A stretch of DNA of 44,011 nt from Acidobacteriota bacterium (GTDB lineage Bacteria > Acidobacteriota > Blastocatellia > Pyrinomonadales > Pyrinomonadaceae): the NCBI GenBank assembly GCA_029557535.1, contig JAKQII010000379.1:1-44011 (forward strand), given 5' to 3'. The notes under the pieces are model-generated. The model saw only the letters and a list, made by a program, of their open reading frames with translations. It did no database searches and was not told the origin of the DNA. The position numbers and the translations under genes are program-made. Below are positions 1 to 44,011 of this stretch, piece by piece; within the stretch, counting starts at the first letter, position 1; every line of letters begins with the position of its first letter.

Positions 1-40
1 CTGCCAGCAGCTTTTTAGTCAGAGGCTCGTCACTGATCAT
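1..40 (-). CDS. Possible start of a gene leaving the window
   Basis: An ATG at position 40 on the minus strand opens a reading frame of 13 codons (MISDEPLTKKLLA) that runs off the left edge. No clear ribosome binding site is visible just upstream. The frame is too short to name, and it could be chance. It is listed because it would be codirectional with the DUF4288-like gene at 261-650. Confidence 0.25.
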   Translation of the reverse strand, partial: MISDEPLTKKLLA

Positions 41-260
41 TCGTTTTCGGGAGCGTGATTTATGAGTTCACGATCGACGCCTTTGATGCAGCGAGCCCGG
101 GACCTTGCGGTTGCAGGCGGTGGCGCCCGCGCACCGCGTCGCTGAGTTTGGGTCGCTAAGGATCTAAGACAGCCTCGTGTCTCCGGACCTCGAGTTGGTG
201 GACAGTGAACCGTCGCCCTCAGGCGGCCGACGTGAACGTTAACGACGGTCTTGCCTCGGT

Positions 261-650
261 TTATTGGTCCAGGTTTGGCAAGTCGGGCCGCTTCCCAAAT
301 TGGTTGAAGCAGGCCAACTGATCGCGGTCCCGCACGTTCGCGGACGGTTCGGCACCGTCGGGAGTCACGAACTGCACTGATGATATTAGGCCGGGACAGT
401 CATCACCGTTTGGTTCGACAACATCCAGTTCATGAATCCCAAGCGATTTGATCGTGACGATCTCACCGTCGCTGTTTCTGTACTTATAGTCGAGCCGCGG
501 CCCAAGTTCGTTAGCTTGCTGATAGGCGTCATCCGGAGTGTCTGCGTCGATCAAGTACGTTTCAAAACGCGTCACGATCCGGGGATCGCTCCCCACGACG
601 ATTCGCAGGACAAACACCGCGGCGAATTGTTTCGGTTCGTTATGTGCCAT
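261..650 (-). CDS. DUF4288-like small protein
   Basis: This is a 129-residue soluble protein without signal peptide or membrane segment. Residues 8-80 have the layout I associate with DUF4288: an opening strand (AAVFVLRIVVG), a strand plus acidic helix pattern (YLIDADTPDDAYQQANEL), then a tyrosine-rich strand and a short GIHELDVVE segment. The C-terminal 45 residues look variable and probably disordered. The function of DUF4288 proteins is unknown; they are usually small stand-alone genes. The start ATG at 650 is followed at once by MAHNEPKQ, and the upstream region carries the nested palindromes at 691-754, so regulation by a repressor is possible. The family assignment rests on pattern memory only. 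Confidence 0.6.
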   Translation of the reverse strand: MAHNEPKQFAAVFVLRIVVGSDPRIVTRFETYLIDADTPDDAYQQANELGPRLDYKYRNSDGEIVTIKSLGIHELDVVEPNGDDCPGLISSVQFVTPDGAEPSANVRDRDQLACFNQFGKRPDLPNLDQ

Positions 651-690
651 GATCGCTTTATTTGCAGAAAGACGGGCGTCGGCGTCGCGT

Positions 691-754
691 TTAATGATAC
701 TTCGGTATCAAATCTTGAAAACAAGGATACTTTTCGAGACAAAAGTATCATTAA
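691..754. promoter_or_regulatory. Nested GATAC/GTATC inverted repeats
   Basis: The 64-bp block starts with TTAATGATAC (691-700) and ends with its exact reverse complement GTATCATTAA (745-754). Inside are two further perfect palindromes: TGATAC-TTCG-GTATCA (695-710) and GATACTTTT-CGAGAC-AAAAGTATC (726-749). The half-site GATAC thus occurs four times in alternating orientation. The block is more AT-rich than its surroundings and lies 41 bp upstream of the DUF4288-like start, which fits an operator or promoter region, although RNA hairpins are also possible. Confidence 0.55.
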
Positions 755-1430
755 TTTGCTGTTGAAAACATGGCGGTCAAGCTGAATGCGCCGCGCGAGC
801 GATGGCAAACTGCTGAAGTTCAGGAAATTCGGTTTAGCCCCGATCGGATCGCGCGCGTCTCGATTGCAACCACATACCGGCGGGAGTCGCCTGAAACGGA
901 ACTCCAAACTGCTTCATGAACTTCGTGGATGACTCACGGTTTTTCGACCACGAAGGACACGAACCGGTCAGGAAGTCGTAATCGGCGGTGATCTGATCGC
1001 AAAGCGGAGTGCCGCTTGCCGCCTTAATGTGGGACGCCGAACGCTGCGACGCTACTTGTTGCAGAGTCTTCCCATCATATGTCTAATCGCGCCTGGGTAG
1101 TCCGCACATCTGGTTGGGAATTGAGCGCATTTGGTGGGGAATTGAGTCCGAGATTTGATTTGCCGGTCGCTACCGCTCCAGGTTCCGACATTTCCGCTCC
1201 CGGTTCCGACATGCCAACACATTTGGGAATTTTGGGTTTGGGATTGCGGATTGTCTCAAAGTAACGTACTAAATCGGGAGCAACGCCATTTCAAATCGAA
1301 AAATCAACAAATGCCTGTAACTTAACAAATAACGCGGCTTACAATGTCAAACAATTTTTAAGCCGGACACTAGCGGGATTGAATGTTGATTCTGGAATTT
1401 CTGGAATCCTGGAATGACAAAGTCCTGGAA
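755..1430. other. Stretch without a convincing gene
   Basis: I see no well-supported gene here. A 49-codon plus-strand frame (770-919, starting MAVKLNAPRERW) begins just beyond the palindromes but has no ribosome binding site and no recognisable motif. A second short frame near 1079-1264 is made largely of the dispersed repeat at 1158-1210. From about 1388 to 1432 there is a degenerate TGGAAT repeat that ends at the uvrC stop codon. Confidence 0.5.
1158..1210. repeat. Dispersed [10 protein letters not shown]-type repeat, copy 1
   Basis: Positions 1158-1189 match, with one mismatch, one arm of the 34-bp inverted repeat at 39179-39320. A shorter second copy of the 3' part (CCGCTCCCGGTTCCGAC) follows at 1194-1210. 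No partner arm in inverted orientation was seen nearby, so this looks like a solo or decayed copy. Translated on the plus strand it gives [10 protein letters not shown] followed by APGSD. Confidence 0.8.
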
Positions 1431-3269
1431 TCACCTCTGCCCGGCCAGTTTCCGCTGGCGTTCGAAGTGTTCGAAAACGGCCATCGCGGTCTGCATCCCG
1501 ACAACTTCTTTCAGCTCTTCGACCGACTTTTGCGCGATCTTCTCGATCGATCCGAACTTCCGCAACAGACGCATGCGGCGCGTTTCGCCGACGCCCGGGA
1601 TCGCGGTCAGTTCCGACGTGAAGTCGCGGATCTCGCGGCGTTTGCGGTGATATTCGACCGCCGTCTTGTGCGTCTCATCGCGTATTTGCTGCACAAACCG
1701 CATCGCCGCCGAATTGGCGTCGAACGGAACGGCGTTGTGTTCGCGTCCGTACGGCAGCAGGTGCGAGATCTCGTTGTGACGGCGCGGAGGTTTGACGAGC
1801 CCGACTATCGGTATCGCCTCGAGTTCGAGTTCTGCAAGCGCGGCCGCGGCCGCCGAGATCTGTCCTTTTCCGCCGTCGATGAAGATCAGATCCGGCAAGG
1901 GTTTTTGCTCGTCGAGACGGCGCCGGTAAGTTCTCAGCACCGCTTCGTGCATCGACGCAAAATCGTTCGCGCCTTCAACCGTTTTGATCTTCAAACGCCT
2001 GTAATTCGCGCGGTGCGGCTTGCCGTTCTCGAATACGACGAGCCCCGCGACGTTCTCCGCGCCTGAGATGTTCGAGATGTCGAAACTCTCGATCCGCGCC
2101 GGAAGACGCGGCAGTTCGAGAATCTCCTGCAGTTCTTCGAGGACGCGCTCGAGATCGGCCTTGAGCACGCGGAAGCGCTGTTCGAACGCGACCTTGGCGT
2201 TGGTTTCGACGAGCGAGATCATGTCCTTCTTGCTGCCGCGCTTCGGATCGTAGATATGAACGCGCCGCCCGCGGCGTTCCGACAGAAGCTTCTCAAGCGT
2301 TTGCCGGTCATCGAAATCGTTCGGGACATGGATCTCGAGCGGCACATAGTCCGTCGAGTAATACTGCGAAAGGATTTCGCCGAGAAATTCCGACGCATCA
2401 AACGATTCATCGTCGATCTCTTCCCAAAAGAACTCGCGCCGGCCGACGATCTTGCCTTCGCGCATCGTGAACAGTTGGAGCGCAAGCCGCTGTTTCTCGC
2501 GGTAGAAACCGAAAATATCGACGTCGCGGTCGGGCGAGGTCGCCATTTTCTGCTTCTCGGCGATCGCGAGCACGGTCGCTTTCAGATCACGGTATTTCGC
2601 CGCGAGTTCGTATTTTTCGGCCTCGGCATACTGCCACATCCGCCGATCGAGTTCGCCCGCGAGTTCGTGGTTCTTGCCTTCGAGCAGCAATTTCACATCA
2701 GCCGCCGCCTGCGCGTAGTCGTCAGCGTTGCATAGATTTTTGACGCACGGCGCGAGGCAACGCTTGAGGTGGTATTCGAGGCACGGGCGCGGCAGTTTGC
2801 CGTCGATCTCGATCTCGCAGGTTCGCAGCTGAAACGTCCGGTTGATCAGATCGAGCGTCTTGTGCGCGAGGTTCGCCGGCAGGAACGGCCCGAAGTAATA
2901 AGCGCCGTCCTTCTGCAGCTTGCGCGTGATCACCACTTTCGGAAAAGCCTCACGCGTGATCTTCAAATGCGGATACTGCTTGTCGTCCTTGAGAAAGATG
3001 TTGTAGCGCGGTTTGTGCTTTTTGACGAGATTCGATTCGAGGACGAGCGCTTCGACCTCGCTGTCGACGACGATGAACTCGAAATCGCGGATTCGTTTGA
3101 CGAGCTCGCGCGTCTTCGGATCGTGGTTTCGCGACGAATGGAAATACTGCCTGACCCGATTCCGGAGATTCTTTGCCTTGCCGACGTAGATAATCTTTCC
3201 GTCGGCGTTCTTATGAATGTAAACGCCCGACGACGTCGGCAAAGTCTTGAGTTTTTCTTCGAGAGTCAT
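1431..3269 (-). CDS. uvrC: UvrABC excinuclease subunit C
   Basis: UvrC makes both incisions around a DNA lesion held by UvrB in nucleotide excision repair in the cytoplasm. The 612-residue length is normal. A GIY-YIG nuclease domain lies at residues 10-95 (GVYIHK...IIYVGKAKNLRNRV). Cysteines 151, 163, 171 and 175 have the same 12-8-4 spacing as the iron-sulfur cysteines of E. coli UvrC. A UVR motif for UvrB contact lies at about 205-240, the RNase H-like incision domain begins near 390 (ESFDISNISG), and a helix-hairpin-helix with IPGVGETRRMRLL lies near the C terminus. The ATG at 3269 is the natural start because it places MTLEEKLKTLP directly before the GIY domain. It appears to be transcribed alone. 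Confidence 0.97.
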   Translation of the reverse strand: MTLEEKLKTLPTSSGVYIHKNADGKIIYVGKAKNLRNRVRQYFHSSRNHDPKTRELVKRIRDFEFIVVDSEVEALVLESNLVKKHKPRYNIFLKDDKQYPHLKITREAFPKVVITRKLQKDGAYYFGPFLPANLAHKTLDLINRTFQLRTCEIEIDGKLPRPCLEYHLKRCLAPCVKNLCNADDYAQAAADVKLLLEGKNHELAGELDRRMWQYAEAEKYELAAKYRDLKATVLAIAEKQKMATSPDRDVDIFGFYREKQRLALQLFTMREGKIVGRREFFWEEIDDESFDASEFLGEILSQYYSTDYVPLEIHVPNDFDDRQTLEKLLSERRGRRVHIYDPKRGSKKDMISLVETNAKVAFEQRFRVLKADLERVLEELQEILELPRLPARIESFDISNISGAENVAGLVVFENGKPHRANYRRLKIKTVEGANDFASMHEAVLRTYRRRLDEQKPLPDLIFIDGGKGQISAAAAALAELELEAIPIVGLVKPPRRHNEISHLLPYGREHNAVPFDANSAAMRFVQQIRDETHKTAVEYHRKRREIRDFTSELTAIPGVGETRRMRLLRKFGSIEKIAQKSVEELKEVVGMQTAMAVFEHFERQRKLAGQR

Positions 3270-3319
3270 AGACTAGATTGTACAAAGTTCGATCCGGCCT
3301 CGAAAAGCATTCAACGCAC

Positions 3320-3427
3320 TCCGTCTACTGTCTACCGGCTTCCGTCTTCCGTCTTCTATCTACGGTCTTCCGTCTACGATCTTCCCTCTACCGCCTACTG
3401 TCTACTGCTACGGTATACTGTCTACCG
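3320..3427. repeat. Degenerate pyrimidine-rich tandem repeat
   Basis: About 108 bp between the divergent uvrC and Sua5 starts are made of short units such as TCTACTG, TCTACCG and TCTTCCG, repeated with drift at roughly 7-bp spacing. The plus strand is strongly pyrimidine-rich. The array ends directly at the TTG start codon of the Sua5-type gene, so it occupies the place of its 5' leader. Confidence 0.75.
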
Positions 3428-3429
3428 AA

Positions 3430-4359
3430 TTGGATACGACCCTTACAAGATCGACGAGCGTCGCCGCCGACGTCATCAGGCGCGGCGGCCTTGTCGCGTT
3501 TCCGACCGAGACTGTTTATGGGCTCGGCGCGGATGTTTTCAACGCCGACGCCGTCGCGAGGATATTCGAAGCAAAGATGCGGCCGGCCGACAACCCGTTG
3601 ATCGCGCATGTTGGAGACTTGGATCAGATCGGGCGCCTCGCAGAAACGATAACGCCCTCGGCGCAAAAACTAATAGACGCCTTTTTTCCGGCGCCGCTGA
3701 CGATCGTCCTTCCGAAATCCGACGAAGTGCCGCCGATCGCGACGGCCGGACTTGAAACAATCGGCGTGCGCATGCCGCGGCACGAGCTTGCGCGCGAATT
3801 TCTCAAGGCGTGCGGAACGCCGATCGTCGCCCCGTCAGCGAATTTGTCGGGCCGGCCGTCGCCCACGACATGGCAGGCCGTCGAAGAGGATCTGAACGGC
3901 CGCATCGACTGCATCCTGCAGGGCGCGGCGACGGAGATCGGTCTCGAATCGACCGTCGTCGATTGCACGGGCGATCATCCGGTACTGCTCAGGGCCGGCG
4001 CGATCTCACTCGAGGAATTGCGCGAGATAGTCCCTGAAACCTCGGTTTACGTTTCGGCAGGCGACGAAGCGGTCCGCAGTCCGGGGCTCAAGCATCGCCA
4101 TTATTCGCCGCGCGCGAAAGTGTATTTGAAGGATTTTCCTACGTCTGGGCGTCGAGCTTACATCGGTCTTCACGAACCTGAAGGTAATTTCGCGGTCGTC
4201 AAAGTCTGCCGCGATGCAGCCGAATACGCCCACGAACTGTTTGCCTTCTTCAGGGAGTGCGACCGCGTCGGGATCGAAGCGATCTGCTGCGAGACTGTCG
4301 AAGAATCGGGAATCGGCCGGGCGCTGATGGATCGGTTGCGACGCGCCTCCGAAAAGTAG
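3430..4359 (+). CDS. sua5: L-threonylcarbamoyladenylate synthase, Sua5 type
   Basis: The enzyme makes L-threonylcarbamoyl-AMP from threonine, bicarbonate and ATP, the first step of the t6A37 modification of ANN-decoding tRNAs. The 309 residues cover a YrdC domain (about 10-200), with the hallmark FPTETVYGLGAD and the following KMRPADNPL stretch. They continue through SPGLKHRHYSPRA into the Sua5 C-terminal domain, so this is the long Sua5 form rather than the short TsaC form. Translation is predicted from TTG at 3430, because no ATG precedes the conserved domain in frame. The leader is the tandem repeat immediately upstream, and no ordinary ribosome binding site is visible. The gene stands alone. 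Confidence 0.93.
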   Translation: MDTTLTRSTSVAADVIRRGGLVAFPTETVYGLGADVFNADAVARIFEAKMRPADNPLIAHVGDLDQIGRLAETITPSAQKLIDAFFPAPLTIVLPKSDEVPPIATAGLETIGVRMPRHELAREFLKACGTPIVAPSANLSGRPSPTTWQAVEEDLNGRIDCILQGAATEIGLESTVVDCTGDHPVLLRAGAISLEELREIVPETSVYVSAGDEAVRSPGLKHRHYSPRAKVYLKDFPTSGRRAYIGLHEPEGNFAVVKVCRDAAEYAHELFAFFRECDRVGIEAICCETVEESGIGRALMDRLRRASEK

Positions 4360-4438
4360 GGAGTCAACCTGCCCGCGAATCACACTAAATACCGAATTTG
4401 ATCCCGGATCACGCTTCGGAAGCGAGAAATGGTTTGCC

Positions 4439-4533
4439 TTGGATCTTTGCGACTTTGCGACTTTGCGGGGACACCGGGTCCGGAAGACGACGGACCAGTT
4501 TTCCCGCAAAGTCGCAAAGTCGCAAAGATCCAA
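4439..4533. repeat. Perfect 31-bp hairpin of CTTTGCGA units
   Basis: Arm 4439-4469 is the exact reverse complement of arm 4503-4533. Each arm contains three tandem CTTTGCGA-like octamers. The 33-bp spacer holds a second stem, GGTCCG (4477-4482) with CGGACC (4491-4496), so the whole element can fold into one long hairpin. It lies between the convergent ends of the Sua5-type gene and the glycosyltransferase and could act as a bidirectional terminator or transcript stabiliser, although no uridine tract follows the stem. Confidence 0.85.
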
Positions 4534-4705
4534 ATGTTAGTTCAGACCAGATAATTCGACCCGGCGGGTAACTGATTTCCCCTGCTCAAATTCAAGGGAG
4601 ATTTCGCGTTGATCGCGCATTTCAAGCATAAAAGTCCGTATGGCTTAATTTGGCTGATTCCCCGATTTGAGGGTGACTTGAGCTTGAATTCGATTTTCGT
4701 GCGGT

Positions 4706-6196
4706 CTATTTCTTCTTCACGACCACGATCGCGAGTTCGCCGTTGTCGTCAAGCTTCTCGGCCTCCACAAGGTCAGGTTTGTTCAGCGTATAGAGATAAA
4801 CGACCGGAACTATTACCAGTTCCTGTGTCGTTCCGTTCCGGTTCATTTGTTCGACAATTTCGGAAACTCCGAAGAACTTGCGTTGCTTTCCGTCGGGTTC
4901 GCGAACTAGGCGCCCGGCTCCGTAGAACTCGACCGAATGCGAGATCGTGTGCATGTTCAGGATCTTCTCGGTCCGGTATCCGCGCTCGTTCGCCGTTGCA
5001 ACAAGATGGTGAACGGTTTCTTCGCGAATGAAATCCGCGATCACAAACTTCGCCAGCAATGCCGACACGACGAGCGTTGTGATCGAGATCGCGACCACGA
5101 TCGTTCGGCGTACACGCGAGCGCTCGGCAAAACGATAGACTGAGAACGCAGTGAGGATCATCGCCGCCGGGACTACCGGCAAGATGTACCCTGGAAGTTT
5201 CGAACCCGAAAAGCTGAAGAACGCCAGCGGAACGATCAGCCAGGCGGCCGCGAACGATCCGAGCGACGAGAACTGATCAGCTTCCGCGGCACCTTTTAGC
5301 TTGTCGCGCAGCGATTTCCACAGCGATGAGAAAAAGAAAGGCAGCCACGGCAAGGTCATCAGCGGCAACACGACGAAAAAGAACCAGAACGGCTGCGGGT
5401 GCAGGTATTTGTTCGATGTGTAGCGCTGAAAATGATGCTGGATGAAAAACTCGTCGATGAACTTCCACCCGTTCGCGTGATACATCGGAACGTACCAAAG
5501 GGACGCGACAGCGAGACAAACGACGGTTCCCCAAAAGACGCTCAGCAGAACGGCTTTCGACGGAAGGCGACGGCCGATCACGTAATAAAATGCGACGATC
5601 GCGTACGGAAAAACGATGCCGACCAAGCCTTTTCCGATCAGCGCAAGTCCGGCAAATGCGTAAAACAGAACGAGAAACTTCATCCGTCCCGGCTCAGATC
5701 CACGCTCGCGTTTGTCCCAAATGTAATAGCTCGACATCGAAGCCGCGATCGGGAACGTGAGTATGATGTCGAAACTACCGCCGCGCGAGAAGGTCAAAAG
5801 TCCGAGCGAGGACGCGGAAATTATCGCCAGAATATCGGCGAATTTCCGGCCGCCGGCCTCACGTCCGGCAAGCCACAGGAATGCGACCGTTCCGATTCCG
5901 AAGAGCGCCGATCCGAACCGGGCCGCGAACTCGTTCACTCCGAAAAGGTGGAACGAGGCGATCTCGAGCCAATAGAGCAGCGCCGGCTTCTCGAACCAGT
6001 CGAACCCGCCAAGCGTCGGCGTGATCCAATCGCCGCGTTCAAACATCTCGCGCGCAACCTGCGCGTAGCGCGGTTCGTCCGGTCCGAGCAGCGGGATCGA
6101 CAGTCCGGTCAGATAGACCACGACGATCAGTAAGGCAAAACCGAGCGCAAAGAACAGTTTCCGGCGGTCTGAGTTTTCGGGACTATCGTTTGTCAT
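4706..6196 (-). CDS. Membrane glycosyltransferase, GT39/ArnT-like
   Basis: This is a 496-residue integral membrane protein of the PMT/ArnT class, which transfers a sugar from a polyprenyl-phosphate donor to a lipid or protein acceptor outside the cytoplasmic membrane. The N terminus has a first membrane helix (FFALGFALLIVVVYLTG) followed by GPDEPRYAQVAREM, the acidic first-loop motif of this family that holds the catalytic Asp-Glu. About ten more hydrophobic segments follow, then a soluble C-terminal domain of roughly 100 residues. The acceptor cannot be read from the sequence. The start ATG at 6196 is 41 bp from the divergent Gfo/Idh/MocA start, so the two genes share a short promoter region. 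Confidence 0.88.
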   Translation of the reverse strand: MTNDSPENSDRRKLFFALGFALLIVVVYLTGLSIPLLGPDEPRYAQVAREMFERGDWITPTLGGFDWFEKPALLYWLEIASFHLFGVNEFAARFGSALFGIGTVAFLWLAGREAGGRKFADILAIISASSLGLLTFSRGGSFDIILTFPIAASMSSYYIWDKRERGSEPGRMKFLVLFYAFAGLALIGKGLVGIVFPYAIVAFYYVIGRRLPSKAVLLSVFWGTVVCLAVASLWYVPMYHANGWKFIDEFFIQHHFQRYTSNKYLHPQPFWFFFVVLPLMTLPWLPFFFSSLWKSLRDKLKGAAEADQFSSLGSFAAAWLIVPLAFFSFSGSKLPGYILPVVPAAMILTAFSVYRFAERSRVRRTIVVAISITTLVVSALLAKFVIADFIREETVHHLVATANERGYRTEKILNMHTISHSVEFYGAGRLVREPDGKQRKFFGVSEIVEQMNRNGTTQELVIVPVVYLYTLNKPDLVEAEKLDDNGELAIVVVKKK

Positions 6197-6237
6197 TTAC
6201 TATTATGAATTACTACTGAAATAGATTTTCGGGACAA

Positions 6238-7224
6238 ATGCAAGTTACAAAAGGATTGGAAATCGGCGTGATTCGAACGGCAGTGATCGGGGTCGGTTCG
6301 CTCGGCCAGCACCACGCGCGGAATTACGCCGAATTGGCCCGGGAAGGTGCCGGCAGGTTCGTCGGCGTCTGCGACTCGAACGCGGAGCAATCGAGGGCGA
6401 TCGGCGAAAAGAACGGATGCGAAAGTTTCACCGATTGGCGCGATCTCATCGGCAAAGTCGATGCAGTATCGATCGTGACGCCGACCGAAACACACTGCGA
6501 GATCGCCTGTGCGTTCCTCGAAAAGGGCACGAACGTGTTGGTCGAAAAGCCGATCGCGCGGACGCTCAATGAAGCGGACCGAATGATCGAAACTGCCGCA
6601 AAGTCGGGCGCAAAGTTGATGGTCGGCCATCTCGAACGGTTCAATCCCGCAATGGTCGCACTCAGGCCGCACGTGACGAATCCGCTCTATTTTGAAATTC
6701 ATCGCGTTTCGCCGTTCCCGAACCGATCGCTCGACGTCGATGTCGTGCTCGACGTCATGATCCACGATCTCGACGCGATCCAGTGGCTCGTCGATTCCGA
6801 CATTTCCGAGATCCGCGCAGTCGGTATCCCGGTGATCTCCGACAAGGTCGACGCCGCGAATGCGAGGATCGAGTTTGCGAACGGCGCCGTCGCGAACATT
6901 ACCGCTTCGCGGATCGGGACCGAAAAGATGCGTAAAACGCGCTTTTATCAAACTAACTCGTACGTCGTTCTCGACTACGCGACAAAATTCGCGTCGGTGA
7001 CGAGTCTCGCGCCGAATGCCGTCCACCCGCTGCTCGGGATCTCGATCAACCAGTTGAAAGTCGAGGATATAGAACCGCTTCGCGCCGAGATCACGGCGTT
7101 TCTGAAATGTGTTGCCGAAGACACGGTTCCGCCGGTAACAGCCGAAGACGGACGCCGTGCGCTGAGTCTCGCGCTCGGGGTGCTCGAGAAGATCGAAGCG
7201 CACCGCAGTCGTTTGAACGTTTGA
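6238..7224 (+). CDS. Gfo/Idh/MocA family oxidoreductase
   Basis: This is an NAD(P)-dependent sugar-type dehydrogenase of 328 residues. The Rossmann motif AVIGVGSLGQHHARNY lies at about 15-30, and the family signature VEKPIARTLNEADRM with its catalytic lysine at about 102-116. A C-terminal alpha/beta substrate domain contains the conserved DVMIHDLDAIQW stretch. Close relatives often sit in lipid A or nucleotide-sugar loci, but the substrate is not evident here. A GTG at 6268 with AAGGA upstream is an alternative start just before the Rossmann strand. The final codons overlap the start of the serine hydrolase, so the two are probably co-translated. Confidence 0.9.
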   Translation: MQVTKGLEIGVIRTAVIGVGSLGQHHARNYAELAREGAGRFVGVCDSNAEQSRAIGEKNGCESFTDWRDLIGKVDAVSIVTPTETHCEIACAFLEKGTNVLVEKPIARTLNEADRMIETAAKSGAKLMVGHLERFNPAMVALRPHVTNPLYFEIHRVSPFPNRSLDVDVVLDVMIHDLDAIQWLVDSDISEIRAVGIPVISDKVDAANARIEFANGAVANITASRIGTEKMRKTRFYQTNSYVVLDYATKFASVTSLAPNAVHPLLGISINQLKVEDIEPLRAEITAFLKCVAEDTVPPVTAEDGRRALSLALGVLEKIEAHRSRLNV

Positions 7225-8330
7225 ACACGCAGTCCGAAATCTCAACTCTCTTGACCGAGCGGATCGCCGCCGGCGACTTTCCGTCCGCTGTCTATCTCGT
7301 CGGCGAGATGGACGAGATCGTCTTTCTTGACGCATTGGGAAACGCGGTGGTCGAACCTCAGGAAATTCGGGCGACGACGGACACGATATATGACCTCGCG
7401 AGTCTCACTAAGGTCCTCGTCACCGGGTTGATCTGCGCGAAACTCGTCGAGGACGACGCGATCCGGCCGAATGATCCGGTCGCGGATCATTTCGTGGAAT
7501 TCCGGTCGGACGAGAAGCGCGCGATCACCATCGCCGACCTTCTCGCACACAGATCGGGCCTGCGCGCGTGGCTGCCGTTCTATCTGCTGACGAAAGATCG
7601 GTCCGAGATCCCGCGGATCATCGGCGCGGAACCGCTGGCGGATCCGATCGGTTCGAGGGTCGTTTACAGCGATCTGAATTTTCTCCTGCTCACGTTCCTG
7701 ATCGAGAAGGTCTTCGGAAAAACGATCGATCTGGTCGCAGATGAACTAATATTCAACCCCCTTGGCCTTTCCGTGACCGGCTTCAATCCTCCGGCGATCC
7801 TCAAACCACGTATCGCGGCGAGTGAGAAAGGCAACGTGTTCGAAAAGAACACATGTCTTGAGTCGGGATTTGAGTTCGGAGATTTCCGGTTTCGCGAAAA
7901 CGTCGTCTGGGGCGAGGTACACGACGGGAACTGTTGGTTCATGAACGGGATCTCAGGTCACGCGGGGCTGTTTTCCACAGCTGTGGAAACCTTTCGGATC
8001 GCGCAACAGTTCCTTCCGCGCCGGACCGTTTTGCTCAAACCGGAAACCTGTGGGCTTTTCACGAAGAACCTTACGCCGAACCTCAACGAGGCACGATCGT
8101 TCGCGTTTCAGCTCGCGGCGACGCCGGATTCAACGGCCTCCGCGGCGCTCGCGCCCGACAGTTTCGGACATCTGGGATTCACCGGAACATCGCTTTGGAT
8201 CGAGCCCGGTACCGAACGAGTCTTCATCTTGCTCACGAACCGCACACACGTTCACCCGCTTCCGTTCGTTATCATTAATTCGGTCCGTCGCCGGTTCCAC
8301 GAACTGGCGGCATCCGCGCTAACTGCATAA
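7221..8330 (+). CDS. Beta-lactamase-family serine hydrolase
   Basis: This is a 369-residue member of the class C beta-lactamase/CubicO/D-alanyl-D-alanine carboxypeptidase fold. The nucleophile motif SxxK is S61-L-T-K64. The second motif is Y149-S-D, with Asp instead of the usual Asn, and the third is HAG in SGHAGLFSTAVE. No signal peptide is visible, so it may act in the cytoplasm as an esterase or peptidase; the substrate is unknown. I place the start at TTG 7221, inside TTGA that also provides the stop of the upstream oxidoreductase. The frame is open 114 bp further upstream, but that part is the shadow of the oxidoreductase. Confidence 0.85.
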   Translation: MNTQSEISTLLTERIAAGDFPSAVYLVGEMDEIVFLDALGNAVVEPQEIRATTDTIYDLASLTKVLVTGLICAKLVEDDAIRPNDPVADHFVEFRSDEKRAITIADLLAHRSGLRAWLPFYLLTKDRSEIPRIIGAEPLADPIGSRVVYSDLNFLLLTFLIEKVFGKTIDLVADELIFNPLGLSVTGFNPPAILKPRIAASEKGNVFEKNTCLESGFEFGDFRFRENVVWGEVHDGNCWFMNGISGHAGLFSTAVETFRIAQQFLPRRTVLLKPETCGLFTKNLTPNLNEARSFAFQLAATPDSTASAALAPDSFGHLGFTGTSLWIEPGTERVFILLTNRTHVHPLPFVIINSVRRRFHELAASALTA

Positions 8331-8861
8331 CCCACACTCTTCAAAGTCCCGGGACCGCGCGGCAAAGACGCTTGCCAGCGAATTTTCGCCAATCAAGGCG
8401 AATTAACCGAGATTGCGCAATAGACACTTCGGCTCCTCAACCCCGTTGATCGATTTAGCCGCGATTTACCCAGATAACGCGGATTTGAGCAGAAAGTGCA
8501 GACCTGATTGAACTTAGGCCGTCGATTTCGACAGAATCGCAATTCGCCATGATCTGGCTTAATGGATTGTCCGCGTCATCCGCGTTCATCAGCGGCTAAT
8601 GCGTTATCCGGGATTAACAACATTTGGCCAGAGAACCGCTGATAATGAAGAACTCTTTCAAAACTCACTTGTTCAAAGCGTTCACGTTTTCTGCTTGAAT
8701 TGCGGAATTTGGCGCGGATTCGCGGGAAGAACAACTCAAACGACACTCGTCAACGTCCGACACAGCCCGATCCAAAGATTGCGGACATCCAAAACAATAG
8801 GGTAACAATCATAAAACCGCGGTTTTCGGAAGGAATCGTAAATCCGGAGTTACAGAAAAAG
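8331..8861. other. Gene-free stretch with decayed inverted repeat
   Basis: No convincing gene is seen in these 531 bp. An imperfect inverted repeat built on ATCCGCGTTCATCAGCGGC and its complement occupies about 8455-8490 and 8562-8602. Related ATCCGCG units recur at 22005-22044. The leader of the VWFA gene, with GGAG at 8846-8849, lies at the 3' end. Confidence 0.55.
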
Positions 8862-10049
8862 ATGAGACACGCTGTATTGATGTTGGTTTCGTTTGCGTTG
8901 CTTGCGCTCGGCGCGGCCGCGCAAAGCGGTCAGGTTTCGCGGCCTCGCGTCGTGACCTCGAACAAGCCGACACTTAAGGGCGACACGACGGTTCAGGCCG
9001 AAAAGCGCGCGCCGGTACTGCAAGGACAGGTCAAGACTCAGGAAACCTCTGACAAGGTCGAAGAGTCTGTTGACGACGAGGACGTGATCCGCGTTGAAAC
9101 CAACCTCGTGACGATGCCGGTCTCGGTTCTCGATCGTGACGGGCGTTTTATTTCTGGACTGACCCAACGTGATTTTCAAGTATTCGAGAACGGCGTCCAA
9201 CAGAAGATCGAGTACTTCCAATCCGTCGAACAGCCGTTTACAGTGATCCTGATGATCGACGTCAGCCCTTCGACCCAGTTCAAGATCGAGGAAATTCAGG
9301 ACGCCGCGATCTCGTTCGTCAATCAGCTTCGGCGCGACGACAAGGTAATGGTGATCGCGTTCGATGATAAGGTAAGCGTCTTGAGTCCCGTGACCAATGA
9401 TCGCAGGGTATTGCAGAACGCGATCCGGCAATCGCGGTTTGGGGACGGAACGAGTCTTTACGAGGCAGTCGATGTGGTATTGAACCAGCAACTTCCGCGC
9501 ATCCCCGGACGAAAGGCCGTTGTTCTGTTTACCGACGGAGTCGATACGACGTCGCGCCGGGCGAACTATCAAAGCACGTTGCGGCAGACCGAAGAATCCG
9601 AAGCGCTGTTTTACCCGATCCGCTATGACACCAGCAGCGATATGAACGGCGGTTGGGGCGGCGGTGGCGGTGGAAATTACCCGCGCCGGCCACCCACAAG
9701 CACCGGCACGATCGGCAGCATCATCGGTGTGATTCTCAGCGGCGGAAATGTCCAGATCGGACGCGGCGGAGGCAACCGGCGCGGACCGGCCGGATCGAGT
9801 AGTTCTGAATATGAAACGGGACGACGATATCTTGACGAGTTGGCGCGAGCCTCCGGCGGCCGTTCGTTCGAGGCCCGCAACGATCTCAACGTGGCATTCG
9901 CGGGGATCGCGGAAGAACTCCGGCGGCAGTACTCGCTTGGTTACTACCCCGAATCTGCCGGGAAATCAGGCGATCGCCGTCAAATCCGCGTCCGCGTGAT
10001 GCGGCCGAACCTGGTCGTCAAGGCAAAGACGAGCTACATCGTCAAGTAA
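8862..10049 (+). CDS. VWFA-related acidobacterial secreted protein 1
   Basis: This is a 395-residue exported protein with a von Willebrand factor A domain of the type known mainly from Acidobacteriota. A signal peptide covers residues 1-20 (MRHAVLMLVSFALLALGAAA). A presumed beta domain follows (MPVSVLDRDGRFISGL) and then the VWA domain from about 126, with the metal-binding MIDAS motif D133-V-S135-P-S137 and later TDGVDTTSRR. A Gly/Pro-rich insert at about 260-310 interrupts the C-terminal half, which ends with a short strand-rich tail (RVRVMRPNLVVKAK). The MIDAS motif suggests metal-dependent binding of a protein partner. The ATG at 8862 is chosen because it opens the signal peptide. A paralogue lies tail to tail at 10287-11441. 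Confidence 0.9.
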   Translation: MRHAVLMLVSFALLALGAAAQSGQVSRPRVVTSNKPTLKGDTTVQAEKRAPVLQGQVKTQETSDKVEESVDDEDVIRVETNLVTMPVSVLDRDGRFISGLTQRDFQVFENGVQQKIEYFQSVEQPFTVILMIDVSPSTQFKIEEIQDAAISFVNQLRRDDKVMVIAFDDKVSVLSPVTNDRRVLQNAIRQSRFGDGTSLYEAVDVVLNQQLPRIPGRKAVVLFTDGVDTTSRRANYQSTLRQTEESEALFYPIRYDTSSDMNGGWGGGGGGNYPRRPPTSTGTIGSIIGVILSGGNVQIGRGGGNRRGPAGSSSSEYETGRRYLDELARASGGRSFEARNDLNVAFAGIAEELRRQYSLGYYPESAGKSGDRRQIRVRVMRPNLVVKAKTSYIVK

Positions 10050-10075
10050 AGTAAAAAGTAGAAGGGACAAAGTAC

Positions 10076-10106
10076 AAAAGGCGAGCTATCGAAGCGTCGC
10101 CTTTTT
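10076..10106 (+). terminator. Rho-independent terminator
   Basis: AAAAGGCGA (10076-10084) pairs with TCGCCTTTT (10097-10105) around a 12-base loop and runs into a T-rich tract. It lies 27 bp after the VWFA 1 stop codon. Confidence 0.75.
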
Positions 10107-10300
10107 GCTTTTGCCCTATTACACCTTTACCCTTTTCCACTTTTACCCTTTTCCCCTTTTCCCCTTTTACCTTTTCCCCTTTTACCCCTTTTCCCCTTTT
10201 ACCCCTTTTCCCTTTTACCCTTTTCCCCTTTTACCCTTTTCCCCTTTTACCCTTTTCCCCTTTTTCACTTTTACCCTTTTCCCCTTTTACTTTTTACCTT
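10107..10300. repeat. 190-bp pyrimidine tandem tract
   Basis: The plus strand is almost pure pyrimidine, with repeats of CCCCTTTTACCCTTTT and variants at about 8-bp and 16-bp periods. It fills the space between the two convergent VWFA genes and reaches the stop codon of the second one. The sequence is purine-only on the minus strand apart from the T of each GGGTAAAA unit, and it could adopt triplex structures. Confidence 0.85.
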
Positions 10301-11441
10301 CTTTGACCGAGTAGTTGTCTCGGGCCTTGACGACAACGCCAGTCCGATCGACCTTCACCTTGATCTTGTGTTTCGAGCCCGGAGTCGCGTCTTCCTTAGG
10401 ATAAATCCCAAGACTGTAATACTCGCGAAGTTCGCTCGCGATCCTCGAGAACGCTGAATTCAAGTTAGCCGTCGTTGAGGCCGGATAGAGTCTTCCGCCG
10501 GTTCGCGTCGCGAGATCGTTTAGATACTCGTCGGCCCGGTCGTACTCCGCGCGAGTGGTTCCCTTCGCTTCCATTGTACCGATACCACCTGTGTTCGTCG
10601 GCAGGGGAAAGGGCAAGGGACTCTTCTGTCCGCCGCCCGGTTTGGGATTCCGTGATGGTGGAACTACAACGCCTTGATTCTTCATCGCCTGGACCTCGTA
10701 GTAGGTGTCGTATTGGATCGGATAAATCAGCGAGTCGAGCTCCGTCGCCTCGCGAAGGTTGGTCAGGTCGGCCGAGCGGCGGCTTGTCGTATCAACGCCG
10801 TCCGAGAACAGCACGATCGCCTTTCGCCCGTCGATCTTTTTCATCCGATCCATAACGAGGCTCATCGCATCGTAAAGGCTCGTTCCGAAGTTGATCTTGG
10901 TTGCCTTGATCGCGGCGAGGATTCTGCGACGGTCGTTCGTCGGTTCGCAGTTGACAAAGATCTCCTCGTCGAAAGAGACGATCATCACGCGGTCGGCCGG
11001 ACGGAGTTGGTTGATGAATGAGATCGCCGCCGCCTGAATCTCCTCGGCCTTGAATTTGGCCGAATAGCTCATATCAAGCACGAGCGCGACCGTGAACGGT
11101 TGCTGCTCGTTCGAAAAATAGGCGATTTCCTGAGCGGCATCGTCTTCAAGGACCGAGAAATTCTCCTTGGTCAAACCTCCGACGAAGCGTCCGTTCCGAT
11201 CGAGGACTTTGACCGGGATCGTCACCAATTCAGTCGAGACGGTGATCACCTCTCCGTCGGTTTGAAGATCCTCGTCGGCCTGCTCCGGAGTAGGCGTAGG
11301 CGTCGGAGTCGGAGTCGATGTGCGGTTGTTCGCTTTCTTCGCAGTTTCCTCGGAATTGGAAGTGACACGCCGGGACTGGCCGAAACCAGCCAGCGATCCT
11401 GACAAAACGGCAATCGCGAAAATTACAAGTATCCTCTCCAT
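10287..11441 (-). CDS. VWFA-related acidobacterial secreted protein 2
   Basis: This is a 384-residue paralogue of the neighbouring VWFA protein. Residues 1-21 form a signal peptide (MERILVIFAIAVLSGSLAGF), followed by a linker with five Thr-Pro repeats (about 41-52). The conserved segment IPVKVLDRNGRFVGGLT lies at 75-91, and the VWA domain contains the MIDAS motif D123-M-S125-Y-S127 and SDGVDTTSRR. The middle insert differs from protein 1 (Pro/Gly-rich, PKPGGGQKSPLPFPLP), while the C-terminal tails match in layout (YYSLGIYPKE, KVDRTGVVVKARDNYSV). The ribosome binding site GAGGAG is well placed before the ATG at 11441. The pair is likely an old duplication kept in inverted orientation. Confidence 0.9.
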   Translation of the reverse strand: MERILVIFAIAVLSGSLAGFGQSRRVTSNSEETAKKANNRTSTPTPTPTPTPEQADEDLQTDGEVITVSTELVTIPVKVLDRNGRFVGGLTKENFSVLEDDAAQEIAYFSNEQQPFTVALVLDMSYSAKFKAEEIQAAAISFINQLRPADRVMIVSFDEEIFVNCEPTNDRRRILAAIKATKINFGTSLYDAMSLVMDRMKKIDGRKAIVLFSDGVDTTSRRSADLTNLREATELDSLIYPIQYDTYYEVQAMKNQGVVVPPSRNPKPGGGQKSPLPFPLPTNTGGIGTMEAKGTTRAEYDRADEYLNDLATRTGGRLYPASTTANLNSAFSRIASELREYYSLGIYPKEDATPGSKHKIKVKVDRTGVVVKARDNYSVKEGKK

Positions 11442-11588
11442 CGGAAACTCCTCGGTAACTAAGTCTATATGATGCCGAACGAAAGACTAAAAGATGCAAT
11501 TCCGAATTGCAGGCGAGAATGAAAATCCCCGCGGAAACCGTTCCCGCGAGGACAATTCGCAACCGTGCCGAAGTTCCGTTTCTTCCAT

Positions 11589-11708
11589 TCAGTAGCCGAA
11601 CCGAGGTTTTCCGTGATCGGCCGTTTTTGCCGCCATCGAAATGAAGTCATCAAGACCGGCACCTACCCAGAAAACGACCGAGGCGGCAATTGCCACGCTC
11701 TTTTTCAC
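11589..11708 (-). CDS. 39-residue single-pass membrane peptide
   Basis: This short frame encodes VKKSVAIAASVVFWVGAG followed by a polar tail of 21 residues (LDDFISMAAK...KPRFGY). It starts at GTG 11708. An AGGAG ribosome binding site (11715-11719) sits six bases upstream, which is better than for most large genes of this window. Two lysines followed by a hydrophobic helix suggest a small inner-membrane protein with a cytoplasmic N terminus, or a short exported peptide. It lies between glgC and VWFA 2 in the same direction. I do not recognise a family; the ribosome binding site and hydrophobicity are the whole case. Confidence 0.55.
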   Translation of the reverse strand: MKKSVAIAASVVFWVGAGLDDFISMAAKTADHGKPRFGY

Positions 11709-11797
11709 ATTGTTCTCCTCAAGGTTTGGGCCTGGCCTGACACTTACGACCGCCGGCAACGTGACATGAAGAACCGAGTGAGGCCTGACGAAAACGT

Positions 11798-13093
11798 TCA
11801 AACAATCGTTCCGTCAGGGATGTAGGCGTTCTTCGGAACGATGATGATACCTTCGCGGACGAAATAGCTGCCTTTCGGTCCGTCCAGTGTCTCGACCCCT
11901 TCAATGTTGATCAGCTGGACATTATTTCCGATCCGGGCATTCTTGTCGACTATCGCCCGGCGAACGATCGTGTTCTTCCCGATGCCGATGTGCGCGATCC
12001 GAGCTTCGGCGTTCCGGGTCAGGTCGGTCAATGACTCGAAGTAGTCCGATCCCATGATGATCGAATTCTCGACACGCGCCCCGGCATCGATCCGCGAGCG
12101 AAGTCCGATAATCGAGTTTCGGGCATGCATCCCGCTCAGGATGCAGCCTTCGCTGATCATAGAATTGTCGATGTCGCAGTTGTGGATCTTGGAAGGCGGC
12201 AGATAGCGCGATCGAGTGTAGATCGGTGATTCGGTATCGAAGAAGTTGAATTTTGGAAGCGGCGACGCGAGATCGAGATTCGCGTCAAAGAACGCCTTGA
12301 TCGTTCCGATGTCTTCCCAGTAATCCTGATAGAAGTGAGATTGAACATTGAGACTTTTGATCGACTGCGGGATTATCTCCTTTCCAAAATCCAAGCGGGA
12401 TGTATCCTCGCTCAACAGTTCGATCAACCGTTTGTAATTGAAAACATAGATCCCCATCGAAGCGAGAAATGGACGTGCCGCGGCCTGTTCCGCCGACAGT
12501 CCGAAGGTCGTCGTATCGACGCGCATCGATTCGAGTGCTTCGGCCTTAGGCTTCTCTTTGAATTCGACGATCCGACCGTCGGCGTCCGTCTTCAAAAGCC
12601 CGAAGCCTTCGGCCTCGTCGGGACGGCAAGGGATCACCGAAATTGTCACGTCGGCATTTGTTTCGTAATGACGCTCAAGAAACTTCCGATAGTCCATCCG
12701 GTACAGATGGTCGCCCGAAAGGATCAGGACCGTATCGACCTTAAAATCGCGGATATGCGGAATCATCTGCCGAACAGCATCGGCCGTCCCCTGGAACCAC
12801 TCGGGGCTGTCATTGCGCTGCTCGGCGGCGAGTACTTCGACAAAACCGGTCGAAAAGGTGGAGAAGCGGTAAGTTCTCGAGATGTGCCGGTTGAGGGACG
12901 CGGAATTGAACTGGGTAAGAACGAAGATATGCGTGAGTCCCGAATTGATGCAATTCGACACCGGGACATCGATCAGACGGTATTTCCCACCGAGTGGAAC
13001 CGCCGGTTTGGCGCGTTCTTTGGTCAGGGGAAAAAGCCGGGTACCTGCTCCGCCTCCGAGAATCACGGAGACGACATTATCGTATTGAGACAT
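11798..13093 (-). CDS. glgC: Glucose-1-phosphate adenylyltransferase
   Basis: GlgC makes ADP-glucose from ATP and glucose-1-phosphate, the committed step of bacterial glycogen synthesis. The 431 residues include the nucleotide-binding [21 protein letters not shown] (about 13-33), GTADAVRQ (about 103), the [10 protein letters not shown] active-site segment (about 125) and the FKEKP stretch (about 178). A left-handed beta-helix with an allosteric site fills the C-terminal 150 residues. The ending [13 protein letters not shown] resembles the cyanobacterial and plant form more than the E. coli form. The ATG at 13093 directly precedes the conserved N terminus. No other glycogen gene is present in the window. 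Confidence 0.95.
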
Positions 13094-13208
13094 AACTGGT
13101 TGTTATTCGAACCTTCCGCGTTTGACCGAAATACAGCTCTACGATAGCCCTAATTAATTGGCAATTCAAGCTTTTTGGACTCGCTTTGACTTTTCTGAAG
13201 AAAGCGTG

Positions 13209-13376
13209 ATACTTTGCCTTTCGCCCGCTTGGAAAGGGCGGTTCTTTCAAGACTAAAACGCCTTCTTTTGGGGTAAGCCGAGTGAAAAACTCGCACGGTC
13301 GCGCCACTGTGAACGGAATCGGTTCGATTTTGATCGACCATTTGGTTTCGTAAGTCAGAAAACCCGCGCAAGGTAT
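13209..13376 (+). promoter_or_regulatory. Cobalamin riboswitch
   Basis: The segment has the conserved core of the adenosylcobalamin-class aptamer: GGGTAAGCCGAGTGAAAAAC (from about 13269), then CGCGCCACTGTGAACGG (the GCCACTG box, near 13305-13320) and the 3' box AAGTCAGAAAACCCGC (13352-13367). The closing helix P1 can be drawn between ATACTTTGC (13209-13217) and GCAAGGTAT (13368-13376). It precedes a complete B12 uptake locus, which is the expected context. AAAACCCGC (13359-13367) is an exact complement of GCGGGTTTT (13493-13501) just before btuF, a candidate switching helix. Confidence 0.9.
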
Positions 13377-13509
13377 TTTAGCCGAAACAGTCTCGCGTCA
13401 AGACGGTTGGCTCAAGCAACGCAATATTCTGTTCCCTTAGGTTCGGAAACCTGCTCGCATTTGACGGTCGCCTTTGCGCCGGACAAGAACGGGCGGGTTT
13501 TTTGGTTTT

Positions 13510-14418
13510 ATGCGTAATCTATTGGGAATTCTGATCGCGTTCGCAGTCGTTTTGACGGCTGCCTGCGGCACATCGCCGAATCCTGCGAAATTGAACAGCC
13601 TCGGGCCGGACGCTCCACAGCGCGTTGTGATTGACGATCTCGGCAAATCCGTCGTGATTCCCGAGAACGTCAACCGCACCGTGTCGCTTGCCCCGAATCT
13701 GACGGAAATCGTCTTTGCCGTCGGCGCCGGCGACAAACTCGTCGGCGACACAACGTACTGCAATTACCCGCCGGAAGCGCAGCGGATCCCGAAAGTCGGT
13801 GACACTCTGAAACCGAACATCGAAACGATCGTCGCGCTCAAACCGGAAGTTGTTTTCGTCAGCACCGCATCGCAGCTTGAAACATTCATCGCAACGCTCA
13901 CCGAGCAGAAGATCGCCGTCTTCGTAACGAATCCGGACTCACTCGACGGAATTTACTCGAGCATCGAGAAGATCGGCGCAGTTTTCAAGTCCGAGACATC
14001 GCCCCGTTTGATCGCCGAACTGAAGGAACGCATCGGGGCGGTTGAACGGAAAACGACCGGCGCTGATCGCCCGAAGGTCTTTCTGCAGTTGGACAAGTCG
14101 CTCTTCACCATCGGGCGCGGATCGTATTTGACGGATCTGATCCGGCGCGCGGGCGGCGAGTCGGCGACTTCCGATGTCGAAAAGGCTTACACCCAATTAA
14201 GCAAGGAGACCGCGCTCGCAATCGACCCGGAAATCATTGTTTTGTCGGAAAGTTCCGACAACGACGCTCCCGCAGATGTCTTCAGGAATTCGCGTGCGGT
14301 CAGGAATGGCCGCGTTTACAGGATCAACGCCGACCTGATTTCACGCCCCGGACCAAGGGTTGCGGACGCGCTTGAACAACTGGCGGCGGCGCTTCATCCG
14401 GAGATCTTCAAAAAATGA
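13510..14418 (+). CDS. btuF: Cobalamin ABC transporter, substrate-binding lipoprotein
   Basis: This periplasmic binding protein would deliver vitamin B12 (or cobinamide) to the BtuCD permease. The 302 residues begin with a lipoprotein signal ending in LTAAC (Cys19). A class III solute-binding fold follows, with the characteristic RTVSLAPNLTEIVFAVGAGD stretch at about 56-75, two lobes and a long linking helix (about 160-185). I use ATG 13510; an upstream in-frame TTG at 13474 would read through the riboswitch expression platform. The family also carries iron siderophores, but the upstream cobalamin riboswitch and downstream receptor point to B12. Its TGA overlaps the btuC ATG. Confidence 0.9.
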   Translation: MRNLLGILIAFAVVLTAACGTSPNPAKLNSLGPDAPQRVVIDDLGKSVVIPENVNRTVSLAPNLTEIVFAVGAGDKLVGDTTYCNYPPEAQRIPKVGDTLKPNIETIVALKPEVVFVSTASQLETFIATLTEQKIAVFVTNPDSLDGIYSSIEKIGAVFKSETSPRLIAELKERIGAVERKTTGADRPKVFLQLDKSLFTIGRGSYLTDLIRRAGGESATSDVEKAYTQLSKETALAIDPEIIVLSESSDNDAPADVFRNSRAVRNGRVYRINADLISRPGPRVADALEQLAAALHPEIFKK

Positions 14419-15389
14419 CGATCGATGTCGGCCAAGACAGATCGCGCGCGCTCCGATTCGGGGGAATGCTCGTGCTGTTGCTCGGCGCGGCGTTGATCCT
14501 TGGTGCTTACCTGGGAAGCGAACGACTCGATCTGTTCAACCTTGACGCCACCGAGCGCGTGATCCTGTTCGACATCAGGCTCCCGCGAGTCTTCCTCGGG
14601 GCGACCGTTGGCGCGAGCCTCGCGGTCGCCGGTGCGAGCCTTCAGTCGTTGCTGAGAAATCCGCTCGCCGAACCGTACCTGCTCGGGGTTTCGAACGGCG
14701 CGGCGCTCGGAACAATGCTCGCCTTCGTCGTTTTCTCGAACGTCGAATTCATGCGCCCGCTATTGGCATTCGGCGGGGCCGTTCTCGCGACGGTCGTTGT
14801 TTATCGGATGGCCAGATCGCGTGCGGGAATGAACGTCGAGAGGCTCGTTTTGTCAGGCGTCATCGTGACGACATTCCTGTCGTCGGTGATCGTTCTTCTG
14901 ACGTCGTTGCTCGACGCTACGCGGCTTCGCTCATTCACTTTTTGGCTGCTCGGCGATCTGTCGCAGGCGACGAGCTCCGGTTTTTACGTGACACTGATCG
15001 TTGTCGTTATCGGGACGCTCGTGCTTGCGTCGCAGTCGCGCGCGCTGAACCTGATGATGATAGGCGAGCGCGACGCGTTCGATTTCGGAGTGGAGGTGTC
15101 ACGTGTCCGGCTGATCGTGTTCGGAACGTCCGCCGCGCTCGTCGGGATCTCGGTCGCCGCGAGCGGGTCCGTCGGTTACGTCGGACTGATCGTGCCGCAC
15201 ATGATCAGGTTAACCGCGGGCAGCGACAACCGTTTCGTCATTCCGTTCTCGGCGATCGCCGGCGCCGTTTTCGTGGTTTGCGCCGACACCGCCGCCCGAA
15301 CGCTGATCGCCCCGCGGGAACTGCCTGTCGGCGCGATCACGGCGCTGATCGGCGCGCCGCTGTTCGTCTATTTGCTGCGACGAAACTGA
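14415..15389 (+). CDS. btuC: Cobalamin ABC transporter permease
   Basis: This is a 324-residue FecCD-family inner-membrane permease with about ten hydrophobic segments. Family landmarks are RLPRVFLGATVGASLAVAG (about 55-73), LGVSNGAALGTMLAF and SVGYVGLIVPHMIRL, the last being the segment next to the coupling helix that contacts the ATPase. It would form the B12 channel with btuD and receive substrate from btuF. Start and preceding stop share ATGA (14415-14418), which implies translational coupling with btuF. A 96-bp gap with short repeats separates it from btuD. Confidence 0.92.
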   Translation: MTIDVGQDRSRALRFGGMLVLLLGAALILGAYLGSERLDLFNLDATERVILFDIRLPRVFLGATVGASLAVAGASLQSLLRNPLAEPYLLGVSNGAALGTMLAFVVFSNVEFMRPLLAFGGAVLATVVVYRMARSRAGMNVERLVLSGVIVTTFLSSVIVLLTSLLDATRLRSFTFWLLGDLSQATSSGFYVTLIVVVIGTLVLASQSRALNLMMIGERDAFDFGVEVSRVRLIVFGTSAALVGISVAASGSVGYVGLIVPHMIRLTAGSDNRFVIPFSAIAGAVFVVCADTAARTLIAPRELPVGAITALIGAPLFVYLLRRN

Positions 15390-15419
15390 ACGCTTGGAGT
15401 TCCGCATTAAGGCGGCCCG

Positions 15420-15485
15420 CAACATTTGCGATTTTCGATTTTCGATTGGCGATTGAAAGACTTCTTGAATGTTGAATTTTGAATT
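15420..15485. repeat. Short CGATTTTCGATT-type direct repeats
   Basis: The btuC-btuD gap holds GCGATTTTCGATTTTCGATT followed by GCGATTGAAAG and two TTGAATTTTGAA-like units. Related units occur at 16263-16350 and at 40390-40428. They lie inside the operon and leave no clear ribosome binding site for btuD. Confidence 0.6.
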
Positions 15486-16262
15486 TTGAACTTGTTAACC
15501 GCTTCGTCCATCGACATTGCCTACGCTGACGCGCCGATCGTCCACGGCGTGACGCTCGAGCTTGTCCCGGGAAAAACGATCGCGCTCGCCGGACCGAACG
15601 GGGCGGGAAAGACGACGATCCTGAAAGCGCTCAACGGCGGCCTTCCGGTCGTCGCCGGTACGGTCGAGCTCGACGGAAAGCCGCTCGGTGAGTATTCAAG
15701 GCGCGAGATCGCACGGCGGATCGCGGTCATCGCTCAGGAGAATGAAACGCGGTTTCCGGTTACGGTCATCGAATTCGTGCTGGCCGGTCGGTTCGCGCAC
15801 GGCGCGTCGCTCGGCTGGGAGACCGAAGCCGATCATCGGATCGCGCGGACGGCGCTCGGACTTTGTGATCTGGAAGACTACGCCGAACGGTTGATGAACC
15901 AACTGTCGGGCGGCGAACGCCAGCGGGTAGTGCTCGCGCGCGCTATCGCCACCGAAGCGCGGATCCTGCTGCTCGACGAACCAACCGCGAATCTCGATCT
16001 CGCACATCAGGCGATGATGTTCCGGCTCGTCCGCGACCGATGCCGGACGTGCGAGTCGGCGGCGATCATGATCACGCACGATCTGAACCTGGCGTCGGAA
16101 TTTGCGGACGAGATCGTTCTGCTCGATGCGGGAAGGATCGCCGCAAACGGAACGCCGCGAGAAGTATTGACAGCAGCAAATATTGAACAGGTTTTTGGGG
16201 TCGAGGTCTTGCTCGACGACAATCCGGCGACCGGAAACGTCCGCGTGACGACGCTCTTTTGA
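15486..16262 (+). CDS. btuD: Cobalamin ABC transporter ATP-binding protein
   Basis: This is a 258-residue ABC ATPase that powers the BtuCD transporter at the cytoplasmic face. It shows Walker A GPNGAGKTT (about 38-46), a Q-loop near IAQENE (about 82), the signature LSGGERQRVVLARA (about 140), Walker B ILLLDEPTAN (about 162) and the switch histidine in MITHDLN (about 195). The start is uncertain: TTG at 15486 or TTG at 15492, both embedded in the repeat that fills the gap after btuC. The siderophore/B12 subfamily matches the permease type. Confidence 0.92.
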   Translation: MNLLTASSIDIAYADAPIVHGVTLELVPGKTIALAGPNGAGKTTILKALNGGLPVVAGTVELDGKPLGEYSRREIARRIAVIAQENETRFPVTVIEFVLAGRFAHGASLGWETEADHRIARTALGLCDLEDYAERLMNQLSGGERQRVVLARAIATEARILLLDEPTANLDLAHQAMMFRLVRDRCRTCESAAIMITHDLNLASEFADEIVLLDAGRIAANGTPREVLTAANIEQVFGVEVLLDDNPATGNVRVTTLF

Positions 16263-16355
16263 TTTTCGATTTGCGATTTTCGATTGACCCCGCGGTTTCA
16301 ATCCGAGATCCAAAATATCCAAGATCGAAAATCCAAGATCGGCAATTTCCCGCGA
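16263..16355. repeat. Dispersed CGATTTGCGATT-type repeats
   Basis: ATTTTCGATTTGCGATTTTC directly follows the btuD stop. A partly inverted set (AAGATCGAAAATCC, 16320-16333) follows near 16310-16345. It separates btuD from the receptor gene by 112 bp and is related to the unit between btuC and btuD. Confidence 0.6.
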
Positions 16356-16374
16356 TGGGCGGGATTGGAGTGAA

Positions 16375-18780
16375 ATGAAATACTACTTTTTTGCTGTTTT
16401 TCTTATGTACCCGATGATAGTCGCCGTTTCAGCGCAGTCATCGGGCTCGCTGACCGGGACGATCATTCTCAACGGATCTCCGGCCGCCGGCGCGGTCGTC
16501 GAGATCAGCCCGGTGTCGGAGCCGCTGAGGAAGACGTCGACCACAACCGATTCCGAAGGACGTTATCGTTTCGATGGTCTGGCGCCGGGCGAATATCGAA
16601 TCTGGGCCGAAAAGCGCGAACCGTCGCCACGGCCCGGTTTGTCGGGTGCGGCGTTGGGCGGCGCATTCGGCAGTGCGATCATTAAAGGCGGAAAGACCCG
16701 CCGGGTTGATCTCACGTTAACAACCGCCGTTTACGTAAGCACGAATGTTGTCCGCGAATACGTCAACATCGCGGCTGACGAAACTCAGCCGGCGGAACAG
16801 GTCTCGAAAACGGTCAGCGAGATCGGGGCGCAGGAAATGCGCGACCGCGCGGACTTCAGCCTCGTCGAATCGCTGCGGTCGATTCCCGGATTCCGCGTTC
16901 AGCAGCTCGGCGGATTTGGCCGGACGGCGAGCGTCAAATCGCGCGGGCTCAGGAATCAGGACACCGCGGTCCTGATCGACGGCATCCGCTTTCGCGACGC
17001 ATCGGCGATCTCGGGCGACGCGACATCGTTCCTCGGAGATTTCACGCTGACGAACGTCAGCAAGATCGAGGTACTGCGCGGCGCCGGTTCATCGCTGTAC
17101 GGAACGAACGCGATCGGCGGCACGATCGATTTTCAAACACCTGAACCCCGTCAGGGTTGGCACGGCAACATATCGGGAGCTCTGGGCGGCCTTGGGCTCG
17201 CAAGATTTCGCGCCGGCGTTTCGAACTCATTTCTCGATGACCGCCTCGGTTTTAATATCGGCGGATCCCGTACCGTCTACTCGAAGGGAATCGACGGCGA
17301 CGATGACGCGGAGAATTCGAGTTTCCAGACGCGCGTCGAGGCGAAGCCGTTCCCGAAAGCGTCTATCTCGGGTCGGCTCTTCATTTCCGATGCGAAGGCA
17401 AAACTCAATAACAGTCCGGACACGTTCGGCACGCTCCCCGATCAGGCGGCGATCATTGATGCCCGTTCCGGCATCAACTTCATTCCCGACGCCGACGATC
17501 CCGACAGTCTGCAGCGGTCGAAGTTTTTCAGCGGACAGATCGTGCTGACGCAAACGATCGCCGAAGGGCTGGTCGCGCAAGCTTATTATTCGGGCGTGAC
17601 CACGTCGCGGCGCAATACAAACGGCCCGCTCGGCACCGGATTCCAGCCGTTCGGCGGTGATGAGACGTACCGCTTCGACGGCCGTATCGACACGTTCAGC
17701 GGGAAGATCAATTGGTCGTCCGGGAGCAATATGCTGACCGCGGGATACGAGCATGAACGTGAGAAACTGCAGAATAGGGGTGTCTTTGTTTCGCCGACGG
17801 ATAACTTTGCGACGACGGCGCGCCAGCGATCGAACACCCTCTTCGTGCGGGATCTCGTCGGCCTTTTTGAGGGCGCCCTGAATCTTTCTGGAGGATTCAG
17901 AGCGCAGTGGTTCAAGCTTGCCACGCCCGAATTCAGTTCATCAAACTATCCGAACCGCTTTGACGCCGTCACCAATCCGCCGACTTCGATGACGTTCGAC
18001 GGTTCTTCGGCCTACTACTTCTCGAAATCGAACACGACTATCAGGTCGCACGTCGGAAGTGGCTATCGCGTTCCATCGTTGTATGAAAGGTTCGGATCCT
18101 ATTTCTTTCTTGGAGCGTTCTTTGGGATCGGAAACCCGGATTTGAAGCCCGAAAAATCGTTCTCGGCCGACGCGGGTATCGATCAGGAGCTTGCGGGCAG
18201 GCGCTTGAAACTCACCGCCAATTACTTTTACAACGAGATCCGTGATGAGGTCACGTATCTTCCGACCGACGATCTCGGCGGTCCGTCGTACTTCAACGCG
18301 GACCGGCACTTTTCGCGCGGCGCCGAATTTGTCGCGCGGGCGAAACCGTTTCGCGATACGAACTTGTCGGTGTCGTACACATTCGTCAACAGCGACACGC
18401 GAACCTCGCGTCGATTGACCTTTATCCCTCCCGCGACGATAGTCAGCAACGACAGGCGGACTTTCGGCGTCCCGTCGCACCAGCTGACGATCGTCGTAAC
18501 GCAGCGATTCAAGGATTTCTGGGTCAATTTCGACTTTCTTGCAACCAGCGGATACTTGGCGCCTATATTCAGCAATTCGACGTTTTCGACCTATACGTAT
18601 CGCTTTGCAGGAAATCGTCGCGGAGACGTGACGGCGGGCTACACGTTCCGTCAGGTCAAGCAGCGATTCAGTCTGCGCCTTTTCGGAACGATCGAGAACA
18701 TGTTCGACAACGAGTATTACGAGAATGGATTCCGAACGGCGGGCGCGAACGCCCGGATCGGATTGAGCTTGGGGTTTTAG
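16375..18780 (+). CDS. btuB: TonB-dependent receptor, probable cobalamin receptor
   Basis: This is an 801-residue outer-membrane receptor. A signal peptide (residues 1-21, ending VSAQS) is followed by a carboxypeptidase-regulatory-like beta domain (about 25-110). The plug domain has ESLRSIPGFRVQQLGGFG, VLIDGIRFRDAS and IEVLRGAGSSLYGTNAIGG, and a 22-strand beta barrel fills the rest, ending in an aromatic-terminated strand (IGLSLGF). Placement right after btuFCD and the cobalamin riboswitch makes B12 the likely ligand; the protein alone would only be called a TonB-dependent receptor. The extra N-terminal domain is usual in Acidobacteriota and Bacteroidota. The ATG at 16375 opens the signal peptide, with GGAGTG just upstream. 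Confidence 0.85.
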   Translation: MKYYFFAVFLMYPMIVAVSAQSSGSLTGTIILNGSPAAGAVVEISPVSEPLRKTSTTTDSEGRYRFDGLAPGEYRIWAEKREPSPRPGLSGAALGGAFGSAIIKGGKTRRVDLTLTTAVYVSTNVVREYVNIAADETQPAEQVSKTVSEIGAQEMRDRADFSLVESLRSIPGFRVQQLGGFGRTASVKSRGLRNQDTAVLIDGIRFRDASAISGDATSFLGDFTLTNVSKIEVLRGAGSSLYGTNAIGGTIDFQTPEPRQGWHGNISGALGGLGLARFRAGVSNSFLDDRLGFNIGGSRTVYSKGIDGDDDAENSSFQTRVEAKPFPKASISGRLFISDAKAKLNNSPDTFGTLPDQAAIIDARSGINFIPDADDPDSLQRSKFFSGQIVLTQTIAEGLVAQAYYSGVTTSRRNTNGPLGTGFQPFGGDETYRFDGRIDTFSGKINWSSGSNMLTAGYEHEREKLQNRGVFVSPTDNFATTARQRSNTLFVRDLVGLFEGALNLSGGFRAQWFKLATPEFSSSNYPNRFDAVTNPPTSMTFDGSSAYYFSKSNTTIRSHVGSGYRVPSLYERFGSYFFLGAFFGIGNPDLKPEKSFSADAGIDQELAGRRLKLTANYFYNEIRDEVTYLPTDDLGGPSYFNADRHFSRGAEFVARAKPFRDTNLSVSYTFVNSDTRTSRRLTFIPPATIVSNDRRTFGVPSHQLTIVVTQRFKDFWVNFDFLATSGYLAPIFSNSTFSTYTYRFAGNRRGDVTAGYTFRQVKQRFSLRLFGTIENMFDNEYYENGFRTAGANARIGLSLGF

Positions 18781-18860
18781 CGGGTCGCATCCTTTGCGTC
18801 CCCCGCGGACTTTGCGTGTGGTCTTGTGTCCCACGCGGAGTTCGCAAAGTTCGCGAAGTT
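18781..18860. repeat. GCGTG...CACGC hairpin repeat, solo copy
   Basis: The element contains CTTTGCGTGTGG and CCCACGCGGAGTTCGCAAAG, and so shares its 3' arm CGCGGAGTTCGCAAAG with the copies at 31924-32190 and 43090-43520. It follows directly on the receptor stop codon and may end or protect that transcript. Confidence 0.75.
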
Positions 18861-18914
18861 GATCAACGAAACTCGCCGTAAAACGCAGCACGCCCGCGCC
18901 GCATCGAATGAACT

Positions 18915-19622
18915 ATGAAGTATCTGATCCTGATTCTTGCAATTTCGATGTCAGTCGCGGCGCAGACGAAGACCGTGACGAACTCGGACCTCGAGAAATT
19001 TCGCCAGGAACGTCTGAAGGCGGAGAAGGACTATCGCGAGAGCTACGCGAAACGGGGCCTTCCGTCTCCCGAGGAGATCGAGCGGATCAACGAACAGAAG
19101 CGGCGCGAATTGAGCGAACTCGCATCCGATCTTCGTCAGGAACGCCAGGCGTCGGAAAACGGAATACGCGAACGGTCGGAGCTGTTGCGATCGCAGATCG
19201 CCTCGATCGATTCGCAGATCGCATATCTGCGGGGAATCCGCCGGTCGAATTTCAGTCAGCCGCTCGCTTTCTGGAGCTTCGCCTATCAGGGTCTCGGTTA
19301 TCGCGGGCCGATCTACGGCAGAACGCGCGGCAACGTGCGGCCGCTTCCGCCGAATCTTCAAACCGTTACCGACATTTCGCGGATGTACCCGAACTCCAGG
19401 GACGTTTACAACCGCGCGACCGGCAACTATGCCTTTATGCGCCAACGGCCGCGGGGCGGATATTTCGGAAACGGCTACTTGTCGCCGGTGATCGCGACGG
19501 TCGGAAGTTACGACGAGGCCGGCTCGCAGATCATCTATCTCGAACAGGTCCGTGCGGGCCTTGCGGCGGAATGGCGGATCGTCGAAGAGGACGCGCGTCG
19601 CGCGGGAATTCGCCTTTACTGA
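18915..19622 (+). CDS. Secreted coiled-coil protein of unknown function
   Basis: The 235 residues start with a signal peptide (MKYLILILAISMSVAAQ). A highly charged helical region of about 90 residues (20-110), rich in Glu, Arg and Gln, probably forms a coiled coil. A Gly/Tyr/Arg-rich middle part (GYRGPIYGRTRG, RPRGGYFGNGY) and a second helix at the C terminus follow. No enzymatic motif is visible and I do not recognise a family. A role in the periplasm or on the envelope is inferred only from the signal peptide. The ATG at 18915 is preferred over 18908 because only the former opens the signal peptide. Its 3' end overlaps the convergent patatin gene by 7 bp. Confidence 0.75.
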   Translation: MKYLILILAISMSVAAQTKTVTNSDLEKFRQERLKAEKDYRESYAKRGLPSPEEIERINEQKRRELSELASDLRQERQASENGIRERSELLRSQIASIDSQIAYLRGIRRSNFSQPLAFWSFAYQGLGYRGPIYGRTRGNVRPLPPNLQTVTDISRMYPNSRDVYNRATGNYAFMRQRPRGGYFGNGYLSPVIATVGSYDEAGSQIIYLEQVRAGLAAEWRIVEEDARRAGIRLY

Positions 19623-20407
19623 TCTTCCACGAAAACCAGCTTCTTGATCTCGACGATTTTCTCAAGCGCCGCCTTTTCGCCAAGCTCGATGAATTCGTCC
19701 ATCTTCGCGATCTCGTCAGGTCGGAGATGCGCGATCGGCGGCGCTATGACTACATCGGCATGATAGTGCTGACTCTTGCCCGCGGTCCGCAGGAGCAGCA
19801 TCGCCGACTGAAACAGGACCCCCAGAAACGTCGAAGGCGAGTTAAAATAAGTGGCACCGCATGAGTTCACATCGACTGCGATAACGACCTCGGCACCAAG
19901 CCGTTTCACCTCTTTTGTCGGGACGAGCGCGACAACCCCGCCGTCGATGAGGTTCTGGCCCTCATACTCGACGGGAACAAAAACTCCGGGAATCGCGCAG
20001 CTTGCCCGGATCGCCGGGATCAGATCACCGTGATCCCTAAAAACGACCTTGCGTCCGGTTTCCAGCGAACAAGCGACCACCGCCAGAGGAATCGGAAGTT
20101 CCTCAAAATTCCTAAACGGCAGGCTTTCGGCCAGAATGTCACCCATCGGCGCGTTTGAAAGCAAGCCTTTGACCGAATAGGGAATACCCGAAACCTTGTA
20201 CCAACTCAGCTTCTTTCCGATCGTGATTATGTCTTCGGTCGAAAGTCCGCTCGCCAACGCCGCACCGACTATCGATCCGGCGCTGGTTCCGGCGATGAAG
20301 TCGATCGGAATCCCGTGAGCCGTCAATGCCCGGACGACCCCCAAATGGGCAAAGCCGCGCGCAGCGCCGCCGGACAATGCAAGACCTACTTTTTTCCGCT
20401 TCGTCAC
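19616..20407 (-). CDS. Patatin-like phospholipase, RssA/YchK type
   Basis: This is a 263-residue cytoplasmic lipid acyl hydrolase of the bacterial patatin family. The oxyanion motif GGAARG lies at residues 14-19, the nucleophile elbow GTSAG at about 40-44, and the catalytic Asp in IDGGVVAL at about 172. Patatins use a Ser-Asp dyad to cleave acyl chains from phospholipids; the true substrate here is unknown. Translation starts at GTG 20407 (MTKRKKVGLALSGG), which puts the first motif at its usual distance from the N terminus. It is convergent with, and overlaps by 7 bp, the secreted coiled-coil gene. Confidence 0.9.
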   Translation of the reverse strand: MTKRKKVGLALSGGAARGFAHLGVVRALTAHGIPIDFIAGTSAGSIVGAALASGLSTEDIITIGKKLSWYKVSGIPYSVKGLLSNAPMGDILAESLPFRNFEELPIPLAVVACSLETGRKVVFRDHGDLIPAIRASCAIPGVFVPVEYEGQNLIDGGVVALVPTKEVKRLGAEVVIAVDVNSCGATYFNSPSTFLGVLFQSAMLLLRTAGKSQHYHADVVIAPPIAHLRPDEIAKMDEFIELGEKAALEKIVEIKKLVFVEDQ

Positions 20408-20507
20408 AATCTTAAATCACGCTTTTGGACTAAAATGTACTTGGAACCGTTATCGGTTGAGCCGATTGATTTTACCCCGTGGTTGTGAAAAACTTAAGCC
20501 TCTTTAA

Positions 20508-21887
20508 ATGACACCCCAGGAAACCCTCCAGTATCCGAGACATCTGACGACCGCTGACATAGCCGCGGGCGAAGCCGTCTGTCCCGTCTGCTCACGGGAG
20601 ACACCGGACGAATATGTCCCGCTCGTCGCGCTTGGTGACGAGCTCGCGCAATTGATCCGCGCAAATGCTCCCGATTCCAAACGGTTTGAGGCAGTTTGCG
20701 CGCGGTGCGTCAGCCTTTTCGATCGCGCGAAGAATCAGATTCTGACCGACGCCGCGCTCCAGAAGGACGGTTCACGCGTGCTCTCGACCCCGCTTCGCCT
20801 TGACGCCGACGAACGGTTTACCGGCCGCGGGGTCACGATCTGCTTTCTCGATTCCGGCTTCTTCCCGCACGTTGATCTCACGACTCCGAACAATCGCATC
20901 GTCGGATACCGGAACATGATGCAGCGGGATGGCGATCTTGCCTCGCTTTTTAAGCCCGATGTGGCGAGTTGGCACGGCATGATGACAAGCGTCGTCGCGG
21001 CCGGCAACGGGTCGCTCTCGAATGGTTTCTACCGCGGCATTGCGCCCGAATCCGACGTCGTCCTCGTAAAGCTTGCGCGGACCGGCCGGATCACGGAACA
21101 GAACATCGAGGACGGACTCGAATGGGTACTTTCAAATCGGTCAAAATACAACATCAGGATCGTCAACATTTCGGCTGGCGGTGATTTTGAGCAAAGTTAC
21201 CTTCACGATTCGCTGTCACAGGCAGTCGAGGAATGCGCGGCGCAGGGACTGGTCGTCGTCTGTGCGGTCGGCAATGCGGGACACTTGCCGAATCATCCGG
21301 TTTTTCCGCCGGCGTCGGCGCCGTCGTGCATTGCCGTCGGCGGGCTCGATGACAACAACTCGCTAAACCGTGCGAAACGCGGAATGTACCGCTCGAGTTA
21401 CGGTCCGACGCTTGACGGACTGCAAAAGCCGGAGATCATCGCGCCTTCGATCTGGGTGCCCGCGCCGATCCTTCCGAACACGCCGACCGCGCAGCAGGCG
21501 GAGCTTCTTGAGAGACTGGATCAGGCTGACGACGCGGATCTTCACCAGATCATCCGCGAAAATCCGACGATCGACGCCGAGCTCGATGCCGCGCTCGACC
21601 GCCCGGTACACTCGATCCGGCAGATCGTTGCGCTCAAGCGTCGTCGTGAGAGCGTTATCACCGCCCACTACAAATACGTCGACGGAACTTCGTTCGCGTC
21701 ACCGATTGTCTCGAGCGTGATCGCGCAGATGCTCGAGGCGAACCCCGAACTCACTCCGCAGCAGGTCAAACGCATTTTGATCTCGACCGCCGAACGCCTT
21801 CCGCACTACGAAGTCGACCGACAGGGATGGGGTGTGATCGATCCGCGCAGCGCAGTCGAAAAGGCGCTCAGCATGCGCGGCCAATAA
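20508..21887 (+). CDS. Intracellular S8 subtilase with CxxC head
   Basis: This is a 459-residue serine protease of the subtilisin family. The triad is D115 (CFLDSGFFPHVD), H156 (WHGMMTSVVAAGNG) and S395 (DGTSFASP), with the oxyanion Asn at N256 (VGNAGH). No signal peptide or inhibitor propeptide precedes it. Instead residues 20-70 carry two cysteine pairs, CPVC (25-28) and CARC (64-67), arranged like a zinc ribbon or rubredoxin knuckle. A helical insert of about 65 residues (roughly 321-385, DQADDADLHQIIREN and following) lies between the oxyanion site and the serine. This suggests a cytoplasmic protease with a metal-binding or adaptor module. The gene appears monocistronic. Confidence 0.88.
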   Translation: MTPQETLQYPRHLTTADIAAGEAVCPVCSRETPDEYVPLVALGDELAQLIRANAPDSKRFEAVCARCVSLFDRAKNQILTDAALQKDGSRVLSTPLRLDADERFTGRGVTICFLDSGFFPHVDLTTPNNRIVGYRNMMQRDGDLASLFKPDVASWHGMMTSVVAAGNGSLSNGFYRGIAPESDVVLVKLARTGRITEQNIEDGLEWVLSNRSKYNIRIVNISAGGDFEQSYLHDSLSQAVEECAAQGLVVVCAVGNAGHLPNHPVFPPASAPSCIAVGGLDDNNSLNRAKRGMYRSSYGPTLDGLQKPEIIAPSIWVPAPILPNTPTAQQAELLERLDQADDADLHQIIRENPTIDAELDAALDRPVHSIRQIVALKRRRESVITAHYKYVDGTSFASPIVSSVIAQMLEANPELTPQQVKRILISTAERLPHYEVDRQGWGVIDPRSAVEKALSMRGQ

Positions 21888-22004
21888 TGCTCAGCCGCGG
21901 ATCGCGCGATGTCGTGGATATGATCGGAAAGTCGGCACATGATCCGACTTATGCCTTCCAAGGCAGACGAGGAGCGGCAAGCGCATCAACTGGTTTTGAG
22001 GATC

Positions 22005-22044
22005 GATCAGCGTTATCCGCGCAATCCGCGGTCAGCGCTTGATC
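22005..22044. repeat. ATCCGCG-type imperfect palindrome
   Basis: GATCAGCG (22005-22012) faces CGCTTGATC (22036-22044) around TTATCCGCGCAATCCGCGG. It is related to the ATCCGCG units at 8455-8602 and lies just before the terminator between convergent genes. Confidence 0.5.
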
Positions 22045-22050
22045 CGGGAT

Positions 22051-22077
22051 AAAAAAGGCCGCTTGCGGCGACCTTTT
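22051..22077. terminator. Bidirectional terminator
   Basis: AAAAAAGGCCGC and GCGGCGACCTTTT form a hairpin flanked by A and T runs, so it can terminate transcripts from both the protease gene (plus) and the zinc-ribbon gene (minus) whose stops lie on either side. Confidence 0.7.
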
Positions 22078-22088
22078 CAACCAAGACA

Positions 22089-22862
22089 TCATCGGTGATT
22101 CGTATTCGACGTCGGGCGCACGGTGGGCGTGACGTTTGCGGGTCGTCCCGGCGGCGCGGATACCGCAGTTGGAGTCGGGCGCGGAGTACCCAACGTCGTA
22201 TTGGCCGGAACTTCGAGATTCGAGTTGACAGTCGGCGAAACGCTGGGCGACGGGCTCGGACTCAACTTCGGCGTCGGCGAGGGCGACCGATTCGCATTGA
22301 CGTTTGTGTTCAGATTCAAACCAAAATTGCCGTTGAACGTTATGTTTGAATTGACGTTGTAATTGAAATTGCCGACGTTCAGGTTCGTATTCAGGTCCAC
22401 GTTCATGTTCGGCGGGTTCGTATTGACGTTCATGTTAGTGTTCGACGAATCGTCCTCATTCTGAAGGAAATAGAACAACAAAAGTCCGAAAGCAAGAACG
22501 GCGACGGTACCGACGATGGTCAGGACAACGACCTTTGCGGTATTCGGCCTCGACGGCTGCGATTGATAAGGCGGGATGGTTCTCGCCCTGACTCGTTGTT
22601 CTTGCTTGTCTTCGGTCGTCGAAATCACGATCCGCGGCGCTTCGCTCCGATCGATTTCGGGCTCCGGCGGCGCCTTCGGGGCTTCCGGACGCTCCATGCG
22701 GATTATTGTCTCCTCACCAAAATCGACTTCCTCCGTCGTTCCGACCTTCTCCGAATCGACAAAATTCGGTTGGTCCTCATCAATCAACGGCGTGCCGTCC
22801 TTCGTACAGAATCGCAGTATTTCTTCGTCGTAGCGGGTCTCGCAGATTGGGCAGAATTTCAT
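22089..22862 (-). CDS. Zinc-ribbon membrane protein with Asn-rich tail
   Basis: The 257 residues start with a CPIC...FCTKDGTPL zinc-ribbon-like knuckle (C4, C7, C19), a head common on acidobacterial membrane proteins. A disordered acidic and proline-rich cytoplasmic part (30-108) is followed by one membrane helix at about 110-134 (VVVLTIVGTVAVLAFGLLLF). The outer part is low-complexity: about 60 residues dominated by Asn (NMNVNTN, NLNTNVNAN), then Ser-Pro and Thr-Pro repeats. The topology suggests an envelope-anchored sensor or scaffold, but no enzymatic function is visible. I use ATG 22862, which starts at the zinc knuckle; a longer frame from 22910 adds 16 unconserved-looking residues. Confidence 0.75.
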   Translation of the reverse strand: MKFCPICETRYDEEILRFCTKDGTPLIDEDQPNFVDSEKVGTTEEVDFGEETIIRMERPEAPKAPPEPEIDRSEAPRIVISTTEDKQEQRVRARTIPPYQSQPSRPNTAKVVVLTIVGTVAVLAFGLLLFYFLQNEDDSSNTNMNVNTNPPNMNVDLNTNLNVGNFNYNVNSNITFNGNFGLNLNTNVNANRSPSPTPKLSPSPSPSVSPTVNSNLEVPANTTLGTPRPTPTAVSAPPGRPANVTPTVRPTSNTNHR

Positions 22863-22946
22863 ATGCTTATGGACGTCAGGCCGAGGTCCGGAGATTTCCG
22901 AACAAATCATAGCACAGCTTGACTTTACGGGAAATTAGCACGCGTT

Positions 22947-23849
22947 TCAAAGGAGCCCGATCGCCTGAAGATCCGTGATCGGCTCGATGAACGAGCAACT
23001 GCCAAATGAGCCGATATAACGCCCCCGGATCAGCTCAAGCTGCTCCGTGCTCAAATAGTAATCGCCGTGCCAGGCAACGCCTTCGTCCGTGAAATCGAAG
23101 CTCTCTTCGAATTCATCCTCAAGTATCTCTTCGAGGATCGTTGTCTGATAGCCGGTATACGCGAATCCGGTTGCGAGGAACAGATTCAGAAATCCGTTCA
23201 TTGTTCCGCTCGGCGCGTTGGCTTCATACGTCAGCGGTTTGAAGCAGCGGAGCGGATGATGAAGACCGGCCGTCGCCTTGAACGGCACGTTCGCCGCCAG
23301 ACACACCCGTATGAACTGGATGATCGTCCGCACCGGCGGAAACTCGCCTGCTGTAATGCCTCCGGTCCTGATCTTCGCACGCTGACCGTGCACGGCGAGT
23401 GCCGTCACGAGATCCGCCAATCGGCTGTCCGTCGGAATCTCAAAATAGGCGGTCAGAAAGTCCGGAAGCGCGGCGGTGGTATTTTGGATCTTTGACTCGG
23501 TGACGGCCCTTACTTCGAGCGTGTCGCAGATCGCGTGCGGGGAGTTTTTGACGTTGAAGTCTTCGATCTGCCGAATCGTCTGAACTATGTCCTCGCCAGC
23601 GAGGATGCTCAGGCGCCACGGATCGTATGTCTCACGTGAAATAAAGTCGCGGGCGCACTCCAGGAATTCGTCTATTCGTGCAACGGGAAGTACGAATCTG
23701 CCAAGCATCCAGCGGTAGTTGCTGGCTCGGTATGTCGCGTAGTTCAGCACGGCTTCCTGCATTGCGACCTGCGAGGGCGGAAAGAGCCCGGCATAGTCAA
23801 TTGCGTCGGAGAGCAATGCACGAACCGATTCTTTGGGGCTTTCAACCAT
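22947..23849 (-). CDS. Uncharacterised protein beside tyrosine catabolism genes
   Basis: This is a 300-residue soluble protein without signal peptide. Recognisable blocks are DAIDYAGLFPPS (about 14-25), RWMLGRFVLPVARIDE (about 45-60), AKIRTGG (about 186), PFKATAGLHHPLR (about 215) and a terminal SFGSCSF. The alternating strand-helix pattern with lysines at strand ends (KIRTGG, FKATAGLHHP) suggests a TIM-barrel-like enzyme, but this is inference. I recall similar conserved hypothetical proteins in several phyla without a function. It is the fifth gene in the phhA-hpd-hmgA direction, so a role in aromatic amino acid breakdown is possible. ATG 23849 is chosen over the in-frame 23933 start, since the extra 28 residues have no protein-like pattern. 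Confidence 0.65.
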   Translation of the reverse strand: MVESPKESVRALLSDAIDYAGLFPPSQVAMQEAVLNYATYRASNYRWMLGRFVLPVARIDEFLECARDFISRETYDPWRLSILAGEDIVQTIRQIEDFNVKNSPHAICDTLEVRAVTESKIQNTTAALPDFLTAYFEIPTDSRLADLVTALAVHGQRAKIRTGGITAGEFPPVRTIIQFIRVCLAANVPFKATAGLHHPLRCFKPLTYEANAPSGTMNGFLNLFLATGFAYTGYQTTILEEILEDEFEESFDFTDEGVAWHGDYYLSTEQLELIRGRYIGSFGSCSFIEPITDLQAIGLL

Positions 23850-24075
23850 GGGGCAATTACAGTGGAAAATGCGTTTATATCTTAGTTCGTTTCTGATTCC
23901 TTGCCAATAGTCAGACTCATAATCAGTCGCCAAGTCTCCAATCTCCTTTTGTCGGCCCGGATGCGGTCAAAGATACTCCGGTGACCGCTGACCGGGTAAT
24001 GCCAACCTTCTGATCGCCCGTTGTGTAAATGGTCGAGTAACCATCCGGTCCGCGAGCAACTTCAGCCTTCGACTT

Positions 24076-24237
24076 TTAGATATCGATGCATCGGACATCT
24101 CCGGGCTGATCGCCTTTTCCGTTCACCGTCGACTTCTCCTTCAAAAACGGCAGAAGTTCGACGTTGCCGCATGAAGAAAAGACCGCACCCGGAAGTGCGA
24201 TCAGCAGTGCCAGAACGAATATCGTCATTTTGCGCAT
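24076..24237 (-). CDS. 53-residue lipoprotein-like peptide coupled to hmgA
   Basis: The frame starts with ATG two bases after the hmgA stop codon, with AGGG a few bases upstream inside hmgA, so it should be translated with hmgA. It opens with MRKMTIFVLALLIALPGAVF followed by SSC, a near-consensus lipobox with Cys23, and leaves only about 30 polar residues (including ELLPFLKEKSTVNGKGD). This would be a tiny membrane-anchored lipoprotein or a secreted peptide. I know no family for it, and its tight spacing is the main support. Confidence 0.5.
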   Translation of the reverse strand: MRKMTIFVLALLIALPGAVFSSCGNVELLPFLKEKSTVNGKGDQPGDVRCIDI

Positions 24238-24239
24238 CG

Positions 24240-25544
24240 TCAAACCCTGAAGTTCTTCTTCAGACCTTGCCAGCACTCGTAATAGTCAGCCTGAAGCAGA
24301 CCGCCTTCGATCGCATAGCGCGTCGGCCGGATCAAATAGCGCGACTCGAACATAAAGGCCATCGTGCCGGCGAGTTTTTGCGGCGAAAGATCGTGGTTCG
24401 AGGCCTTCTCGAACGCGTCGACGTCCGGACCGTGGGCAGACATACAGTTGTGCAAAGATCCGCCGCCGGGGACGAACCCTTCTTCCTTCGCATCGTACTG
24501 GCCGTAGCAAAGTCCCATGTATTCCGACATATAGTTGCGGTGATACCAGGGCGGGCGGAAGGTGTTCTCGGCCACGAGCCAGCGGTCGGGGAAGATCGCG
24601 AAGTCGCAGTTCGCGACTCCCGGTTCGCCCGACGGCGAGGTTAGAACGGTGAAGATCGACGGATCGGGATGATCGTACGAGATAGAACCGATCGTGTTGA
24701 ATCGGCGAAGATCGTATTTGTAAGGCGCAAAGTTGCCGTGCCAGCCAACGACATCCAGAGGTGAATTCCCGATGTGGCATTTCCAGAGATTCCCGGCGAA
24801 TTTTGCGACCAGTTCGAAGTTGCCCTCGCGGTCTTCGTACCACGCCACCGGAGTTTCGAAATCGCGCGGATTGGCGAGGCCGTTGGCGCCGATCGGCCCG
24901 AGGTCGGGAAGTCTGAACTGCGCGCCGTAATTTTCGCAGATGTAGCCGCGCGCCGCGCCGTCGGGCAGTTCGACGCGGAACTTCAGTCCGCGCGGTATAA
25001 CCGCGATCTCGCCGGACCCGATCTCAAGAACACCGAGTTCCGTCAGAAACCGAACGCGGTTCATCTCAGCCACGACGAGCATTTCGCCGTCCGCGTTATA
25101 GAAGAACCGGTCGGTCATCGACGCGTTGCACGAATAGACGTGAATCCCGATTCCCGCCTGCGAGAAGAGGTCGCCATTGCCGGCGATCGAGACTATCCCG
25201 TCAACGAAATCTGTTTCGGCCTCCGGAATCGGAACCGGATCCCAGCGAAGCTGGTTCGGCGTCACGTTCTCGGTGTCAAACTTGCTGATCCAGTCGCCGT
25301 TGTCGACGCGTTCGAACGGCCGGTGAAGCACCGACGGCCGGATCCGGTATTCCCAGGTCCGTTTGTTCCACGCACGCGGAACGGTAAACGCCGTTCCCGA
25401 GAATTGCTCGGCGTAAAGTCCGAGCGGTGCCTTTTGCGGCGAGTTCTGCCCGATCGGAAGCGCGCCCCTGACGGCTTCGGTCGCAAATTCGTTCCCGAAT
25501 CCGGATTGATATTCAATTATCGCTTCGCTTGCTTTTGGATTCAT
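24240..25544 (-). CDS. hmgA: Homogentisate 1,2-dioxygenase
   Basis: HmgA opens the ring of homogentisate with O2 and Fe(II) to give maleylacetoacetate, the central step of tyrosine breakdown. The 434-residue length fits the family. The N terminus [13 protein letters not shown] is diagnostic. The C-terminal half carries the iron-site segments [13 protein letters not shown] (His and Glu ligands), [19 protein letters not shown] and the final histidine region before [11 protein letters not shown] use ATG 25544 (MNPKASEAI); the frame stays open to 25619 and another ATG lies at 25565, but the added residues look unconserved. It lies downstream of hpd with a 119-bp repeat-containing gap and upstream of a coupled small lipoprotein frame. 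Confidence 0.96.
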
Positions 25545-25616
25545 CTCGTTAGTCTTGAATTGCATGTAACCCGGAAGCAGTTTGGAACGCTCCTTCGAAC
25601 GGCATCGCCCGGCGCT

Positions 25617-25668
25617 CACTGCTCACTACTTCCTGCTTACTGCTCACGGCTCACGGCTCACGGCTAAA
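25617..25668. repeat. CTCACGG tandem repeat between hpd and hmgA
   Basis: The plus strand shows ACTGCTCACTACTTCCTG and TTACTGCTCACGG followed by two more CTCACGG units. It reaches the 3' end of hpd and is another degenerate pyrimidine-rich array like those at 3320-3427 and 10107-10300. Confidence 0.6.
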
Positions 25669-26773
25669 GATTTCCGCGCCGTCTTTGTTCTTCCTCGATC
25701 GAAACGAAAAGCGCCTTGAAGTTTCCCTTGCCGAATCCCTTGCAGCCTTTGCGCTGGAGGATCTCGTAGAAAACGGTCGGCCTATCTTCGACGGGTTTCG
25801 TGAAGATCTGCAACAGATAGCCTTCATCGTCGCGGTCGACGAGAAGTCCGAGCCGTTTCAGATCTTCGATGTCCTCGTCGATCTCGCCGACGCGGGCCGT
25901 CACTTCCGCATAATACTCGTCGGGCACGCGAAGGAATTCGATTCCGTTCTCCTGCAGTTTCGCGACCGTATGCAGGATGTCCTTGCAGAGCAGCGCGACG
26001 TGTTGTGCGCCCGCCGACTTGTAAAAATCGATGTATTCCTGGATCTGCGATTTTCCGCCCTTGCCTTCGGCCGGTTCGTTGATCGGAAACTTGATGTTGT
26101 GGCCGCCGTCCGACATGACGATCGACATCAGCGCCGAATATTCGGTCGAAATATCCTTGTCGTCGAACGTGATGTAGCGCGTGAAGCCCATTACGTCGCG
26201 GTAGAAGTCGCACCAGTAGTGCATCTTTCCGAGCTCGACGTTGCCGACGATGTGGTCGACGAGCTGGAGGCCGACGTCTTCGCCGGCAACTTCCTGCGCG
26301 ATGAAGCCGGGAAGGAACGGACCGTTGTAGTTGTGGCCGTTATTGTTGTTGTACGAGATCAAAGAGTGGACCGTGTCGCCATATGTATGGATCGCGGCGC
26401 GTCGAACGTTGCCATTTTCATCCTGCCAATCGTGGGGTTCCATGTAGGCGCGCGCACCGCGTTTGATCGCCTCGTTGAACGCGTGATCGGCATCGTCGAC
26501 AAGGAACGCGATGTCCTTGACGCCGTCTCCGTGCAGTTTGATGTGCTCCGCCGCCGGATGTTCGGGCGAGAGCGGCGTCGTCAGAACGAAATTGATCCGG
26601 TTCTGCCGCATGACATAGCTCGTCGTTTCGCGGTTTCCGGTCTCGAGCCCCGAATACGCGCACCGCGAGAATCCAAACGCCTTGCGATAATAGAATTCCG
26701 CCTGCTTCGCGTTGCCGACATAAAACTCGACGTGATGAATTTTCTTAAGTCCCAAAGGATTCTGTTCGTTCAT
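25664..26773 (-). CDS. hpd: 4-hydroxyphenylpyruvate dioxygenase
   Basis: Hpd converts 4-hydroxyphenylpyruvate, O2 and Fe(II) to homogentisate. The 369 residues contain two vicinal-oxygen-chelate domains, beginning [20 protein letters not shown] and [16 protein letters not shown]. Iron ligands read as H174, H258 ([10 protein letters not shown]) and E337 (VFYEILQR), all present. The C-terminal [15 protein letters not shown] segment is the family's gating helix. ATG 26773 has GAGAGG a few bases upstream. The gene follows phhA by 122 bp in the same direction and precedes hmgA, giving the order phhA-hpd-hmgA. Confidence 0.97.
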
Positions 26774-26895
26774 AATTGCCTCTCAAGAATGTCCTAACTA
26801 CCCGGTTTCCGATGATTTTGCCTGACGTGCCGATCTGGGATCTTAGGGAATCAAACCTCGCAAATCGAACCGGGTTTTCAAAGATCCAATCCCGA

Positions 26896-27801
26896 TCAAA
26901 AACTCTCGATATACTTCCTGGTTACTTCCTTAAGTTCCGCATAGGACGGAACTACATACAGAACCGGCTGCATGTCAGAGTACGTGTACTCGTGATTGAT
27001 CACCTCTTCGAGCAGGAACGGCCGACGCTCGACCTTGTCCGAGAACGCATGCTCGATCTCGCCGAAACTCGACAGCAATCCGGCGCCGTAGGCCTTGATG
27101 CCGCCTTCGTGTTCAACCAGTCCGAATTCGACAGTGAACCAATAGAGCCGTCCGAGTTCTTCGAGCTGGCGGTCGTTCGCGATCCGCGCGCCGTGACCGA
27201 TGAACTGCGAGAAATCGGCAAAATTCGGATTCGTGAACATCGGAATATGCCCGATCGCTTCGTGCACGATGTCCGGTTCGGGCGTGTACGCGGGCTGCGA
27301 GTGATGCCGGATATACTGCGTACAGAGCATCGTCCGGTACGAAAGCCACGACAGAAATCCCCGTGTTTCGACCAGCCCTTCGATCGGCGCGAGCCTGAAT
27401 CCCGTCAGTTCCTTGAGCCGGCGGTTCATCTCCGTCAGCTGCGGGATCCGATCGGTCGTGATGCCGAGATCGCGTTTTGCGCGCAGGTAAAACGGCGACG
27501 CGTATTTCTGCTGAAGCTCTTCCAACTCTTCGGCGACGTAGCGCCAAACGCGCTGTTCGCGCGGCGTGTACTCGACGTCGGTGATGACGCCGGTTTCGCG
27601 AAAATTCTTCGCGAGCGACGCGATGTAGTCACGCCGCTTTCGGTATTCGGGATCGTTCGCGCCCGGGTGATCCAGATGCAGTTCGTTGATATGTTCGAAT
27701 TCAAGATCCGTAAATGCCGGCAGGTCTTCATCCGGCACGGAATAGTTCGAAATCGAAACCGCCGATTCGGCAACGGTTGTCACTCCTGATTCTGGGTACA
27801 T
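26896..27801 (-). CDS. phhA: Phenylalanine 4-monooxygenase
   Basis: PhhA is a pterin-dependent aromatic amino acid hydroxylase that makes tyrosine from phenylalanine. The 301 residues show the catalytic core with iron ligands H180 and H185 ([14 protein letters not shown]) and E225 ([14 protein letters not shown]), plus SFGEIEHA near the C terminus. There is no regulatory ACT domain, as usual in bacteria. The start ATG 27801 has AGGAG upstream. The aminotransferase needed to reach hpd's substrate and a pterin dehydratase are not in the window. The 200-bp leader is AT-rich and holds a perfect palindrome at 27950-27966. Confidence 0.95.
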
Positions 27802-27949
27802 CTTTCTTGAACTCCTTCTGAAGGTTGGACGCGAAACTCGCAGTTATCGTTGAATAAGATATTCTAATGGAATTCGTCAGCGAATGGAATGGGTTTCGTT
27901 TGTTTGTTCTATCTTTCTTATTGATTTTATTAAGTGAATCGTCGGATTT

Positions 27950-27966
27950 GCCTAATGATATTAGGC
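27950..27966. promoter_or_regulatory. GCCTAAT-GAT-ATTAGGC palindrome upstream of phhA
   Basis: A perfect 17-bp dyad with 7-bp arms lies about 150 bp before the phhA start and 36 bp after the CHAT gene stop. It stands in an AT-rich stretch unlike its surroundings. No T-run follows on the minus strand, so it looks more like a repressor or activator site than a terminator. The nearby Lrp/AsnC regulator is a candidate binder. Confidence 0.45.
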
Positions 27967-28002
27967 GACATCTATCCATTGGCTGTTATGGACTTAAATC
28001 AG

Positions 28003-30738
28003 CTAGCGCCAGTTTCCCATCAAAACGAACGGGGCCCAGAATGACGGGTGGGCGAAGCGGCCGTTTTCCGAGGCGACCAGCGACTTTTGCGCATAGCGGA
28101 TCGCATCGGCCTTTGTCGCCTTCGGGTTATCCTTCAGGTACGTGTAGAAAGAGTTCATGATCGACGCGGTACTGTCGTCGTCGACGGCCCAAAGCGTCGC
28201 GAGAACCGCTTTCGCGTTTCGCGTTTGGATGAGGCTTGCAAAGCTCTCGACCTCTGATCCGTTCCAGTCCTCTGACGACGCCGTGTTGCATGCCGAGAGC
28301 GTCACGAGTTCGACGTCCGAGAAATCGAGCACCGGCGAAGTTCCAAGTTCTTCAAGCGTCAGGATCTTCCCGTTGCCCATCACGAGAAACGACGACGACC
28401 AGTCTCCCGCCAACCTAAAATGGCTTGCGAGATGAACGACCGAGAATTCCTTTCGACCGTCCGCAGTCTGCCGCGCGAGTGAATCGGTGAGATTCTTGAG
28501 CGTGAACGAATCATTCAGAAAACGTCGCCCGGCGAGAATTCCGGATTCGGCCGGTCCGTTCTGATCCCGAATCAGCGACTTGAGTTCGGCCTCGACTCCC
28601 GGCAACGACTGGAACGTCACCGGAACGTCCGGGTAATCCGGATAAAAGACAGTCTGCTCCTTCGAGACACCCATTCCCAATGCCGTCAGGTTTTTGCCCG
28701 AATCACCGATGTCGTCGCGCGTTTGAGCGGTCACCACGACGTTCCTGTACCTTTCGACGAGATACGACTTTCCATCGGGCGACAGCGCGGCGATCGGGAT
28801 ATATCTCAGTGTTCCGTCGAGCGACCACACGATCGTCTCAGCCCCGGAGTCTTTGAGCACACGTTCGATCGGCTTCACGATCACGTCGTAGAGTTCCTTC
28901 GCGAGAGGCAGCGGATCGGACTTCGGATCTTCGAGGATTCTACGGAACGCGAATATCTTCTTGTTGAGATCGGTCGCGGTGATCTCCGTCTTGCCGGCAA
29001 CCTGGACCGTCGGCGTGGTTACGAATACGCGATAACGCTGATCGGAAACGATTGTCGAGATCGCGACCGTACCCGGTCCGAACCGGCGCAGTTTGGACTG
29101 GAGCTGCCGATCGGCATTGATCTTGCGCACGTTCTCGGCACCGATATCGTTGATCAAGGTCTTCTCCAAAAAGATCTTGAACGCGGCGCCCGCTTCGGCG
29201 AGTTCGGACGAGAGCCGCTGGAATTCCTGTTCCTCAGCCGCCGAAAGCTGTCCATCCTGCGAGAGAAGAAGTCGCCGTTTGTCGTCAAGCCTCTGAAATC
29301 TGACTCCGAGCTGCGAAACGCGGTCCGCCAGCGCCGCGTATTTTTGCAGGAGTTCCTTTTCTTTCGGCGACAGGTCCGCGCGCTGCGAAAGTCCCCGGAT
29401 CTCGTCGGCGTCGCGCCGGACAAAGCCGAAAAACTCTTCGTCCTTGAGCATCCGTAGTACCGCGTTCGCGTCTTCGAAACGACCGTTCGCGATCAGGATA
29501 TCGATCAGGTAACGGTACTCGTCGGCGATCGAACTCAGGTATGTTTTTTGGATCGCGCGGTCAAGATCCTTGATCGCCGATCGCAGTTCCTGATACTTGT
29601 TGACGCACTGCTTGCCGAAGAAGATCGCCGCGGCGGGCGACGACGCCTCGTTGTAAGCCCGCATCAGATTGCTCAGAACAATCGCCTCGAGGCCGCGGTC
29701 CTGTGTTTCGCGGGCAAGCAGCAGCGAGCGGTTCAATGTGTTGAATTGCGGTGCGCGATTTTCGATGCTGACCCACCCGACATTGTTCAGCGCGGTCGCC
29801 ATGCCGCTCTTATCGCCTGATTTCTCATGCTCCGACAGCGCTGAATTGAAATATCCGAGAGCCTTTGGAAGGTCGTTGAGACGAAGATAGGCGTTGCCGA
29901 TGTTGTTGAGAATCGTCGCCTTTGACGCCTCGAAGCCGAGCTGCGACCGAATCGACAACGCTTCCCCGAAATGCTCTATCGCGACCGACGGTTCCGAGTC
30001 GATGATCGCGAGACCCAGATTGTTCAATGTCGTCGATTCGCCGTATCTGTCTCCGGACTTACGGCGTAAAACCAAGGACTGCCGGAAATACTCGGCGGAA
30101 CGGTTCGGATCACCGAGGTCGTTATAAAGCAATCCGAGATTGTTGAGAACGATGGCGTGGGTGCGATCATCGCCGATCTCGCGACGTATCACGATGGCAT
30201 TCGTATACGCATCGAGGGCCAGTTTCCGCTCGCCAATGTCGGCATAGGCGGAACCGAGACTGTTCAGGCTGCTCGCCTCGCCGTCGCGATCGCGGGTTTT
30301 CTTTCTGAATTCGAGCGCCCGGAGATGACAATCGACGGCCTTTGTTCCCTCCCCGAGATCACTGTAGAGATTACCGAGGTTGTTCAGGGTCCGGCCTTGC
30401 ATCGTCGCATCGCCGCTCTTTTGAAATATCTCGAGGACCTCCAGATAGATCTTGAGCGCTTCGTCCTTTTCACCGATCAGATTCTTGATAAGCCCAACGC
30501 CGAGACGCGATCGGGCGGCGCTTTCGTTATCGCCGGCTTCCAGATAAAGTTTCACCGACAACTGAAACTTCTCGAGCGCCGCCAGGTACGATCGATACTT
30601 GCGCTCGCCGCGCAGATCGATCGCCTCGTTGAACGCGCGCAAAGCCGCTTCGCGCTTCTGTTCGTTCTCGGGCTGACCGAAAACGAGAAGCGACGGGAAG
30701 AGGACGAGGACCAGCAACAGGGATCGGCAAACTCTCAT
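28003..30738 (-). CDS. Exported TPR-CHAT domain protein
   Basis: This is a 911-residue protein with a signal peptide (MRVCRSLLLVLVLFPSLLVF). Seven or more tetratricopeptide-like repeats of 40 residues follow (residues about 30-400, each with a LNNLG-type motif). A helical linker comes next, and a C-terminal CHAT domain (about 560-911). The caspase-like dyad is present: H773 (VVHLASHF) and C817 (TLSACNTA), so proteolytic activity is plausible. The ending WAPFVLMGNW is typical of the family. TPR-CHAT proteins are linked to programmed responses and to defence when intracellular, but this one is predicted to be exported. ATG 30738 opens the signal peptide. It is divergent from the Lrp gene. Confidence 0.9.
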   Translation of the reverse strand: MRVCRSLLLVLVLFPSLLVFGQPENEQKREAALRAFNEAIDLRGERKYRSYLAALEKFQLSVKLYLEAGDNESAARSRLGVGLIKNLIGEKDEALKIYLEVLEIFQKSGDATMQGRTLNNLGNLYSDLGEGTKAVDCHLRALEFRKKTRDRDGEASSLNSLGSAYADIGERKLALDAYTNAIVIRREIGDDRTHAIVLNNLGLLYNDLGDPNRSAEYFRQSLVLRRKSGDRYGESTTLNNLGLAIIDSEPSVAIEHFGEALSIRSQLGFEASKATILNNIGNAYLRLNDLPKALGYFNSALSEHEKSGDKSGMATALNNVGWVSIENRAPQFNTLNRSLLLARETQDRGLEAIVLSNLMRAYNEASSPAAAIFFGKQCVNKYQELRSAIKDLDRAIQKTYLSSIADEYRYLIDILIANGRFEDANAVLRMLKDEEFFGFVRRDADEIRGLSQRADLSPKEKELLQKYAALADRVSQLGVRFQRLDDKRRLLLSQDGQLSAAEEQEFQRLSSELAEAGAAFKIFLEKTLINDIGAENVRKINADRQLQSKLRRFGPGTVAISTIVSDQRYRVFVTTPTVQVAGKTEITATDLNKKIFAFRRILEDPKSDPLPLAKELYDVIVKPIERVLKDSGAETIVWSLDGTLRYIPIAALSPDGKSYLVERYRNVVVTAQTRDDIGDSGKNLTALGMGVSKEQTVFYPDYPDVPVTFQSLPGVEAELKSLIRDQNGPAESGILAGRRFLNDSFTLKNLTDSLARQTADGRKEFSVVHLASHFRLAGDWSSSFLVMGNGKILTLEELGTSPVLDFSDVELVTLSACNTASSEDWNGSEVESFASLIQTRNAKAVLATLWAVDDDSTASIMNSFYTYLKDNPKATKADAIRYAQKSLVASENGRFAHPSFWAPFVLMGNWR

Positions 30739-30822
30739 ACTATCGACTTGAACGAACCGATGGCGGCGCAATTGCAATCAATATCGTACCAGAACGTGAT
30801 GAGTGCTAAAATGCCCTGAAAA

Positions 30823-31278
30823 ATGGACCTCGAACCGAACATGGACCTGATTAACTGGAAGATCCTGGCGGAGCTCCAGACGGACGGGCGAATCTCGTTC
30901 GCCGAACTCGGCCGTCGCGTCGGGCTGACGACTCCGGCCGTGATTGAACGCGTCAAGAAGCTTGAGGACGCCGGCGTCATCACCGGTTACCGCGCCGAGA
31001 TCGACGCGTCGCGGGTCGGGTTCCCGATCACCGCGTTCATCCGGATGAGCATCACCGGAATCGACTACACGCACATCATCAAGACCGTTAAGGAATCAAA
31101 GGAGGTCCTCGAATGTCATCGCGGAACGGGCGGCGATTCGTTCATCATGAAAGTCGCGGTTTCGGACGTCGGACATCTTCAGACGCTGATCGACAAACTC
31201 ACGCCGTACGGCATCACGACGACCTCGATCGTCCTCTCGTCACCTGTCAAGCAAAGGGTCATTGAGCCGGCAAGTTAG
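30823..31278 (+). CDS. Lrp/AsnC family transcriptional regulator
   Basis: This is a 151-residue feast/famine regulator. An N-terminal helix-turn-helix (about 7-60, with RISFAELGRRVGLTTPAVIERVKKLEDAGVI split over two helices) is joined to a RAM/ACT-like ligand domain (about 70-145, with ECHRGTGGDSFIMKVAV). Such regulators form octamers and sense amino acids; members next to hpd or hmgA often respond to aromatic amino acids, so control of the neighbouring phhA-hpd-hmgA run is a reasonable inference. A second ATG at 30841 (MDLINWKIL) is equally possible. The stop codon overlaps that of the convergent glycosylase gene by 4 bp. Confidence 0.92.
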   Translation: MDLEPNMDLINWKILAELQTDGRISFAELGRRVGLTTPAVIERVKKLEDAGVITGYRAEIDASRVGFPITAFIRMSITGIDYTHIIKTVKESKEVLECHRGTGGDSFIMKVAVSDVGHLQTLIDKLTPYGITTTSIVLSSPVKQRVIEPAS

Positions 31279-31907
31279 CGACTCCTCTCAGAAAGATACA
31301 GATGCCAAAGCATTCGGGCTGCCGATGCCCGGTGCGGTCTCCATCGTTCCGCGATCTCCTGAAACTCATCGGAATTCGGTGCTCGGTCGAGTCCCGTTAG
31401 GTTCTTGTACGCGACGTGGAGCGCGAGATCGCCTTTCGGCATGACGTCCGGCCGTAGCAATGCCATCAAGAGATAGATGTCGGCGGTCCAGTCGCCAATT
31501 CCTTTGATTCTCTTGAGCTCGGCTTTCGCGACGTGATCGGGCATTTTCGAGATGGCTTCAAAGTCAAACGATCCGTCAATAACCGCTTTCGAAAGCTCGC
31601 GCACGTAACCCGATTTCTGACGAGAAAAATAGCAGGACCTAAGTTCGTCGTCGGTCAGTTCGAGAACGCGTTCGGGTCTGATTTCTCCGGTCCTTTCGCG
31701 GAGTTTGTTGAACGCGGCGAGCGCCGAAGCGAGTGACACCTGCTGTTCAAGAATGATATGAACGAGCGTCGCAAACGTCGGCTCGCGATCCCAAAGCGGC
31801 GGAAATCCATACGTTGCGACGATCCGCCCCAGATCGGGATCGATCGCCGCGAGTTCGCGACACGCGTCCTGCAATGATTTTTCGTTGACAGACTCGACCG
31901 GCGGCAT
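31275..31907 (-). CDS. DNA-3-methyladenine glycosylase, AlkA-like
   Basis: This is a 210-residue HhH-GPD base-excision enzyme that removes alkylated purines. Landmarks are FATLVHIILEQQVSLASALAA in the N-terminal part, the helix-hairpin-helix LKRIKGIGDWTADIYLLMA, and the following catalytic aspartate in MPKGDLALHVAY. It lacks the extra N-terminal domain of E. coli AlkA, so it resembles the shorter AlkA-like/MAG forms. No C-terminal iron-sulfur cysteines are present, which argues against Nth/MutY. The start at ATG 31907 is chosen; a TTG at 31943 would add 12 residues from the repeat region. Confidence 0.9.
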   Translation of the reverse strand: MPPVESVNEKSLQDACRELAAIDPDLGRIVATYGFPPLWDREPTFATLVHIILEQQVSLASALAAFNKLRERTGEIRPERVLELTDDELRSCYFSRQKSGYVRELSKAVIDGSFDFEAISKMPDHVAKAELKRIKGIGDWTADIYLLMALLRPDVMPKGDLALHVAYKNLTGLDRAPNSDEFQEIAERWRPHRASAARMLWHLYLSERSR

Positions 31908-31923
31908 CTGATGAAGACTACCT

Positions 31924-32190
31924 AGACACCGTTGAATTGGCAACTTTTGGTGGTTTTTGAGCAGTTTCGTTAATCACTTGGCGAGGTTCGCGGTCTTTGC
32001 GTGAGAATCGATTTTCTCACGCGGAGTTCGCAAAGTGATTTCGGTCAACATCTTGAGACACCGGTTAATCGGCAACTTCTGTAGTGTTTCATTTCCTTTG
32101 CGAGCTTCGCGGTCTTTGCGTGAGAATCGACTTTTCTCACGCGGAGTACGCGGAGTTCGCAAAGGGGACTTCGGTCAACATCTCATCTCA
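31924..32190. repeat. Two tandem hairpin repeat units of about 132 bp
   Basis: Each unit starts with a conserved leader (GACACCGTTGAATTGGCAAC, then GACACCGGTTAATCGGCAAC at 32057) and continues into a palindrome with the perfect core GCGTGAGAA...TTCTCACGC around a 6-7 base loop. Each ends with CGCGGAGTTCGCAAAG and TTCGGTCAACATC. The second unit has an extra GTACGCGGA. The remaining part of this 388-bp intergenic region up to 32295 shows no gene. Confidence 0.85.
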
Positions 32191-32295
32191 CTTGCATCGC
32201 TCCGCCGCAATTTATTTCGGGATCGATCCTGATCGTTTATGTGACGACACGAGAGCACTTCGGTGGTTTAATGTTAATCTCGCAGTCAAGTTTCG

Positions 32296-33216
32296 ATGAA
32301 TAAGATCCGACGCAACGCAATCGTCTATTTCCTGATTCAGGGATTCGGCGTCGCTGCCTGGTGGCTGACGTTATGGCTGAAACCCGAGTCGCGCGAACTC
32401 TTTCTGATGAACTCCGACAGGGCGACGCTGCTCGCATTCTGGATGCCCGACCTCGTGATCATGTTTGCCGGATCGCTGGTCGTCGCCGCCCTGATCTCCG
32501 CGCGCAGTTCGTTGCTCGTCCCGGTCGTTTGGTTCGTCGTCGGCGCAACGGCATACGCGACACTTTATTGTTTTTCTTCGGCGCTGATGACCGATCTCGG
32601 CTGGCTCGGATTCGTGATGATGGCGGGCGCGACGATCCTCTCCGGCAACTTCGCGATCGCGCTCACGCCGCAGCTTTCGACCGAGATGTTCCGCACATCA
32701 AAAGAAGGCGGAACCCGTTGGATTCTGCTCAAGACATTCGCGCAGATAACGGTTGTCTGGTCACTGATCCTCCTTGTTCTGCCGCTGATCATCGTGCGGA
32801 TCGAATCGAAGATAGGAATTTCGCAGTTCGGTTTTCCGCTGCAACTCCCGCTGATGGCGATCCTGTTCGTCCTTGTCAGTTCGATCGGCGTTTCGGCAGC
32901 GATCGTGATGTCGAAGATCGGTCGCGGAACGCCGCTTCCGCTCGATGCCGCGCCGAAAATGGTCGTGACGGGCATTTACGGATTCGTTCGAAATCCGATG
33001 GCGATCTCGGGAATCGGCCAGGGGATCGTCGTCGGATTGATGCTCGGTTCGCCGCTCGTGATCGCGTACGCGGTGACCGGCGGAGTCATCTGGCAACTGA
33101 TCTATCGGCGGCTTGAAGAAGACGATCTGGTCGAGCGATTCGGGTCCGACTATGAGGCGTATCGGGACAACGTGCGCTGTTGGATACCGAATTTTACGAG
33201 GTACGAAACCAAATGA
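32296..33216 (+). CDS. Membrane methyltransferase, isoprenylcysteine carboxyl methyltransferase-like
   Basis: This 306-residue protein has seven to eight hydrophobic segments. The C-terminal block carries the ICMT/PEMT hallmark: TGIYGFVRNPMAISGIG, a hydrophobic hairpin, then EEDDLVERFGSDYEAYRDNV, which together bind S-adenosylmethionine at the membrane. Bacterial members methylate small lipophilic acids or lipids; the substrate is unknown. The N-terminal four helices are not part of the minimal family and look specific. Its stop overlaps the ATG of the molybdopterin oxidoreductase (ATGA, 33213-33216), so the two are probably coexpressed. Confidence 0.8.
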   Translation: MNKIRRNAIVYFLIQGFGVAAWWLTLWLKPESRELFLMNSDRATLLAFWMPDLVIMFAGSLVVAALISARSSLLVPVVWFVVGATAYATLYCFSSALMTDLGWLGFVMMAGATILSGNFAIALTPQLSTEMFRTSKEGGTRWILLKTFAQITVVWSLILLVLPLIIVRIESKIGISQFGFPLQLPLMAILFVLVSSIGVSAAIVMSKIGRGTPLPLDAAPKMVVTGIYGFVRNPMAISGIGQGIVVGLMLGSPLVIAYAVTGGVIWQLIYRRLEEDDLVERFGSDYEAYRDNVRCWIPNFTRYETK

Positions 33217-35282
33217 GCGAACGACATTTTCGAACCTGTAACCTTTGCGAGGCCATCTGCGGTGTCGAGATCGAACACGAAAACGGACGAGTGATTTCGA
33301 TCCGCGGCGACAAGGACGATCCGTTCTCGCGCGGACATATCTGCCCGAAGGCGCTGGCGCTCAAGGAGATCTACGAATCTCCGAACCGCTTGAGAAAGCC
33401 GCTCAAACGGATCGGGAAAGAGTTTCACGAGATCGGCTGGGAAGAAGCGATTGGCGAAACCGCCGAACGGTTGCGCGATGTCCGGAACCGGTTCGGCCGC
33501 GACGCCGTCGGGGTTTTCCAGGGCAATCCGTCGGTCCACAATTTCGGGACGATGCTCTCGTCAGGCGCGTTGCTCAAAGCGCTCAAAACAAAGAACAACT
33601 TTTCGGCAACATCGGTCGATCAGCTTCCCCATCATTTCGCGGCGTGGTCGATGTTCGGCCATCCCTTGTTGATCCCGATACCGGACATCGACCGGACCGG
33701 CTTCATGCTGGTCTTCGGGGCAAACCCGATCGCTTCGAACGGAAGCCTGATGACGGCGCCGGACATCGTCAATCGTCTCGAATCGATCCGAAAGCGCGGC
33801 GGCAAGATCGTGTTGATCGATCCGCGTCGGAACGAAAGCACGCGCATCGCGGATGAACATCATTTCATTCGGCCGGGATCGGACGTTTACGTTTTGCTCG
33901 CAATCGTCCACACGCTATTTGCGGATAATCTGATTAAGCCCGACCGGCTCGCCGATTTCACCGACGGGATCGAAACGGTCCGGAATTCCATGGCCCGGTT
34001 CACGCCCGAACGTGCCGAATCGGGTTCGGGGATCGCGGCCGGGACGATTCGAAGAATTGCGCGTGAGTTCGCCGCATCGGGAAAGGCGGTCTGCTACGGA
34101 CGAATGGGCGTTTCGGTCCAGAAATTCGGTGGACTCTGTCAGTGGGCGATCAACATCATCAACATCTTGACCGGCAATTTCGACCGCGCCGGCGGAGCGA
34201 TGTTCACTCGGCCCGCGCTCGATCTGCTGCAAACGGCGAAACGAGGCGAGAACATTTTCGGCCGATGGCGTTCGCGAGTCCGCGGATTGCCTGAATTCAT
34301 GAGCGAACTCCCAGTTGCGGCGATGGCCGAAGAGATCGACACTGAAGGCGATGGGAAGATCCGTGCGCTCGTAACGAGCTGCGGAAATCCAGTGCTCTCA
34401 ACTCCGAACGGATCGCGGCTCGAAAAAGCGTTGGCGAAGCTCGACTTCATGGTCTCGATCGACATTTTCGTCAACGAAACGTCACGGCACGCCTCGATCA
34501 TCCTCCCGCCCGCGACCGGGCTCGAGACGTCGCACTACGACGCGGTTTTCAGTCTTCTGGCCGTCAGAAATGTCGCCAAATACTCGCCGCCGCTGTTCGG
34601 GAAGTCTCCCGACTCGCGCTTCGACTGGGAAATAATTCAGGAACTCGCCCATCGCGTTGGCGGTTCGGAGGAACCTTTCAAAGCCGTGCCGCCCGAGGCC
34701 AAGCTGGACTTTGGACTGAAGTTCGGGCCGTACAAGTTGTCGCTCGATGAGCTCATAAAAAATCCGCATGGGATCGATCTCGGACCGCTCGAGCCGTGTC
34801 TCCCCGTGCGTCTATTGAATGACTCGATACGGATCCAACTCTCCCCCGAACCGATGATCAAGGATCTTGAAAGGGCGTTGAACGATGATCCGGATCCTTC
34901 GGAACTGGTCCTCATCGGGCGTCGCAACCTCCGCGACAACAACTCGTGGCTGCATGCGAGCGAGGTCCTGATGAAAGGGAAGAACCGATGCACGCTGCTG
35001 ATAAATCCCGCCGACGCAGAAAGACATGGCCTAGAAGACGGTCGAACGGCGCGCGTTCGATCCCGAACCGGAACGGTCGAGATCACGTGCGAGATTACTG
35101 ACGACATCGCGCCGGGAGTGGTGTCGATCCCGCACGGTTACGGTCATAAACGAATCGGCTTCGAAACGGACGCGATCAATCCTGGAGTTTCGATCAATGA
35201 TCTGACGGACGACCTCGTGATCGACGGATTGACGGGAAACGCGGCATTCAGCGGAGTCCCCGTTTCGGTCTCGGCTGTCTAG
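33213..35282 (+). CDS. Molybdopterin-dependent oxidoreductase
   Basis: This is a 689-residue member of the DMSO reductase superfamily. An N-terminal iron-sulfur domain has C9-x2-C12-x3-C16 and C44 (GHICPKA) for a [4Fe-4S] cluster. Two molybdopterin-binding parts follow, with VFGANPIASNGS and VTSCGNPVLSTPNG, and the C-terminal dinucleotide-binding domain begins near LVLIGRRNLRDNNSW. No twin-arginine signal is present, so it should be cytoplasmic. The substrate is not evident, and no electron-transfer subunit or chaperone is adjacent. The ATG at 33213 is set by the ATGA overlap with the methyltransferase gene. The gene ends in CTAG, shared with the stop of the convergent CHAD gene. Confidence 0.9.
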   Translation: MSERHFRTCNLCEAICGVEIEHENGRVISIRGDKDDPFSRGHICPKALALKEIYESPNRLRKPLKRIGKEFHEIGWEEAIGETAERLRDVRNRFGRDAVGVFQGNPSVHNFGTMLSSGALLKALKTKNNFSATSVDQLPHHFAAWSMFGHPLLIPIPDIDRTGFMLVFGANPIASNGSLMTAPDIVNRLESIRKRGGKIVLIDPRRNESTRIADEHHFIRPGSDVYVLLAIVHTLFADNLIKPDRLADFTDGIETVRNSMARFTPERAESGSGIAAGTIRRIAREFAASGKAVCYGRMGVSVQKFGGLCQWAINIINILTGNFDRAGGAMFTRPALDLLQTAKRGENIFGRWRSRVRGLPEFMSELPVAAMAEEIDTEGDGKIRALVTSCGNPVLSTPNGSRLEKALAKLDFMVSIDIFVNETSRHASIILPPATGLETSHYDAVFSLLAVRNVAKYSPPLFGKSPDSRFDWEIIQELAHRVGGSEEPFKAVPPEAKLDFGLKFGPYKLSLDELIKNPHGIDLGPLEPCLPVRLLNDSIRIQLSPEPMIKDLERALNDDPDPSELVLIGRRNLRDNNSWLHASEVLMKGKNRCTLLINPADAERHGLEDGRTARVRSRTGTVEITCEITDDIAPGVVSIPHGYGHKRIGFETDAINPGVSINDLTDDLVIDGLTGNAAFSGVPVSVSAV

Positions 35283-36172
35283 ATTCCGATAACGCGTTCG
35301 ACCTTTCGCAGGAATCGGGCCCGACGCCATTCGATCCAGAGCACGAACGCGTCCCGGTAGTTTTCTTCACGATTACGTTTGAGTTCGGTGATCAGCCAGT
35401 CGGCGGCAGGCTCTTCGCGACGGTGTGAGAGTTGTTCGATCCAGACATCCGCGTCGTGAAGATCGCCAAGAAACGTCTGCATGTCAGCGATCTGCTTCGC
35501 GTACCGCTTCAGCTTCTTCCCCCAACAAGTTCCAAAAAACTCAAGCGCGTAACGAAGACGTTTGGCAGCGATCCGGAGTCGATGCAACGCCGCGGCGTCC
35601 GACGGGTTCGCAAGAGCTTTGCTCAGCTCGACGAACTCGTCGATCGTCTTTTTAATTGCCGTCCGCCCGAAATCTTCGAATCGAATGCGTTCGGAACTTC
35701 TCCGCGCCGACGGGTCGAGAAAGACCCCGTTGAAGCTCGCCAGCAAAGCTGCGAGCGCCGGCTCCGAAATGTTCCGCACGATGATCGGCTGAACTTCGAA
35801 ACGCCGCTTTCGGCGATCGTCGATCAATGAATCGATGCCCTCGCGCACAGCTTGATCCGCCGCATCATCGCGTTTCGACATCAAGCCGTCAATTGCGACA
35901 TCATCATCGCGCGCTTCGCCCAGTGAGTCTGCGAGGCCTTTCAGATTTGACACGAGATTATCGAGCGCGGGTTTGTTGACAAGCGGTTTCAGATCGCGAA
36001 GCGCGCTGCGCAGTCGACGCGTCGCGACACGCATTTGATGGACGTCTTCGATATCGTCCGAGCGGATAACGGCATCTCTCAGTTCGAAGATCTGACCGAG
36101 CCGTCCGCGAAGAATGGTGCCGGCGGCATCGAGCGCATCAGTGGCGCAATCGATCTCAGGTACAAAGCTCAT
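35279..36172 (-). CDS. CHAD domain protein
   Basis: This is a 297-residue all-helical protein with two internal repeats of the CHAD fold, marked by [17 protein letters not shown] (about 45-61) and [18 protein letters not shown] (about 195-212), then [10 protein letters not shown]. The conserved His and Arg/Lys residues form a basic surface that binds inorganic polyphosphate in characterised members. Its ATG overlaps the stop of the AMP-binding synthetase gene by 4 bp, so the two are coupled. Location on polyphosphate granules is an inference from the family. Confidence 0.92.
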
Positions 36173-38172
36173 TCTTTTTGTTGACGTATCTCATCCACCG
36201 CTTTCGGATCCTCAAGCGCCGAAAGATCGCCGGCATCTTCGCCGAGATAAGCCGCGCGGATCACGCGGCGCATGACTTTCGCATTCCTCGTTTTCGGCAG
36301 CGCCGACACGAAATGGATCTTCGACGGGGTGAGCGGCTTGCCCATATCCTTTGCGACGAGTCGCTTTAGTTCCGCTTCAAGTCCATCCGTTCCCGCTCCG
36401 GTCAGGACACAGAACGCGACCATCGCCGTGCCCTTGATCTCGTCGGGAACGCCGATCACCGCCGCCTCGGTCACCCGATCGTGCGCGACAAGAAGACTTT
36501 CGACCTCGGCCGGGCCGACCCGCTTGCCGGCGACCTTGAGCGTATCGTCCGATCGCCCGAGGATGTACCAGTGTCCGTCTTCATCCTGAATCGCCCAGTC
36601 GCCGTGAACCCAAATATTGTCGAACCGAGACCAGTAGGTATCGATATATCGTTCCGGTTCCTGCCAAAACCCGCGGGCCATTCCGATCCAAGGTCTGCGG
36701 ATCGAAAGTTCTCCGACCGTTCCATATTCAACCTTTTTTCCGTCTTCGCCCAGGATCGAGGCGTCGATTCCGGGACATGGCGCCGGGAACGAACAGGGCT
36801 TGATCGAGAGCAGCGGATTTCCCATCAGGATCCCACCCGAAATCTCCGTCCCGCCTGAATAGTTGATGATCGGAAGCCTCGAATCGCCGACTTTCTCGAA
36901 GAGCCACCACCACGGCGCTGGATTCCACGGCTCGCCGGTCGACGCGAAAGCGCGCAGATGCGATAGATCATGTTGTTTCGGAAGTTCGTCGCCTTTGACG
37001 GCGAGCGCACGGACGAGCGTCGGCGAGATTCCGAGGATCTCGACCTTGTGCTTCGCGCAGAATTCCCACATCCGGTCGGCTTCCGGAAAATCGGGAGCGC
37101 CGTCGTAGATGACGATCGTGCCGCCGTTGATGAGCGCGCCGTAGATCAGCCACGGGCCCATCATCCACCCGATATCGGTCACCCACGAGATCCGCGTCCC
37201 CTTGCCGACGTCCGTCCCGAACGCCATGTCCTGCGCCGATTTGATCGGAAATCCGCAGTGGGTATGCGCGATCCCTTTCGGTTTACCGGTCGTGCCGGAA
37301 GTATAGAGAATGATCAACGGGTCTTCGGCGCCGGTCTTCTCGACGGCCGAGAGTTTCGCGAACTCGTCGGGAGAATCAAGCCGCAGTTCTTCGCCGGCGC
37401 CGATCAGATCGAGATCGTAGAACTCGACATTGACGCCCGGAAGATTCCACGAGATGGATCCGGATTCGAGACGGGTCACAATAAAGACATTTTTCACCGT
37501 CGGTGATTCCGCGACCGCCGCCGCGGCGACCTCGAATGCGTTGTATTCTTTGCCGCGGCGCGGAAATCCGTCGCAGGTGAACAGCGCCTTGGCGCCGACG
37601 GCGTTGAGCCGCGACGAGATGGCGTCGACGCCGTAGCCGGAAAATACCGGCACCGCGATCGCCCCGATCCGCGCGATCGCGATCAGCGCGACAACGGTTT
37701 CTATCATCATTGGAAGGTGAATTCCGACGGCGTCGCCTTTGCCGATCCCGCGCTGTCTGAGTGCCGCCGAAATCGTTTCGATCTCGGACAAAAGCAAACG
37801 GTAAGTGATCCTCCTGACCTCGCCCTCTTCACCTTCCCAGATCACCGCCGGCTGATTCTTGATTGAACCTTCGGCCCAACGGTCGGCGCAAGTTTCGGCG
37901 ATGTTCAGTCCGCCGCCAACGCACCATTTCGACCACTCGATCCCGCCGGAAGTATCGAGTAATTTCGAGTAACCCGGATCGAATTCTATACCGAGGAACT
38001 CGATGACCTCGGCCGTGAATCGTTCGACGTCGCGAATCGAGAAGTCATACAGTTCTTCCCATGTCGATACCTCGATCTGCTTCATGAACCGCGTCAGCTG
38101 AGCCTTTTTAACGACATCGTCACTCGGATTCCACGCAACGGGCTGATCTTCAAAGGTGTTTTGCTCGGACAT
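36169..38172 (-). CDS. AMP-forming acyl-CoA synthetase, Acs-like
   Basis: This is a 667-residue ANL-superfamily ligase that activates a carboxylic acid as acyl-AMP and then forms the CoA thioester. The phosphate loop is [17 protein letters not shown]. The hinge and C-terminal parts show [20 protein letters not shown], and the catalytic lysine lies in [11 protein letters not shown], where acetyl-CoA synthetases usually have SGK instead of NAK. The size and N-terminal region ([17 protein letters not shown]) match acetyl/propionyl-CoA-synthetase relatives, and the exact acid is open. ATG 38172 ([12 protein letters not shown]) is preferred over 38199. The 3' end overlaps the CHAD gene start. Confidence 0.9.
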
Positions 38173-38381
38173 ACTTTTGGAATATGCGGACACTACCAAT
38201 TATTCTATACCAACCGACCAGCAATTTGCGTTTGACGCTGATTTCGAGCCGCGTCCCAACCCAAGTGAATTTCGCTGCTCGATTTGATCGGTCCGAAACC
38301 GGCTGCTATCAGCTGACAGCCTGGCTGCTAAAGATGCTGACGAGTCGCGGTCGACCTCAGACTGCGTATTCTTGAAATGAA

Positions 38382-39170
38382 ATGAACGATACACCTGTCG
38401 AAATCAAGCTACCTTCTAACCTTTTCGCCGGGAAAACGGCGATCGTCACCGGCGCCTCGCGCGGAGTCGGGAGGGCGACCGCGATGCGGCTCGCTGAGGC
38501 CGGAGCAAATGTCGTCGTCAACTACCTGAAAGAATCCGAGAAAGCGAACAACGTCGTGGCGCTGTGCAAGGAAAAGGGCGTGGACGCGATCGCCGTTCAA
38601 GGCGATGTTTCTCAGTGGCATGACGCGCGAAGTCTAGCGCACGCCGCGGTCGACAAGTTTGGACGGATCGATCTCGTCGTCCTGAATGCCGGGATCTGGG
38701 AAGGTTCGCCGATCGAGGACATGACCGAGGAAGTCTGGAACAAGGTCATGAACACCAATCTCAAGGCTGCATGGGCAATGACGAAGGCATGTGTTCCGGC
38801 GATGAAAAAGCAGGATTCAGGTTCGATCGTGCTGGTCAGCTCGACCGCAGGTCAACGCGGCGAGGCGAACTTTTCGAACTACGCCGCGTCGAAGGGCGGA
38901 CAAATCAGTTTCACGAAAGCCCTGGCGTGTGAACTCGCTCCGAAGATCAGGGTCAACTGCGTCGCGCCGGGCTGGATTGAGACGGCAATGGTGCGTCCGG
39001 TTTTCGAGGATGCGGCATACAAACAGTCGGTGATCAACTCGATCCCGCTTCGGCGCATGGCGAGGACCGACGACATCGCGCTTTCGATCTGCTTTCTGCT
39101 TTCCGATTGGTCACGCCACACGACCGGCGAGATCCTCAACGTCAACGGCGGCGCGGTATTGTGTGGGTAA
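38382..39170 (+). CDS. SDR family oxidoreductase, FabG-like
   Basis: This is a 262-residue classical short-chain dehydrogenase. The nucleotide-binding motif TGASRGVGRA lies at about 19-28, the NAG structural motif at LNAGIWEG (about 105), the catalytic Ser in LVSSTAGQ and the YAASK motif at about 168-172, then PGWIETAM. It probably prefers NADPH because of the basic residue after the glycine motif. 3-oxoacyl-ACP reductase is one option, but no fatty-acid genes are adjacent, so the substrate is open. It is divergent from the acyl-CoA synthetase with a 209-bp gap in which I see nothing notable. Confidence 0.9.
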   Translation: MNDTPVEIKLPSNLFAGKTAIVTGASRGVGRATAMRLAEAGANVVVNYLKESEKANNVVALCKEKGVDAIAVQGDVSQWHDARSLAHAAVDKFGRIDLVVLNAGIWEGSPIEDMTEEVWNKVMNTNLKAAWAMTKACVPAMKKQDSGSIVLVSSTAGQRGEANFSNYAASKGGQISFTKALACELAPKIRVNCVAPGWIETAMVRPVFEDAAYKQSVINSIPLRRMARTDDIALSICFLLSDWSRHTTGEILNVNGGAVLCG

Positions 39171-39178
39171 ATAGGTTA

Positions 39179-39320
39179 GAGTCGGAACCGGGAGCGGTAG
39201 CGACCGGCAAATCGATGCTTCGTAAATTTGTCGACGGATGTCAGAACGAACCGCAAATGGTAAAGTGGGGTTAGCTTCAAATTCACATTTGCCGGTCGCT
39301 ACCGCTCCCGGTTCCGACTC
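39179..39320. repeat. Perfect 34-bp inverted repeat element
   Basis: Arm 39179-39212 is the exact reverse complement of arm 39287-39320; the spacer is 74 bp. One arm also occurs at 1158-1189 with one mismatch. The element fills the gap between the SDR and the cysteine-synthase-like gene. The right arm translated in the frame of the following gene reads [10 protein letters not shown], so automated calls would tend to extend that gene upstream into the repeat. The form resembles a small non-autonomous mobile element or a large REP-type palindrome. Confidence 0.88.
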
Positions 39321-39333
39321 GGCGACACGACAT

Positions 39334-40389
39334 ATGAACTTCGCATCACTCGCCGATTATCAAAATCATTTTGCGATAGCCGGCCATTCACTTTACGTCG
39401 AGAACCTGATCGGAAACACGCCATTGCTGGCCGTACATTTCAAGTACAGGGGCGAGCGCCGCACGATCTTCGCCAAGGCCGAACATTTGAATCTTTCTGG
39501 ATCGATCAAAGACCGGATGGCGCTTCATATCATTAAAGAAGCGTACCGCACAGAACAGATCAAGAAAGGCGACACGATTGTCGAAGCGACGAGCGGCAAC
39601 ACCGGTATCGCGTTTGCCGCACTCGGCCATGCATTTGGAAATCCGGTCCGTATCTACATGCCAAACTGGATGAGCGCTGAGCGCATCGCGCTGATCAAGA
39701 GTTACGGCGCCGAAGTTGTCCTGGTGAAGCCCGAGGAGGGCGGCTTTCTCGGCAGTATAGCGATGTGCGACACGTTTTCCAAAGATCATTCGGACGCCTT
39801 TCTGTCGCGGCAATTCTCGAACGACGCCAACCCGCAGGCGCATTACGAAACAACCGGACCCGAGATCTGGCAGCAGCTGGAATCGATCGGTCTCAAGCCC
39901 GACGCCTTCGTGGCGGGAGTCGGTACAGGCGGCACGATCATGGGCGTCGCCCGGTATCTGAGCCAGCGCGACGAGTCAATCAAACTCCATCCGCTTGAAC
40001 CGGCTGAATCGCCGACCCTTTCAACCGGATGCAAGGTAGGCAGCCACCGTATCCAGGGAATTTCGGATGAGTTCATCCCGGCGATCGTGGATCTCGAGGC
40101 GCTCGACGAAACGATTACCGTCTCCGACGGCGATTCGATCATCATGGCGCAGCGACTTGCGACCGAGCTCGGCCTCGGCGTCGGCATTTCGTCCGGCGCC
40201 AACTTCATCGGCGCCCTGATGGCACTCGAAAAGCTTGGCCCCGGGGCAGTAGTGACGACCGTCTTCTGCGATGACAACAAGAAATATCTGAGCACCGATC
40301 TCGTCAAACCGCAGCCGGTTAAGGACGAATACTATTCGCCCGACATCGAACTGTTCGGATATCAGACGATCGGCCGGATCAATGGGTGA
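39334..40389 (+). CDS. PLP-dependent cysteine synthase-like enzyme
   Basis: This is a 351-residue fold-type II PLP enzyme of the CysK/CysM family. The lysine that binds the cofactor is K59 in [12 protein letters not shown], the asparagine loop is [12 protein letters not shown] and the phosphate cradle is [11 protein letters not shown]. Cysteine synthase would make cysteine from O-acetylserine and sulfide, but the active-site lysine motif differs from the usual PGGSVKDR, and a C-terminal extension of about 40 residues ([15 protein letters not shown]) is unusual. A related beta-substituted amino acid synthase is possible. I start at ATG 39334, after the repeat element; the upstream open frame is repeat sequence. 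Confidence 0.85.
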
Positions 40390-40650
40390 ATCCATTTGCG
40401 ATTTGCAATTTTCGATTTGCGATTTGTAGCGACCGGGTACGAACTAAGAGTCGAAAGGCGAAAGTAGAAGCCGGAACGCGGAGCTGCAACGCCATGTAAT
40501 GGTGCGGCTAGCGACGCCGACATGGCTTCATCCTTCATCCCTTCATCCTTAAGGTCACCCGATCGCTGCCACTCCGGGTTCGGACATTTTCTCTCACCGT
40601 TCATTCATTGCTTCCCTTTTTCACTTTTTCACCTTTCACCATTAAACTGT
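40390..40650. repeat. Repeat-rich gap before aspartate kinase
   Basis: The 270-bp gap begins with CGATTTGCGATTTGTAGCG-like units related to those around btuD. It then has a partial TAGCGACCGGG match to the 34-bp repeat, and ends with pyrimidine-rich CTTCATCC and TTTTTCACTTTTTCACC runs. No gene or clear promoter is seen. Confidence 0.55.
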
Positions 40651-40659
40651 TTCCGACCC

Positions 40660-42015
40660 ATGGGACCGACTGTCATGAAATTCGGCGGCACGAGCGTGCA
40701 GGACGCGGAGGCGTTCGCGCGGGTGGCCGAGATCGTAAAGGGCGAAGGTGCGAACTCGCCGGTCGTCGTCACGTCGGCAATGTCGAAGGTGACCGACGCT
40801 CTGCTCGGCGCGTTCGATCTCGCCAAGCGTGGCGCGGTCGAAGATGCCGTGCTGTCGCTCGAGCCGCACCTCGAGCGTCACCGCGAAGTCGCCCTGAAAT
40901 TGCTTGACGAAGCCGGCCGGAGACTCTTCCGCGTCGAACTCGAATTCGCCGAAAAGGAGCTCGGCGATTTGCTGATGCGCGTTTCGCGCCGCTCGCTGCC
41001 GTTGTCGATGCTCAAGGACGCGATCGTCTCATACGGCGAACAATTGTCGTCACGACTTCTGGCATTGGTCTGCACGAACGCCGGATTGAACGCGCGTCAC
41101 GTAGATTCGCGACGGCTGATCGTGACCGACGAAGAATACGGGGCCGCCGCGCCGATCTTTGCGGAAACGGAAAAACTCGTCCGGCTGGAACTTTCGGATA
41201 CGATCGCCGGCGGCGAAGTTCCGGTAATGGGCGGATTCATCGCGGCCAGCCGGAGCGGTGAGACGACGACCCTGGGACGCGGCGGTTCGGACTACTCGGC
41301 GGCAATCGTCGGAGCCTCGCTCGGCGCGCGCGAGATCCAGATCTGGACGGACGTCACCGGCGTGCTCACGTGTGATCCGCGGATCTGCCCGACGGCGCGG
41401 ACGCTAAAGACCTTGTCCTACGAGGAGGCCGCCGAGCTCGCGTATTTCGGCGCGAAAGTGCTGCACCCAAAGACGATCCAGCCAGCGGTCGATCAAAAGA
41501 TCCCGGTCCGCGTCTGCAATTCGCACCAACCGGCCGAGCGCGGCACGATGATCCTTCCGCAGACCGAAACGACGCCGCGCAAGGTCAAATCGATCGCCTA
41601 CAAGAAGGGAATCACAATTCTCAGAATTTCGTCGGCGCGAATGCTCGGGGCGTTCGGTTTTATGAGCGCGATCTTTCAGATCTTCGAGCGCCACCGCGTC
41701 GTCATCGACGTCGTCACGACATCCGAAGTGTCGGTCTCGCTCACGCTCGACAATACCGACGCGCTCGATGCTGTTGTGAAAGACCTTGAGCGGATCGGCA
41801 CGGTCGAAGTCGTGCCGGACAACGCCGTCGTCTGCGTCGTCGGTTTCGGCCTGCGCGGCGCTTCGGGCGTCGCGTCCGAGGTCTTCGACGCCATCTCCGA
41901 ATACAACATCTCGCTGATTTCCCACGGCGCCTCGAGCGTCAATCTCACGTTCGTCGTCAAACAGGACGTCGTCACCGACGTCGTCAAGCGCTTGCACGAC
42001 GAGTTTTTTGGGTGA
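40660..42015 (+). CDS. lysC: Aspartate kinase
   Basis: This enzyme phosphorylates aspartate, the first step to lysine, threonine, methionine and diaminopimelate. The 451 residues show the kinase signature VMKFGGTSVQDAEAFARV (about 5-22), LGRGGSDYSAA (about 205) and WTDVTGVLTCDPR (about 228), and two C-terminal ACT domains for feedback control (from about 310). Its length fits the monofunctional single-chain type and there is no homoserine dehydrogenase fused. ATG 40660 is preferred; ATG 40675 is possible. The longer upstream frame is low-complexity pyrimidine sequence and not protein-like. Confidence 0.95.
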   Translation: MGPTVMKFGGTSVQDAEAFARVAEIVKGEGANSPVVVTSAMSKVTDALLGAFDLAKRGAVEDAVLSLEPHLERHREVALKLLDEAGRRLFRVELEFAEKELGDLLMRVSRRSLPLSMLKDAIVSYGEQLSSRLLALVCTNAGLNARHVDSRRLIVTDEEYGAAAPIFAETEKLVRLELSDTIAGGEVPVMGGFIAASRSGETTTLGRGGSDYSAAIVGASLGAREIQIWTDVTGVLTCDPRICPTARTLKTLSYEEAAELAYFGAKVLHPKTIQPAVDQKIPVRVCNSHQPAERGTMILPQTETTPRKVKSIAYKKGITILRISSARMLGAFGFMSAIFQIFERHRVVIDVVTTSEVSVSLTLDNTDALDAVVKDLERIGTVEVVPDNAVVCVVGFGLRGASGVASEVFDAISEYNISLISHGASSVNLTFVVKQDVVTDVVKRLHDEFFG

Positions 42016-42095
42016 TAATTTGATGATCGTTTTGTTGCTGTGAAGGTGATTCGTTATTGGCGGCTCGTTCTGCCAGTTGCACAACTAACTCGATA

Positions 42096-42668
42096 ATGAA
42101 CCTTAGTCAACTTCAACAACAGGTCGGCACCCGGCTAAAGTTGCGGCCAGTACCAAGGCGAAGCACGGCGACCGAAGATTTTGGTGAAACCCAAGATGAT
42201 GAGTGGACGCTTGATGAAATTCTGACTCAACCAAACCGTCTGCGGCTGACAAATGTCGCAAATGGCGTTTCTGTTGAATTGGAGACCGATAATATTCGTG
42301 AATACCGCAGCCCTCAATTTCTGATACTCCGTTGTCAGATCACTGTAACGGATCAAGACGTACACCTCGAACCTGAATATTCGGACAATGATCGATTCAA
42401 GCGACTCGAACGCCAAATGCCGGCGCTTTTGACAGAGATGCGAGCTGACATCGCGACTCACCCTTTTTGTCGAGAGGTTGTTTTGCTTAAAAGGGATTGG
42501 AGCTATTGGGCAAAAGGCAACGAACTGTCTTACTATTTCGACGATCATCCCGATTTGCTCAGTCAATTTCACATACTTGAGAATAACGGGTTAGTCGTGG
42601 AAGTTACTTCCAACAACACGACTCGCTATCGGATCTTGGAAGATCTAGCCCGATATCTCGGGGGATAG
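42096..42668 (+). CDS. Unrecognised accessory protein
   Basis: The 190 residues have no signal peptide or membrane segment. The N terminus (MNLSQLQQQVGTRLKLRPVP) resembles a head module I recall from stand-alone accessory proteins. A strand-rich part (about 45-95, with LRLTNVANGVSVELETD) is followed by a helical part ending LVVEVTSNNTTRYRILEDLARYL, possibly a winged helix. The function is unknown. Base composition is lower in GC than in the neighbouring lysC, which suggests acquisition. The stop codon at 42666 is in the same frame as the HigB remnant that follows directly. ATG 42096 is chosen because upstream codons are not protein-like. Confidence 0.7.
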   Translation: MNLSQLQQQVGTRLKLRPVPRRSTATEDFGETQDDEWTLDEILTQPNRLRLTNVANGVSVELETDNIREYRSPQFLILRCQITVTDQDVHLEPEYSDNDRFKRLERQMPALLTEMRADIATHPFCREVVLLKRDWSYWAKGNELSYYFDDHPDLLSQFHILENNGLVVEVTSNNTTRYRILEDLARYLGG

Positions 42669-42683
42669 ACGATTCGGTACTCA

Positions 42684-42746
42684 GGGTCCCCCTTACGCTT
42701 CGAAAAGGGCGACGCATACGACGTCGAATTCTGCGATTACCACTAA
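42684..42746 (+). pseudogene. Truncated HigB toxin remnant
   Basis: The open codons before the TAA at 42744-42746 read LRFEKGDAYDVEFCDYH, which matches the conserved C-terminal end of HigB/RelE-type toxins (FxxGDAxDVxxxDYH). No start codon or N-terminal part of the toxin is visible; an in-frame stop (the end of the preceding gene) lies at 42666. The 15-bp distance to higA is the normal higB-higA arrangement. The toxin is therefore truncated and most likely not functional. Confidence 0.75.
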
Positions 42747-42761
42747 GTCAGGGAGCGTAGT

Positions 42762-43073
42762 ATGAGTATCTCGAACACAGGCATCAGGCGCCGACCGACA
42801 CATCCGGGAGAAATGCTTCGGGAAGATTTCCTGCCGGATTGCGGGCTTTCCGTCAGCGGTTTGGCCGATGCGATAGGAGTTTCCCGGCAGTCGGTCAACG
42901 AATTGCTTCGCGAACGTCGGGCAGTCAGCCCCGAGATGGCGTTGCGGCTGTCCCGACTATTCGGAAACAGTCCGGAGTCTTGGATGAACGCACAACGCGC
43001 CGTCGATCTGTGGGAAGCCAATGAGGCAGTCGGTGCGGAAATCGAGAAGATCGAACCGCTTTTGACTGTGTGA
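42762..43073 (+). CDS. higA: HigA family antitoxin
   Basis: This is a 103-residue XRE-type antitoxin. The family opening RRPTHPGEMLREDFLPD lies at about 9-25, the helix-turn-helix at about 29-65 (VSGLADAIGVSRQSVNELL), and SPEMALRLSRLFGNSPESWMNAQ at about 67-89 is typical of HigA. The ribosome binding site GGGAG is seven bases upstream of the ATG. HigA normally neutralises the mRNA-cleaving HigB toxin and represses the higBA promoter. Here only a C-terminal scrap of higB remains upstream, so this is an orphan antitoxin. Part of its 3' coding sequence is duplicated at 43372-43409. Confidence 0.93.
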   Translation: MSISNTGIRRRPTHPGEMLREDFLPDCGLSVSGLADAIGVSRQSVNELLRERRAVSPEMALRLSRLFGNSPESWMNAQRAVDLWEANEAVGAEIEKIEPLLTV

Positions 43074-43089
43074 TTCTAGCACAACATAT

Positions 43090-43520
43090 TCACTTCGCGG
43101 CCAGTTCCGGCGCCTTTTGACGAACGCTTTGCGCGCTCCGTGGTTTCAGCGTGAGAAATTTTGTTTTCACACGCAAAGCTCGCGGAGTGCGCTAAGGGCT
43201 CATTTGGATCGTTGAACAGACCCGTGAACGCACGAAATATTCACATGGCAGCCGATTTCGGCGCTTCTTGAGGAACGCTTTGCGCGCTCAGCGGTCTCCG
43301 CGTGAGAAATTTTGTTTTCACACGCAAAGCTCGCGGAGTTCGCGAAGTGGATTTGGACAACGAGGTTCTTCCGATCTGTGGGAGGCCAAACGAGGCAATC
43401 GGTCCGGAATTCGCGGCCAGTTCCGGCGCTTCTTGACGATCGCCTTGCGCGCTCCGCGGTCTCCGCGTGAGACAGTTGAACTTCTCATGCAAAGCTCGTG
43501 GAGTTCGCGAGGGGAACTGA
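43090..43520. repeat. Array of three palindromic hairpin repeats
   Basis: Three related units of about 150 bp occupy the gap between higA and the Fic gene. Each has a leader like CGCGGCCAGTTCCGGCGC, then CTTTGCGCGCTC, a hairpin GCGTGAGAAA...TTTTCACACGC (degenerate in the third copy) and CTCGCGGAGTTCGCGAAG. They belong to the same family as 31924-32190 and 18781-18860. The 479-bp stretch holds no convincing gene. Confidence 0.85.
43372..43409 (+). pseudogene. Duplicated scrap of the higA 3' end
   Basis: The sequence from CGATCTGTGGGAGGCCAAAC to the end of this interval matches higA positions 43004-43040 with five or six differences including one inserted base. It is followed directly by TTCGCGGCCAGTTCCGGCGC, as found after higA at about 43094, with the stretch in between missing. 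This is the footprint of a duplication that included the end of higA. Confidence 0.75.
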
Positions 43521-43552
43521 TCTCCGGGAAGCGCTTCTTTCCAAAACAACAA

Positions 43553-44011
43553 CTACCGCTCAGGAAAAAGATCCGGAAACCAGTAAAAGGCGACGTGCGG
43601 CGGGAATCCGATCCGCAGCGGGCTCTTATGCCAGTCGGACCCAGCAATCAGCAGCCCTTCATCGAGAAGCGACTTTGTGATGTAGCGCGCGCTTCGTTCG
43701 CTCATTCCCACAATTTCGTTGATCGCGCCACGTGGAAGTTCGCCAAGAATAATCGCTTCCTTAAGAATTGCGCCAACGCGCGGGTGGAGCGACTCGGATT
43801 TTCGTCCTTGTTCATCCAACACCAGGCCTTGGTTCCGGCGTGAAACATACATCTCGATTCGACCTAATAGATCTGACAGACCGAGTACGGAAGTCATATA
43901 CCCGGCCTGATCCAAACAAACCTCGAGGAAGAATCTGCAAAAATCGGCAAGTCTTCGGTCGGACAGGTTTCCGCGCCCGTCAAGATCACCTTCCCTCGGA
44001 AAATCGGCAGC
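43553..44011 (-). CDS. Fic family protein, C-terminal part
   Basis: The frame is open to the right edge and lacks its start; 152 codons are visible. The first residues (FPREGDLDGRGNLSDRRLAD, then FCRFFLEVCLDQ) are the segment that follows the Fic core in Fic/DOC proteins. The rest forms the usual C-terminal winged-helix region, with LPRGAINEIVGMSERSARYI and ending RIGFPPHVAFYWFPDLFPER. Fic enzymes transfer AMP or other nucleotides to hydroxyl groups of target proteins. The catalytic HPFxxGNGR motif and any inhibitory helix would lie beyond the window, so activity cannot be judged. Confidence 0.85.
   Translation of the reverse strand, partial: AADFPREGDLDGRGNLSDRRLADFCRFFLEVCLDQAGYMTSVLGLSDLLGRIEMYVSRRNQGLVLDEQGRKSESLHPRVGAILKEAIILGELPRGAINEIVGMSERSARYITKSLLDEGLLIAGSDWHKSPLRIGFPPHVAFYWFPDLFPER

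Follow-up and report, generated by a model that had tools for sequence, protein, structure and literature searches.

The isomerization of maleylacetoacetate to fumarylacetoacetate in tyrosine breakdown is textbook glutathione chemistry, and large groups of bacteria without glutathione hold the remaining pathway. The described enzyme of this step, the GST-zeta protein MaiA or GSTZ1 (TIGR01262, EC 5.2.1.2), adopts a thioredoxin plus helical fold and is glutathione-dependent. A glutathione-independent maleylacetoacetate isomerase activity was reportedly found in Gram-positive bacteria by Hagedorn and colleagues, writing in J. Bacteriol. in 1985. We know of no gene assigned to this activity, and a literature search for a gene encoding a glutathione-independent maleylacetoacetate isomerase gave nothing relevant. 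In mice, a glutathione-dependent non-enzymatic bypass of the isomerase step has been described, according to its citation elsewhere (Fernandez-Canon 2002, cited in PMC11457941). That bacteria lacking glutathione can isomerize a cis-enoyl keto acid with an enzyme other than a GST has a precedent in NCgl2918 of Corynebacterium glutamicum, a DinB-like mycothiol-dependent maleylpyruvate isomerase (MDMPI) that is likewise known from later citations (Feng 2006, cited in PMC3937715 and PMC4935862).

Here we discuss P0001, a protein encoded in a stretch of 44,011 nucleotides of an acidobacterial genome, the whole of which is called the window below. P0001 is probably a glutathione-independent maleylacetoacetate isomerase and a non-homologous replacement for GST-zeta MaiA; the reaction is inferred, and there are no enzymatic data. 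It resembles MaiA in the proposed reaction and in its genomic slot beside fahA and hmgA. It differs in that no GST model matches P0001 or any of 37 members of its family, in that the family is predicted to form a TIM barrel, and in that its carriers mostly lack gshB, the glutathione synthetase gene. The proposed reaction and its cofactor independence are those of the 1985 activity, and the family occurs in Priestia (Bacillus) megaterium and in actinobacteria. MDMPI has another fold and serves another pathway, and P0001 gives no match to MDMPI_N (PF11716).

The candidate gene and the pathway genes of its genome

The candidate isomerase gene occupies positions 22947..23849 of the minus strand, from an ATG at 23849 to a stop codon ending at 22947, and encodes 300 amino acids; its assignment rests on the open reading frame, linkage to fahA, invariant residues and the predicted TIM barrel. 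The plus strand is interrupted by stops across the same interval. The frame extends 5' to a TTG at 23933; the ATG is favored because the closest relatives (loci L004 and L005) lack an upstream extension, their frames being open for just three codons beyond the start of the match. Full-length relatives sharing 60-76% identity are found in other Acidobacteriota. Between P0001 and L004, differences reach 21, 12 and 53% at codon positions 1, 2 and 3, with 117 synonymous versus 71 non-synonymous codon changes; this divergence is typical of purifying selection, and the gene is not a chance open reading frame. Searches with P0001 and with 37 relatives against Pfam, NCBIfam and PDB sequences returned chance-level matches at most.

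Three genes of tyrosine catabolism precede P0001 on the same minus strand, in the order phhA-hpd-hmgA-P0001: a phhA-type aromatic amino acid hydroxylase gene (26896..27801; PF00351 (Biopterin_H), 298.8 bits; NF008877, 265 bits, above cut-off), hpd for 4-hydroxyphenylpyruvate dioxygenase (25664..26773; TIGR01263, 438.8 bits) and hmgA for homogentisate 1,2-dioxygenase (24240..25619; TIGR01015, 695.5 bits), which is separated from P0001 by 390 bp. The earlier note had recognized these three genes, had placed a 300-residue frame downstream of hmgA in the same direction, had singled out the blocks AKIRTGG, FKATAGLHHP and SFGSCSF in its product and had missed both a maleylacetoacetate isomerase and a fumarylacetoacetase in the window. 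All of this holds: the three genes are confirmed by family models, the coordinates of the frame are correct on the minus strand, the blocks are present and correspond to conserved blocks of the family, and the window yielded neither maiA nor fahA. Between hmgA and P0001, some of the gap is taken up by a short minus-strand frame of ~53 aa with a lipoprotein-like start (24076-24240; MRKMTIFVLALLIALPGAVFSSCGN...). Immediately upstream of phhA, a gene at 28003-30777 of the minus strand encodes TPR repeats and a CHAT (caspase-like) peptidase domain.

The product of HmgA is maleylacetoacetate, and the genome of the window (4.77 Mb, 98% complete) carries a true fahA elsewhere, on contig C93 (TIGR01266, 499.9 bits; cut-off 375.3). 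A GST-type maiA was not found in this genome, where the best TIGR01262 score is 14 bits versus a cut-off of 171, nor was gshB. A mycothiol-type isomerase was represented only by a single MDMPI_N match of 22.1 bits, under the 24.2-bit cut-off, and no other known isomerase for the maleylacetoacetate step scored over cut-off. The earlier note would have been refuted by genuine maiA and fahA together with normal growth of a mutant on tyrosine; of the two genes, only fahA was found. Since fahA is present and GST maiA absent, the sole step without an enzyme is the conversion of maleylacetoacetate to fumarylacetoacetate, and it is on these grounds that P0001 is assigned to the isomerase step. It would take maleylacetoacetate from HmgA and yield fumarylacetoacetate for FahA.

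Linkage of the family to fahA in Acidobacteriota

Gene-neighborhood statistics, the check that the earlier note had proposed, were obtained from 297 evenly sampled Acidobacteriota genomes and strongly support a place of P0001 in the pathway. The family was detected in 56 of them, and fahA scored over cut-off in 67, with one more copy truncated at a contig end. Nearly all family carriers possess fahA (55/56), versus 13 of the 241 other genomes (Fisher p 4e-46, uncorrected for phylogeny). In 47 of the 55 genomes with both genes, fahA immediately follows the family gene on the same strand; these pairs span 19 taxonomic families, are identical in order and orientation in 47/47 cases and are usually separated by no more than 100 bp, with a median below 100 bp. 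Distances between family proteins correlate with those between the FahA proteins (32 loci; Mantel r 0.77, 0/2000 permutations). Long open frames in loci L034, L040 and L049 had suggested that the two might be fused; this was excluded for L049, where they occupy different reading frames.

The gene hmgA frequently precedes the family gene in Acidobacteriota. Within the taxonomic family to which the window belongs, many genomes have hmgA elsewhere and retain the pair with fahA; because the pair persists where hmgA has moved, fahA is the tightest link of the family. The window and genome G152 display the reverse arrangement, the family gene lying within the hpd/homogentisate dioxygenase cluster and fahA apart. 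The two genes are not adjacent in eight genomes that carry both. In G173 this is explained by contig ends, at which both genes lie; in G096 and two close relatives the family gene stands apart from fahA. A single carrier, G193, has no fahA. Family copies apart from tyrosine genes and with unrelated neighbors were observed at L073:6516-7430 (G233) and L078:6019-7041 (G096).

Of the 297 genomes, 13 have glutathione synthetase over cut-off; G152 is the only family carrier among them, leaving 55/56 carriers without it. With gshB missing, the family occupies settings where a glutathione-dependent enzyme could not work. GST MaiA itself exceeded its cut-off in one genome only (G198), which also has glutathione synthetase; GSTs under the MaiA cut-off occur in a few family carriers such as G152, which counts against the isomerase assignment, as do the carriers in which fahA is missing or not adjacent.

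Invariant residues, predicted fold and a tentative mechanism

Conservation was assessed in 48 non-identical homologues with identities down to ~26%. Nineteen residues are invariant in 48/48 (D18, A20, P25, E112, E137, K159, R161, G163, G164, P171, K191, T193, A194, G195, L196, G219, N222, G283 and C285), and H197 is kept in 47/48. Judged from the alignment alone, the invariant residues are exclusively of catalytic type or structural, with one cysteine among them.

An AlphaFold2 model of P0001 folds as a TIM barrel of alternating strands and helices (pLDDT 74, pTM 0.78). It was built on an alignment that stayed at eight rows because a scan of viral contigs for extra family sequences found none. 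E112, E137, K159 and K191 are modeled on or beside successive strands, the two lysines on strands 6 and 7, respectively, and C285 lies two residues beyond the last strand in a low-confidence region. This numbering takes the poorly modeled N-terminal segment, residues 17-22, as strand 1. The best structural match of the model is deoxyribose-phosphate aldolase (DERA; Z 13.7, rmsd 3.4, 203 residues). A second, poorer model led by another family member (pLDDT 65.5) gave the same best match (Z 13.0, rmsd 3.6, 211 residues). DERA is only modestly separated from other folds, as pyruvate kinases trail by ~1 Z unit.

The catalytic lysines of Escherichia coli DERA, K167 and K201, are likewise on strands 6 and 7, a likeness that rests on prediction without residue-level superposition. 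Motifs are also alike, KTSTG of DERA versus KIRTGG of P0001 and VKASGG versus FKATAGLH. The differences are an identity of only ~7-15% and the operon context of P0001, which is tyrosine catabolism; the genome of the window carries a separate true DeoC. P0001 matched none of the DeoC family models (TIGR00126; Pfam/NCBIfam). Homology to DERA was not established, a profile comparison by hhalign giving a local E of 0.014 and a probability of 3%. The fold search recommended by the earlier note places the predicted TIM barrel of P0001 nearest to DERA, but the fold leaves the reaction undefined.

A DERA-like class I aldolase fold, albeit predicted, with two invariant lysines at strands 6 and 7, could also suit an enzyme that bypasses isomerization, namely a hydrolase or aldolase with maleylacetoacetate itself or some other linear intermediate as its direct substrate. 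Class I aldolases break C-C bonds, and gentisate pathways include maleylpyruvate hydrolases. We regard this explanation as unlikely: direct cleavage of maleylacetoacetate by P0001 would make FahA redundant, and fahA is kept in all but one of the carriers, usually as the next gene. With FahA kept and the isomerase as the only unfilled step, cis-trans isomerization is the reaction inferred for P0001.

How P0001 would isomerize maleylacetoacetate can be suggested only tentatively, and the following scheme, which we hold to be rather doubtful, is weaker than the isomerase assignment itself. Lys159 on strand 6, together with Lys191 on strand 7, would form an iminium with the C4 ketone and polarize the enedione. 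From the C-terminal end of strand 8, the Cys285 thiol would add to C2 and so play in cis the role that glutathione has in MaiA. The C2-C3 bond would then turn, the thiol depart and the trans product be released by hydrolysis. Iminium and Michael-type chemistry is plausible in such a fold because an engineered DERA, to go by the title of its structure entry, performs Michael additions via a Schiff base (PDB 7p76). That the family represents a new kind of enzyme, a DERA-like TIM-barrel cis-trans isomerase using a lysine iminium and a built-in cysteine in place of glutathione, is possible rather than probable. If it were so, Acidobacteriota, Actinomycetota, Bacillota and Cyanobacteriota would have their isomerase step filled by this new family, which would also supply the gene for the activity reported in 1985, and the lysine-plus-cysteine mechanism would represent an unusual role of the aldolase barrel in nature, comparable to that of the engineered DERA.

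Genomes without the family and plasmids of other phyla

The 13 Acidobacteriota with fahA and without the family (G036, G040, G094, G103, G139, G147, G155, G163, G195, G237, G268, G273 and G289; most of them covered by loci L053-L066) mostly also have hmgA and hpd. A profile search found no distant family copy in these 13 genomes, maiA was not over cut-off in any of them, and no replacement gene common to their fahA neighborhoods was seen. These genomes are the chief weakness of the isomerase assignment: the step can be met otherwise or non-enzymatically, and another unrecognized route of maleylacetoacetate isomerization may exist in these genomes. In a separate observation, G089 and seven more genomes of genus g76 (family f50) have a true hmgA and no fahA over cut-off; glutathione synthetase is present in this genus.

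That 13 fahA genomes manage without the family, together with the close linkage to fahA and the murine bypass mentioned above (Fernandez-Canon 2002, cited in PMC11457941), would also fit an accessory role, in which P0001 is a chaperone, complex partner or channelling factor of FahA or HmgA and isomerization proceeds non-enzymatically or by a low-molecular thiol. We give this little credence. The invariant charged and nucleophilic residues sit at predicted TIM-barrel strand ends, as in an enzyme active site, and the bypass, as cited, requires glutathione, whose synthetase gene is absent in 55/56 carriers.

Beyond Acidobacteriota, the data comprise plasmids only and do not cover host chromosomes. 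The family is present in 24 annotated plasmid records, in which its annotated genes are labeled 'hypothetical protein'. With X standing for the family gene, the order is hpd-X-fahA-hisC-homogentisate dioxygenase in Priestia megaterium and homogentisate dioxygenase-X-fahA on plasmids of Pseudonocardia, Tsukamurella and two Streptomyces, the latter two with CoA-transferase subunits next. Rhodococcus plasmids carry an HGD-like cupin gene followed by X-fahA, two further Streptomyces plasmids have X-fahA, and in the cyanobacterium Kovacikia X-fahA lies beside divergent hpd and dioxygenase genes. On 11 family-bearing plasmids maiA was not over cut-off. On proteobacterial plasmids of Sphingobium, Acinetobacter and Roseomonas, it is GST maiA instead of X that adjoins fahA, and some other proteobacterial fahA plasmids (Paracoccus, Variovorax and Rhizobium) have neither the family nor maiA nearby.

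Linkage of the family to fahA and to homogentisate dioxygenase or hpd thus extends over four phyla: Acidobacteriota, Actinomycetota, Bacillota and Cyanobacteriota. It strongly supports the suggestion of the earlier note that P0001 could act on a downstream intermediate of tyrosine catabolism, catalysis itself being inferred; the note had not named the step. One conserved unannotated family in the isomerase slot of four phyla would close the gap of the glutathione-free pathway, amend the annotation in Streptomyces, Rhodococcus, Priestia and others, and provide a non-homologous counterpart of human GSTZ1.

On Rhodococcus and some Streptomyces plasmids the pair occurs without hpd, near an FAD monooxygenase or regulators, as might be expected if P0001 isomerized a related cis-enedione of another pathway (maleylpyruvate-like or derived from 3-hydroxyphenylacetate) and its link to tyrosine were secondary. 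This remains very improbable, since the same hpd-less clusters retain fahA, in Rhodococcus along with the HGD-like cupin protein, and are consistent with homogentisate from a different source. The idea of an unrelated passenger gene, which the earlier note had left as its alternative and which a few carriers with unrelated neighborhoods (G096, G204 and G233) might recall, is scarcely tenable given a linkage that is conserved across four phyla and, within Acidobacteriota, across 19 families, with the same order and orientation in 47/47 pairs.

In Priestia, Kovacikia and some Acidobacteriota, the family is accompanied by a homogentisate dioxygenase of another, distant type (~390 aa; L041:4779-5933, L045:4994-6256 and L077:4485-5657); its representative in G152 scores far under the TIGR01015 cut-off.
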